Assembly: GCA_945863425.1 (NCBI GenBank)
Contig: CAMBBW010000005.1
Span: 1-38,976 of the forward strand
Source: Lishizhenia tianjinensis
GTDB taxonomy: Bacteria; Bacteroidota; Bacteroidia; Flavobacteriales_D; Crocinitomicaceae
DNA: 38,976 bases
Direction: 5' to 3'
The notes below the pieces were generated by a model. The model was given only the letters and a program-made list of their open reading frames with translations. It had not been told where the DNA came from and made no database searches. Shown here piece after piece: positions 1 to 38,976 of the stretch (positions are counted from its first letter, which is position 1; each line of letters starts with the position of its first letter). The translations under genes and the position numbers were made by a program.

Positions 1-1
1 C

Positions 2-343
2 TTAATGAATCTACTAATTGACCTTGGACTACATCAAAAAATTGGTAAGGATGAATATATTATTTGTCCTGATAGGACAAGAAACAATAAGAATTTCATC
101 AGTTTGGTTTCCAAATCATTTTCATTCTTCAGGGATAAAGCTGGCGTAAGAAAAGATATCTCAATTAAACATTTGAGAAAAACTTATATTACATGGGTGA
201 ACTCAATAAATGGTTATGGTACTCATATAATAACAGGACATTCAGGTTATGAGATTTTAGACAATCACTACATCAACCCTAACGTGGTTAATGGATTGGA
301 AATGAATCTGGTCAAATACAGTTTGATTGAGTCATTGAGTTAA
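2..343 (+). CDS. Tyrosine recombinase/integrase, C-terminal part (cut by the window edge)
   Basis: The reading frame is open to the left edge, so the start lies outside the window. The visible ~113 residues match the end of the catalytic domain of a phage/ICE-type tyrosine recombinase, which cuts and rejoins DNA through a 3'-phosphotyrosine. Counting from the first visible Met, a box-II-like 'KHLRKT' segment holds Arg58, 'TGHSG' holds His79, and 'NHYINP' holds the presumed nucleophile Tyr89. The usual box-II His is Lys here. A full family member is about 300-450 residues, so most of the protein is unseen. It is followed by a terminator and then by a tRNA gene, the classical attachment target of such enzymes. 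This suggests the window starts inside an integrated element. The family call is fairly sure; whether the enzyme is active cannot be judged. Confidence 0.75.
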   Translation, partial: LMNLLIDLGLHQKIGKDEYIICPDRTRNNKNFISLVSKSFSFFRDKAGVRKDISIKHLRKTYITWVNSINGYGTHIITGHSGYEILDNHYINPNVVNGLEMNLVKYSLIESLS

Positions 344-369
344 ATTAAAATTCAATTTTTTGTATTCCT

Positions 370-394
370 GCCGTCTGTTTCGACGGCTTTTTTT
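370..394 (+). terminator. Rho-independent terminator of the integrase gene
   Basis: A 6-bp GC-rich stem (GCCGTC / GACGGC) with a 6-nt loop is followed by seven T. It lies 27 nt after the integrase stop codon on the same strand. Confidence 0.85.
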
Positions 395-424
395 ATACGC
401 TAAAATTAGGATTGAAAATTGATT

Positions 425-455
425 TTCCTCACTCAATTCCTCACCCTTTCCTCAC
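425..455. repeat. Three TTCCTCAC direct repeats between integrase and tRNA
   Basis: TTCCTCAC occurs at 425-432, 437-444 and 448-455, so the steps are 12 and 11 bp, about one helical turn. The repeats lie between the integrase terminator and the tRNA terminator. Their place next to a putative attachment site fits arm-type recombinase or excisionase binding sites. This is inference from position and spacing only. Confidence 0.5.
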
Positions 456-471
456 CCTAGATTGATTTAAA

Positions 472-503
472 ACAAAAAAGGTTTCAAGAAAAATCTTGAA
501 ACC
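472..503 (-). terminator. Rho-independent terminator downstream of the tRNA gene
   Basis: A 10-bp perfect stem (480-489 with 494-503) and a 4-nt loop are followed, on the minus strand, by six T and then G. It lies about 15 nt after the tRNA 3' end. Confidence 0.8.
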
Positions 504-517
504 CTTGATTTTACTTG

Positions 518-591
518 TAGCGAGACCGAGAGTTGAACTCGGGACCTTTGGGTTATGAATCCAATGCTCTAACCAACTGAGCTATCTCGCC
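518..591 (-). tRNA. tRNA with CAT anticodon (elongator Met, or Ile2)
   Basis: The minus strand folds into a complete 74-nt cloverleaf. The acceptor is GGCGAGA/TCTCGCT with a G-U first pair, the D stem is GCTC/GAGC, and the anticodon loop is TTCATAA. The variable loop is AGGTC, the T stem is CCGAG/CTCGG with loop TTCAACT, and the discriminator is A. CCA is not encoded. The anticodon stem TTGGA/CCCAA has an A-C mismatch next to the loop. It lacks the three G-C pairs of an initiator anticodon stem, so it is elongator Met or an Ile2 whose C34 becomes lysidine; sequence alone does not settle this. Its 3' end points at the integrase, as expected for an attachment-site tRNA. Confidence 0.9.
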
Positions 592-624
592 AGATAACTT
601 GAAACATTTTCCAAATTGGGAGTG

Positions 625-632
625 CAAATATA
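625..632 (-). promoter_or_regulatory. -7 box (TATATTTG) of the tRNA gene
   Basis: An exact Bacteroidota TAnnTTTG box lies 33 nt before the first tRNA base, leaving a ~28-nt 5' leader. No correctly spaced -33 TTTG is visible. Confidence 0.5.
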
Positions 633-671
633 TTAATTTTCTATTCAAAAAAAAGCGTTCAAACTGATTTT

Positions 672-1478
672 CTAAAGACTTAAGCAAAATTGTTGATAGG
701 ATTCGGGTAAATCACTTAGGATGGGAAGTTCTTCATAAATGCCAAATATGGTTGACCCACTGCCTGACATAGCTGCATATACAGCTCCTTCTTGAAGCAA
801 ATTTTCTTTTATTTCACTCATCAAAGGATGCTTTTGGAAGATTGAATTTTCAAAACTATTTGTCAATTCTCCTTGCCATTTTTCAATCTCTTGAGTTAGA
901 ATCTGTGAAATTTGTTTTTCACCTTCATAAAACGCCACGCCAGTATACGCTTCGGCAGTACCAACATGAATAGCTGGATAAATTAGTTTTAGGTGATACC
1001 CACTTAAATCAACCGTTGAATGATTCATGATTTCTCCTCTTCCTGTAGCGATTTTTGGAGTTCCTTCAATGAAAAATGGGCAATCACTTCCGAGTTGTGC
1101 CGCTATATTTTCGCGTTCTTCAACTGGTATATTTAATTGAAAAAGTTCATTTAATCCATTTATTACATGAGCCGCATCAGAGGAACCACCGCCTAGACCT
1201 GCTCCCATTGGAATTTGCTTTCTCAGATGCATATAAACTGGAGGACAATCGTATTGTTTTTTCATCAGCTGATATGCCTTGACGCATAAATTTGAATTTG
1301 GTTCGCTGTCCACAACTAGTCCACTTTGCTGAAAAGTAAATTTGTCTGCAACATTGATTTCCAAGATGTCAAATAAAGGGATTGAATGCATGCACGTTTC
1401 CACTTCGTGATAACCGTCCGTGCGTTTGTATAGCACATGTAGACCTAAATTGATTTTCGCCTGTGGAAAGATTATCAT
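672..1478 (-). CDS. ispE: 4-diphosphocytidyl-2-C-methyl-D-erythritol kinase
   Basis: Cytoplasmic GHMP kinase that phosphorylates CDP-methylerythritol with ATP, in the MEP pathway to isoprenoids. The 268 residues open with 'FPQAKINLGLHV', typical of IspE. The glycine-rich ATP loop 'PMGAGLGGGSSDAA' is at about 90-103, and the C-terminal GHMP motif 'MSGSGSTIFG' is present. Length is normal for the short Bacteroidota form (E. coli 283). I chose the ATG at 1478 over the in-frame TTG at 1493. The upstream codons overlap an exact TACTTTTG promoter box that ends 4 nt before the ATG, and family homology starts right after this Met. The gene diverges from accA across a 58-bp spacer. Product is sure; start is very likely. 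Confidence 0.95.
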   Translation of the reverse strand: MIIFPQAKINLGLHVLYKRTDGYHEVETCMHSIPLFDILEINVADKFTFQQSGLVVDSEPNSNLCVKAYQLMKKQYDCPPVYMHLRKQIPMGAGLGGGSSDAAHVINGLNELFQLNIPVEERENIAAQLGSDCPFFIEGTPKIATGRGEIMNHSTVDLSGYHLKLIYPAIHVGTAEAYTGVAFYEGEKQISQILTQEIEKWQGELTNSFENSIFQKHPLMSEIKENLLQEGAVYAAMSGSGSTIFGIYEELPILSDLPESYQQFCLSL

Positions 1479-1482
1479 GTAA

Positions 1483-1490
1483 CAAAAGTA
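1483..1490 (-). promoter_or_regulatory. -7 box (TACTTTTG) of ispE
   Basis: Exact TAnnTTTG on the minus strand, separated from the ispE ATG by only four bases (TTAC). Transcription should therefore begin at or within a base or two of the start codon. No clear TTTG is seen at -33. Confidence 0.55.
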
Positions 1491-1510
1491 CAATAACCGA
1501 GCATTATTAC

Positions 1511-1518
1511 TAATTTTG
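1511..1518 (+). promoter_or_regulatory. -7 box (TAATTTTG) of accA
   Basis: Exact TAnnTTTG 18 nt before the accA ATG, in the divergent ispE/accA spacer. No convincing -33 TTTG is seen. Confidence 0.4.
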
Positions 1519-1536
1519 TCCAGATAAATTCATGCT

Positions 1537-2490
1537 ATGAAGACCTATTTAGATTTCGAAGAACCGATAAAAGCACTTGAAGAACAAATTCAACAGACCA
1601 AAGAACTGGGTGAAACAACGGGTGTTGATATGACAGATAAAATCAACGAATTAGCGCGGAAATTAGATAAGACCACCAAAGAAACGTTTGGAAATCTTAC
1701 TCCATGGCAACGCGTTCAATTGTCTCGTCATCCAGATAGACCCTATACTTTGGCGTATATTCAAGCGTTAACCAAAGGTCATTTTCAGGAACTGCATGGT
1801 GACAGAGGAGTAAAAGACGATAAAGCCATGATTGGCGGTTTTGGATTGTTAGACGGACGTTCTGTTATGTTTATCGGGCAGCAAAAAGGAATAAATACTA
1901 AAATGCGCCAATACCGAAATTTTGGTATGCCGAATCCGGAAGGATATAGAAAAGCACTTCGTTTAATGAAGTTAGCTGAAAAATTTAATAAGCCTATTGT
2001 AACGTTCATTGATACCCCCGGAGCATTTCCCGGATTAGAGGCAGAGGAACGCGGACAAGGAGAAGCGATTGCGCGAAACATTTATGAAATGATGCGCTTG
2101 AAAGTTCCTGTAATCTGTATCATTATCGGAGAAGGTGCATCTGGTGGTGCGCTTGGAATAGGTGTGGGTGATAAAGTAGTGATGCTAGAAAATACATGGT
2201 ACTCTGTAATTTCTCCAGAGTCGTGTTCATCTATCTTATGGCGTTCATGGGAATTTAAGGAAAAAGCAGCCGATGCCTTGAAATTGACTTCCACAGATAT
2301 GAAGCGATTGAAATTGGTGGATGATGTTATTAAAGAACCGGCAAGTGGCGCACACCGCGAACAAGAAGAAATGTTTGAAATAGTGCGTAAGTCCATCAAA
2401 AAATACTTGAAAGAACTAGATGAGGTTGAGCCAGATCAACGCGTCACTAATCGAATTGATAAGTTTTGTGCTATGGGTGTTTGGAAGTAA
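1537..2490 (+). CDS. accA: Acetyl-CoA carboxylase carboxyltransferase subunit alpha
   Basis: Alpha subunit of the carboxyltransferase half of acetyl-CoA carboxylase. With AccD it moves the carboxyl group from carboxybiotin to acetyl-CoA, giving malonyl-CoA, the first step of fatty-acid synthesis in the cytoplasm. At 317 residues it matches the usual AccA length (E. coli 319). Hallmarks in order are the N-terminal helical region, 'ELHGDR' and '[20 protein letters not shown]' (to ~118), '[18 protein letters not shown]' (157-174), and the glycine-rich '[12 protein letters not shown]' at about 198-209, which forms the oxyanion hole. '[10 protein letters not shown]' follows. It stands alone; accD is not in the window. 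A 138-bp spacer without a gene separates it from the TonB receptor, and only weak promoter signals are seen there. Confidence 0.97.
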
Positions 2491-2580
2491 TTAATTGTAA
2501 TCCAAATAAGTATACTATTTTTTTCAAGACTAATTGCTTGAAGTCAGCAACGATTTACACGTGAAACTTACAGTTTTTGA

Positions 2581-2610
2581 TTGTTGTTTTGTAAATTTTT
2601 GTTAATATTG
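2581..2610 (+). promoter_or_regulatory. Possible promoter of the TonB receptor-kdsB pair
   Basis: TTG at 2581-2583, a 19-nt spacer and TAATATTG at 2603-2610 resemble the Bacteroidota TTTG-N19-TAnnTTTG promoter with one mismatch in the -7 box. The ATG follows 18 nt later. Confidence 0.3.
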
Positions 2611-2628
2611 GGTTGCTAAAAGGAACTC

Positions 2629-4971
2629 ATGATAAAAAAAATACTCGTATTCGCCCTACTTTTTACGTCCCTAAACTTCCAATCTCAAGTGATTGGAAAA
2701 GTAATTGACGGTAAATCAAAAGAACCTATTTCAGGTGCAAAAGTTGTTTCCTCTGATGGTACAAAATTGTTTTCTGGTGCGGATGGTCAATTTGTAATTT
2801 CTCCGAAAACTTATCCGATTACATTGGTTATATCCATGATTCAATTTGTAACTGATACACTTGTAATCTCAGGACCGGGAGAAGTGAAAATTCTGTTGAA
2901 CGAGCCTGTGAAAGATTTTCAAACTGTCGTAATATCAGCAGGAAAGCGTAAGCAAACAGTAGAGGAAATTCCTGTTTCCATGGAGATTATTAAACCTCAA
3001 TTGATTGATAATAAAGGAATAACAGATTTGGAACAAGCGGTAGACCAAACCCCTGGTGTTTTCACTATGGACGGTCAAGTAAGTATACGTGGAGGTTCCG
3101 GGTTTGCCTATGGAACTGGAAGTCGGGTGTTATTACTTTGGAACGGAATGCCTTTGCTATCTGGTTATGCCGGAGATACTCAGTGGAACGCGATTCCTAT
3201 GGAACAAGCGAGTCAGATTGAGGTAATGAAAGGAGCGTCTTCCGTGCTTTATGGCAGTGGAGCATTAAATGGTGTGATTGCTTTGTCGGAAAAATTACCG
3301 CAAGCTGAACGCGAAACAAAAATTAAAGTGCAGTATGGTTTTTATGATAATCCACGTCGTCAATCCTTAAAGTGGTGGAGTAGAAATCCTATGAATCAGC
3401 AAGTTGAAGCATATACTTCTAAAATGAATCAAAAATATGGGTACACCATTTCATCAACGCTCTTCCACAATGATGGATATCGTCAAGGAGAGAATGAATA
3501 CCGTGGCAGAATAAGCGGCACTCTTTATTTTCGAGTGAAAAATAATGATCGTATTAAATATGGTGTTGGATATAATTATCAAATTCAAAAAGCAGGTAAT
3601 TTTTTAATTTGGCAAAGCGATACCTTGGGGTATACACCAAGTGGTGGTGCAGATACCAGTAAAGCAGAATCAACGTTAACCTATAATTTGGGTCACCGTT
3701 TGTTTATTGATCCATACCTCAGGTATACTGATAAGCGCAATAATAAACATAATCTGAAGGCTAGAATGTACTACGCTGAAAACATGAATCTAAACAATCC
3801 AAGTCAGAGCAATGGAGCGGTAATTTATTTTACAGATTACCAGTTTCAAAAGCAATACACCAACGGAATTACGTTGAGCTCGGGTGTATCTAACATTGCA
3901 AATGTTGTTTTTTCAAATCTATTTGGTAATCATACTTCATTCAATCCAGCTGTTTACACGCAGTACGAGCATAAAATAGGCGATAAATTAGATATCAGTG
4001 CTGGAGTTCGTGTGGAGTATTTTGAAATGGATGGAAAAAGAGGTGACTCTGATTTCATGATTAATAAGAAAGATTCGGTATCCATTCCTGTTTATCCCAT
4101 TCTACGTACGGGTATTCATTACGAAGTAGCAAAATACACGCACTTGAGGGCATCCATCGGACAAGGAATTCGTTATCCTTCTGTGGCAGAACGTTATACG
4201 CAAACTTCAGTTGGAGCATTGAATATTTTCCCGAATCCTGAATTAAAACCAGAAATTGGTTGGGCGGGTGAAATCGGAATCAAACAAGGAGTGAAAATTG
4301 GTGATTGGAAAGGAATGTTGGATGTAGCTGCTTTCATCAACCAATATAGTAATATGATGGAGTTTTCTTTTGGTGTATTTAATCCAGATTCTATCGCTTT
4401 AAGCAGTGACCCAAATAGTCCGGGATATATTAATAAATGGGTTGGATTCAAGGCACAAAATGCGGAGCGTGCACGAATAACAGGAATTGACATTTCGTTT
4501 AATAGTATGGGTAAAATTGGCAATGTTGAAATTATTTCATTGTTAGGCTATACCTATATGAATCCTGTTAGTTTAAATGAAAATTCTGATTACCAAAACA
4601 GTTTTTCAGATCCAAATTCAAATATGCTGAAATACCGTTTCAAACATTTAGCCAAAGCCGATATTGAGGTGAATTACAAAAAAATGAGTTTTGGAGTATC
4701 TTGTCGCTACAATAGTTTTATGAAAAACATTGATCTTGTTTTTGAAGAGCCTATCGCAGGTTCAACCTATATTCTACCTGGTTTGAAAGCGTATCGTGAA
4801 AAATACAACAAAGGAAATTTAGTATTTGATGTGCGTTTGGGGTATAAATTCAATGAAAAAATGCGTTTAGGACTAATTGCCAATAACTTATTCAATGCGG
4901 AGTATTCAAGTCGTCCGGGTGATATTCAACCTCCACGCAATTTCTTGGTTCAACTTCAAATGAAACTCTAG
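2629..4971 (+). CDS. TonB-dependent outer-membrane receptor with carboxypeptidase-like N-terminal domain
   Basis: Outer-membrane gated barrel that takes up a ligand using TonB energy; the ligand is not evident. The 780 residues start with a signal peptide (about 1-20). A ~75-residue carboxypeptidase-D regulatory-like beta sandwich follows ('GKVIDGKSKEPISGAKV'). Next come a TonB-box-like 'FQTVVISAGKRK' near 95-106 and a plug domain (about 110-220) with 'QVSIRGGSGFAYGTGSR' and 'IEVMKGASSVLYGSGALNGVI'. The rest is a ~550-residue beta barrel ending in 'FLVQLQMKL'. No SusD-like partner is adjacent, so this is not a SusC/SusD polysaccharide system. Its stop codon shares a base with the GTG start of kdsB, implying one transcript and translational coupling. 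Siderophore, vitamin or metal uptake are all possible. Confidence 0.9.
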   Translation: MIKKILVFALLFTSLNFQSQVIGKVIDGKSKEPISGAKVVSSDGTKLFSGADGQFVISPKTYPITLVISMIQFVTDTLVISGPGEVKILLNEPVKDFQTVVISAGKRKQTVEEIPVSMEIIKPQLIDNKGITDLEQAVDQTPGVFTMDGQVSIRGGSGFAYGTGSRVLLLWNGMPLLSGYAGDTQWNAIPMEQASQIEVMKGASSVLYGSGALNGVIALSEKLPQAERETKIKVQYGFYDNPRRQSLKWWSRNPMNQQVEAYTSKMNQKYGYTISSTLFHNDGYRQGENEYRGRISGTLYFRVKNNDRIKYGVGYNYQIQKAGNFLIWQSDTLGYTPSGGADTSKAESTLTYNLGHRLFIDPYLRYTDKRNNKHNLKARMYYAENMNLNNPSQSNGAVIYFTDYQFQKQYTNGITLSSGVSNIANVVFSNLFGNHTSFNPAVYTQYEHKIGDKLDISAGVRVEYFEMDGKRGDSDFMINKKDSVSIPVYPILRTGIHYEVAKYTHLRASIGQGIRYPSVAERYTQTSVGALNIFPNPELKPEIGWAGEIGIKQGVKIGDWKGMLDVAAFINQYSNMMEFSFGVFNPDSIALSSDPNSPGYINKWVGFKAQNAERARITGIDISFNSMGKIGNVEIISLLGYTYMNPVSLNENSDYQNSFSDPNSNMLKYRFKHLAKADIEVNYKKMSFGVSCRYNSFMKNIDLVFEEPIAGSTYILPGLKAYREKYNKGNLVFDVRLGYKFNEKMRLGLIANNLFNAEYSSRPGDIQPPRNFLVQLQMKL

Positions 4972-5690
4972 TGAAAGTACTAGGAATAATTCCTTGTCGA
5001 TACGGTTCAACTCGTTTTCCTGGAAAACCTTTAATTGATCTGAAAGGTAAAACAATGATTCAACGCGTGTATGAGGGCGCACGAAAATCGGATCTGATAG
5101 ATAAATTAATTGTGGCCACTGATGATGAGCGAATCTATTCTGAGGTAAAACGTTTCGGAGGAGAAGTGATGATGACTTCCCTAGATCATGAGAATGGAAC
5201 GCAGCGCTGTGCGGAGGTATCCAAAGAGTTTCCCGCGTATGATATTGTTCTTAATATTCAAGGGGATGAGCCATTGGTGAATTTTGAGCAACTCAATCAA
5301 CTGATTCAAGTGTTTGCTGATGTTTCAGTAGAAATTGCAACCCTTGCTATCAATACCGCTGATCGGCATGAATTACAAAATCCAAATCGAATTAAGGTAG
5401 TTACAGATTTCAGACAAGACGCACTCTATTTCAGTCGAAGTTCAATTCCCTTTGAACGAAATTCAGATGCAAGTTTTGTTTTTCAGCGCCACATTGGGTT
5501 GTATTCATTTCGCTCTTCTGTGTTAGATGAAATTGTATCGTTCTCTCCCTGTTCCATTGAAAATATAGAATCTCTCGAGCAATTGCGTTGGATGTATTAT
5601 GGGAAGAAAATCAGAGTAGTTGAAACTACCATCGAAACACCCAATATTGATACACCTGATGACCTTGCCAAAGTGCTTGCTCTTCTGTAA
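4971..5690 (+). CDS. kdsB: 3-deoxy-manno-octulosonate cytidylyltransferase (CMP-KDO synthetase)
   Basis: Cytoplasmic enzyme that activates KDO with CTP to CMP-KDO for the lipopolysaccharide inner core. The 239 residues begin with the nucleotide-binding 'IIPCRYGSTRFPGKPL' (about 6-21). They continue with 'IVATDDERI', 'ENGTQRCAEV' and 'NIQGDEPLV', all typical of KdsB. Length is close to the usual ~245. The start codon is GTG, overlapping the last base of the TonB receptor stop, so translation is probably coupled to the receptor. No other KDO or lipid A gene is in the window. The following gene has its own promoter just after this stop codon. Confidence 0.96.
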   Translation: MKVLGIIPCRYGSTRFPGKPLIDLKGKTMIQRVYEGARKSDLIDKLIVATDDERIYSEVKRFGGEVMMTSLDHENGTQRCAEVSKEFPAYDIVLNIQGDEPLVNFEQLNQLIQVFADVSVEIATLAINTADRHELQNPNRIKVVTDFRQDALYFSRSSIPFERNSDASFVFQRHIGLYSFRSSVLDEIVSFSPCSIENIESLEQLRWMYYGKKIRVVETTIETPNIDTPDDLAKVLALL

Positions 5691-5695
5691 GATGT

Positions 5696-5726
5696 TTTGT
5701 AAGACCAATTCAATTTCATACCTTTG
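5696..5726 (+). promoter_or_regulatory. Consensus Bacteroidota promoter of the HU/SPOR gene
   Basis: TTTG at 5696-5699, a spacer of exactly 19 nt, and TACCTTTG at 5719-5726 give a perfect TTTG-N19-TAnnTTTG promoter. The ATG begins 4 nt after the -7 box, so the mRNA should be leaderless or nearly so. Confidence 0.75.
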
Positions 5727-5730
5727 ATAG

Positions 5731-6894
5731 ATGAGATCTTTTGCAGAAATTATTTCGACCTTATTAGTACGTCACAATTGTGTGGTACTTCCTGATTTCG
5801 GTGGGTTTGTTGCTCGAGTAAATCCGGCTCAAATCGACCATGAAAAAGGAATTATTAATCCACCGCGCAAAGCGATTTTATTCAATCAGCAACTTACAAA
5901 TAGTGATGGTTTGCTAATTAGTGAATACGCTCTGGCGAATGAAATTAATTATACAGAAGCACAATCGACTATTTTAGGAATTATTGAATTGTGGAACGAA
6001 GAGTTAAAATCGGGTAAAAGGATTGAAATTGATCGGGTAGGTGAGTTATTCATCGATATTAATGGCAAGCTATCCTTTGTTCAAGACCGTTTTTTCAATT
6101 TACTGTTATCTTCTTACGGATTAGGAACCGTGAAATTCATTCCATCACATGCTAGCGTTGAAGAGATTGAGCCGGTTAAGGAGGGGAAAACGTTGATAGA
6201 ACGTGTGGAAGAGCAAGTAGATATAACCATTATTGAACATCCTGCGAAAGGGAATTCGATCAAAACCTGGAAATACATTGCTGCTGCTGCTTGTTTTATA
6301 CCGATTGCATTTTATTCCTTTTGGATTCCAACTAAAACAAATGTCCTTGAATCCGGGATGATATCCATTCAAGATTTTAATCCATTCACAAAAACATCCC
6401 CTGCTGTTTATAAACAGTTAGAACAAAAGTTAAATCCGGAGAAAATTGAGGGTGAAAAAACGTTGGAGGATCAGATTAATGAATTACCCAGTGATACATA
6501 TTCTTATTCCTATGAGTTTGATGAAACCTTATTTATTCCGATAAAACTGAATCCGAAACCGAGTACAAACGTTCCTGTTGTTTCGACTGTTGTTCCATCC
6601 GTTGAACCCATTATAACTCCTGAGATAAAGGTAAAAAATGGAACTTCTAATACGATCGAATTTGCGGGTGTGAAGTCTGGCTTGAAATATGCTATTGTTG
6701 GATGTTTTTCTGAAATTAGTAACGCAAAGAACTATGTGGAAACGCTCAAGAATGAAGGGTTCAATGCTCAGTTTTTGGACGTAAATAATGGGTTGTACCG
6801 AATTAGTATTGAAAGTTCAACAACAGCAGATTCGTTGCAATCAACTATTCAGAGAGCCAAAGATAAAGGCTACAATACTTGGATCTTAAAATAA
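5731..6894 (+). CDS. HU-CCDC81-type and SPOR domain membrane protein
   Basis: A 387-residue protein of a type found in Bacteroidota. Residues ~1-130 form two HU-like modules of the prokaryotic CCDC81 type ('RHNCVVLPDFGGFVARV', then 'IEIDRVGELFIDINGKLSF'). A single transmembrane segment follows at about 181-199, then a Pro/Thr-rich linker (~200-310). A C-terminal SPOR domain lies at ~316-387 ('GLKYAIVGCFSEISNAKNYV' to 'GYNTWILK'). SPOR domains bind glycan strands stripped of stem peptides at division septa. The N-terminal part has no signal peptide, so it should stay in the cytoplasm with SPOR in the periplasm. A role linking DNA or another cytoplasmic partner to septal peptidoglycan is inference. 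The start follows a perfect promoter by 4 nt. The exported peptidase begins 6 nt downstream and is likely cotranscribed. Confidence 0.85.
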   Translation: MRSFAEIISTLLVRHNCVVLPDFGGFVARVNPAQIDHEKGIINPPRKAILFNQQLTNSDGLLISEYALANEINYTEAQSTILGIIELWNEELKSGKRIEIDRVGELFIDINGKLSFVQDRFFNLLLSSYGLGTVKFIPSHASVEEIEPVKEGKTLIERVEEQVDITIIEHPAKGNSIKTWKYIAAAACFIPIAFYSFWIPTKTNVLESGMISIQDFNPFTKTSPAVYKQLEQKLNPEKIEGEKTLEDQINELPSDTYSYSYEFDETLFIPIKLNPKPSTNVPVVSTVVPSVEPIITPEIKVKNGTSNTIEFAGVKSGLKYAIVGCFSEISNAKNYVETLKNEGFNAQFLDVNNGLYRISIESSTTADSLQSTIQRAKDKGYNTWILK

Positions 6895-6900
6895 AAATAT

Positions 6901-8097
6901 ATGTATAAAAAGTACTGTTTTGCTGGAGTCTTTTTGGTAGCCAGCCTTGTTTCAATTGCACAAGAATTCAAAAATACGGAGAATAGCAATTATTCTTTTA
7001 AGAAAGTTTACCATTACGAGGCAACACCCGTTCAAAGTCAAGGGAATACTGGAACTTGTTGGAGCTTTTCCGCTTTATCTTTTTTTGAATCTGAAATGAT
7101 TCGAATGGGTGTAAAAAATCCGCCCGTTTTGTCCGAAATGTTCGTGGTTCGAAAAGCGTACGAATTAAAAGCGGACAAATTCATTCGGATGGATGGTAAA
7201 ATTAATTTTTCCGAAGGAGGTGCATTTCATGATATCCCGTTAGTTATTAAACAATTCGGAATAGTTCCTTATGATTTATATAATGGATTAAATGGCGCAA
7301 AAACCTATAACCATTCAACAATGTTTAGTGAGTTAAATACAATTGTACAAAACACATTGAAATTAGTTGGTAGACCAGAAGGAATACCTCTTGATTGGAA
7401 AAAACAATTAAACACCGTGTTGGATAAAAATTTAGGGGTAGAACCTGTTGAAATTGAATGGAACAACGCGAAATATAGTCCTACGACATTTACGAGCGCA
7501 ATAGGTTTGAATATGGATAATTATGTTTCACTTACTTCATTCACGAATCATGAGCCTTTTGCAAAATGTCAATTGGCTATTCAAGATAATTGGGCATGGG
7601 GAGATAGTTACAATGTGCCATTAAACGATTTAGTTTATAGTGTTAAAAGTGCACTAGAAAAAGGGTATACAGTAGCCTGGGGAGCAGATGTTTCAGAAAA
7701 AGGGTTCAGTTTTAAAAATGGAATTGCCATAGTTCCTGAAAACATAGCATCAATTGAGGTGAAAGGATCGGACAATAAAAATTTCTCTGATGCGGGTGCA
7801 GATCGCGTTTCAAATGCATTCTTAAATCCATCTAAAGAAATGAAAATCACTCCTGAAGTACGTCAATTGGGATATGACAATAAAACAACTACAGATGATC
7901 ATGGAATGCATATCGTTGGTATGTACAAAGATCAAAATGGAACGGATTATTTTCTGGTTAAAAATTCATGGGGAACAACTAATTATCCGAAGGGTTACTT
8001 GTATGTGTCTGAAGCTTATTTTCGATTCAAGACAATAAACATATACATTCACAAAGATGCAATGAATAAAGAACTTCGTTCTAATTTGGGGCTATAG
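6901..8097 (+). CDS. Exported C1 (papain/bleomycin-hydrolase-like) cysteine peptidase
   Basis: Papain-fold cysteine peptidase of 398 residues, most like the PepC/bleomycin hydrolase branch. A signal peptide covers about 1-20 ('FLVASLVSIAQ'), unlike the cytosolic PepC enzymes. The active-site block 'PVQSQGNTGTCWSFSAL' gives oxyanion Gln47 and nucleophile Cys53. The catalytic His is in 'DDHGMHIVG' (about 334) and the Asn is in 'VKNSWGT' (about 355). All catalytic residues are therefore present. Substrate and final location (periplasm or outside) are unknown. It follows the HU/SPOR gene by 6 nt without a visible promoter, so it is probably in the same transcript. Confidence 0.88.
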   Translation: MYKKYCFAGVFLVASLVSIAQEFKNTENSNYSFKKVYHYEATPVQSQGNTGTCWSFSALSFFESEMIRMGVKNPPVLSEMFVVRKAYELKADKFIRMDGKINFSEGGAFHDIPLVIKQFGIVPYDLYNGLNGAKTYNHSTMFSELNTIVQNTLKLVGRPEGIPLDWKKQLNTVLDKNLGVEPVEIEWNNAKYSPTTFTSAIGLNMDNYVSLTSFTNHEPFAKCQLAIQDNWAWGDSYNVPLNDLVYSVKSALEKGYTVAWGADVSEKGFSFKNGIAIVPENIASIEVKGSDNKNFSDAGADRVSNAFLNPSKEMKITPEVRQLGYDNKTTTDDHGMHIVGMYKDQNGTDYFLVKNSWGTTNYPKGYLYVSEAYFRFKTINIYIHKDAMNKELRSNLGL

Positions 8098-8123
8098 AAA
8101 GATTAAATTCAATCAAAAATTAT

Positions 8124-8131
8124 TAATTTTG
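8124..8131 (+). promoter_or_regulatory. Possible -7 box (TAATTTTG) of the lipoprotein gene
   Basis: Exact TAnnTTTG 62 nt before the lipoprotein ATG, in the 96-bp gap after the peptidase. No -33 element is clear, and chance matches are possible in AT-rich DNA. Confidence 0.35.
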
Positions 8132-8193
8132 AAATTGAACCCAACCATTTCTTTGTGTTAATCATCCTATTAGAAACAAAAAAATAAAGTGAT

Positions 8194-9018
8194 ATGAAAA
8201 GAATTTTAATCTTAAGCACCGTTTTATTCGCATTCACTGCGTGTAAAAAATTGTACGACAACGATTTGTCAGCTGTCATGAATTATAAAATTGAAACAGC
8301 GTTTGATGAAATGACCAATATTTCGGATCAAGCAATAACGGGCAATATGGTTTATTATAAATCAGGCGAAGTGATAAGTGTTAAACCGGGAGAAAAACCT
8401 TCCACGTTGAAAACTCCTTGTAGTGTGATCATTACGATTGACACCTTGAATTCGGTAAAAACAATTACTGTTGATTATGGAACAACGAATTGTGATTGTA
8501 ACGATGGAAAAACGCGTCGCGGAAAAATTGTAACCACGTTTACAGGTCAATACATTGCTCAAGGCACCGTAATTACGCATACTCCTGTTGATTATTATGT
8601 AAATGATATTCGAATTGACGGAACAAAAACGGTAACGAATATGGGATTAAATTCAAGTGGCCAACCCTATTTTAATGTGCAAATAAATGGTACAGCTACT
8701 CAAACTAACGGAGAGGTATTGACGTATGCATCAACTAGAGTTAGAACGTGGGTGCAAGGGTTTAATACCTTAGCCAATCGTTTCGATGATCAATATGAAA
8801 TTTCAGGAACAGCAACTGGTTCATTTTCTTCAGGTGGAGGCTACACTGTTCAAACGACAAGTCCACTTCATGTCAATGTTGGCTGTGGATTCCCTGTGAG
8901 TGGAACATTAGAATTAACTCCACAAAATAAACCTGTGCGAGTTGTTGATTATGGTCAAGGTACCTGCGACTACACATTTACAGTAACTGTTAATGGAAAC
9001 GTTTATACGATAAATTAA
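8194..9018 (+). CDS. Hypothetical lipoprotein
   Basis: Function not recognised. The 274 residues start with a lipoprotein signal peptide: charged 'MKR', a hydrophobic stretch and lipobox 'FTAC' with Cys17 as the lipidation site. 'KK' follows it. The mature part is rich in Thr, Asn, Gly and short beta-type strands. Cysteines recur in 'TTNCDCNDGK', 'NVGCGF' and 'GQGTCDY', which could form disulfides. No membrane helix or catalytic motif is visible. An all-beta surface or periplasmic domain is likely from composition. The gene ends at a bidirectional terminator shared with the carbonic anhydrase gene that converges on it. Confidence 0.7.
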   Translation: MKRILILSTVLFAFTACKKLYDNDLSAVMNYKIETAFDEMTNISDQAITGNMVYYKSGEVISVKPGEKPSTLKTPCSVIITIDTLNSVKTITVDYGTTNCDCNDGKTRRGKIVTTFTGQYIAQGTVITHTPVDYYVNDIRIDGTKTVTNMGLNSSGQPYFNVQINGTATQTNGEVLTYASTRVRTWVQGFNTLANRFDDQYEISGTATGSFSSGGGYTVQTTSPLHVNVGCGFPVSGTLELTPQNKPVRVVDYGQGTCDYTFTVTVNGNVYTIN

Positions 9019-9044
9019 CTTAGCTTTATCAATATTATTTCAAC

Positions 9045-9073
9045 AAAAACGGCTTCCATTGGAAGCCGTTTTT
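9045..9073. terminator. Bidirectional terminator between the lipoprotein and carbonic anhydrase genes
   Basis: An 8-bp perfect stem CGGCTTCC/GGAAGCCG with a 3-nt loop is flanked by A-run and T-run on both sides. It can end transcription from either strand and sits between two convergent genes. Confidence 0.88.
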
Positions 9074-9080
9074 ATATTTT

Positions 9081-9716
9081 TTACAAATCTAATTGATAAA
9101 CATCTGCAAGTGAATCATCATTTTTAATAGAAATTCCAAGATCTTTAATCAAGCCGTCAGCAACATCATATACCCAACCATGAACGTGTAAATCTTGATT
9201 TTTTCCCCAAGCTCCTTGAACGATTGAAGTTTTTGCTAAGTCCAAAACTTGTTCTACAACATTGAGTTCCACAAAACGATTAAAACGCTCAGCTTCATCA
9301 ACAATAGAGTTCAATTCCGAACTATGAAAGCGATAAACATCTTTGATGTGTCTAATCCAGTTATCAATTAATCCAATGTGTTTATTTGTCATTGCCGCCT
9401 GAACTCCACCACACCCATAATGTCCGCAAACAATGATATGCTTAACTTTGAGTACGTTAACTGCATAGTCTAAAACACTTAAAAGGTTCATGTCACTATG
9501 AACGACCATGTTTGCAATGTTGCGATGAACAAAAACCTCACCTGGTTCGGCACCTATTATTTCATTTGCAGGTACCCGGCTATCTGAACAGCCAATCCAT
9601 AATACAGGTGGCTGTTGGCCTTTTGATAATTTTAAAAAATAATCGGGATCTTTTTCCAATTTGGAAGTCACCCATTTCTTATTATTCTCTAACATTTTGT
9701 TGTAATACTTTTCCAT
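9081..9716 (-). CDS. can: Beta-class carbonic anhydrase
   Basis: Zinc enzyme interconverting CO2 and bicarbonate in the cytoplasm. The 211 residues carry all beta-class hallmarks: 'CSDSRVP' with zinc ligand Cys43 and the Asp45/Arg47 dyad, and 'CGHYGCGG' with zinc ligands His99 and Cys102. 'EPGEVFVHRNIANMV' lies in between. Length equals that of the E. coli Can type. The gene lies 15 nt downstream of a SulP anion transporter on the same strand. This pairing usually means bicarbonate import with rapid interconversion. Transcription ends at the shared bidirectional terminator. Confidence 0.95.
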   Translation of the reverse strand: MEKYYNKMLENNKKWVTSKLEKDPDYFLKLSKGQQPPVLWIGCSDSRVPANEIIGAEPGEVFVHRNIANMVVHSDMNLLSVLDYAVNVLKVKHIIVCGHYGCGGVQAAMTNKHIGLIDNWIRHIKDVYRFHSSELNSIVDEAERFNRFVELNVVEQVLDLAKTSIVQGAWGKNQDLHVHGWVYDVADGLIKDLGISIKNDDSLADVYQLDL

Positions 9717-9731
9717 GTTGTTTCGTTTTAA

Positions 9732-11294
9732 TTATTTTTTTTCAAATTCCTTAATCCCTATAATTGTGACCTTGATATTTTTGTTTTTTGAGGTTACATG
9801 TACGAATTCTCTCAGAAACTCCATAACATCAAAATCAATGTTCTGACAATTAGAACCATTAATGGTTATAGCAGAATTGGGTTCAATGCTATTGAATTCA
9901 GACATTATAGTTCCTTTATTTAGAAATGTAATTTCTTCAGCAAGTGTAATTTCAATTTCTTTATTTTGATTCGTTTTTTTAGTAAAATTATTTTTTAGAT
10001 TTTTCTTTAGAACATAAAAAATGGAAACACAAATTCCTATTGCTATACCTCTTAATAAGTCTGTGAATAGAATCCCAATTATGGTTGCCAGAAATGGAAT
10101 AGATTGTTCCTTTCCATATCCTATCATCTGCTTGAAAAGCGATATTTTTGCTAGCTTATAACCAACTATAATTAAAATACCTGCCAGGGTGGCAAGGGGT
10201 ATAAAATTCAAAATTGTTGGAAATAATAATACGGCTAACAACAATAGAACCCCATGAAAAATAGTAGATAGATTTGATTTTCCACCTGCATTAATATTCG
10301 CTGAACTTCTCACAATAACTTGAGTTACAGGGAGCCCACCGAGCATTCCACTAAACATATTGCCTATCCCTTGCGCTTTTAATTCTCTATTAGTTGGTGT
10401 GCTCCGTTTTTCTGGATCCAACTTGTCTGTAGCATCCACGCTTAAAAGGGTTTCAAGACTACCCACCAAAGCTAAAGTAAAGGCAATGATATACACATTT
10501 GGATTAGTTAGTGCTTGAAAATTAGGAAAGGTGAAAAATTTAAAAAACTCATCCAAGTTATTTGCCACTGGTAATTGTACCAAATGCTTTTCAGAAATTT
10601 TCAATTCAGGAATGAATAGTGTGAAAAGAAAATTCATTGCTATACCTATAATAACTACTAATAAAGGTAATGGGATTAGTTGGAAGAATCGGAGTTTCTT
10701 GAAATATTCTTTTTCTAATAATACCAAGAGAAAAATGGAAGTTACTCCAACCAACAGGGAGCCTGGTAAAATGGAATTAAAAGCATATAATAATTCAGAC
10801 AAGGTGTTATGTCCATCTGGTTGAAAAAAGGATTCATCACCAAAGAAATCTGCGTCATATCCAACAACATGTGGGATTTCTTTAAGAATTAATGTAATAC
10901 CTATCGCTGCCAACATTCCTTTTATCACTGAGGTTGGGAAGTAATTACTAATTACACCAGCGTTTAAGAAACCAGCAATAATTTGGATTATACCAGAGAG
11001 AACCACCGATACTAGAAAAGCTTCATAACTTCCAAGTAATGTTATAGCTGATAGAATTATTGAAATTAGCCCTGCAGCAGGACCAGAAACTCCCAGCCTT
11101 GATTGACTAAAAAAGCCGACAATTGTCCCGCCAATAATCCCTGCTATTATTCCAGTAAATAAATTAGGCAACCCATTTATTTCAGGAAGATTTGTAGATG
11201 CCAATCCGACACCAAGACATAATGGTAATGCTACCAAAAAAACGACTAAACCAGCAGGAAGATCTTCCTGCCAATTTTTAAAATTAATTTTCAT
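9732..11294 (-). CDS. SulP family anion (probably bicarbonate) transporter with STAS domain
   Basis: Inner-membrane SLC26/SulP transporter of 520 residues. It has about 12-14 hydrophobic segments (roughly 15-425) and the family's 'SRLGVSGPAAGLISIILSAI' in the first core half. A cytoplasmic STAS domain (about 440-520) is short but complete in outline ('SAITINGSNCQNIDFDVMEF'). SulP members carry sulfate, bicarbonate or dicarboxylates. The carbonic anhydrase 15 nt downstream argues for bicarbonate, as in BicA-like and SulP-CA pairs, but the substrate is inferred from context only. A small membrane protein gene precedes it by 35 nt, with a hairpin in the gap. Confidence 0.88.
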   Translation of the reverse strand: MKINFKNWQEDLPAGLVVFLVALPLCLGVGLASTNLPEINGLPNLFTGIIAGIIGGTIVGFFSQSRLGVSGPAAGLISIILSAITLLGSYEAFLVSVVLSGIIQIIAGFLNAGVISNYFPTSVIKGMLAAIGITLILKEIPHVVGYDADFFGDESFFQPDGHNTLSELLYAFNSILPGSLLVGVTSIFLLVLLEKEYFKKLRFFQLIPLPLLVVIIGIAMNFLFTLFIPELKISEKHLVQLPVANNLDEFFKFFTFPNFQALTNPNVYIIAFTLALVGSLETLLSVDATDKLDPEKRSTPTNRELKAQGIGNMFSGMLGGLPVTQVIVRSSANINAGGKSNLSTIFHGVLLLLAVLLFPTILNFIPLATLAGILIIVGYKLAKISLFKQMIGYGKEQSIPFLATIIGILFTDLLRGIAIGICVSIFYVLKKNLKNNFTKKTNQNKEIEITLAEEITFLNKGTIMSEFNSIEPNSAITINGSNCQNIDFDVMEFLREFVHVTSKNKNIKVTIIGIKEFEKK

Positions 11295-11312
11295 ATTTAT
11301 ATTGACTTAAAA

Positions 11313-11335
11313 GTTTAACATTGATTTTGTTAAAC
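11313..11335 (-). other. Inverted repeat between the small membrane protein gene and sulP
   Basis: GTTTAAC (11313-11319) and GTTAAAC (11329-11335) are perfect 7-bp arms with a 9-nt loop. They overlap the stop codon of the upstream gene and lie 18 nt before the transporter ATG. On the minus strand TTTTAA follows, so it may act as a weak terminator or an mRNA-stability hairpin. It is low in GC. Confidence 0.35.
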
Positions 11336-11683
11336 AGTCAATTCGGGTGGGCTATAAGGTAAGTCTATAAAAGTGTTTTTATAAAATCTGCTAGCAAGAT
11401 TGAAGCATGTGCGCTTTGAAAAATTCCATGAATTTTCATCTGAATAGGGTTTATCGAGTTCAAGTTCGAATAATTCATCTGTTTCTTCTGCAACCATATT
11501 TGCAAATTCTAATGAATAAATCTCGGAATGATTGGTTTCTTTGTCTGAAAAAGATTGATTTTCAACTTGATAATTAGTTGTTTTTGAAAGTGTGTGAATT
11601 GATATTAAGGAGATACCGATTATTTGCCATATAAATACAACAACGAATAATAGAATTATATATTTACTTCTTTTTTCTTTCAC
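11330..11683 (-). CDS. Small single-pass membrane protein of unknown function
   Basis: Not recognised. I start it at a GTG, giving 'MKEKRSKYIILLFVVV', because the longer in-frame TTG at 11701 overlaps an exact TAATTTTG promoter box and cannot be in the mRNA leader. The 117 residues have one N-terminal transmembrane segment (about 7-29) preceded by 'KEKRSK'. This predicts the N-terminus inside and ~85 acidic residues outside, or an uncleaved signal. The tail 'IDLPYSPPELTV' is Pro-rich. There is a single Cys in 'SKRTCFNLASRFY'. It is the first gene of an apparent unit with the SulP transporter and carbonic anhydrase, so an accessory role in anion or CO2 handling is possible. That is inference. 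Confidence 0.6.
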   Translation of the reverse strand: MKEKRSKYIILLFVVVFIWQIIGISLISIHTLSKTTNYQVENQSFSDKETNHSEIYSLEFANMVAEETDELFELELDKPYSDENSWNFSKRTCFNLASRFYKNTFIDLPYSPPELTV

Positions 11684-11698
11684 TCTAACTTTAACACA

Positions 11699-11706
11699 CA
11701 AAATTA
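11699..11706 (-). promoter_or_regulatory. -7 box (TAATTTTG) of the small-protein/sulP/can unit
   Basis: Exact TAnnTTTG on the minus strand, 15 nt before the chosen GTG start and 15 nt after the kbl stop codon. No -33 TTTG at proper spacing is seen, so read-through from kbl remains possible. Confidence 0.45.
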
Positions 11707-11720
11707 CTAATTGTTTGCAT

Positions 11721-12917
11721 TCATTGATTGGAAATCACATTTAATTCTTTTCCAACTTTTATAAATGCTGCAATTGCTTTATCTAGATCTGCAATTGAAT
11801 GAGCTGCAGAAATTTGAGTTCTAATTCGCGCTTGTCCTTTAGCCACAACTGGGTAAAAGAAACCAATCGCATAAACGCCTTCTTTCAATAATAAATCAGC
11901 AAATTTTTGTGACAATGCAGCATCATACAACATAATTGGTACGATTGGTGAATCACCTGGCTTGATGTCGAAACCTGCAGCAATTATACGTTCCTTAAAA
12001 TACCGTGTATTCGATTCTAGTTTATCCCTAAGTTCCGTGGTTGAAGAAAGGATATCAAACACTTTGATGGAAGCACCAACAATTGCAGGGGCAAGTGAAT
12101 TCGAAAACAAATAAGGGCGAGAGCGTTGTCTCAACATTTCAATAATTTCTTTTTTTCCGGTTGTATAACCACCCATTGCTCCACCTAATGCTTTTCCTAA
12201 TGTTCCGGTAATAATATCAATTTCACCATTTACCCCACAATACTCAGGAACACCTCTACCAGTTTTGCCAATGAAACCCGCCGAATGACATTCATCAGTC
12301 ATGATTAGCGCATCGTATTTTTTCGCTAATGCGTTGATTTGATCCATTTTAGCAATGTCCCCATCCATGGAGAAAACACCATCCGTGACAATAATTCTGA
12401 ACCGTTGTGCTTGAGCGGAGATTAATTGGGTTTCCAAATCAGCCATATCTGAATGTTTGTATCTATAGCGTTTCGCCTTACATAAACGAACACCATCGAT
12501 AATTGATGCGTGATTTAATTCATCTGAAATGATTGCATCTTCTTCTGTGAAGAGTGGTTCAAAAAGTCCACCATTCGCATCAAAAGCCGCTGCATATAAT
12601 ATAGTGTCTTCTGTACCATAAAATTCAGCAATCTTCCTTTCAAGAGTTTTATGAATGTCTTGTGTGCCACAGATGAATCGAACGGATGACATCCCATAAC
12701 CATGTGTATCTAAGCTATCTTTTGCAGCTTGAACAACCTCTGGATGTGATGAAAGTCCTAGGTAATTGTTCGCACACATGATGACAACATCTTCTCCTGT
12801 ACTCACATGAACGTTTGCACCTTGAGGAGTGGTAATTATTCGTTCTTTTTTAAAAATCCCTGCCTCTTTAATAGCGTCTAATTCAGCTGTTAAAAATTCT
12901 TTCATTTTTCCGTACAT
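11721..12917 (-). CDS. kbl: Glycine C-acetyltransferase (2-amino-3-ketobutyrate CoA ligase)
   Basis: PLP enzyme of the alpha-oxoamine synthase family. With threonine dehydrogenase it degrades threonine to glycine and acetyl-CoA. The 398 residues equal the E. coli Kbl length. The order is '[12 protein letters not shown]' (50-61), '[13 protein letters not shown]' (78-90), '[11 protein letters not shown]' (177-187), '[11 protein letters not shown]' with the PLP-contacting Asp208 and His211, and '[10 protein letters not shown]' with Schiff-base Lys242. Serine palmitoyltransferase and BioF are related, but the RFICGTQ-type signature and full length fit Kbl best. No threonine dehydrogenase gene is adjacent. 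It has its own promoter downstream of the dcw terminator. Confidence 0.93.
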
Positions 12918-12935
12918 AAGTGATTCAATTTAAGT

Positions 12936-12968
12936 CAAAGATAATTAATGGAAATAGAATAGAACAAA
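12936..12968 (-). promoter_or_regulatory. Promoter of kbl
   Basis: On the minus strand, TTTG (plus-strand CAAA at 12965-12968), a 21-nt spacer and TATCTTTG (12936-12943) match the Bacteroidota consensus. The ATG follows 18 nt later. The -33 TTTG is the end of the T-run of the preceding dcw terminator. Confidence 0.65.
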
Positions 12969-12991
12969 AAAAATCCCTCAAAAGAGGGATT
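12966..12991 (-). terminator. Rho-independent terminator at the end of the dcw cluster
   Basis: An 8-bp stem AATCCCTC/GAGGGATT (12972-12979 with 12984-12991) with a 4-nt loop is followed on the minus strand by a long T-run. It lies 25 nt after the stop codon of the last gene, yqeY. Confidence 0.88.
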
Positions 12992-13016
12992 TTAGAAAAA
13001 AATATAATAGCTAATT

Positions 13017-13466
13017 TTATTTTGCTAGCGCTTCTTTAACCAATTGAGCGATTAGTTTTCCATCCGCTTTTCCAGCTAATTTTGCTTGCAATATCCCCAT
13101 AACCTTGCCCATTTCTTGTGGACTAGAAGCTCCGGTGTTTGCTATTGCTAATTGAACTTCTTTTAATACGTCATCGGCAGACATTTGTTGCGGAAGATAC
13201 GCTTCAATAACCTTCGCTTGAAAAAGTTCGTCAACAGCCAAGTCCTCTCTATTTTGCGCGATATATAAATCGTACGTTTCAATTCGCTGTTTATGAAGTT
13301 TCATACAAATTTTCATTGCAGTTTCCTCAGAAACTTCGTTACCACTTCCTGATGTAGCTTCAAGAAGAAGTTTAGATTTTATATCACGCAATGCCGCTAA
13401 AGTATCTTTGTCTTTAGCGAGCATGGCTTGTTTTATATCGTTGTTTATTTTCTCTGTGAATGACAT
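13017..13466 (-). CDS. yqeY: GatB/YqeY domain protein
   Basis: Small cytoplasmic protein of 149 residues consisting of a single YqeY domain. This is the helical fold also found at the tail of the amidotransferase subunit GatB. Seen are 'INNDIKQAMLAKDKDTLAALRDIKSK' in outline near the start, 'YLPQQMSADDV' and 'MGKVMGILQAKLAGKADG'. The family is proposed to help tRNA-dependent amidation or tRNA binding; its job in free-standing form is not established. It overlaps the ftsZ stop by one base and is the last gene of the dcw transcript. YqeY next to ftsZ is common in Bacteroidota. Confidence 0.9.
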   Translation of the reverse strand: MSFTEKINNDIKQAMLAKDKDTLAALRDIKSKLLLEATSGSGNEVSEETAMKICMKLHKQRIETYDLYIAQNREDLAVDELFQAKVIEAYLPQQMSADDVLKEVQLAIANTGASSPQEMGKVMGILQAKLAGKADGKLIAQLVKEALAK

Positions 13467-15151
13467 TAGTCTACGTTATCGTGTAAAAAACTATTTCCTT
13501 TTAATGTAGTGTTTCCATTCGTATCATCTGATAAACCAAATCGACTAAACGGTTTTTCTGTACTTGGGTTTGAATCGTTGATTTGAAGATTTCGACGAAC
13601 AAAAGCAGGCTCATTTTCAAACTCTGTGATTCCATCAGCATTTTTCAACTTTGTGGTCATTGTTCGAATGCGATTGTATCTTTCTTGAGCGATTTGTTGT
13701 TGTTCCTCAGCAGTTAAATTGCTTTTCGGTTTTGAAATAGTTGCCTCAGTTTCGTCTTCTAAATCAAATACAATAACTTCTGAGGTTTCAATTTCATTTA
13801 TTGGTTCATTTATTGAAACTACCTCGTTTGGTGTTTCTTGAACATTTTTCTCAATAACTTCCCAATTGAATTCAATATTTTTAGTATCATCAACTGGGTT
13901 AGCTTCATTTATAGGTAATACCTCCTCTTTTGATTCTGTTATTGTTAGTTCATTTTCTAATTCAACACGAGTAACTGGAGCTGTGTATTGAGAATTTGAA
14001 GGGTTTACCGACGTTAATTCAGTATTCGAAGTCTGATTTGCAGGTTGAATATTTTCTATCGATGGATAGGAAGAAACTTTCGTTACACTAGCCATTGGAT
14101 TGCCCAGGGGAGTGTTAATTTCAGTTTTTAAATCATCTTCAAGTTCTATCTTATTAATTTCAGCAGGTTTCTCTAGCCCATGTACAGGCGTTGAAGCCAT
14201 TGAAAATCCGGTTGCAATTAGTGTAATGTTAATTTTATCTCCAAGAGAGGTGTCATTTCCGTATCCCCAAATAACTTCTGCGTTCGCACCAGCTTCATTT
14301 TGAATAAAATCGGTAATAACACTTATTTCGTCCATGGTTAACTCTTTGTCACCAAACGTAATATTTAACAATACGTAGCGAGCACCATCGATATTGTTAT
14401 CATTTAACAATGGGGAAGTTAATGCAGTTTGAATAGCTATTAATGCTCTATCTTCGCCCTCAGCTTGTGCACTACCCATAATTGCATGGCCACTGTTACG
14501 CATAACAGTATTAACATCATTAAAGTCAACATTGATGTAGCCAGTAACTGATATCAACTCGGCAATTCCTTTTGCGGCTACTGTCAAAATATCATCTGCC
14601 ATCCCAAAGGCTTGTGAAATGGTGCAGTTTTTACTTAGTTGGTGTAGTCGCTCGTTGTTTATTACTAATAATGTGTCAACATTCTCGCGCATTTTCTCCA
14701 ATCCATCTTCTGCTTGTTGCCTTCTTTTTTTACCTTCAAAAGTAAAAGGAACGGTAACAATTCCAACAGTTAAAATCCCTAAATCTTTGGCAACTTGCGC
14801 AATTACTGGAGCTGCTCCCGTTCCCGTACCACCACCTAATCCGGCAGTAACAAAAACTAATTTAGTGTTGTTTCCTAATAGTTCGCGTATTTCCTCAATA
14901 TTTTCATTGGCAGCTTGCATCCCAACTTCAGGGAGAGCGCCTGCTCCTCTACCTTCTGTTAACGAAGGTCCAAGTTGTATTTTTAAGGGTACTGGAGAAA
15001 TGTCTAACGCTTGACGATCTGTGTTGCAAACGATAAAATCTACACCGATAATACCCATATTATACATGTGATTAACGGCGTTACTGCCGCCGCCACCAAC
15101 TCCGATTACTTTGATAATCGAATTAGAGCTTGGTAAATCAAATTCCATCAT
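13466..15151 (-). CDS. ftsZ: Cell division GTPase FtsZ
   Basis: Tubulin-like GTPase that polymerises into the Z ring and recruits the divisome. Of 561 residues, about 1-325 are the GTPase and polymerisation core, with 'GVGGGGSNAVNHMYN' (17-31), the tubulin signature 'GGGTGTG' (106-112), and T7 loop 'NVDFNDV' (207-213), whose Asp residues trigger GTP hydrolysis in the next subunit. Residues ~325-500 are an acidic, low-complexity linker much longer than in E. coli (total 383). A Bacteroidota-type conserved tail ends in 'SFLHDNVD' and carries the upstream 'PFSRFGLSDD', presumably to bind FtsA. The start is either of two adjacent ATGs; the second gives 'MEFDLPSSN'. It lies 30 nt downstream of ftsA. 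Confidence 0.98.
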   Translation of the reverse strand: MMEFDLPSSNSIIKVIGVGGGGSNAVNHMYNMGIIGVDFIVCNTDRQALDISPVPLKIQLGPSLTEGRGAGALPEVGMQAANENIEEIRELLGNNTKLVFVTAGLGGGTGTGAAPVIAQVAKDLGILTVGIVTVPFTFEGKKRRQQAEDGLEKMRENVDTLLVINNERLHQLSKNCTISQAFGMADDILTVAAKGIAELISVTGYINVDFNDVNTVMRNSGHAIMGSAQAEGEDRALIAIQTALTSPLLNDNNIDGARYVLLNITFGDKELTMDEISVITDFIQNEAGANAEVIWGYGNDTSLGDKINITLIATGFSMASTPVHGLEKPAEINKIELEDDLKTEINTPLGNPMASVTKVSSYPSIENIQPANQTSNTELTSVNPSNSQYTAPVTRVELENELTITESKEEVLPINEANPVDDTKNIEFNWEVIEKNVQETPNEVVSINEPINEIETSEVIVFDLEDETEATISKPKSNLTAEEQQQIAQERYNRIRTMTTKLKNADGITEFENEPAFVRRNLQINDSNPSTEKPFSRFGLSDDTNGNTTLKGNSFLHDNVD

Positions 15152-15181
15152 ATTTTCTGTTTTGTTGTTGTGTTCAAATAA

Positions 15182-16486
15182 TTAATCTTCCTCCTTAAAC
15201 ATTCGCGGAACTTTGTCCTCAAATTTCTTAAGCATTTTCGTGAAAAAAGTTTCTCTTGGTCCTTCTGGACTTGCGCTAGGATCATCTATTTTGTCTGAAT
15301 CTGTTACATTTTTAAACTTAGACAAGCTTTGAAATCCATTTATTACCAGCCCGATTCCTGTAGCAAAAATTGGACTCGCTAAATTTTCTGCCATTTCTTT
15401 TGTGTTTGCTAAATGTTCTGTTGGATATCCAATGCGCGCATCCAATCCAGTTCGTAACATAACCAATTGAGGCAGATGCTTTAGTTGAGAACCTCCGCCG
15501 GTAAGTACGATTCCCGCGCTCATTTTATCTTCATATCCCGAATTAAGAATTTCGTATTTCACAAAATCAATAATTTCTGACATACGTGCCTCTATAATCA
15601 TGGATAGCGTGCGAACTGTAATTTCTTTTTTGTTTGCGCCGGGACGAATACCAGGAATTCCAACGACTTGATGTAATAAGCTATCTGTTGGTGACGCAGA
15701 TCCATATTTCACTTTTAATTGCTCGGCATATTTCCGCATGATTTGACATCCTTGTTTAATGTCATCCGTAATTATGTTTCCACCAAATGGAATAACAGCG
15801 GTGTGTCTGAGTATTCCTTCATAGAAAATAGCCACATCAGTGGTGCCTCCGCCAATGTCCACCAATACAACACCCGCTTCTTTTTCTTCTTCGCCTAACA
15901 CTGCATGTGACGAAGCAATCGGTTCCAAGATAATCTCCTTCACTTCAAGTTGGGCAAGTTCAATGCAATTTTTGATGCTACGAACAGCCGAAACATTTCC
16001 TGTAATAATATGGCAATTAGATTCTAATCGTCCTCCAGCAATACCAATTGGATCTTTATGTCCGGGTTCGTTATCTATGATAAATTCTTGAGGAAAAACC
16101 GAGATTATTTCTTCGCCCGGTTTCATAACCATTTTATACATATCATCAATAAGCGCATCAATGTCCGGCTGGCGAATAAGTGATTCAGCATTGTCACGTG
16201 TAATCAAGCCGCTGTGTTGAATACTTTTAATATGTTGACCTGCAATTCCAACATAAACGCTACGAATGTTTAAATGACCAGTAACTCTTGATTGGGCTTG
16301 AGTAACTGCTGCAATAATTGACTCTACCGTGCGATCGATGTTTCGAACATCCCCTCTTATAACCCCAAGAGATTCACTTTTGCCCATGGTAATTATTTCA
16401 ATTTTACCATGATCATTTTGTTTTCCAACAAAACAAGCAATTTTAGTTGTTCCAATATCTAGACCTACAACAATTGAATTTCCCAT
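15182..16486 (-). CDS. ftsA: Cell division protein FtsA
   Basis: Actin-like ATPase that tethers FtsZ filaments to the inner membrane and recruits later division proteins. The 434 residues begin with the phosphate-1 loop 'VGLDIGTTKIACFVG' (Asp10). They include the phosphate-2 motif 'VLVDIGGGTTDVAIF' near 210-222 and the adenosine motif 'IVLTGGGSQLKHLPQL'. The last ~20 residues ('FTKMLKKFEDKVPRMF') form the amphipathic membrane-targeting helix. The unusual subdomain 1C lies between the two phosphate loops. It begins 2 nt after ftsQ and is followed by ftsZ, the canonical order. Confidence 0.97.
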   Translation of the reverse strand: MGNSIVVGLDIGTTKIACFVGKQNDHGKIEIITMGKSESLGVIRGDVRNIDRTVESIIAAVTQAQSRVTGHLNIRSVYVGIAGQHIKSIQHSGLITRDNAESLIRQPDIDALIDDMYKMVMKPGEEIISVFPQEFIIDNEPGHKDPIGIAGGRLESNCHIITGNVSAVRSIKNCIELAQLEVKEIILEPIASSHAVLGEEEKEAGVVLVDIGGGTTDVAIFYEGILRHTAVIPFGGNIITDDIKQGCQIMRKYAEQLKVKYGSASPTDSLLHQVVGIPGIRPGANKKEITVRTLSMIIEARMSEIIDFVKYEILNSGYEDKMSAGIVLTGGGSQLKHLPQLVMLRTGLDARIGYPTEHLANTKEMAENLASPIFATGIGLVINGFQSLSKFKNVTDSDKIDDPSASPEGPRETFFTKMLKKFEDKVPRMFKEED

Positions 16487-16488
16487 AC

Positions 16489-17283
16489 TTATTTTTTCTT
16501 GCAGACAATTTGTCCGTTATACTTAATCGTTATCACACTGTATTTATTCCAACCTTCGTAAGGAATTGCCTGTTCGTAGAAGATTTTTAATTTCTTAAAT
16601 TTCTCTTGCACCTCCTCATCCGTGTTTGCCGTTCCAAATTCGATGATTTGTTCGCCAACGATTGGAATCATTACAAATTCATGTTGCTCATTCACAAACA
16701 CTTGTCCAATTAGTGATGACAAAATCGGATCATTACAAACATAATTCGAAATTCGATACACATCATCAATTTTTCGAATACTTTTCAAGGATTTGTTGTT
16801 AATAATTTCAGTTACATTTTCCTGGTTCATTCTGTCAGGAATTGCACCGTTAAAAACAAGTACTCTTGCTGTATGAAAATTGGATGTACCGATTTTATAT
16901 CCTTCTTTGTCTAGGTAATAACTTTCATTAGATGTATTGAAAATTCTAGCAATGGGAACCCGAAGCACAACATCAATTTTCCATTCATTTCCAATGTTTT
17001 TATAGACTTTGGCACTTTTCACCTCTGACATCTTTTTGATAAACAATTCTACTTTTTGTGGGTCTAGTTTTTCAGTAGATAATCCTTTTGGTAAAAGGTT
17101 TCCTCGTTCCAGGCGAAGCAAAAGTTCAGCCTTTGTTAAAAATGCACTTTCACCATCCACCTGAATAAGGATTTCTGGTTTTTTCAAAATCGTTTCATTT
17201 TCTGCCTTTCTGACAAATACGATAAGAACGATCAATCCGATGAAGAATGTGATTAAACCTATTATTTTTACCCAGCGCATCAT
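16489..17283 (-). CDS. ftsQ: Cell division protein FtsQ
   Basis: Bitopic inner-membrane divisome protein that links FtsA/FtsZ to the FtsL/FtsI/FtsW synthase. The 264 residues have a short cytoplasmic N-terminus ('MMRWVK'), one transmembrane segment at about 7-25, then a periplasmic POTRA-like region (about 38-115, 'EILIQVDGESAFLTKAELLL') and the FtsQ beta domain. Sequence similarity within the family is weak. The call rests on size, topology and its place between murC and ftsA. It starts 7 nt after the murC stop and ends 2 nt before ftsA. Confidence 0.9.
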   Translation of the reverse strand: MMRWVKIIGLITFFIGLIVLIVFVRKAENETILKKPEILIQVDGESAFLTKAELLLRLERGNLLPKGLSTEKLDPQKVELFIKKMSEVKSAKVYKNIGNEWKIDVVLRVPIARIFNTSNESYYLDKEGYKIGTSNFHTARVLVFNGAIPDRMNQENVTEIINNKSLKSIRKIDDVYRISNYVCNDPILSSLIGQVFVNEQHEFVMIPIVGEQIIEFGTANTDEEVQEKFKKLKIFYEQAIPYEGWNKYSVITIKYNGQIVCKKK

Positions 17284-17290
17284 TCGTTTG

Positions 17291-18679
17291 TTATGGATTT
17301 AATTGCTTTTTGAGCAAGTGTACAATTCGATCAATATCACCAGCTCCAATTGTCAATAATAGGTCGATTTTGCGATTAGCGATTTCTTCAACGATGTTGT
17401 TTGCTTCCACTAACTTTTTATTTGAATTATTGATTTTTTGTAAGAGCAAATCTGCGTTAATTCCGGGTATTGGGAGTTCTCTTGCAGGGTATATTGGCAT
17501 TATGATTACTTCATCTAATCGCGCTAACTCATCAGCGAAAGATTGCATAAAGTCAGCTGTCCTTGAAAATAAATGAGGTTGAAATATTCCGGTTATTTTT
17601 TTATTCGGATACATCAATCGAACTGAATCAATTAACGCTTTTATTTCTTGTGGATGATGCGCATAGTCATCTATGTAAACGAGTTCCTTTTTTCGAATAA
17701 TATATTCAAATCGTCTTTTTACCCCTCGAAACGAGCTTAGTCCCGCGCGTATTTCAGTTTCTGACATACCAAGTTTTACGAGCAAACCAATACATCCAAG
17801 GGCATTTTCTGCGTTGTGTATTCCTGGGACACCTAATTCTACATCATTCCATTGATTATCGGTAAACGAAACATCCATTAGAAATTTGCCTTCACTAATA
17901 CGCAGGTTCAATGCGCGAAAATCGGCAGTTTGGCTTCCTACTGCGTAAGTATAGATTTTTGCCTTTGAAGTAAAAGGTAAGCCTTCTCTTAGAACTAAAA
18001 ATCCGTCAGAATGAATTCGGTCAGCATAAAGCTGAAACCCTTCCTGAAATTTTTCAGCAGTACCATAAATATCTAAGTGATCTGGGTCGGCAGAAGTAAT
18101 GATTGCTGCATAAGGAGAAAGACGCAAGAATGATCGGTCAAATTCATCTGCTTCAATTACGGCAAATTCGCTTTTTTTACTGATCAATAAGTTGGAATTA
18201 AAATTGGTGGAAATTCCTCCTAAAAAAGCGCTACACTGCCAGTTGTTTTCATGCAGTATGTGTGCCAATAAAGTACTTGTTGTTGTTTTACCATGAGTTC
18301 CAGCAACACACAACCCTTTCATGCTTTGGGTTATTAGGCCCAACACTTCTGATCGTTTCAAAATTGTATATCCAGATGAACGAACATATTCTAATTCCCC
18401 GTGATTTGCTGGAATTGCAGGTGTGAAAACAATGAGGGTAGTTTGTTTGTCTTGAAAGGCGGTGGGTATGTTTTCTCCTAAATCATCAAAATGAACGAAA
18501 CATCCCTCATTGCTTAGCTGTTCAGTTAATGGAGAGGGGGTTTTATCATAACCACCTACAGTGTAATTAAGTGCATTAAAGTAACGGGCAAGTGCGGACA
18601 TACCAATTCCACCAATTCCTATGAAATAAACTGATTTAAAATCAGTTAGATTGCTATTTTTACTAAAATTTATTTCCAT
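17291..18679 (-). CDS. murC: UDP-N-acetylmuramate-L-alanine ligase
   Basis: ATP-dependent Mur ligase that adds L-Ala to UDP-MurNAc, the first stem-peptide step, in the cytoplasm. The 462 residues show the N-terminal UDP-binding 'FIGIGGIGMSALARYF' (19-34), P-loop 'GTHGKTTTSTLL' (127-138), central 'EADEFDRSFLRL', and C-terminal 'VKRRFEYI' and 'DDYAHHPQEI', all typical of MurC. It overlaps the murG stop by 10 bp. It sits between murG and ftsQ as in most Bacteroidota dcw clusters. Confidence 0.97.
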   Translation of the reverse strand: MEINFSKNSNLTDFKSVYFIGIGGIGMSALARYFNALNYTVGGYDKTPSPLTEQLSNEGCFVHFDDLGENIPTAFQDKQTTLIVFTPAIPANHGELEYVRSSGYTILKRSEVLGLITQSMKGLCVAGTHGKTTTSTLLAHILHENNWQCSAFLGGISTNFNSNLLISKKSEFAVIEADEFDRSFLRLSPYAAIITSADPDHLDIYGTAEKFQEGFQLYADRIHSDGFLVLREGLPFTSKAKIYTYAVGSQTADFRALNLRISEGKFLMDVSFTDNQWNDVELGVPGIHNAENALGCIGLLVKLGMSETEIRAGLSSFRGVKRRFEYIIRKKELVYIDDYAHHPQEIKALIDSVRLMYPNKKITGIFQPHLFSRTADFMQSFADELARLDEVIIMPIYPARELPIPGINADLLLQKINNSNKKLVEANNIVEEIANRKIDLLLTIGAGDIDRIVHLLKKQLNP

Positions 18680-19782
18680 TTTTTTATAGCGATCGATTCA
18701 CACAAGTCAACAATTTCATGAGTAGCATTTGCTTTACCGAATTTTTTAATTTCGGCACTTAATTTTTCTTGTTCGGTGGTAGAAGAAATTAATTCGATGG
18801 TTGTTTGTATTAAGGTATTTCTTGCTTCACCATCTCGTACTAATATAGCTGCTCGTGCATCAACAAGGGCCATTGCATTTTTTGTTTGATGATCTTCGGC
18901 TACATTGGGTGAAGGAACCAAGATTGTTGGCTTAGCTACAATACATAATTCTGAAACAGAAATTGCTCCCGCTCTTGAAATTACGACGTCAGCCGCAGCA
19001 TAAGCTAAATCCATGCGCTCAATAAATTGGTACAAATGAATGGATGGTAAATTTCTTCTATTTACAGAGATGGATAAATCTGCGTGATACAACCTTCCAC
19101 ATTGCCAGATTACCTGCACGCCGGCTTGGTCGAGTTTTTCCAATCCATGTTTAATGGATTTATTGAGTGTTTTCGCTCCCAATGAACCTCCAATAACCAA
19201 CAGAGTGGGTTTATTTTTGTCTAATTTAAAAAATTCAATGCCTAGTTCTTTTTTATTGGTGACTTCTACCATATCAATTCGAACAGGGTTTCCTGTTAAA
19301 TGTATTTTTTCTGTAGGAAAAAACCGATCCATGTTAGGATATGCGGTGCAGATTGCAACTGCTTTTTTGGCTAGTAATTTATTTGTTTTTCCGGGGAAAG
19401 AATTTTGCTCTTGAATGAGGGTTGGTACACCTAGTAGATTGGCCATTTTCAGAGTTGGGCCACTAGCGTATCCTCCAACACCAATAACTAATTGTGGACG
19501 AAAATCTTTAATGATTCTGCGCGCTTTTAATAAGCTTTGAATGATTTTGAAAGGAAGTTTGAAATTTGCAAGAGAAAATTTCCGTTGGAATCCTTGGATG
19601 GGAAGACCTTTAATTTTATAACCTGCTTTTGGAACCCGCTCCATTTCCATTTTACCCTCGGCTCCAACAAATAGGACATGACACATTGGAAAGCGCTTTT
19701 TAATTTCATCTGCAATGGCAATCGCTGGGAAAATATGACCGCCAGTTCCTCCTCCGGAAATAATTACTCGTTCTAATTTCAT
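18670..19782 (-). CDS. murG: UDP-GlcNAc:lipid I N-acetylglucosaminyltransferase
   Basis: GT28-family enzyme on the inner face of the cytoplasmic membrane that converts lipid I to lipid II. The 370 residues carry the N-terminal glycine loop 'SGGGTGGHIFPA' (9-20), the second G-loop 'VIGVGGYASGP', and the C-domain 'VIGGSLGAKTLN'. The UDP-GlcNAc-binding 'SRAGAISVSEL' and 'AEDHQTKNA' follow. Length is normal (E. coli 355). It overlaps ftsW by 4 bp and murC by 10 bp. Confidence 0.97.
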   Translation of the reverse strand: MKLERVIISGGGTGGHIFPAIAIADEIKKRFPMCHVLFVGAEGKMEMERVPKAGYKIKGLPIQGFQRKFSLANFKLPFKIIQSLLKARRIIKDFRPQLVIGVGGYASGPTLKMANLLGVPTLIQEQNSFPGKTNKLLAKKAVAICTAYPNMDRFFPTEKIHLTGNPVRIDMVEVTNKKELGIEFFKLDKNKPTLLVIGGSLGAKTLNKSIKHGLEKLDQAGVQVIWQCGRLYHADLSISVNRRNLPSIHLYQFIERMDLAYAAADVVISRAGAISVSELCIVAKPTILVPSPNVAEDHQTKNAMALVDARAAILVRDGEARNTLIQTTIELISSTTEQEKLSAEIKKFGKANATHEIVDLCESIAIKKWK

Positions 19783-20951
19783 AATGCGTCAAATGAATTA
19801 TCTGTTTTTGTTTTCGATTTTTTTTGTTGGTTGTAAGCAATGGATTGAACAATACCAATTGATACACAAGCCATGATGAGTGCAGACCCTCCCATCGCTA
19901 AAAGGGGCATATTTTGTCCTGTAACCGGAAAAACCCCTGTGCATACTAGCATGTTTACACTTACTTGAGTCAATAGTAAGGTCCCAATTCCTAAGCAAAC
20001 GTATGTTTCAAATAGTTTTTCCGCATTTAAACCGACGCGTATAATTCGATAGAGTAAAATAAGGTAGAGTAAAACTAAAAGGACTGCGGAAAATGAACCA
20101 AATTCCTCCACAAAACTGGAATAGTAAAAATCAGCATAGGCTTCAGGGATGTATTCTTTCAATTTTCCGTCTCCAACTCCTTGTCCGAAAACAGAACCAT
20201 TATTAATAGCCAATCGAGCATTCAGTGCCTGAGCATTCGACACAATATCTTTGTCATCGTCCAATTTATTAAAAATTCGATTCTCCCAGGTTTGATAACG
20301 AGGTAAAATGTTTAATGCGGGAGCTGCTTTGTGTATCCCCACTGCCATAATTCCTACTAAGATTATTCCAGTATTGATAAGCAAAAGTTTTTTTATTGGC
20401 ATTTTACCTATGAAAAGTATGATGATGCAGATCATGAAAAGTAATGCTGCGGTTGAAAAGTTGTCTTTCACGATCAATACACATATTAATGCAGGCGGCC
20501 AGAAAACGTGAAAAACGCCATTGCGCCAGTCGTTTAAATCATCTTGATATTTTATAAGTAGGCGCGATAGATAAACAATAATTGCCACCTTGGCAAAATC
20601 AGACGATTGAAAAGTTAGTCCAATAAATGGAATCCGAATCCAGCGCCCAGCATCATTGATTTTAGATCCAAAAAGCAAGGTGTATACGAGTAAAATAACG
20701 GCTAAATAAAAACCTAGTTTGGCTAATTGTGAGAAGTACTTTGAATCACGTAAATGAATCCAATACATGGCAAAAAAGCCAATTAAGACGTAAATGAAAT
20801 GTTTGTATAAATATTGAATAGGTGAACCTCCTTCCATTTTCACCAGTATAGGCACAAAACTATACACGGTTACCAAGGAAAAAGAAAGAAGAATGAGTGA
20901 TATAACCCATATAACAGGATCACCTTTCAGATATTTCAGATACGACTTCAT
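19779..20951 (-). CDS. ftsW: Septal peptidoglycan polymerase FtsW (SEDS family)
   Basis: Polytopic SEDS glycosyltransferase that polymerises lipid II at the septum together with FtsI. The 390 residues have about 10 transmembrane segments. Family features include 'GRWIRIPFIGLTFQSSDFAK' (about 111-130), 'ALNARLAINNGSVFGQGVGDG', 'IPEAYADFYYSSFVEEFG' and 'TGVFPVTGQNMPLLAMGGSA'. RodA is a close relative, but the place inside the dcw cluster next to murG supports FtsW. It overlaps the upstream unknown ORF by 4 bp and murG by 4 bp, so it is translationally coupled on both sides. Confidence 0.95.
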   Translation of the reverse strand: MKSYLKYLKGDPVIWVISLILLSFSLVTVYSFVPILVKMEGGSPIQYLYKHFIYVLIGFFAMYWIHLRDSKYFSQLAKLGFYLAVILLVYTLLFGSKINDAGRWIRIPFIGLTFQSSDFAKVAIIVYLSRLLIKYQDDLNDWRNGVFHVFWPPALICVLIVKDNFSTAALLFMICIIILFIGKMPIKKLLLINTGIILVGIMAVGIHKAAPALNILPRYQTWENRIFNKLDDDKDIVSNAQALNARLAINNGSVFGQGVGDGKLKEYIPEAYADFYYSSFVEEFGSFSAVLLVLLYLILLYRIIRVGLNAEKLFETYVCLGIGTLLLTQVSVNMLVCTGVFPVTGQNMPLLAMGGSALIMACVSIGIVQSIAYNQQKKSKTKTDNSFDAL

Positions 20952-21412
20952 TTTACTTGAGCAAGTGACAAATAATCAATAAATCTATTCTTTTGATATT
21001 CCCAATCAGAATTAGCATAGGTAAAGAGCAAAATAGATGGTTTAATCTTAATTTGCTGAATAACATTAAACGCTTCGGAAACAGAATTTACTTTAGAGCG
21101 GTTATTTAAAAAGCGCTCATCCTCATCCTCATTCGTATTTATTTCAACCGCGTAATGAATTTTAGCCATCAGACCGGGATTTGAAAGTAGTACGGGTTCT
21201 TTTTCAGCAAGTGAAGAAAGCCAGATAAGCGGAAAGGGAAAAGATTCCATGGTAGCGGCAAGCACTGCTGGTTTGGGGTTTATCCATGAAAATACATCCA
21301 AGCCCCATAATTTTCCATGCGATTGCATCGAAGAATCGGTAGCTTTTAATAAACCTTCTTTTCTCGCTTTGATTATAGAGTCCTCAATTTGAGCTATTTC
21401 CTTTTCACTCAT
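20948..21412 (-). CDS. Unknown 154-residue protein in the dcw cluster, resembling a MurD C-terminal domain
   Basis: Not a standard dcw gene. It begins 12 nt after the murD stop and overlaps ftsW by 4 bp, so it is surely cotranscribed and probably coupled. It has an N-terminal charged helix (about 1-25), no signal peptide and no membrane segment. By eye, residues ~40-150 run collinear with the last ~125 residues of the neighbouring MurD: 'WIN' with 'FIN', 'MESFPFPLIWL' (55-65) with 'LESMDKPTVWI' (340-350), 'AKIHYAVEINTNED' (83-96) with 'DKVKAIICLGTDNQ', and 'SVSEAF...ILLFTYANSD' (110-135) with 'SAGEAV...VLLSPACASFD'. The P-loop, central domain and the MurD 'DSKATN' residues are absent, so it should not be a ligase. 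It may be a shrunken duplicate with a regulatory or scaffolding role; this needs profile comparison. Confidence 0.75.
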   Translation of the reverse strand: MSEKEIAQIEDSIIKARKEGLLKATDSSMQSHGKLWGLDVFSWINPKPAVLAATMESFPFPLIWLSSLAEKEPVLLSNPGLMAKIHYAVEINTNEDEDERFLNNRSKVNSVSEAFNVIQQIKIKPSILLFTYANSDWEYQKNRFIDYLSLAQVK

Positions 21413-21424
21413 CAGAATAATTAT

Positions 21425-22768
21425 TTATAGCGAACGAACTGCGTTTTTAAATTGATTTCCACGATCTTCGTAGTTTTCAAATAAATCGAAACTAGCACAA
21501 GCTGGCGATAACAATACAGTTTCTTCCTTACTTGCTAATCGATATCCAAAAGCTACTGCCTCACCTGCTGATTTTGCCTCAACTATTTTTTCAACACTTC
21601 CTTGGAATGTTTCAATAATTTTTTGGTTATCTGTCCCCAAGCAAATGATTGCCTTCACTTTGTCCTTAACAAGTGCCAATAATTCAGAATAATCATTGCC
21701 TTTATCAACGCCTCCAACAATCCAAACGGTTGGTTTATCCATGCTTTCTAAGGCAAACCACGCTGAGTTAATGTTTGTTGCTTTTGAATCATTAATGAAC
21801 TCAATGCCGTTCACTTTGGCAACAAATTCTAAACGATGTTCGACATTCGTAAAGTCTTGTAGACTTTCTCGCACTACATCCTTACGGATTTCGAGTATTC
21901 TTGCTGCTATTCCGGCCGCAAGAGCGTTCTGGGTATTGTGCTTACCCTTAAGTGCTAATTCATGAATTGACATGTTAAATTGTTTGTTTATGTTGATTAT
22001 TAGTTGTTCGTTTGATGCAAATGCTCCTTGTTTTATCTCCTGTTTTATGCTAAATGGAGCGCATCGCATAGTAGGTTTTCGTTTTTCAATTTCTGTTGCA
22101 ATGATGGGGTCATCTGCGTTATAGATAAACCAATCTTCCTTGCGTTGATTTTGGATAACTCGAAACTTTGAATTGACATAATTTTGCATTTCATAATTAT
22201 ATCTATCCAAATGGTCAGGCGTAATGTTTGTCAAAATTGAAATGTCTGCTCGAAAATCAATCATGTCATCAAGCTGAAAAGAGCTAATTTCTAATACGTA
22301 TAAATCGAAATCATTTTCAGCTAATTGTTTAGCAAAGCTATGCCCAATATTGCCTGCTAAACCTACATTGAGTCCAGCTTTTCTCAAAATATGATGGAGC
22401 CATAATGTAGTCGTTGTTTTACCATTACTTCCTGTAATGCAAATTGTTTTTGCTTTGCAGTAATAGCCCCCAAATTCTATTTCTGAAATAATAGAAATGC
22501 CTTTTGCTTTAATGGCAAGGATTAATGGCGCTGAATCAGGAATCCCGGGTGATTTCACTACTAAATCAGCAGTAAGTATTTTCTCCTCTGAATGTTTTTC
22601 TTGTTCCCAGCCGGCTTCAAGTTCATTCAATTTCTGCTGATGCTCTTGTTTGATTTTTCCGGCATCGGACACCCAAACTTTCCATCCCATTTTTTGGGCA
22701 AGAATGGCAGTGCCGATTCCACTTTCACCAGCGCCTAAAACAACGATATTTCCAGGTTGGATATTCAT
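21425..22768 (-). CDS. murD: UDP-N-acetylmuramoyl-L-alanine-D-glutamate ligase
   Basis: ATP-dependent ligase that adds D-Glu to UDP-MurNAc-L-Ala in the cytoplasm. The 447 residues show the N-terminal Rossmann 'IVVLGAGESGIGTAIL' (8-23), P-loop 'ITGSNGKTTTTLWL' (111-124), 'NITPDHLDRY' (181-190) and 'LKGKHNTQNALAA' (273-285). The C-terminal domain has 'INDSKATN' (325-332), 'VGGVDKG' and 'LLSPACASFDLFENYEDRG' (419-437). Length is normal (E. coli 438). It overlaps mraY by 1 bp. The next gene downstream is the MurD-tail-like ORF. Confidence 0.97.
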   Translation of the reverse strand: MNIQPGNIVVLGAGESGIGTAILAQKMGWKVWVSDAGKIKQEHQQKLNELEAGWEQEKHSEEKILTADLVVKSPGIPDSAPLILAIKAKGISIISEIEFGGYYCKAKTICITGSNGKTTTTLWLHHILRKAGLNVGLAGNIGHSFAKQLAENDFDLYVLEISSFQLDDMIDFRADISILTNITPDHLDRYNYEMQNYVNSKFRVIQNQRKEDWFIYNADDPIIATEIEKRKPTMRCAPFSIKQEIKQGAFASNEQLIININKQFNMSIHELALKGKHNTQNALAAGIAARILEIRKDVVRESLQDFTNVEHRLEFVAKVNGIEFINDSKATNINSAWFALESMDKPTVWIVGGVDKGNDYSELLALVKDKVKAIICLGTDNQKIIETFQGSVEKIVEAKSAGEAVAFGYRLASKEETVLLSPACASFDLFENYEDRGNQFKNAVRSL

Positions 22769-24012
22769 TATCTAAGTTTCAGGGTTACGATTGTAATTAC
22801 TGCTAATAAAACGGCCACAATCCAGAAACGAGATACAATCTTCGCCTCATGCAAACCAACTTTTTGATAATGATGATGTAAAGGGGCCATTTTGAACATG
22901 CGCCTGCCTTCTCCATATTTTCTCTTGGTGTATTTGAAATAACCCACTTGGAGAATGACAGATAGATTTTCAATTAGAAAAATACCGCAAAGCACCGGAA
23001 TCAATAATTCTTTTCTAATGCTTATTGCAAATACTGCGATAATTCCGCCCAATGCTAAACTTCCTGTGTCGCCCATAAAAACTTGTGCTGGAAAGGAATT
23101 GTACCACAAAAATCCAACACACGCACCCACAAATGCAGCGATAAAAATCACCAATTCTTCTGCGAATGGAATATACATAACGTTCAAATAATCAGCGAAT
23201 CGAGCGTTGGAACTAACATAGGCTAAAACAGCTAAAGCTATCCCAACGATTGCGGATGTTCCAGTAGCTAAACCATCCAAGCCATCGGTCATGTTTGCTC
23301 CATTAGATACAGCAATTACAATAAAAATTACAATAGGAATAAAGATGAGCCATCCATAGCTTTTTTGCCAATCACCAATGAGCCAGTTGTAATTGAATTC
23401 GTTTCCTTTAATGAACGGAATTGTGGTCGTCATGTCATCCGTACGAATCCATTTATAATTTTCGTTCGCGTTATTTATGTGCTGATGGCTAACAAAAGAT
23501 TCTCCTACATTTAGTTTATAGTCAGCAGCAACTCTTTTGTGTACAATGACATCTTCGGAAAAATAGAGAATGCACCCAACGATTAGTCCCACACCAATTT
23601 GACCGATTACCTTAAAACGACCTTTTAACCCTTCTTTGTTTTTTTTGAATACTTTAATGTAATCATCTAAGAATCCGATTAATCCAAGCCAAACTGTTGC
23701 TAGTAACATTGTGATTACATAGATGTTATGCAATTTTGCGAATAAGAGTGTTGGGATTAAAATGGCTCCTAGGATTATTAAACCACCCATGGTAGGTGTT
23801 CCTGATTTTTCAAGCTGACCGGTTAATCCAAGGTCTCTAACTGTTTCACCAATTTGTTGTTTTTTTAGTAAATTAATTATCCGTTTTCCAAATAAAATGG
23901 AAATGATTAATGAAGAAATGAGTGCCAACGCAGCTCTAAAAGAAATGTAATCAAATAACCCAGCTCCTGGGAAATTAAATTTGTCTAAGTAATCAAATAA
24001 ATAGTATAGCAT
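22768..24012 (-). CDS. mraY: Phospho-N-acetylmuramoyl-pentapeptide transferase
   Basis: Polytopic inner-membrane enzyme that transfers phospho-MurNAc-pentapeptide to undecaprenyl phosphate, giving lipid I. The 414 residues have about 10 transmembrane segments, 'GTPTMGG' (71-77), the catalytic 'DD' at 116-117 ('GFLDDYIKV'), '[15 protein letters not shown]' (237-251) and the '[10 protein letters not shown]' motif near the end. It is longer than E. coli MraY (360) because of a ~50-residue polar insert at about 160-210 between two membrane segments, a feature of Bacteroidota MraY. It overlaps murE and murD by 1 bp each. murF is not between murE and mraY and must lie elsewhere. Confidence 0.97.
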
Positions 24013-25469
24013 TATTTTCCAATTAAGTTCAACATAGAATTTGTTAATGAGAAATCATCAAAGTCGTGTTTTACTCCGTTGATTTCTTGATATTTCTCGT
24101 GCCCTTTCCCTGCAATTAGGATAATGTCTCCATTTTTTGCTAAAGAAACAGCAGTTTTTATTGCTTGTCCACGGTCGATTATACAAAGTGTTTTTGCCGA
24201 CATTTCTGCTGAAACCCCACTCAACATTTCATTTAAAATGATTTGTGGATCCTCCGTTCTTGGGTTGTCTGAGGTTAAAATCACTTGATCACTCATTTCA
24301 CAGGCAATTCGAGCCATATCAGGTCTTTTTGTTCTGTCTCTGTCTCCTCCGCAGCCCACAACGGTCAGGATTCGCTCCTCTTTTTTTCTAATGGTTTGAA
24401 TAGTTGTTAATACATTGCTTAATGCATCAGGTGTATGGGCATAATCGATAATCGCTGTAATCCCATTGCTGCTTTTGATATATTGAAATCGTCCTTCAAC
24501 AGATTCTAGTGTGCTAAGAACTTGCAGTAATTCCGTTTTATCTTGATTTAAAAGTAGCCCTGTTGCATAAACGGCAAGCAAATTATAGGCATTAAATTTT
24601 CCAATTAACTTCGTCCATACTTCAATTCCATTGAATTGAAGCGCCATTCCTGAGAATTGGTTTTCGATAATTTTAGCCTTAAAATCAGCAGGTGATTGAA
24701 CGGCATAGGTATAGGTTTTTGCTAAGGTATTTTGAAGCATCACCTTTCCGTTTTTATCATCAATATTGGTAAGAGCAAATGCACCTTTAGGAAGTGTATC
24801 GAAAAAACGTTTTTTTACTTGAATGTATTCAGCAAAAGTCTTGTGGTAATCTAAATGATCATGCGTGATATTGGAAAAGATTCCACCAGTAAAATGCAAC
24901 CCGCCGATTCTGTGTTGATGAATAGCGTGAGAACTTACCTCCATGAAAACGTATTCACATCTAGCATCCACCATTTCAGCTAATAATTGATTCAATTGTA
25001 TTGGATCGGGTGTTGTGTGAGTAGAAGGGATGTTTTTTTCTCCGATTTTATTTACTACTGTTGAAATAAGTCCACATGCGTATCCAAGTGCGGAAAACGC
25101 ATTGAATAACAATGTTGCGGTGGTTGTTTTTCCATTCGTGCCTGTAATTCCAATCAGCTTTAGGTCCTTGGATGGATTTCCATGAAACTCTGTAGAAACA
25201 AGTGCTAGAGCTTCAGCGGTGTTTTCAACTTCAATGATGGTGCAGTTCGAATCGCTCACAGGTTTATTTTGGACAATGATAGCGCTACAACCTTGGTCAA
25301 TAACTTGTTGAATGTAAGAATGACCATCTGAGGAACTTCCAATTATTGCAACAAAAAGGGAGTCTGTATCAGCAAGTCGAGAGTCAAAAACAATTTTTGA
25401 AATCGATTTATCCAAGGAACCTGTAAGATTCTTTATCGAGAGATGTGTACAAATTTGTTCTAGTTTCAT
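24012..25469 (-). CDS. murE: UDP-MurNAc-tripeptide synthetase (meso-diaminopimelate-adding)
   Basis: ATP-dependent ligase adding the third residue of the stem peptide in the cytoplasm. The 485 residues show 'VFDSR' (27-31), P-loop '[14 protein letters not shown]' (107-120), 'HTTPDP', '[11 protein letters not shown]' (177-187), '[10 protein letters not shown]' (200-209) and 'DYAHTPDAL' (342-350). The specificity motif is 'DNPRTEDP' at 401-408. DNPR is the signature of meso-DAP-adding enzymes, so the peptidoglycan is predicted to be of DAP type. It starts 5 nt after the ftsI stop and overlaps mraY by 1 bp. Confidence 0.97.
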
Positions 25470-25474
25470 ATCCT

Positions 25475-27580
25475 TTAGTGAAGATTGATTTCAATTACAC
25501 CACCTTTAAATATGGGTTCGCCTGGTTTCAAAGATTGTGATACAACTTTCCCAAAACCTATAACTCTTGCAACCATCCCACACGATTCAATTAAATAAAC
25601 GGCATCTTTAGCATTCATGTTAATTAGGTCTGGGATTTGATCTTTAGAAATCGGTAGGTTTTTTAGGGTCAATTTGTTTTCCTCTAAAATTCCAACTAGC
25701 CAATCTGAAGGGTCAATGAAAATGGGTTTGATTTTGAAATGATTCATTAAATTGAAAATATCTGTTCTGTGCCCGTTTTTAAATAGAGGTGTTTCTGTGC
25801 TTCGTGTTCTGTTTTCGTTAATAGCTTTATGATATTTCAAGGTATTAGCGTATACTTTATTAGCTATTGCGCCAAAAACAGTTCCTGCCACAACGGATCC
25901 ATAGTATGCAACTTTCGGATTCGTTACCACCACGATACATGAATAGATTGGATTGTCAGCGGGGAAATACCCAACAAATGAAGCTTGATACGATTTCTTT
26001 TCACCATCGTATCCTTTTTTTACATCTAGTAGGCGAGCGGTTCCTGTTTTCCCGGCAATAGTAAAGAGTGATGACGTAATGTTTTTTCCCGTGCCATTAG
26101 ACATAACGCCTTCCATGCACAATTTAAGTAATCGAACAGTTTCAGGTGAACAAATTGCATTATTTAAAACAATTGGATCAAATTTCTTGATGGTTTCCCC
26201 ATGTCTTTGAATTTCCTGAACAAATTGCGGTTTCATCATTTTTCCATTGTTCGCCACAGAATTGTACAAATTCAATATTTGTAGAGGGGTCATGGAAATC
26301 TCATATCCAATACCCATCGAAGGTAAAGAAAGTCCAGACCACCCTTTTTTGTCACCCGGTCTATTAAACTTTGGAATACCTTCTCCTGAAATGGCAATAC
26401 CTAATGGTTTGGTAATCCCAAATTTATCCAGGCGACTTAAAAATGCATCAGGTTCTGATTTATAGGCATTAAAAATAATTTGTGAAAATACATTGGATGA
26501 TTTTTCGAACGCTTGTTTAATTGTAATCCTCCCGTATCCTTTTCCTTCATTCGCGTCTTCAAAAGTTTTACCCGGAAATTTGTAACGACCAACGGCGCGC
26601 ACTGAATCTGTAATCCGAACTTTTTTGTCTTCCAACGCAGCCATTAAAGAAGCTAATTTAAAAGTTGATCCAGGTACCTCAATTGCGTTAATCGCATGGT
26701 TTAATTTTTCAGAATAGTTCCCTGCTTTATCTCTCGTTAAATTCGAAATTGCGCGAACAAATCCGGTTTTTACATCCATTACAATTACACATCCACTAGT
26801 TGCTTCTTGCGATTTTAATTGGCGTTCTAATTCAGAATGGGCTACTTCTTGAATTTCTTTATCGAAAGAAGTAATAACATCTGCGCCTTCAACAGCTTCT
26901 TTAACAATTTTGCCAGTCTTTTTCCATCCTGTTGAAATCCGCTGCTCAATTTCTTGGCCTGGACTTCCTTTTAAGTAATCATAATAAGCCCCTTCAATTC
27001 CTACCTTAACAACATCTTTTCCTTGGTCGTTGAAATAACCCAACGTTCTGCTCAACATATCACCATTTGGGCGTTTTCGTTCAATTGATTCAATAGAATC
27101 AATCAATCCACCTTTCATTTTCCCTAATCTGAAAATTGGTAGAGCTGCAATTTTTTTGCGTTCTTCATTTGTGACACGTTTTCGGATGAGTAAATAGCGA
27201 TTGCCTTTTTCGCGGGCAGTTCGAATATCATCTTCATATTGACGAGCCGTTTTATCCGGATACAAATTGGATAATCCCTGACATAAATCAGTAATTTCTT
27301 TGTCGAAGGTTTTATCCTCGATTACTGTAGGGTCCATTCGAATATCAAAAAAAGATATTGAAGTCACCAAGGGAACAAGATTCATGTCTAAAATCTCACC
27401 ACTTCGCGGAATTTTATTTACCATTCTTATCGGTAATTTGTCTTCACCGAAAGATAAAATTTTACCAGCACCATCAAATTGAATGGACATGGTTTTGACA
27501 AGCACAACAATCATCACCACAATAAACCCCACGTAGATTCCGTAGGCTTTAAAATAGATATTTTTGTTTCCGTCTTTCAT
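25475..27580 (-). CDS. ftsI: Septal class B penicillin-binding protein FtsI (PBP3) with PASTA domain
   Basis: Bitopic transpeptidase that cross-links septal peptidoglycan with FtsW. The 701 residues have a short cytoplasmic tail and one membrane segment (about 11-29), then the PBP dimerisation/pedestal region. The transpeptidase domain carries all three motifs: 'PGSTFK' with nucleophile Ser305 and Lys308, 'SSN' (361-363), and 'KTG' (511-513). A single PASTA domain occupies about 632-701 ('IPDLINMNAKDAVYLIESCG'), which E. coli FtsI lacks but Bacteroidota and Gram-positive homologues have. It overlaps the ftsL-like gene by 4 bp, fitting coupled expression of an FtsL-FtsI pair. Confidence 0.96.
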   Translation of the reverse strand: MKDGNKNIYFKAYGIYVGFIVVMIVVLVKTMSIQFDGAGKILSFGEDKLPIRMVNKIPRSGEILDMNLVPLVTSISFFDIRMDPTVIEDKTFDKEITDLCQGLSNLYPDKTARQYEDDIRTAREKGNRYLLIRKRVTNEERKKIAALPIFRLGKMKGGLIDSIESIERKRPNGDMLSRTLGYFNDQGKDVVKVGIEGAYYDYLKGSPGQEIEQRISTGWKKTGKIVKEAVEGADVITSFDKEIQEVAHSELERQLKSQEATSGCVIVMDVKTGFVRAISNLTRDKAGNYSEKLNHAINAIEVPGSTFKLASLMAALEDKKVRITDSVRAVGRYKFPGKTFEDANEGKGYGRITIKQAFEKSSNVFSQIIFNAYKSEPDAFLSRLDKFGITKPLGIAISGEGIPKFNRPGDKKGWSGLSLPSMGIGYEISMTPLQILNLYNSVANNGKMMKPQFVQEIQRHGETIKKFDPIVLNNAICSPETVRLLKLCMEGVMSNGTGKNITSSLFTIAGKTGTARLLDVKKGYDGEKKSYQASFVGYFPADNPIYSCIVVVTNPKVAYYGSVVAGTVFGAIANKVYANTLKYHKAINENRTRSTETPLFKNGHRTDIFNLMNHFKIKPIFIDPSDWLVGILEENKLTLKNLPISKDQIPDLINMNAKDAVYLIESCGMVARVIGFGKVVSQSLKPGEPIFKGGVIEINLH

Positions 27581-27981
27581 TTGAGAGGCGATATTGTTTT
27601 TATCCGAATTACTTTAGTAACATTCTGGTTCTCTTTCAGATTTGTGTCTAATTTTTCAATGAGTTTATAGCGCAAACCTTCTTCTTCCACTTTTGCTTTT
27701 GCTTCCACATAATCTGCTGTCATTTGATCAACTTCACGCTGTGATTGGTTTATGTCTTTAGAAAGTTGTTTTCCATAATAACTTTTACCCACAAGAATTA
27801 GCAAGAGAAAAATCAGAAAGAAGACATATCCAAGGTTATCAAGTACAAAGCTTTTTAAGAGGAATTCACCATTTAGCAACGTAGCAAGAGAGTTTTTCTT
27901 ACCCTTTGTTGTGCGTTGTTTCTTCTCCGAACCAGTTGAGTCAGAAGTAGTATCCTTGTCTATGTATTCGTTATCTTTCAT
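27577..27981 (-). CDS. ftsL: FtsL-like cell division protein
   Basis: Small bitopic divisome protein of 134 residues. It has a charged, Lys/Thr/Ser-rich cytoplasmic N-terminus (1-45) and one membrane segment at about 50-65 ('LGYVFFLIFLLLILVG'). A periplasmic, heptad-rich helical region follows ('SKDINQSQREVDQMTADYVE'), which could form the coiled coil with an FtsB/DivIC partner. FtsL sequences are poorly conserved. The call rests on topology, size and the position between rsmH and ftsI. It overlaps rsmH by 11 bp and ftsI by 4 bp. Confidence 0.88.
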   Translation of the reverse strand: MKDNEYIDKDTTSDSTGSEKKQRTTKGKKNSLATLLNGEFLLKSFVLDNLGYVFFLIFLLLILVGKSYYGKQLSKDINQSQREVDQMTADYVEAKAKVEEEGLRYKLIEKLDTNLKENQNVTKVIRIKTISPLK

Positions 27982-28888
27982 TGCGTTCAGCTATTCTTAA
28001 TCGCACACTTCTTGCTCTCGAATTCCTTTCCATTTCCTCTTCGTTTGGTATAAGAGGATGTCTGTTTATTTCAGCGAATGGCTTTAATACATTTCCAAAG
28101 AAATCCTTGGTTTCTATTCCGGCAAATGAACCCCGTTTGAAATAGTTTTTCACTAATCGATCTTCTAAGGAATGATAGGACATGACTACAAAGCGACCAT
28201 TTTCAGCCATCAGTTCGGTGGCATCCAAAATCAATTTTTCAAGAACTGCCATTTCTTGATTCACTTCTATTCGCAACGCTTGAAAAACTTGAGCAAAAAA
28301 CTTATAATCTTTAAATTTTGGCGCCAAATGTTGTAATGCGCTACAAAGTTCTAAGGTGGTTCCAATGGGTTTATGAGCACGTTCTAGGGTGATAGCTTGG
28401 GCAATTCTTCGTGCTTGATTTAATTCTCCATAATCTTTGAAAACTCTCATCAATTCAGATTCTTCGTAGCTATTCACAATGTCTTTGGCAGACTTTCCAG
28501 ACCGTTGATTCATTCGCATATCCAAAGGAGCATCAGCTCTAAAAGAAAACCCACGTTTTCCTTCATCAAATTGATGGGATGAAACACCAAGATCAGCTAA
28601 GATTCCATCCACTTTTGTGATTCCCAGTGCGTACAGCTGATTGCTTAGAAATGAAAAATTACTGGCGATAAAATGAAAATTGGGAGCCTTCCAACTGTTT
28701 TTTAATGCGTCAGCATCTTGATCAAAAACGATTAGTTTTCCTTTTTCAGAAAGTTTCGAGAAAATTTCTTTTGAATGTCCGCCGCCGCCAAAAGTAACAT
28801 CCACGTAAATACCATCTGGATTTATATTTAATCCTTCAATGCATTCATTTAACAGAACCGGTATGTGATACGCTCTATTATTCTCCAT
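27971..28888 (-). CDS. rsmH: 16S rRNA m4C1402 N4-methyltransferase
   Basis: SAM-dependent enzyme (formerly MraW) that methylates the exocyclic amine of 16S rRNA C1402 at the ribosomal P site. The 305 residues show 'HIPVLLNECIEGL' (8-20), the SAM loop 'YVDVTFGGGGHSKEI' (28-42), 'DGILADLGVSSHQFD', 'GFSFRADAPLDMRM' and 'VMSYHSLEDRLVK', diagnostic for the family. Length is normal (E. coli 313). It overlaps the mraZ stop by 11 bp and the ftsL-like start by 11 bp. Confidence 0.97.
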   Translation of the reverse strand: MENNRAYHIPVLLNECIEGLNINPDGIYVDVTFGGGGHSKEIFSKLSEKGKLIVFDQDADALKNSWKAPNFHFIASNFSFLSNQLYALGITKVDGILADLGVSSHQFDEGKRGFSFRADAPLDMRMNQRSGKSAKDIVNSYEESELMRVFKDYGELNQARRIAQAITLERAHKPIGTTLELCSALQHLAPKFKDYKFFAQVFQALRIEVNQEMAVLEKLILDATELMAENGRFVVMSYHSLEDRLVKNYFKRGSFAGIETKDFFGNVLKPFAEINRHPLIPNEEEMERNSRARSVRLRIAERNER

Positions 28889-29336
28889 TTTCTAAATCAC
28901 CCATTACTTCATCCGCCAAATCAGCGAAATCTGCCATGCTTCCTTCGATCATGCCGAAGTATTTGGATTTGTCCCAGATTTCAATGCGATCGTTGTATGC
29001 AATTAGCATAACATCTTGTTGCAGTCCTACACGTTCCATGTGTGTGGTTGGCACCAAGATTCGACCGGCATTGTCTAGTGCTACCATTTTTGCTCCTTGA
29101 TGAAACAAACGGTAGAACATTCGATTCTTTGGTTTAAATAAATTCAATTTGGATAATCGCTCGCTAATTTTCTCCCATTCATTCAGTGGGTATAACGTTA
29201 AACAATCCTCAAATCCTTTATTCAACATAAAGTCTCGCTGAGTCGCAGGAGAAAGCTGCTTCCGTAAACCGGAAGGAAAAAGGAAACGACCTTTCGTGTC
29301 CATTTTAACCTCAAATTCTCCTACTAATCCTGCCAT
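28878..29336 (-). CDS. mraZ: Transcriptional regulator MraZ
   Basis: First gene of the dcw cluster: a DNA-binding protein with two SpoVT/AbrB-like halves that forms rings of eight or more and controls dcw transcription. The 152 residues begin 'VGEFEVKMDTKGRFLFPSGL' (about 5-24, first half). They continue to 'HQGAKMVALDNAGRILVPTT' (second half), each with the family's DxxGRxxxP motif. The upstream region holds tandem and inverted GTGGTAAAAA repeats, a plausible self-binding operator. It overlaps rsmH by 11 bp. Confidence 0.96.
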   Translation of the reverse strand: MAGLVGEFEVKMDTKGRFLFPSGLRKQLSPATQRDFMLNKGFEDCLTLYPLNEWEKISERLSKLNLFKPKNRMFYRLFHQGAKMVALDNAGRILVPTTHMERVGLQQDVMLIAYNDRIEIWDKSKYFGMIEGSMADFADLADEVMGDLENGE

Positions 29337-29346
29337 AGCGTAATAA

Positions 29347-29356
29347 TGGGTAAAAA
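29347..29356 (+). promoter_or_regulatory. Degenerate half-site TGGGTAAAAA near the mraZ start
   Basis: TGGGTAAAAA matches the GTGGTAAAAA unit of the nearby repeats at 8 of 10 bases and contains the TGGG core known for MraZ boxes. It lies 10 nt upstream of the mraZ ATG, in the opposite orientation. Confidence 0.3.
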
Positions 29357-29365
29357 TAGAGATTA

Positions 29366-29383
29366 TTTACCACTTTTTACCAC
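29366..29383 (-). promoter_or_regulatory. Candidate MraZ operator, copy 1
   Basis: The minus strand reads GTGGTAAAAAGTGGTAAA, two GTGGTAAA units with 10-bp step, ending 29 nt before the mraZ ATG. One helical turn between units suits the ring-shaped MraZ oligomer, whose known boxes are TGGG-type direct repeats at about 10-bp step. Identification as a MraZ site is inference. Confidence 0.6.
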
Positions 29384-29477
29384 TCAGTTTTAAATTGTTG
29401 ATAACTTGTTACGTTAACGGCTTATTAAATGTTTCGTTTTCGTATTAAAGTTCTTTTAAATAAAGGCTTTTAATTAT

Positions 29478-29495
29478 GTGGTAAAAAGTGGTAAA
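29478..29495 (+). promoter_or_regulatory. Candidate MraZ operator, copy 2 (inverted)
   Basis: The plus strand reads GTGGTAAAAAGTGGTAAA, an 18/18 match to the reverse complement of 29366-29383, with centres 112 bp apart. It lies between the divergent mraZ and lytic transglycosylase genes. The rest of this 296-bp spacer holds no gene, only AT-rich DNA with the palindrome CGTTAACG at 29412-29419. Confidence 0.55.
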
Positions 29496-29632
29496 ATTAA
29501 ATTAACATCAAATTTTTGAGTCGTTTTTTAGGTAAGATTTGGGTACACTAACATTCAATTGTTACTAACTAATCAGTGTTTAAATGGGTGTCTTTTCCAA
29601 ATTTTGTAATTTCAGAATCTTAGTATTTCCTC

Positions 29633-30577
29633 ATGATTAAACCTATCTTCTTACTTGTATTTTTGTCTTTTTTCGCTATTATTAATGCACAGCCTTTGGA
29701 TTCGTGGGATGAGCAAAAAGTAATTGTTCATCGCGATAATGTGGTTAGTGAAATCATGCACATGGATGCTATTTTTAATGAGCGCTGGGATGCTTTACCT
29801 CAAATGAATTATTGGAAAGTTGTTATGCAGTTATCCCCTGATTCATGCGTAGTTAGTCAAGGAACAGATAAAAAAATACGAAAGATTATGTCTTCCAAGG
29901 ATTGGAAATCATTTACTGATGAGCAAAAAGAAAAAGCAAAAGAGGCTTTGAAAATGGAGTTGAATGTTCCTTCAAATGAAATAATATCAGTGGTTGTTGG
30001 CAAAAGTAATTTTTATCTTTTCGAAGCGGTGTATTCGTCCCTGTCAAAAGGGGTTGCTGCATTTGAAAAGCACAAAGTAGATCCATGGTATGCCCAGGCA
30101 ATTCTGTTGATTGAAAGTCCGGGACAATTAAAAAAATCTACCACTGGTGCATACGGGCCTTTCCAATTGATGCCTGAAGTAGCGCGTCACCAGGGATTAA
30201 TCGTAACTGATTGGAAGGATGAGCGCAAAGATTTTGATCGATCCGCATATGGTGCAGCACGATTGATTTCGCGCATTTGTATTCCGGAGGCAAAACGGAT
30301 GTTGAATAAACACGGGATCAGTTATGTTGAAAACGATCTCTGGTTTCGATTATTCGTAATGCACATATACCATGCGGGAGCAGGAAATGTTAGGGCGGTA
30401 GTTGATAAAATTGCACCCAAAAAGGGCGGCAAGGACTTGATTTTAGTCATGTGGCAGACGAAGGCAGCAAGTTTCGGAAATAGTTCCCAAAATTACAGTC
30501 AGGTTGCGTTGGCTGCTCAGCTGATATTACACGAATTAATCTACGCCAAATGCGATGATATTTATCACTGTAAATAA
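29633..30577 (+). CDS. Exported lytic transglycosylase (SLT domain)
   Basis: Cleaves the MurNAc-GlcNAc bond of peptidoglycan, forming 1,6-anhydro-MurNAc. The 314 residues start with a signal peptide (about 1-19, 'FFAIINAQ'). An N-terminal region of unknown role runs to ~145. An SLT/lysozyme-like domain follows with catalytic Glu161 in 'AILLIESPGQL', 'GAYGPFQLMPEVARHQGL' (172-189) and 'HIYHAGAGNVRAVVDKI'. The order of motifs fits family-1 (Slt/MltC-like) enzymes. It is transcribed away from the dcw cluster across the mraZ operator region. A near-consensus AAATTTTG lies 26 nt before the ATG. It converges on msrB with only 6 bp between stop codons. Confidence 0.88.
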   Translation: MIKPIFLLVFLSFFAIINAQPLDSWDEQKVIVHRDNVVSEIMHMDAIFNERWDALPQMNYWKVVMQLSPDSCVVSQGTDKKIRKIMSSKDWKSFTDEQKEKAKEALKMELNVPSNEIISVVVGKSNFYLFEAVYSSLSKGVAAFEKHKVDPWYAQAILLIESPGQLKKSTTGAYGPFQLMPEVARHQGLIVTDWKDERKDFDRSAYGAARLISRICIPEAKRMLNKHGISYVENDLWFRLFVMHIYHAGAGNVRAVVDKIAPKKGGKDLILVMWQTKAASFGNSSQNYSQVALAAQLILHELIYAKCDDIYHCK

Positions 30578-30583
30578 CTACTT

Positions 30584-30943
30584 TTAGGCGGGAATAAAGA
30601 CTAACGAGATAGAATTTACGCAATGACGCGTGTTTTTGGGTGTGAGTTCTTCCCCTTCAAATACATGGCCCAGGTGTCCGTTACATGATGCGCAAACGAT
30701 CTCAGTTCTTTTTCCATCTTTATCTAAAATATGCTTTATGGCATTGGGGATTTCATCATCAAACGCTGGCCATCCGCATCCAGAATTAAATTTTGAATTG
30801 GATAGATACAAGGGGTGTTCACATTGTTTGCAAGCATATAAACCGTTCTCAAAAAAACGATCGTATTTTCCGGTATAAGGGTATTCCGTTCCTTTGTCAA
30901 TAATTACCCGTTTTTCTTCAGGGGTTAACTCATTTAATTTCAT
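30584..30943 (-). CDS. msrB: Peptide-methionine (R)-S-oxide reductase
   Basis: Repairs oxidised proteins by reducing methionine-R-sulfoxide. The 119 residues are a compact MsrB domain with two zinc-binding CxxC pairs (Cys38/Cys41 in '[10 protein letters not shown]' and Cys84/Cys87 in '[12 protein letters not shown]'). '[10 protein letters not shown]' (54-63) is present, and catalytic Cys108 lies in 'RHCVNSISL'. No signal peptide, so it acts in the cytoplasm. It overlaps the rhomboid gene by 14 bp and is probably its operon partner. Confidence 0.96.
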
Positions 30944-31733
30944 CGGTATTTGATCTGATTTTAGAATTTGTTTTGGATTCCTCTTTCCTTATGTGATAAA
31001 CAATTTGAATTGGTTTCTGGTTCGTTTCGGGAGTTAGTTCGTTTTCTTTTTCTTTTTCTTCCAATTGCCGTAGTCGCTCTAAGTAAATACCTTCTAGGTC
31101 GGGTGGTTCAATGCCCATTTCTCTTTCAATTTCATATTGGAATTTAGGTCGTTTTGGTCCTTCAGTTCTGAAATAAAAAGCCAGCCAAATACCAACGATG
31201 AGTCCCATAAAATGCCCTTGCCACGATACTTGAGGATCCATTGGAAAAATGCCCCAAATCAAACTCCCGTATAAAAAAACAACGAATAATGAAAGCGCTT
31301 GTAATGGAAAAAAGCGCCTAATCACACCGGATGTAAAAAGGAATCCAACTAAGGCATAAATAACCCCACTCATTCCAATGTGATACCCACTGCTACTAAT
31401 AGCAAATATCCAAACAAACACGCCAGTTAATACCCACGCTGAAACGAAAACTTTCCAAGCAACTTCTTTATATGAATAAAACAAGGCTGTCAATAACAAG
31501 AAAGTGGGTAATGAATTATTGAAGATATGTTTGATGTTTTCCGGAGCATGAATTAGAGGCATAAACAAAACACCTCTTAATCCTTTCCATGTTTGTGCTT
31601 GAACTCCCCATTCATAAAGATTTATAGGAAGGATATAATCAATAATATAAATCAACCACATTAGTCCAACGATAATGAAAGCCGGTATTACCGCATTTTT
31701 TAACGTTAATTCAAATGGAGAATTTTGTTGCAT
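30930..31733 (-). CDS. Rhomboid family intramembrane serine protease
   Basis: Six-transmembrane protease that cuts substrates within the inner membrane. The 267 residues include the serine motif '[13 protein letters not shown]' with Ser122, and His174 in '[11 protein letters not shown]', the catalytic dyad. '[12 protein letters not shown]' (69-80) supplies the oxyanion-side Asn. A ~70-residue charged cytoplasmic tail follows (about 195-267, '[14 protein letters not shown]'). Substrates are unknown. It lies 69 nt downstream of trpS, past a hairpin, and overlaps msrB by 14 bp. Confidence 0.9.
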
Positions 31734-31764
31734 AACTCTGAATAAGTCAAAGAATATGCCTTGA

Positions 31765-31790
31765 AAAATATACTGACAGAAAGTCAGTTA
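31765..31790 (-). terminator. Weak terminator-like hairpin after trpS
   Basis: A 6-bp stem ACTGAC/GTCAGT with a 5-nt loop lies 15 nt after the trpS stop. On the minus strand ATATTTTT follows. The stem is short, so read-through into the rhomboid gene is likely. Confidence 0.4.
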
Positions 31791-31802
31791 ACTCACGTAT
31801 TG

Positions 31803-32771
31803 TTAATATCCCAATTTTGTTCGAACCCGCTGAAGTACTTTTTTTGCAACTATTCGAGCTTTCTCAGCACCAAGAGCTAAGACTTCATCCAATTCATTTT
31901 TATGGTTCATCAAATAATCAAATCGTTCTCGTTCTGTTTGAAATTTTTCTAAAATCAATTCGTATAATGCTTGTTTTGCATGACCGTATCCATATCCACC
32001 TTGGAGGTAATTTTCAGTCATTAACTGAATTTGTTCTTGGTTGGCAATCAATTGATACAAGGCAAATACGTGACAAGTTGTTGGGTCTTTTGGTTCCTCT
32101 AATGCTTTACTATCTGTTTCTATCGACATTACTTGCTTGCGCAATTGCTTTTCAGGTAAAAATATATTGATGGTATTGTCGCGCGACTTACTCATTTTTT
32201 CGCCATCCGTTCCAGGTATCAACTTGTTGTCCTCTTGGATTTTTTCGCTTGGTAAAACAAATGTTTCTCCCATTTTAGTGTTGAATCTTGCAGCTACATC
32301 GCGTGTCATTTCCAAATGTTGAAGTTGGTCCTTTCCAACTGGAACAATTTCAGCATCATACAAAACAATGTCAGCAGCCATTAAAATCGGATAGGAAAAC
32401 AAGCCTCCGTTCACATCTTCCAGTCGATCCTGTTTGTCTTTGAAGCTGTGTGCGAGTGTCAATCTGGAGTATGGGTAAAAGCACAACAAATACCACATTA
32501 ATTCTGTCACTTCCGGAATATCACTTTGACGATAAAATACAGTTTTAGCAGGGTCAAGTCCACAAGCAAACCAAACAGCTGCGGTAGCATATGTATTTTC
32601 TCTCAGTTCCAGCGGGTCCTTAATTTGCGTTAATGAGTGCATATCCGCGATAAATAAAAATGATTCGTTCGCTGGATTTTTTGACATTTCAATAGCTGGA
32701 AGAATTGCTCCCAAAAGATTTCCTAAATGTGGAGTTCCAGTACTTTGTACACCTGTTAAGATTCTTGCCAT
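31803..32771 (-). CDS. trpS: Tryptophan-tRNA ligase
   Basis: Class Ic aminoacyl-tRNA synthetase that charges tRNA-Trp in the cytoplasm. The 322 residues have the HIGH-like 'TPHLGNLLGA' (13-22), 'IADMHSLT' (41-48), 'GKDQLQHLEMTRD' (147-159) and the KMSKS motif at 192-196 ('EKMSKSRDN'). Length matches the bacterial form (E. coli 334). It diverges from plsC over 87 bp. TAATTTCG, a one-mismatch -7 box, lies at 32786-32793, 14 nt before the ATG. Confidence 0.97.
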   Translation of the reverse strand: MARILTGVQSTGTPHLGNLLGAILPAIEMSKNPANESFLFIADMHSLTQIKDPLELRENTYATAAVWFACGLDPAKTVFYRQSDIPEVTELMWYLLCFYPYSRLTLAHSFKDKQDRLEDVNGGLFSYPILMAADIVLYDAEIVPVGKDQLQHLEMTRDVAARFNTKMGETFVLPSEKIQEDNKLIPGTDGEKMSKSRDNTINIFLPEKQLRKQVMSIETDSKALEEPKDPTTCHVFALYQLIANQEQIQLMTENYLQGGYGYGHAKQALYELILEKFQTERERFDYLMNHKNELDEVLALGAEKARIVAKKVLQRVRTKLGY

Positions 32772-32846
32772 AACTCTGTTTTTAGCGAAATTAATGATTT
32801 TGACGGACTATAAATTGGAAAACGGCTCTCTTTTAGTGAAAGTTCT

Positions 32847-32854
32847 TACATTTG
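32847..32854 (+). promoter_or_regulatory. -7 box (TACATTTG) of the acyltransferase gene
   Basis: Exact TAnnTTTG separated from the ATG by four bases (ATAC), as at ispE and the HU/SPOR gene. No -33 TTTG at normal spacing was found. Predicts a leaderless mRNA. Confidence 0.55.
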
Positions 32855-32858
32855 ATAC

Positions 32859-33632
32859 ATGCGAACCTTAATTTCTATTGGCTCTTTTTTATGGAAAGTC
32901 TATATTGGAATTGTCTTTATTTTTTTCGCTGTTTTTCTGTATCCATTTTTTTTAGTCCTTCTGTGGAATCGTAAATGGAGAAAATTCAGTTTTAAATTAT
33001 TCGTCTTTTGGAGTTGGATGATGCGAATCTTTTGTTTTTACAAAATTAAACGTATTAAAAACAGTGTTTTACCCGAACCACCTTATGTCATTGTGGCCAA
33101 TCACACTTCCTATTTAGACATATTTTTTATGTATTCTCTTTTTCCGAAAAATCCGTTTGTTTTTTTAGGTAAAAGTGAAATTTTAAGTTATCCGATTATT
33201 AGAACCTATTTTCAAGATTTAAATGTGCCTGTTTTTCGAGATAATAAACGCAAGGCAGCTCGTTCTTACATGGAATCAATTAAAAAGGTAGAGGAAGGAT
33301 ATTCTTTAGTTATTTTTCCAGAAGGAGGAATTCCGGATAATGATATTCCGCGCATGAAGCACTTTAAGGAAGGGGCTTTCAAATTAGCTCAAAGCTGTAA
33401 TATTCCAGTTATTCCAGTAACTTTTACAAATAACTTTAAACTTTTTTCGGATCCTACACATCATCATGGCACGGCTCATCCAGGAATTTCTAAGGTTCAT
33501 ATTCATTCATATATTCCCAAAGAACAAGTTGTTGAGATGTCTGTTAGCGACTTGGCCTCCCTTTGTTTTTCAACCATTAATCAACCGCTTTTGGAGGAAT
33601 ACCCGCGATTAAGAGATCAAAAAGCACAATGA
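32859..33632 (+). CDS. plsC: 1-acyl-sn-glycerol-3-phosphate acyltransferase (PlsC-like)
   Basis: Membrane-associated acyltransferase of the PlsC family, which acylates lysophosphatidic acid to phosphatidic acid in phospholipid synthesis. The 257 residues begin with a hydrophobic segment (about 10-37), then motif I 'NHTSYLD' (81-87), motif II around 'VPVFRDNKRKAA' (123-134) and motif III 'FPEGG' (153-157). 'IPVIPVTFTN' follows as motif IV. Bacteria often have several paralogues with other acceptors (ornithine lipids, lipid A), so the exact substrate is not proven. The glycosyltransferase gene starts 1 nt after its stop, a clear operon. Confidence 0.85.
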   Translation: MRTLISIGSFLWKVYIGIVFIFFAVFLYPFFLVLLWNRKWRKFSFKLFVFWSWMMRIFCFYKIKRIKNSVLPEPPYVIVANHTSYLDIFFMYSLFPKNPFVFLGKSEILSYPIIRTYFQDLNVPVFRDNKRKAARSYMESIKKVEEGYSLVIFPEGGIPDNDIPRMKHFKEGAFKLAQSCNIPVIPVTFTNNFKLFSDPTHHHGTAHPGISKVHIHSYIPKEQVVEMSVSDLASLCFSTINQPLLEEYPRLRDQKAQ

Positions 33633-33633
33633 A

Positions 33634-34521
33634 ATGAAAGTTGCAGGATTTACTTTTATAAAGAATGCATTGATTTATGATTATCCAATTGTAGAAGCCA
33701 TACAATCGATTCTTGCCATATGTGATGAGGTGGTTGTTGCTGTCGGAAAATCGGATGATAAAACACTAGAATTGATACAAGCTATTCATCCATCAAAAAT
33801 CAGAATCGTTGAAACAGTTTGGGATGAGTCTTTGCGCGAAGGTGGGAGAGTTTTAGCAGTTGAAACGGATAAAGCGTTTGCTGCAATTTCCAAAGAAATG
33901 GATTGGGCGATATACATTCAAGGGGACGAAGTGATCCATGAAGATTACCTGGAAAACATGAAATTGGGAATGGAAAAATGCTTGAAAGAATCAGAAATTG
34001 ATGGACTTTTATTTCGGTATCAACATTTTTATGGTTCCTATGATTATGTGGGTTCATCGCCCGGTTGGTATCGAAATGAGATTCGAATCGTCCGAAATGA
34101 TAAATCAATATATTCATACAAAGACGCACAAGGTTTTCGGAAAAATGAAAATGAGAAACTGAATGTTGCCAGCATCGATGCCGAAGTTTATCATTATGGT
34201 TGGGTGAAAGATCCACGGGCGATGCAATTGAAACAAGAATCATTCAATAAACTATGGCATGACGATTCTTGGGTAGATCAGCACGTTGTAAAAGCGGATG
34301 AATTTGATTATGAAAGTCATATTTCAGAATTGAAAAAATTTGACGGGTCACACCCTCAAGTTATGGAAAGCAGAATTAATCAAAAAAATTGGAAATTTGA
34401 TTTTGATATTTCACGGAATAAAAGAAATTTGAAAGACTGGTTCAAGAATTTCCTTTACACGTATCTTAACATAAACGTGAGTTATAAAAACTACCGCTTG
34501 GTCAAAAGAATTAAGGAATAG
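33634..34521 (+). CDS. Family 2-like glycosyltransferase
   Basis: A GT-A-fold glycosyltransferase of 295 residues. Seen are the nucleotide-binding start 'VAGFTFIKNALIYDYPIVEA' (3-22), 'CDEVVVAVGKSDDKT', and a metal-site-like acid in 'MDWAIYIQGDEVIHE' (QGDE in place of DXD). Conserved-looking 'SSPGWYRNEIRIVRN' and 'VYHYGWVKDPRAM' follow. It lacks membrane segments. Donor and acceptor are unknown; a lipid- or LPS-related glycan is possible because the acyltransferase gene lies 1 nt upstream. Its end overlaps the convergent lipoprotein gene by 11 bp. Confidence 0.8.
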   Translation: MKVAGFTFIKNALIYDYPIVEAIQSILAICDEVVVAVGKSDDKTLELIQAIHPSKIRIVETVWDESLREGGRVLAVETDKAFAAISKEMDWAIYIQGDEVIHEDYLENMKLGMEKCLKESEIDGLLFRYQHFYGSYDYVGSSPGWYRNEIRIVRNDKSIYSYKDAQGFRKNENEKLNVASIDAEVYHYGWVKDPRAMQLKQESFNKLWHDDSWVDQHVVKADEFDYESHISELKKFDGSHPQVMESRINQKNWKFDFDISRNKRNLKDWFKNFLYTYLNINVSYKNYRLVKRIKE

Positions 34522-34846
34522 CTGTTACCGATCCAATGGCAGCAACACCATCAATGGAGCATCCTTCGGGTGATTTAGCCTTGCTTATGGTTGCAAAAAA
34601 CTGCAAATTCAAGCCTTTTTTCTTAAATTTATCCGCTAAGTCTATTGGGTAAATTTTATTACCAACAGTAATTCCCTCTACTTGTGAACTAGTAATTTCA
34701 ATGTAAAAGGGACATCCATTTTCTGATAGATGAACAATGCCTTGGCAATTATAAGCTAATGAAACAGGAAGGTCTTTGTGTGAACAACATGAGCCTGCTG
34801 CAAAAACGATACTCAGTAATAAGGTGAAGGAAAATAACAATTTCAT
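34511..34846 (-). CDS. Small hypothetical lipoprotein
   Basis: Function not recognised. The 111 residues start with a lipoprotein signal peptide, lipobox 'AGSC' and lipidation at Cys20; a second Cys follows directly. The mature ~90 residues have Cys in 'NCQGIVHLSENGCPFYIEI' and 'SPEGCSID', possibly a disulfide pair, and look mostly beta. It overlaps the end of the convergent glycosyltransferase gene by 11 bp. An exact -7 box lies 16 nt upstream. Confidence 0.7.
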   Translation of the reverse strand: MKLLFSFTLLLSIVFAAGSCCSHKDLPVSLAYNCQGIVHLSENGCPFYIEITSSQVEGITVGNKIYPIDLADKFKKKGLNLQFFATISKAKSPEGCSIDGVAAIGSVTAIP

Positions 34847-34862
34847 AGCGCAATATTTTAAA

Positions 34863-34870
34863 CAAATATA
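34863..34870 (-). promoter_or_regulatory. -7 box (TATATTTG) of the small lipoprotein gene
   Basis: Exact TAnnTTTG on the minus strand, 16 nt before the lipoprotein ATG. It directly follows the T-run of an upstream terminator, so the gene should be a separate transcript. Confidence 0.5.
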
Positions 34871-34896
34871 AAAAAAAAGAGGTCATTGCTGACCTC
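34870..34896 (-). terminator. Orphan minus-strand terminator
   Basis: A stem GAGGTC/GACCTC (34879-34884 with 34891-34896), a 6-nt loop, and nine T on the minus strand. No minus-strand protein gene ends here: the next gene on the right is on the plus strand. It may end a small RNA transcribed from about 34900-35050. That stretch also has the inverted repeat TTAAC/GTTAA and two AAACGGTAA copies, 40 bp apart. Confidence 0.7.
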
Positions 34897-34943
34897 CTTT
34901 CCTAATTTAACCTGTAGCTGTTAATTTAGATCCTGATTCAGAT

Positions 34944-34992
34944 AAACGGTAAAGCCTTATTAAGGTTACATTTTTTAAATAAAAAACGGTAA
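34944..34992. repeat. Two AAACGGTAA direct repeats, 40 bp apart
   Basis: AAACGGTAA at 34944-34952 and 34984-34992 lies in the noncoding spacer between the small lipoprotein and the SirB1-like gene. The 40-bp step is about four helical turns. This may be a regulator site or chance. Confidence 0.35.
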
Positions 34993-35042
34993 TTAACACC
35001 ATTTTATGGATAAACATTTCAAAGGCACCTTAAAATTAAATC

Positions 35043-35063
35043 ATTCAAAAAGTACCTTTGAAT
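35043..35063 (+). promoter_or_regulatory. Promoter -7 box and overlapping dyad of the SirB1-like gene
   Basis: TACCTTTG at 35053-35060 is an exact -7 box, 9 nt before the ATG. It is embedded in a perfect dyad ATTCAAA-N7-TTTGAAT (35043-35063). A third TTCAAAGG half-site is at 35018-35025. The arrangement suits a repressor that blocks the promoter. Confidence 0.45.
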
Positions 35064-35069
35064 CGAAAT

Positions 35070-35945
35070 ATGTTGCAAGCTACTTCCATACAAGCATTAA
35101 TTAGATTGGTCGACGATCCGGATGATCATATCTATGAACATGTTCGAGAAGAGTTGATTCGTTGTGGGACATCGGCTTTGCCTTTTCTTGAAAACACTTG
35201 GGAAAATGATCTTTTTGGAAATAATCACCACAATAGAATCGATGATATTATTCGAGATATTCAGTTCGAGGAAGTTAAAAAAGAACTTAATAATTGGTTG
35301 AATTCTTCTGATAAAGATTTATTGAAAGGTGCATGTATCATTGCAAAATATGAATTCCCTGACTTAGATGAAACAGAGATTATTGATTTAATTCAAAATA
35401 TTAGACGAGATATTTGGCTTGAGTTGAATGACAATCAAACCGCTTTTGAAAAAGTAAAGATTTTTAATAAAATATTTTTTGCGCATCATCAGTTTGAAGG
35501 GGATGCGGATGATTTTTTATCGCCACCAAATTCGTACATCAATCAAGTATTAGCAACGCGAAAAGGAAATCCGTTGAGTTTGAGTTTGATTTATAGCGTA
35601 ATTGCCCAATCGTTGGATTTACCTGTTTATGGGGTTAATTTACCCAATCATTTTGTGTTGGCATATATGGATGTGAATGGCATTCATGTGTTAAATGATC
35701 AGGAAAATGAATACGGTGTATTATTTTACATCAACACTTTCGCAAAAGGATCTTTGTTTGATACAACTGAGATTAAGGCCTTTTTGGATGGATTGAATGT
35801 TCCGCACAAACGAGAGTATTTTGAGCCTTGTTCCAATACAGCAATAATTAGACGAATGCTAACAAACTTAATCACTACTTATCAAAAAAATGGCAGATCG
35901 AAAAAAGTGGAGGATTTAAGTTTATTACGAACTATTTTAGACTAA
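35070..35945 (+). CDS. SirB1/transglutaminase-like family protein
   Basis: A 291-residue cytoplasmic protein of the SirB1 (Transglut_core2) family, whose biochemical role is not established. The N-terminal ~110 residues look like helical repeats ('HVREELIRCGTSALPFLENT'). The core has 'DADDFLSPPNSYINQVLATR' and 'GNPLSLSLIYSVIAQSLDLP', where transglutaminases have their Cys; here the position is not a Cys, so it is probably non-catalytic. 'GVNLPNHFVLAYMD' contains the family His. I chose the ATG at 35070 because the in-frame TTG at 35058 lies inside the promoter box. The DUF985 gene starts 2 nt after the stop codon. Confidence 0.82.
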   Translation: MLQATSIQALIRLVDDPDDHIYEHVREELIRCGTSALPFLENTWENDLFGNNHHNRIDDIIRDIQFEEVKKELNNWLNSSDKDLLKGACIIAKYEFPDLDETEIIDLIQNIRRDIWLELNDNQTAFEKVKIFNKIFFAHHQFEGDADDFLSPPNSYINQVLATRKGNPLSLSLIYSVIAQSLDLPVYGVNLPNHFVLAYMDVNGIHVLNDQENEYGVLFYINTFAKGSLFDTTEIKAFLDGLNVPHKREYFEPCSNTAIIRRMLTNLITTYQKNGRSKKVEDLSLLRTILD

Positions 35946-35947
35946 CC

Positions 35948-36430
35948 ATGGGAGCAAAATCATTGATTGACCTGTTGAAATTGCTGCCTCATCCTGAGGG
36001 AGGTTATTTTCGCGAAACGTATCGTTCCAATGAAAAAACAGTGAATGCGGAAGGGGCTAACAGAAGTCAAAGTACGGCGATTTATTTCTTGTTAGAAAAT
36101 GAAAATAAGTCTCATTTTCACCGAATCAAGTCGGATGAACTTTGGTTTTTTCACCAGGGAGAACCCATTGAAATCCTATATTTTGAAAATTCAGAGTTGC
36201 ATACCATTCAACTGGGAAATGATTTTCTTACAGGACAGGTTGCTCAAGCAGTAATTCCCGCTAATGTTTGGTTTGCTTCCCGATTGGCGGGTGGTACAGG
36301 ATATGGATTGGTGAGTTGCACGGTTTCTCCTGGATTTGATTTCCTGGATTTTGAAATGGCAACGAAACAAAATTTAGTAGCAGAATTTCCCGATTTTTCT
36401 GAAATCATCGAAGAAATGACCTTGGACTAG
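35948..36430 (+). CDS. Cupin-fold DUF985 protein
   Basis: A 160-residue single-domain protein of the DUF985 (Cupin_5) family. It shows the opening 'LLPHPEGGYFRETYRS' (13-28), 'STAIYFLLENENKSHFHRI' (42-60) and 'DELWFFHQGEPIEI', and ends with 'SPGFDFLDFEMA'. The His-containing beta strands are typical of the cupin metal/substrate pocket. Some relatives are annotated as sugar epimerase-like, but no activity is certain. It is the operon partner of the SirB1-like gene. Its last 4 bp overlap the end of the convergent DCC gene. Confidence 0.88.
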   Translation: MGAKSLIDLLKLLPHPEGGYFRETYRSNEKTVNAEGANRSQSTAIYFLLENENKSHFHRIKSDELWFFHQGEPIEILYFENSELHTIQLGNDFLTGQVAQAVIPANVWFASRLAGGTGYGLVSCTVSPGFDFLDFEMATKQNLVAEFPDFSEIIEEMTLD

Positions 36431-36819
36431 GAAATGAATCGGGTTGAGTTTGCTTTGTAAAGCGCGCACTGAGTATTGGGAATGTGCTTTCTGAAAAAGG
36501 CAACCAAGTCATACAGTAAATCTCTTATAAACCAGGGTGTTATCCAGAATATCAAGCAAATACTCCAAGGTTTTTTTAAGAATGGAATTATTTGAATCAC
36601 GGCACTGGATTTTTTAAATACCTTACTACCATTGTAAAAATAAAGAGTGTTTAAGCGCTTCGCATCGTATCCTTTTCGCTTCAAAAATTCAGTCCCAAAC
36701 TCACTTTGCAAGGAACAAAAAAGTAATTTTTCGCCGCGTTCATTTTTTAAAATAAATTGAATAACGCGGTTGCATAGCCCACAATCTCCGTCATAAAAAA
36801 CGATTGTGTCTTGTTCCAT
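36427..36819 (-). CDS. DCC family thiol-disulfide oxidoreductase-like protein
   Basis: A 130-residue protein with the thioredoxin-like DCC motif 'FYDGDCGLCNRVI' (8-20), giving Cys13 and Cys16 as a CxxC redox pair. 'SLQSEFGTEFLKRKGYD' and 'SSAVIQIIPFLKKPW' follow, as is usual for this family (DUF393). The middle part is hydrophobic and may touch the membrane. The substrate is unknown. It overlaps the desulfurase stop by 1 bp, so a shared job in sulfur or redox handling is possible but unproven. Confidence 0.88.
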   Translation of the reverse strand: MEQDTIVFYDGDCGLCNRVIQFILKNERGEKLLFCSLQSEFGTEFLKRKGYDAKRLNTLYFYNGSKVFKKSSAVIQIIPFLKKPWSICLIFWITPWFIRDLLYDLVAFFRKHIPNTQCALYKANSTRFIS

Positions 36820-38045
36820 TATTTCAACATTTGAATCGCTCTGGCCAATGCCTCGGCAAATAAATCTATTTCCGCTTTCGTATTATATAGGGCAAAAGAA
36901 GCACGAATAGTACCCGGAATTTGATAGAAATCCATTAATGGCTGCGTGCAATGATGACCTGTTCTTACGGCAATTCCTTGTTTGTCTAACAAAGTCCCAA
37001 TATCAAAAGGATGAATGTTTTCAATAACAAAAGAAACAACACTTGCTTTATCGGAAGCAGTTCCAATTATTCTTAGACCATTAAATGAGCTCAAAACTTC
37101 TTCTGCATAGAGCAGCAATGAATGCTCATGTTCTATTACCTGCTCTAGATTCAGTTGTTGCATAAATTCAAAAGCCTTTCCTAGTGCAATTCCACCAGAA
37201 ATATGCGGCGTTCCGGCTTCAAATTTATGGGGCAATTCATTATACGTTGTTTTAGCAAAACTCACTTTTGCAATCATATCACCCCCACCTTGGTAGGGTG
37301 GAAGGCTGTCTAAAATTTGTTTTTTACCATAGAGAATTCCAACTCCTGTTGGTCCATACACTTTGTGACCTCCGAAAGCAAAAAAATCACAATCTAACGC
37401 TTGAACATCAATGGGGAAATGTTGAATGCTCTGAGCTCCATCGATTAATACTTTAGCGCCAACGGCATGTGCTTTTTTGATTAGATTTTCAACTGGGTTT
37501 ATCGTTCCAAGGGTATTTGATACATGGGTTATGGAAAGTAATTTGGTTTTTTCTGACAACAAATTATCAAATGCTTCCAAATCTAATTCTCCGTTTTCAT
37601 GAATTGGAATCACCTTTAAAACCAGCCCTTTTCGTTCGCAAAGCATTTGCCAAGGCACGATATTGGAATGATGTTCCATGTAAGAAATCAGAATTTCATC
37701 CCCCTTTTGTAGGGTTTCTCCCATGGAAAAGGCCACTAAGTTTATGGAATCAGTTGTTCCTTTGGTGAAAATCACTTCACACGATTCAGCGGCATGAATA
37801 TAGGATTGAATTGTTGCCCGCGCATTTTCGTAAGCAGATGTTGCCTCTTGACTCAAAAAATGAACTCCCCGGTGGATATTTGCATTCTCGTAGGAGTAAT
37901 AGTTTGTGATGGAGTCAATTACTAGTTGCGGTTTTTGAGCCGTGGCGCCATTATCCAAGTAAACCAATTTTTTGCCATTCACACTGCGCTGCAAAATGGG
38001 AAATTGATTTCTAATTTCTTCCACGTTAAATTGGGATGCATTCAT
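36819..38045 (-). CDS. sufS: SufS-type cysteine desulfurase
   Basis: PLP enzyme that removes sulfur from cysteine as an enzyme persulfide for Fe-S cluster assembly. The 408 residues equal the class II (SufS/CsdA) length. Seen are 'YLDNGATAQKP' (29-39), 'NIHRGVHFLSQEAT' (56-69), 'IDGAQSIQHFPIDVQ' (201-215) with the PLP Asp, and 'FAFGGHKVYGPTGVG' with Schiff-base Lys228. The class II 'RTGHHCTQPLM' holds persulfide Cys366. No sufBCD, sufE or sufU is next to it. It starts 26 nt after the M28 peptidase stop and overlaps the DCC gene by 1 bp. Confidence 0.93.
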   Translation of the reverse strand: MNASQFNVEEIRNQFPILQRSVNGKKLVYLDNGATAQKPQLVIDSITNYYSYENANIHRGVHFLSQEATSAYENARATIQSYIHAAESCEVIFTKGTTDSINLVAFSMGETLQKGDEILISYMEHHSNIVPWQMLCERKGLVLKVIPIHENGELDLEAFDNLLSEKTKLLSITHVSNTLGTINPVENLIKKAHAVGAKVLIDGAQSIQHFPIDVQALDCDFFAFGGHKVYGPTGVGILYGKKQILDSLPPYQGGGDMIAKVSFAKTTYNELPHKFEAGTPHISGGIALGKAFEFMQQLNLEQVIEHEHSLLLYAEEVLSSFNGLRIIGTASDKASVVSFVIENIHPFDIGTLLDKQGIAVRTGHHCTQPLMDFYQIPGTIRASFALYNTKAEIDLFAEALARAIQMLK

Positions 38046-38071
38046 AGTACAAAAATACGAATCTTTAGATG

Positions 38072-38976
38072 TTAATGGGCTATCAATACCTGAAAGGTAG
38101 CGTCTATCACTTTCGCCATTCGATCAATGTCTAGGGTTTCCAACGTATCTGTTGTTTTGTGATAATTTTTGTTTCTGTAAAAGGCAGTGTCTGTAATCAT
38201 TAGTGCATCAATTCCAATTTTCCAATAATTCAAATGGTCTGAGAAATCGATTCCAGGAAGAGATGTTGGCGCTGAAAACTTTTTCGCCTTGATTTTTCGT
38301 TCTGCTTTAAATTTTTTAATAAATCGTTTGACAAAATGTCCTGCTGTTGATTTTCGCACAAGGGTTATGTAATCGCCTTTTCCACCATAAACTAGTTTTA
38401 AAATACCTATCGGATAATCTTGTGATTTCTTAGTGTCTTTGAAATAAGCAATCATTTCAAGGCTCACCATTCCAAGTATTTGGTCTTTTATCCCTTCAAC
38501 GGATTTTGCATGTACAGCACTTCCCATATAATCGGTCCGAAAAAAAGGTGGCTCCTCTAAGGTATACGCTACCAAATCGATTCTGTTTTCCAGTTTTTTA
38601 TGTTGCATTAACCTTCCCAATTCCAATAACCCAACTGTACCGCTTGCGTTGTCGTCTGCTCCTTCTTGATTTCCGCATACGTCATAATGTGCGCCTACAA
38701 TAATCCGATTCTTCTGATCAGTACCAAAACTTGCAATCACATTGCGATAGGTGACCCCATTTATTTTAAACGGTTGATAATAAACAGTATCGGCATACTT
38801 TGAAAAATCACGAAAAATATAAGCGGCAACAGAATCCAATTCATCTGGGTTTTCAAAATGCCTGTATTTATCTCGTTTGGTTATAATGCGCAGGTGTTCT
38901 CGAATCAAATTAGTGTCGGACTCTATTTGAGCAAAGGTTTGACTAAAAAAAACAAAGAGAAATAATTGAAAAAATA
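38072..38976 (-). CDS. Exported M28 family aminopeptidase, start outside the window
   Basis: Zinc metallopeptidase of the M28 family. The frame stays open past the in-frame TTG at 38908 to the right edge. The extra residues read '...FQLFLFVFFSQTFAQ', the end of a signal peptide with likely cleavage after 'TFA'. The gene is therefore cut at its 5' end and the TTG is not the start. Metal-site motifs are 'GAHYDVCGNQEGADDNASG' (first His and bridging Asp), the general-base 'EEPPF', and 'TDTAFYRNKNYHKTTDT' with the last His. Members act as aminopeptidases or glutaminyl cyclases; the DDNASG block favours a peptidase. It acts outside the cytoplasm. The sufS start is 26 nt downstream. Confidence 0.88.
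   Translation of the reverse strand, partial: FFQLFLFVFFSQTFAQIESDTNLIREHLRIITKRDKYRHFENPDELDSVAAYIFRDFSKYADTVYYQPFKINGVTYRNVIASFGTDQKNRIIVGAHYDVCGNQEGADDNASGTVGLLELGRLMQHKKLENRIDLVAYTLEEPPFFRTDYMGSAVHAKSVEGIKDQILGMVSLEMIAYFKDTKKSQDYPIGILKLVYGGKGDYITLVRKSTAGHFVKRFIKKFKAERKIKAKKFSAPTSLPGIDFSDHLNYWKIGIDALMITDTAFYRNKNYHKTTDTLETLDIDRMAKVIDATFQVLIAH

Follow-up and report, generated by a model that had tools for sequence, protein, structure and literature searches.

A stand-alone MurD C-domain paralogue between murD and ftsW in the dcw cluster of Bacteroidia

The open reading frame (ORF) at 20948..21412 on the minus strand of the window, the whole stretch of 38,976 nucleotides from Lishizhenia tianjinensis that was analysed, almost certainly encodes a non-catalytic MurD paralogue that consists of the C-terminal domain alone. 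With equal confidence, the gene can be traced to one duplication of the murD 3' end, at the base of the class or inside it; it has kept its place between murD and ftsW and has diverged strongly in the window's family, Crocinitomicaceae. The most likely role that we infer for the protein is that of an adaptor or regulator without catalytic activity, acting in the zone of MurD, MurG and FtsW. The best explanation as a whole, in which the paralogue origin is joined to a cytoplasmic adaptor or regulator tied to FtsW, could equally well prove right or wrong. What is new here is the finding of a known domain in a free-standing, conserved setting. The dcw cluster is among the best-studied bacterial gene clusters; a further member, kept in many lineages and built from one of the cluster's own enzymes, would represent a new player tying cytoplasmic precursor synthesis to the septal polymerase.

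The open reading frame and its relationship to MurD

The ORF encodes 154 amino acids (the coordinates include the stop codon) with an ATG start and a TGA stop. A gap of 12 nt (21413..21424, minus strand) separates it from murD (21425..22768, minus strand; 447 aa), the complete ligase whose C-domain it resembles. Its downstream neighbour is ftsW (19779..20951, minus strand; 390 aa), the product of which we take to be the SEDS polymerase, and the stop codon of the ORF shares a 4-bp ATGA overlap with the ftsW start (20948..20951, minus strand), where translational coupling of the two is possible. The position, length and spacing given for the ORF in the first-pass annotation were confirmed from the ORF list. 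The gene order likewise agrees with its description of an otherwise canonical dcw cluster, the order being presumably mraZ, mraW, ftsL, PBP, murE, mraY, murD, the ORF, ftsW, murG, murC, ftsQ, ftsA and ftsZ, with genes named by recognition of their sequences.

Direct comparison of the ORF or its branch with known sequences gave no match. At E 10 the ORF matched neither Pfam nor NCBIfam, PF02875 (cut-off 28.4 bits) and the full-length MurD equivalog TIGR01087 (cut-off 211.95 bits) included, and no PDB sequence matched it. Four members of the diverged branch that were scanned matched no Pfam or NCBIfam model, chance matches apart. Against the MurD of the window, BLASTP returned E 0.49 over 17 residues, and therefore the likeness seen by eye in the first-pass annotation is, taken alone, at chance level; three of its short matches (WIN/FIN, MESFPFPLIWL/LESMDKPTVWI and ILLFT/VLLSP) nevertheless agree with the profile alignment described below.

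The likeness between the ORF and MurD becomes significant because of the relatives, through the profile scores above controls and the predicted structure. With hhalign, a profile of the window's branch (63 rows) matched 50 clear paralogues with a score of 77.8 (probability 97.8, E 1.1e-12) and 55 MurD C-domains with a score of 37.8 (probability 81.8, E 1.1e-5), placing the branch nearer to the clear paralogues than to MurD. The best of 100 column-permuted controls reached 19.1 and 22.3 against the two sets respectively, and the reversed-profile controls 14.4 and 14.3.

The alignment extends N-terminally to about residue 9, where IIKARK of the ORF lies beside LEIRK of MurD. Residues 3-25 (21338..21406, minus strand), which contain the ARK motif, are predicted by AlphaFold2 to form a helix with a local pLDDT of 67-75, and hhalign aligns this helix with the last helix preceding the MurD C-domain; R17 is kept in 58 of the 63 rows. 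The best-conserved block of the window's branch, HGKLWGLDVFSWINP (residues 32-46; 21275..21319, minus strand), occupies the place of the MurD HRLE...NDSKAT segment. Five of its positions (G33, D39, F41, W43 and P46) are invariant in 63/63 rows, 62 of which were fetched by a scan selecting for part of the motif of this block. Towards the C-terminus, the strand ILLFT (residues 127-131; 21020..21034, minus strand) was aligned with VLLSP of MurD by hhalign.

The AlphaFold2 model of the ORF has a pLDDT of 86.0 and a pTM of 0.77. Its best match among solved structures in VIA-align is a MurD C-domain, 4buc (Z 12.5, rmsd 2.8, 123 aligned residues), followed by three further MurD entries, 7sy9, 7sir and 3lk7 (Z 11.8-11.9), and by an Mpl domain at rank five (Z 11.2). 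The remaining matches listed are, by title, Mur ligases, MurT, FolC, pseudomurein ligases or cyanophycin synthetases, apart from 2am1, whose title is uninformative and which we take to be MurF. At 154 residues the protein lacks the UDP-binding domain and the central ATPase domain with its GKT loop, and the model shows only the C-domain fold. Profile-profile and structural comparisons of the kind put forward in the first-pass annotation point to the MurD C-domain, and the missing ATP loop, central domain and DSKATN residues that it had described were also borne out, the last by the lack of the motif in all 80 members of the branch. Profile scores with controls, predicted structure and intermediates support the ORF being a Mur ligase C-terminal domain by fold and descent.

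C-domain-only relatives, origin and distribution

The intermediates were found in the murD-ftsW gap of other families of the order, where proteins of 162-176 aa are plainly MurD C-domains; one of them, at locus L047, carries HRLE, INDSKATD and GDVVLFSPACSSFD. Ten gap proteins were scanned. Five, all from other families, matched TIGR01087 with E values from 1.5e-30 to 5.5e-42 (107-144 bits), the match being confined to positions 292-440 of the model, and four of these five were the only ones to pass the PF02875 cut-off. Two gap proteins of family f5 were marginal (E 4.8e-6 and 0.088), and the three from the window's genus gave no Mur-ligase match. The paralogues have in common with the MurD C-domain (TIGR01087 about 290-440, PF02875) the fold, the order of strands and helices, and the ancestry. 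Being C-domain-only and lying directly upstream of ftsW, the ORF belongs with the C-domain-only paralogues of this gap.

ORFs were read at 40 loci of the order and in 20 regions from 19 genomes of the class, and both sets showed the order murD, C-domain paralogue, ftsW. Eighteen of these 19 genomes carry all three in this order; the exception, G215, has its murD on a different contig and has the paralogue before ftsW. The survey of the gap suggested in the first-pass annotation thus uncovered C-domain-only proteins in the same place across many families of the class. Two tandem copies occur in families f2, f4, f5 and f8, and at locus L111 the second copy stops 11 nt short of ftsW. The second copies of f2, f4 and f8 (L108, L110, L112, L113, L118, L120 and L122) were observed to open with a basic segment like YTIHKSKKS, which MurD does not have.

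A scan of named genomes gave 79 loci, including those of Taishania pollutisoli (L179), Fluviicola chungangensis (L209) and many titled Crocinitomicaceae. The paralogue is followed by ftsW in 79/79 of them, two having 217 and 352 nt before the chosen start, and is preceded by murD in 76/79, the exceptions being L179, L191 and L225, of which L225 is 87% identical to L179. The gap to ftsW has a median of 0 nt, with 32 of the 79 loci overlapping and 25 of these by exactly 4 bp, and the gap to murD has a median of 8.5 nt, with 17 of 76 overlapping. The paralogue was also found in 55 of 60 other fetched loci, some from the same genomes as the named set. In these sets ftsW follows within 245 nt in all 54 testable loci (in L125 it lies beyond the region read), and murD directly precedes in 49 of 55, the six exceptions representing three lineages (g22, g43 and G215). 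We counted L179, L191 and L225 together with g22 as one lineage, Taishania. The murD neighbourhood is thus broken in three lineages and the ftsW neighbourhood in none, a result to be expected by chance 1 in 8 times. This is suggestive of a closer tie to ftsW but not strong, and the overlap between the two genes may by itself keep the ftsW side from being disrupted.

Several minor features of these loci were recorded. In genus g43, other ORFs are present between murD and the paralogue (L125 915-2515, encoding 260 and 271 aa; 2.1 kb in L117). Some record titles disagree with the locus found: L219 (CP034120.1) is a complete chromosome titled Glaciecola amylolytica and is nearly like Fluviicola, and L174, L185 and others are Crocinitomicaceae-type loci in MAGs titled Actinomyces viscosus, Candidatus Kuenenia, Chitinophaga pinensis or Chryseobacterium gleum.

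In a quick tree of 100 rows, a branch with SH-aLRT 81 set all 50 clear paralogues apart. In a more careful tree of 74 rows, made without the longest branches and some near-copies, the 31 paralogues left were likewise set apart, with a UFBoot of 96 and an SH-aLRT of 93, and the second copies of f2, f4 and f8 formed a group of their own (100/100). No clear paralogue grouped with its own MurD in these trees, from both of which the window's branch was kept out because of its divergence. A single duplication, at the base of the class or somewhere inside it, followed by losses in many families and by a further tandem duplication, would be consistent with these data. The first-pass annotation was thus right in seeing a duplicate of the MurD C-domain, as the intermediates in the same gap, the profile scores with controls, the predicted structure and the tree of clear paralogues agree. 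Its proposal of a local tandem duplicate reduced in this genome did not survive: the window's family, Crocinitomicaceae, holds a strongly diverged branch of an old C-domain-only family with one origin on the tree and members in many families of the class.

The ORF itself was found in 13 of 40 relatives searched (25 of the 40 belong to the window's genus, its own genome included); all 13 are of that genus and the ORF is always between murD and ftsW. Other species of the genus have a gap of mostly 6-9 nt, two having 29 and 54 nt. On the MurD tree, at least three switches between presence and absence fall inside the genus, and we read them as losses; a fourth switch rests on a contig end. Locus L022, where the gene seemed absent, is such an end, and its genome carries the gene on a different contig (L068). 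With these changes and with no second match in the 51 genomes of family f9, the gene is dispensable.

By profile search and hand count, two or more matches were obtained in 65 of the 150 genomes of the order, where the single-match genomes were mostly counted from the profile alone and strongly diverged copies may be missed. The families differ: 36/60 genomes of f1 and 14/16 of f3 have two or more matches (in the fifteenth of f3, G104, the sole match is the paralogue, L126), as have 15/15 genomes of f2, f4, f5, f8, f10 and f11 together and 0/59 of f6, f7, f9 and f13, four of the 59 lacking any match. In the class, 41 of 149 genomes have two or more matches, the gap having been read in 19 of the 41; this count is a lower bound because the profile misses the diverged type of the window, as it did in G000, G060 and G061. 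Outside the class, 68 genomes of the phylum gave no true extra copy that the profile could detect, a very diverged copy being able to escape it; two of the 68 had no match, and the one genome with two matches has a MurD split over contig ends.

A few further ORFs were noted during this survey. In family f6 (G029), a 65-aa ORF of unrecognised kind (L057 98-292) lies within a 226-nt murD-ftsW gap. A third, unlinked MurD C-domain-like gene was found in f16 (G223 and G181), f54 (G219) and f50 (G215), at L277 1480-2118, L278 1492-2031, L279 1393-1932 and L280 1462-2079; in f16 and f54 it adjoins an apparent aldehyde dehydrogenase gene and not ftsW. A suspected MurD fusion in G391 (open frame 1346) was rejected, being an ordinary MurD in a GC-rich genome.

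Ligand residues and selection

Residue numbers refer to E. coli MurD and were mapped through the alignment. DSKATN, K348 and S415 are what we take to be the ligand residues of the MurD C-domain. All the residues counted are present in 55/55 MurDs, except that the K348 equivalent is lysine in 54/55. Among the 50 clear paralogues, S410 and P411 are kept in all, N316 in 48, D317 in 47, T321 in 38, R302 in 37, S415 in 33 and K319 in 31, and the K348 equivalent is lysine in only three. The clear paralogues differ from MurD in the absence of the UDP-binding and ATPase domains and in the loss of K348 in 47/50.

The same motif patterns were applied to all three groups. A DSKAT-like motif is present in 55/55 MurDs by both the strict and the loose pattern, in 34/50 and 50/50 clear paralogues by the strict and loose patterns respectively, and in 0/80 members of the window's branch by either. 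The SP motif is present in all MurDs (55/55) and clear paralogues (50/50) and is absent from the whole of the window's branch (0/80). The reverse is seen for GKxxGxDxFxW, which is found in 80/80 members of the branch and in no clear paralogue (0/50) or MurD (0/55); the scan itself selected for a part of this motif, which biases the first count, though most relatives found without the scan also carry it. The window's branch differs from MurD in lacking the ligand motifs and in being too distant for direct detection. The second copy of family f5 has lost the DSKAT motif and kept SP. These counts thus show that the ligand-side motif, most of which the ligase fragment preserves elsewhere, is missing from the window's branch and from the f5 second copy, with the genes retained.

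The paralogue is under purifying selection, looser than that on MurD and FtsW. Between the window and its two closest relatives, dN/dS (NG86) is 0.187 and 0.151 for the paralogue, as compared with 0.085 and 0.067 for MurD and 0.044 and 0.021 for FtsW. Values of 0.024-0.195 were obtained in 13 of 15 close pairs, which were hand-chosen and some of which share a member; of the other two, L187-L190 gave 0.51 on a dS of only 0.033 and window-L168 had an unusable dS. Together with the 13 of 40 relatives that carry the ORF, these ratios (0.15-0.19 against the two closest) agree with the conservation and purifying selection expected of a real gene in the first-pass annotation.

Possible mode of action and alternative explanations

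As to the mode of action, we tentatively favour an adaptor or regulator in the cytoplasm, produced together with FtsW, a proposal that is somewhat more apt to fail than to hold. The protein would work by contact with other proteins, given that it can do without the ligand residues and that its best-conserved block is the one whose MurD counterpart presumably faces the central domain. The same face, which in MurD packs against that domain, would provide the docking surface. Synthesised in step with FtsW, the paralogue would keep MurD, MurG or MraY in the vicinity of the FtsW polymerase, or tune one of them. It is rather doubtful, as a wider reading, that a retired MurD C-domain has become a dedicated cytoplasmic FtsW partner that couples the soluble precursor ligases to the septal polymerase in many families of Bacteroidia, with a second dedicated copy in some. 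No partner was singled out by distance correlation over 58 non-redundant of 69 loci (partial r 0.29 for MurD, 0.20 for MraY, 0.19 for FtsW and 0.07 for MurG), and the number of FtsW columns that differ where the gene is missing, five, does not exceed the control (95th percentile 5). The presence of MreB gives no useful contrast because matches occur in 150/150 genomes of the order, four of them weak (G055, G109, G151 and G169).

An alternative with a real but minor share of the probability is that the protein is a regulatory subunit of MurD, the spare C-domain binding MurD and lowering or stabilising its activity. Its descent from MurD, its position adjoining murD at most loci (49/55 and 76/79) and the fact that its highest partial distance correlation is with MurD are all consistent with this, and a protein partner that inhibits MurD is on record in Acinetobacter, where MigC, a GTPase of COG0523, binds the enzyme and is mapped to its domain 2 (PMC12208494). 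MigC would be a precedent for one proposed mode by other means, being a GTPase and not a Mur-ligase domain. Against a MurD subunit stand the three lineages in which murD is elsewhere or cut off by ORFs while the paralogue stays with ftsW, and the lack of structural evidence of contact. We regard it as improbable that the domain instead acts as a sensor which, by still binding ATP/ADP or a UDP-MurNAc peptide, informs FtsW of the supply of precursors. Outside the window's branch the motif is for the most part retained (D317, R302, K319, T321 and S415, as counted above), and many clear paralogues, judging from these residues, may have a ligand role there through D317, K319 and T321. However, K348 is gone in nearly all of them, much of the MurD ligand site sits in domains that the paralogue lacks, and genes persist both in the f5 second copy, where the DSKAT motif is lost though SP is not, and in the window's branch, where the absence of the ligand motifs in 80/80 makes sensing in the manner of MurD unlikely.

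Two further explanations deny the protein a role of this kind. The tight spacing, the ATGA overlaps and the repeated absence of the gene would suit a leftover that survives by coupling ftsW translation to murD, yet the protein is under purifying selection in 13/15 pairs, residues are invariant over the branch, the gene stays open where murD is elsewhere and unlinked third copies exist, and we consider a function at the level of the gene only to be very improbable. Hardly any credence can be given to an unrelated small protein resembling the MurD C-domain by chance or through a common Rossmann-like fold. There is no direct sequence match, and Foldseek returned nothing for the model at E 0.001 or below: its best matches, MurC and an Mpl domain, have E 2.1e-3, 4buc has a TMq of 0.59, and DHFR entries appear among the Mur ligases from E 0.019 (1drf). 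The intermediates in the same gap and the profile match well above controls have in our view already refuted this reading, and VIA-align places MurD first.

The adaptor or regulator that we favour has partial parallels among known systems. MurT-GatD shows that a relative of the Mur ligases can form part of a wall complex, MurT working together with GatD. MurT shares the Mur-ligase C-domain fold (VIA-align 9sq9, 6fqb and 7q8e); it keeps the central ATPase domain, unlike the paralogue, and the neighbours of the ORF are dcw genes, not gatD. A MurG oligomer has been proposed as a scaffold for Mur ligases (PMC6420597), which is the same proposed role of holding cytoplasmic Mur enzymes at the membrane, with the difference that MurG is an enzyme and the candidate adaptor a ligase fragment. 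By analogy, MigC and MurG would supply precedents only. Among the full-text literature matches listed, none by title or start of abstract concerned a C-domain-only MurD paralogue, preprints and most subscription papers being outside this scope, so that absence from the literature is unproven. Automated annotation would, our results suggest, call the clear members MurD fragments and the diverged members hypothetical proteins. The proposal is directly testable, as members are present in named strains (Taishania pollutisoli and Fluviicola chungangensis) and related species with and without the gene exist. In a study of dcw gene order, a tandem pair of copies was handled as a single gene that had been duplicated (PMC8871954).
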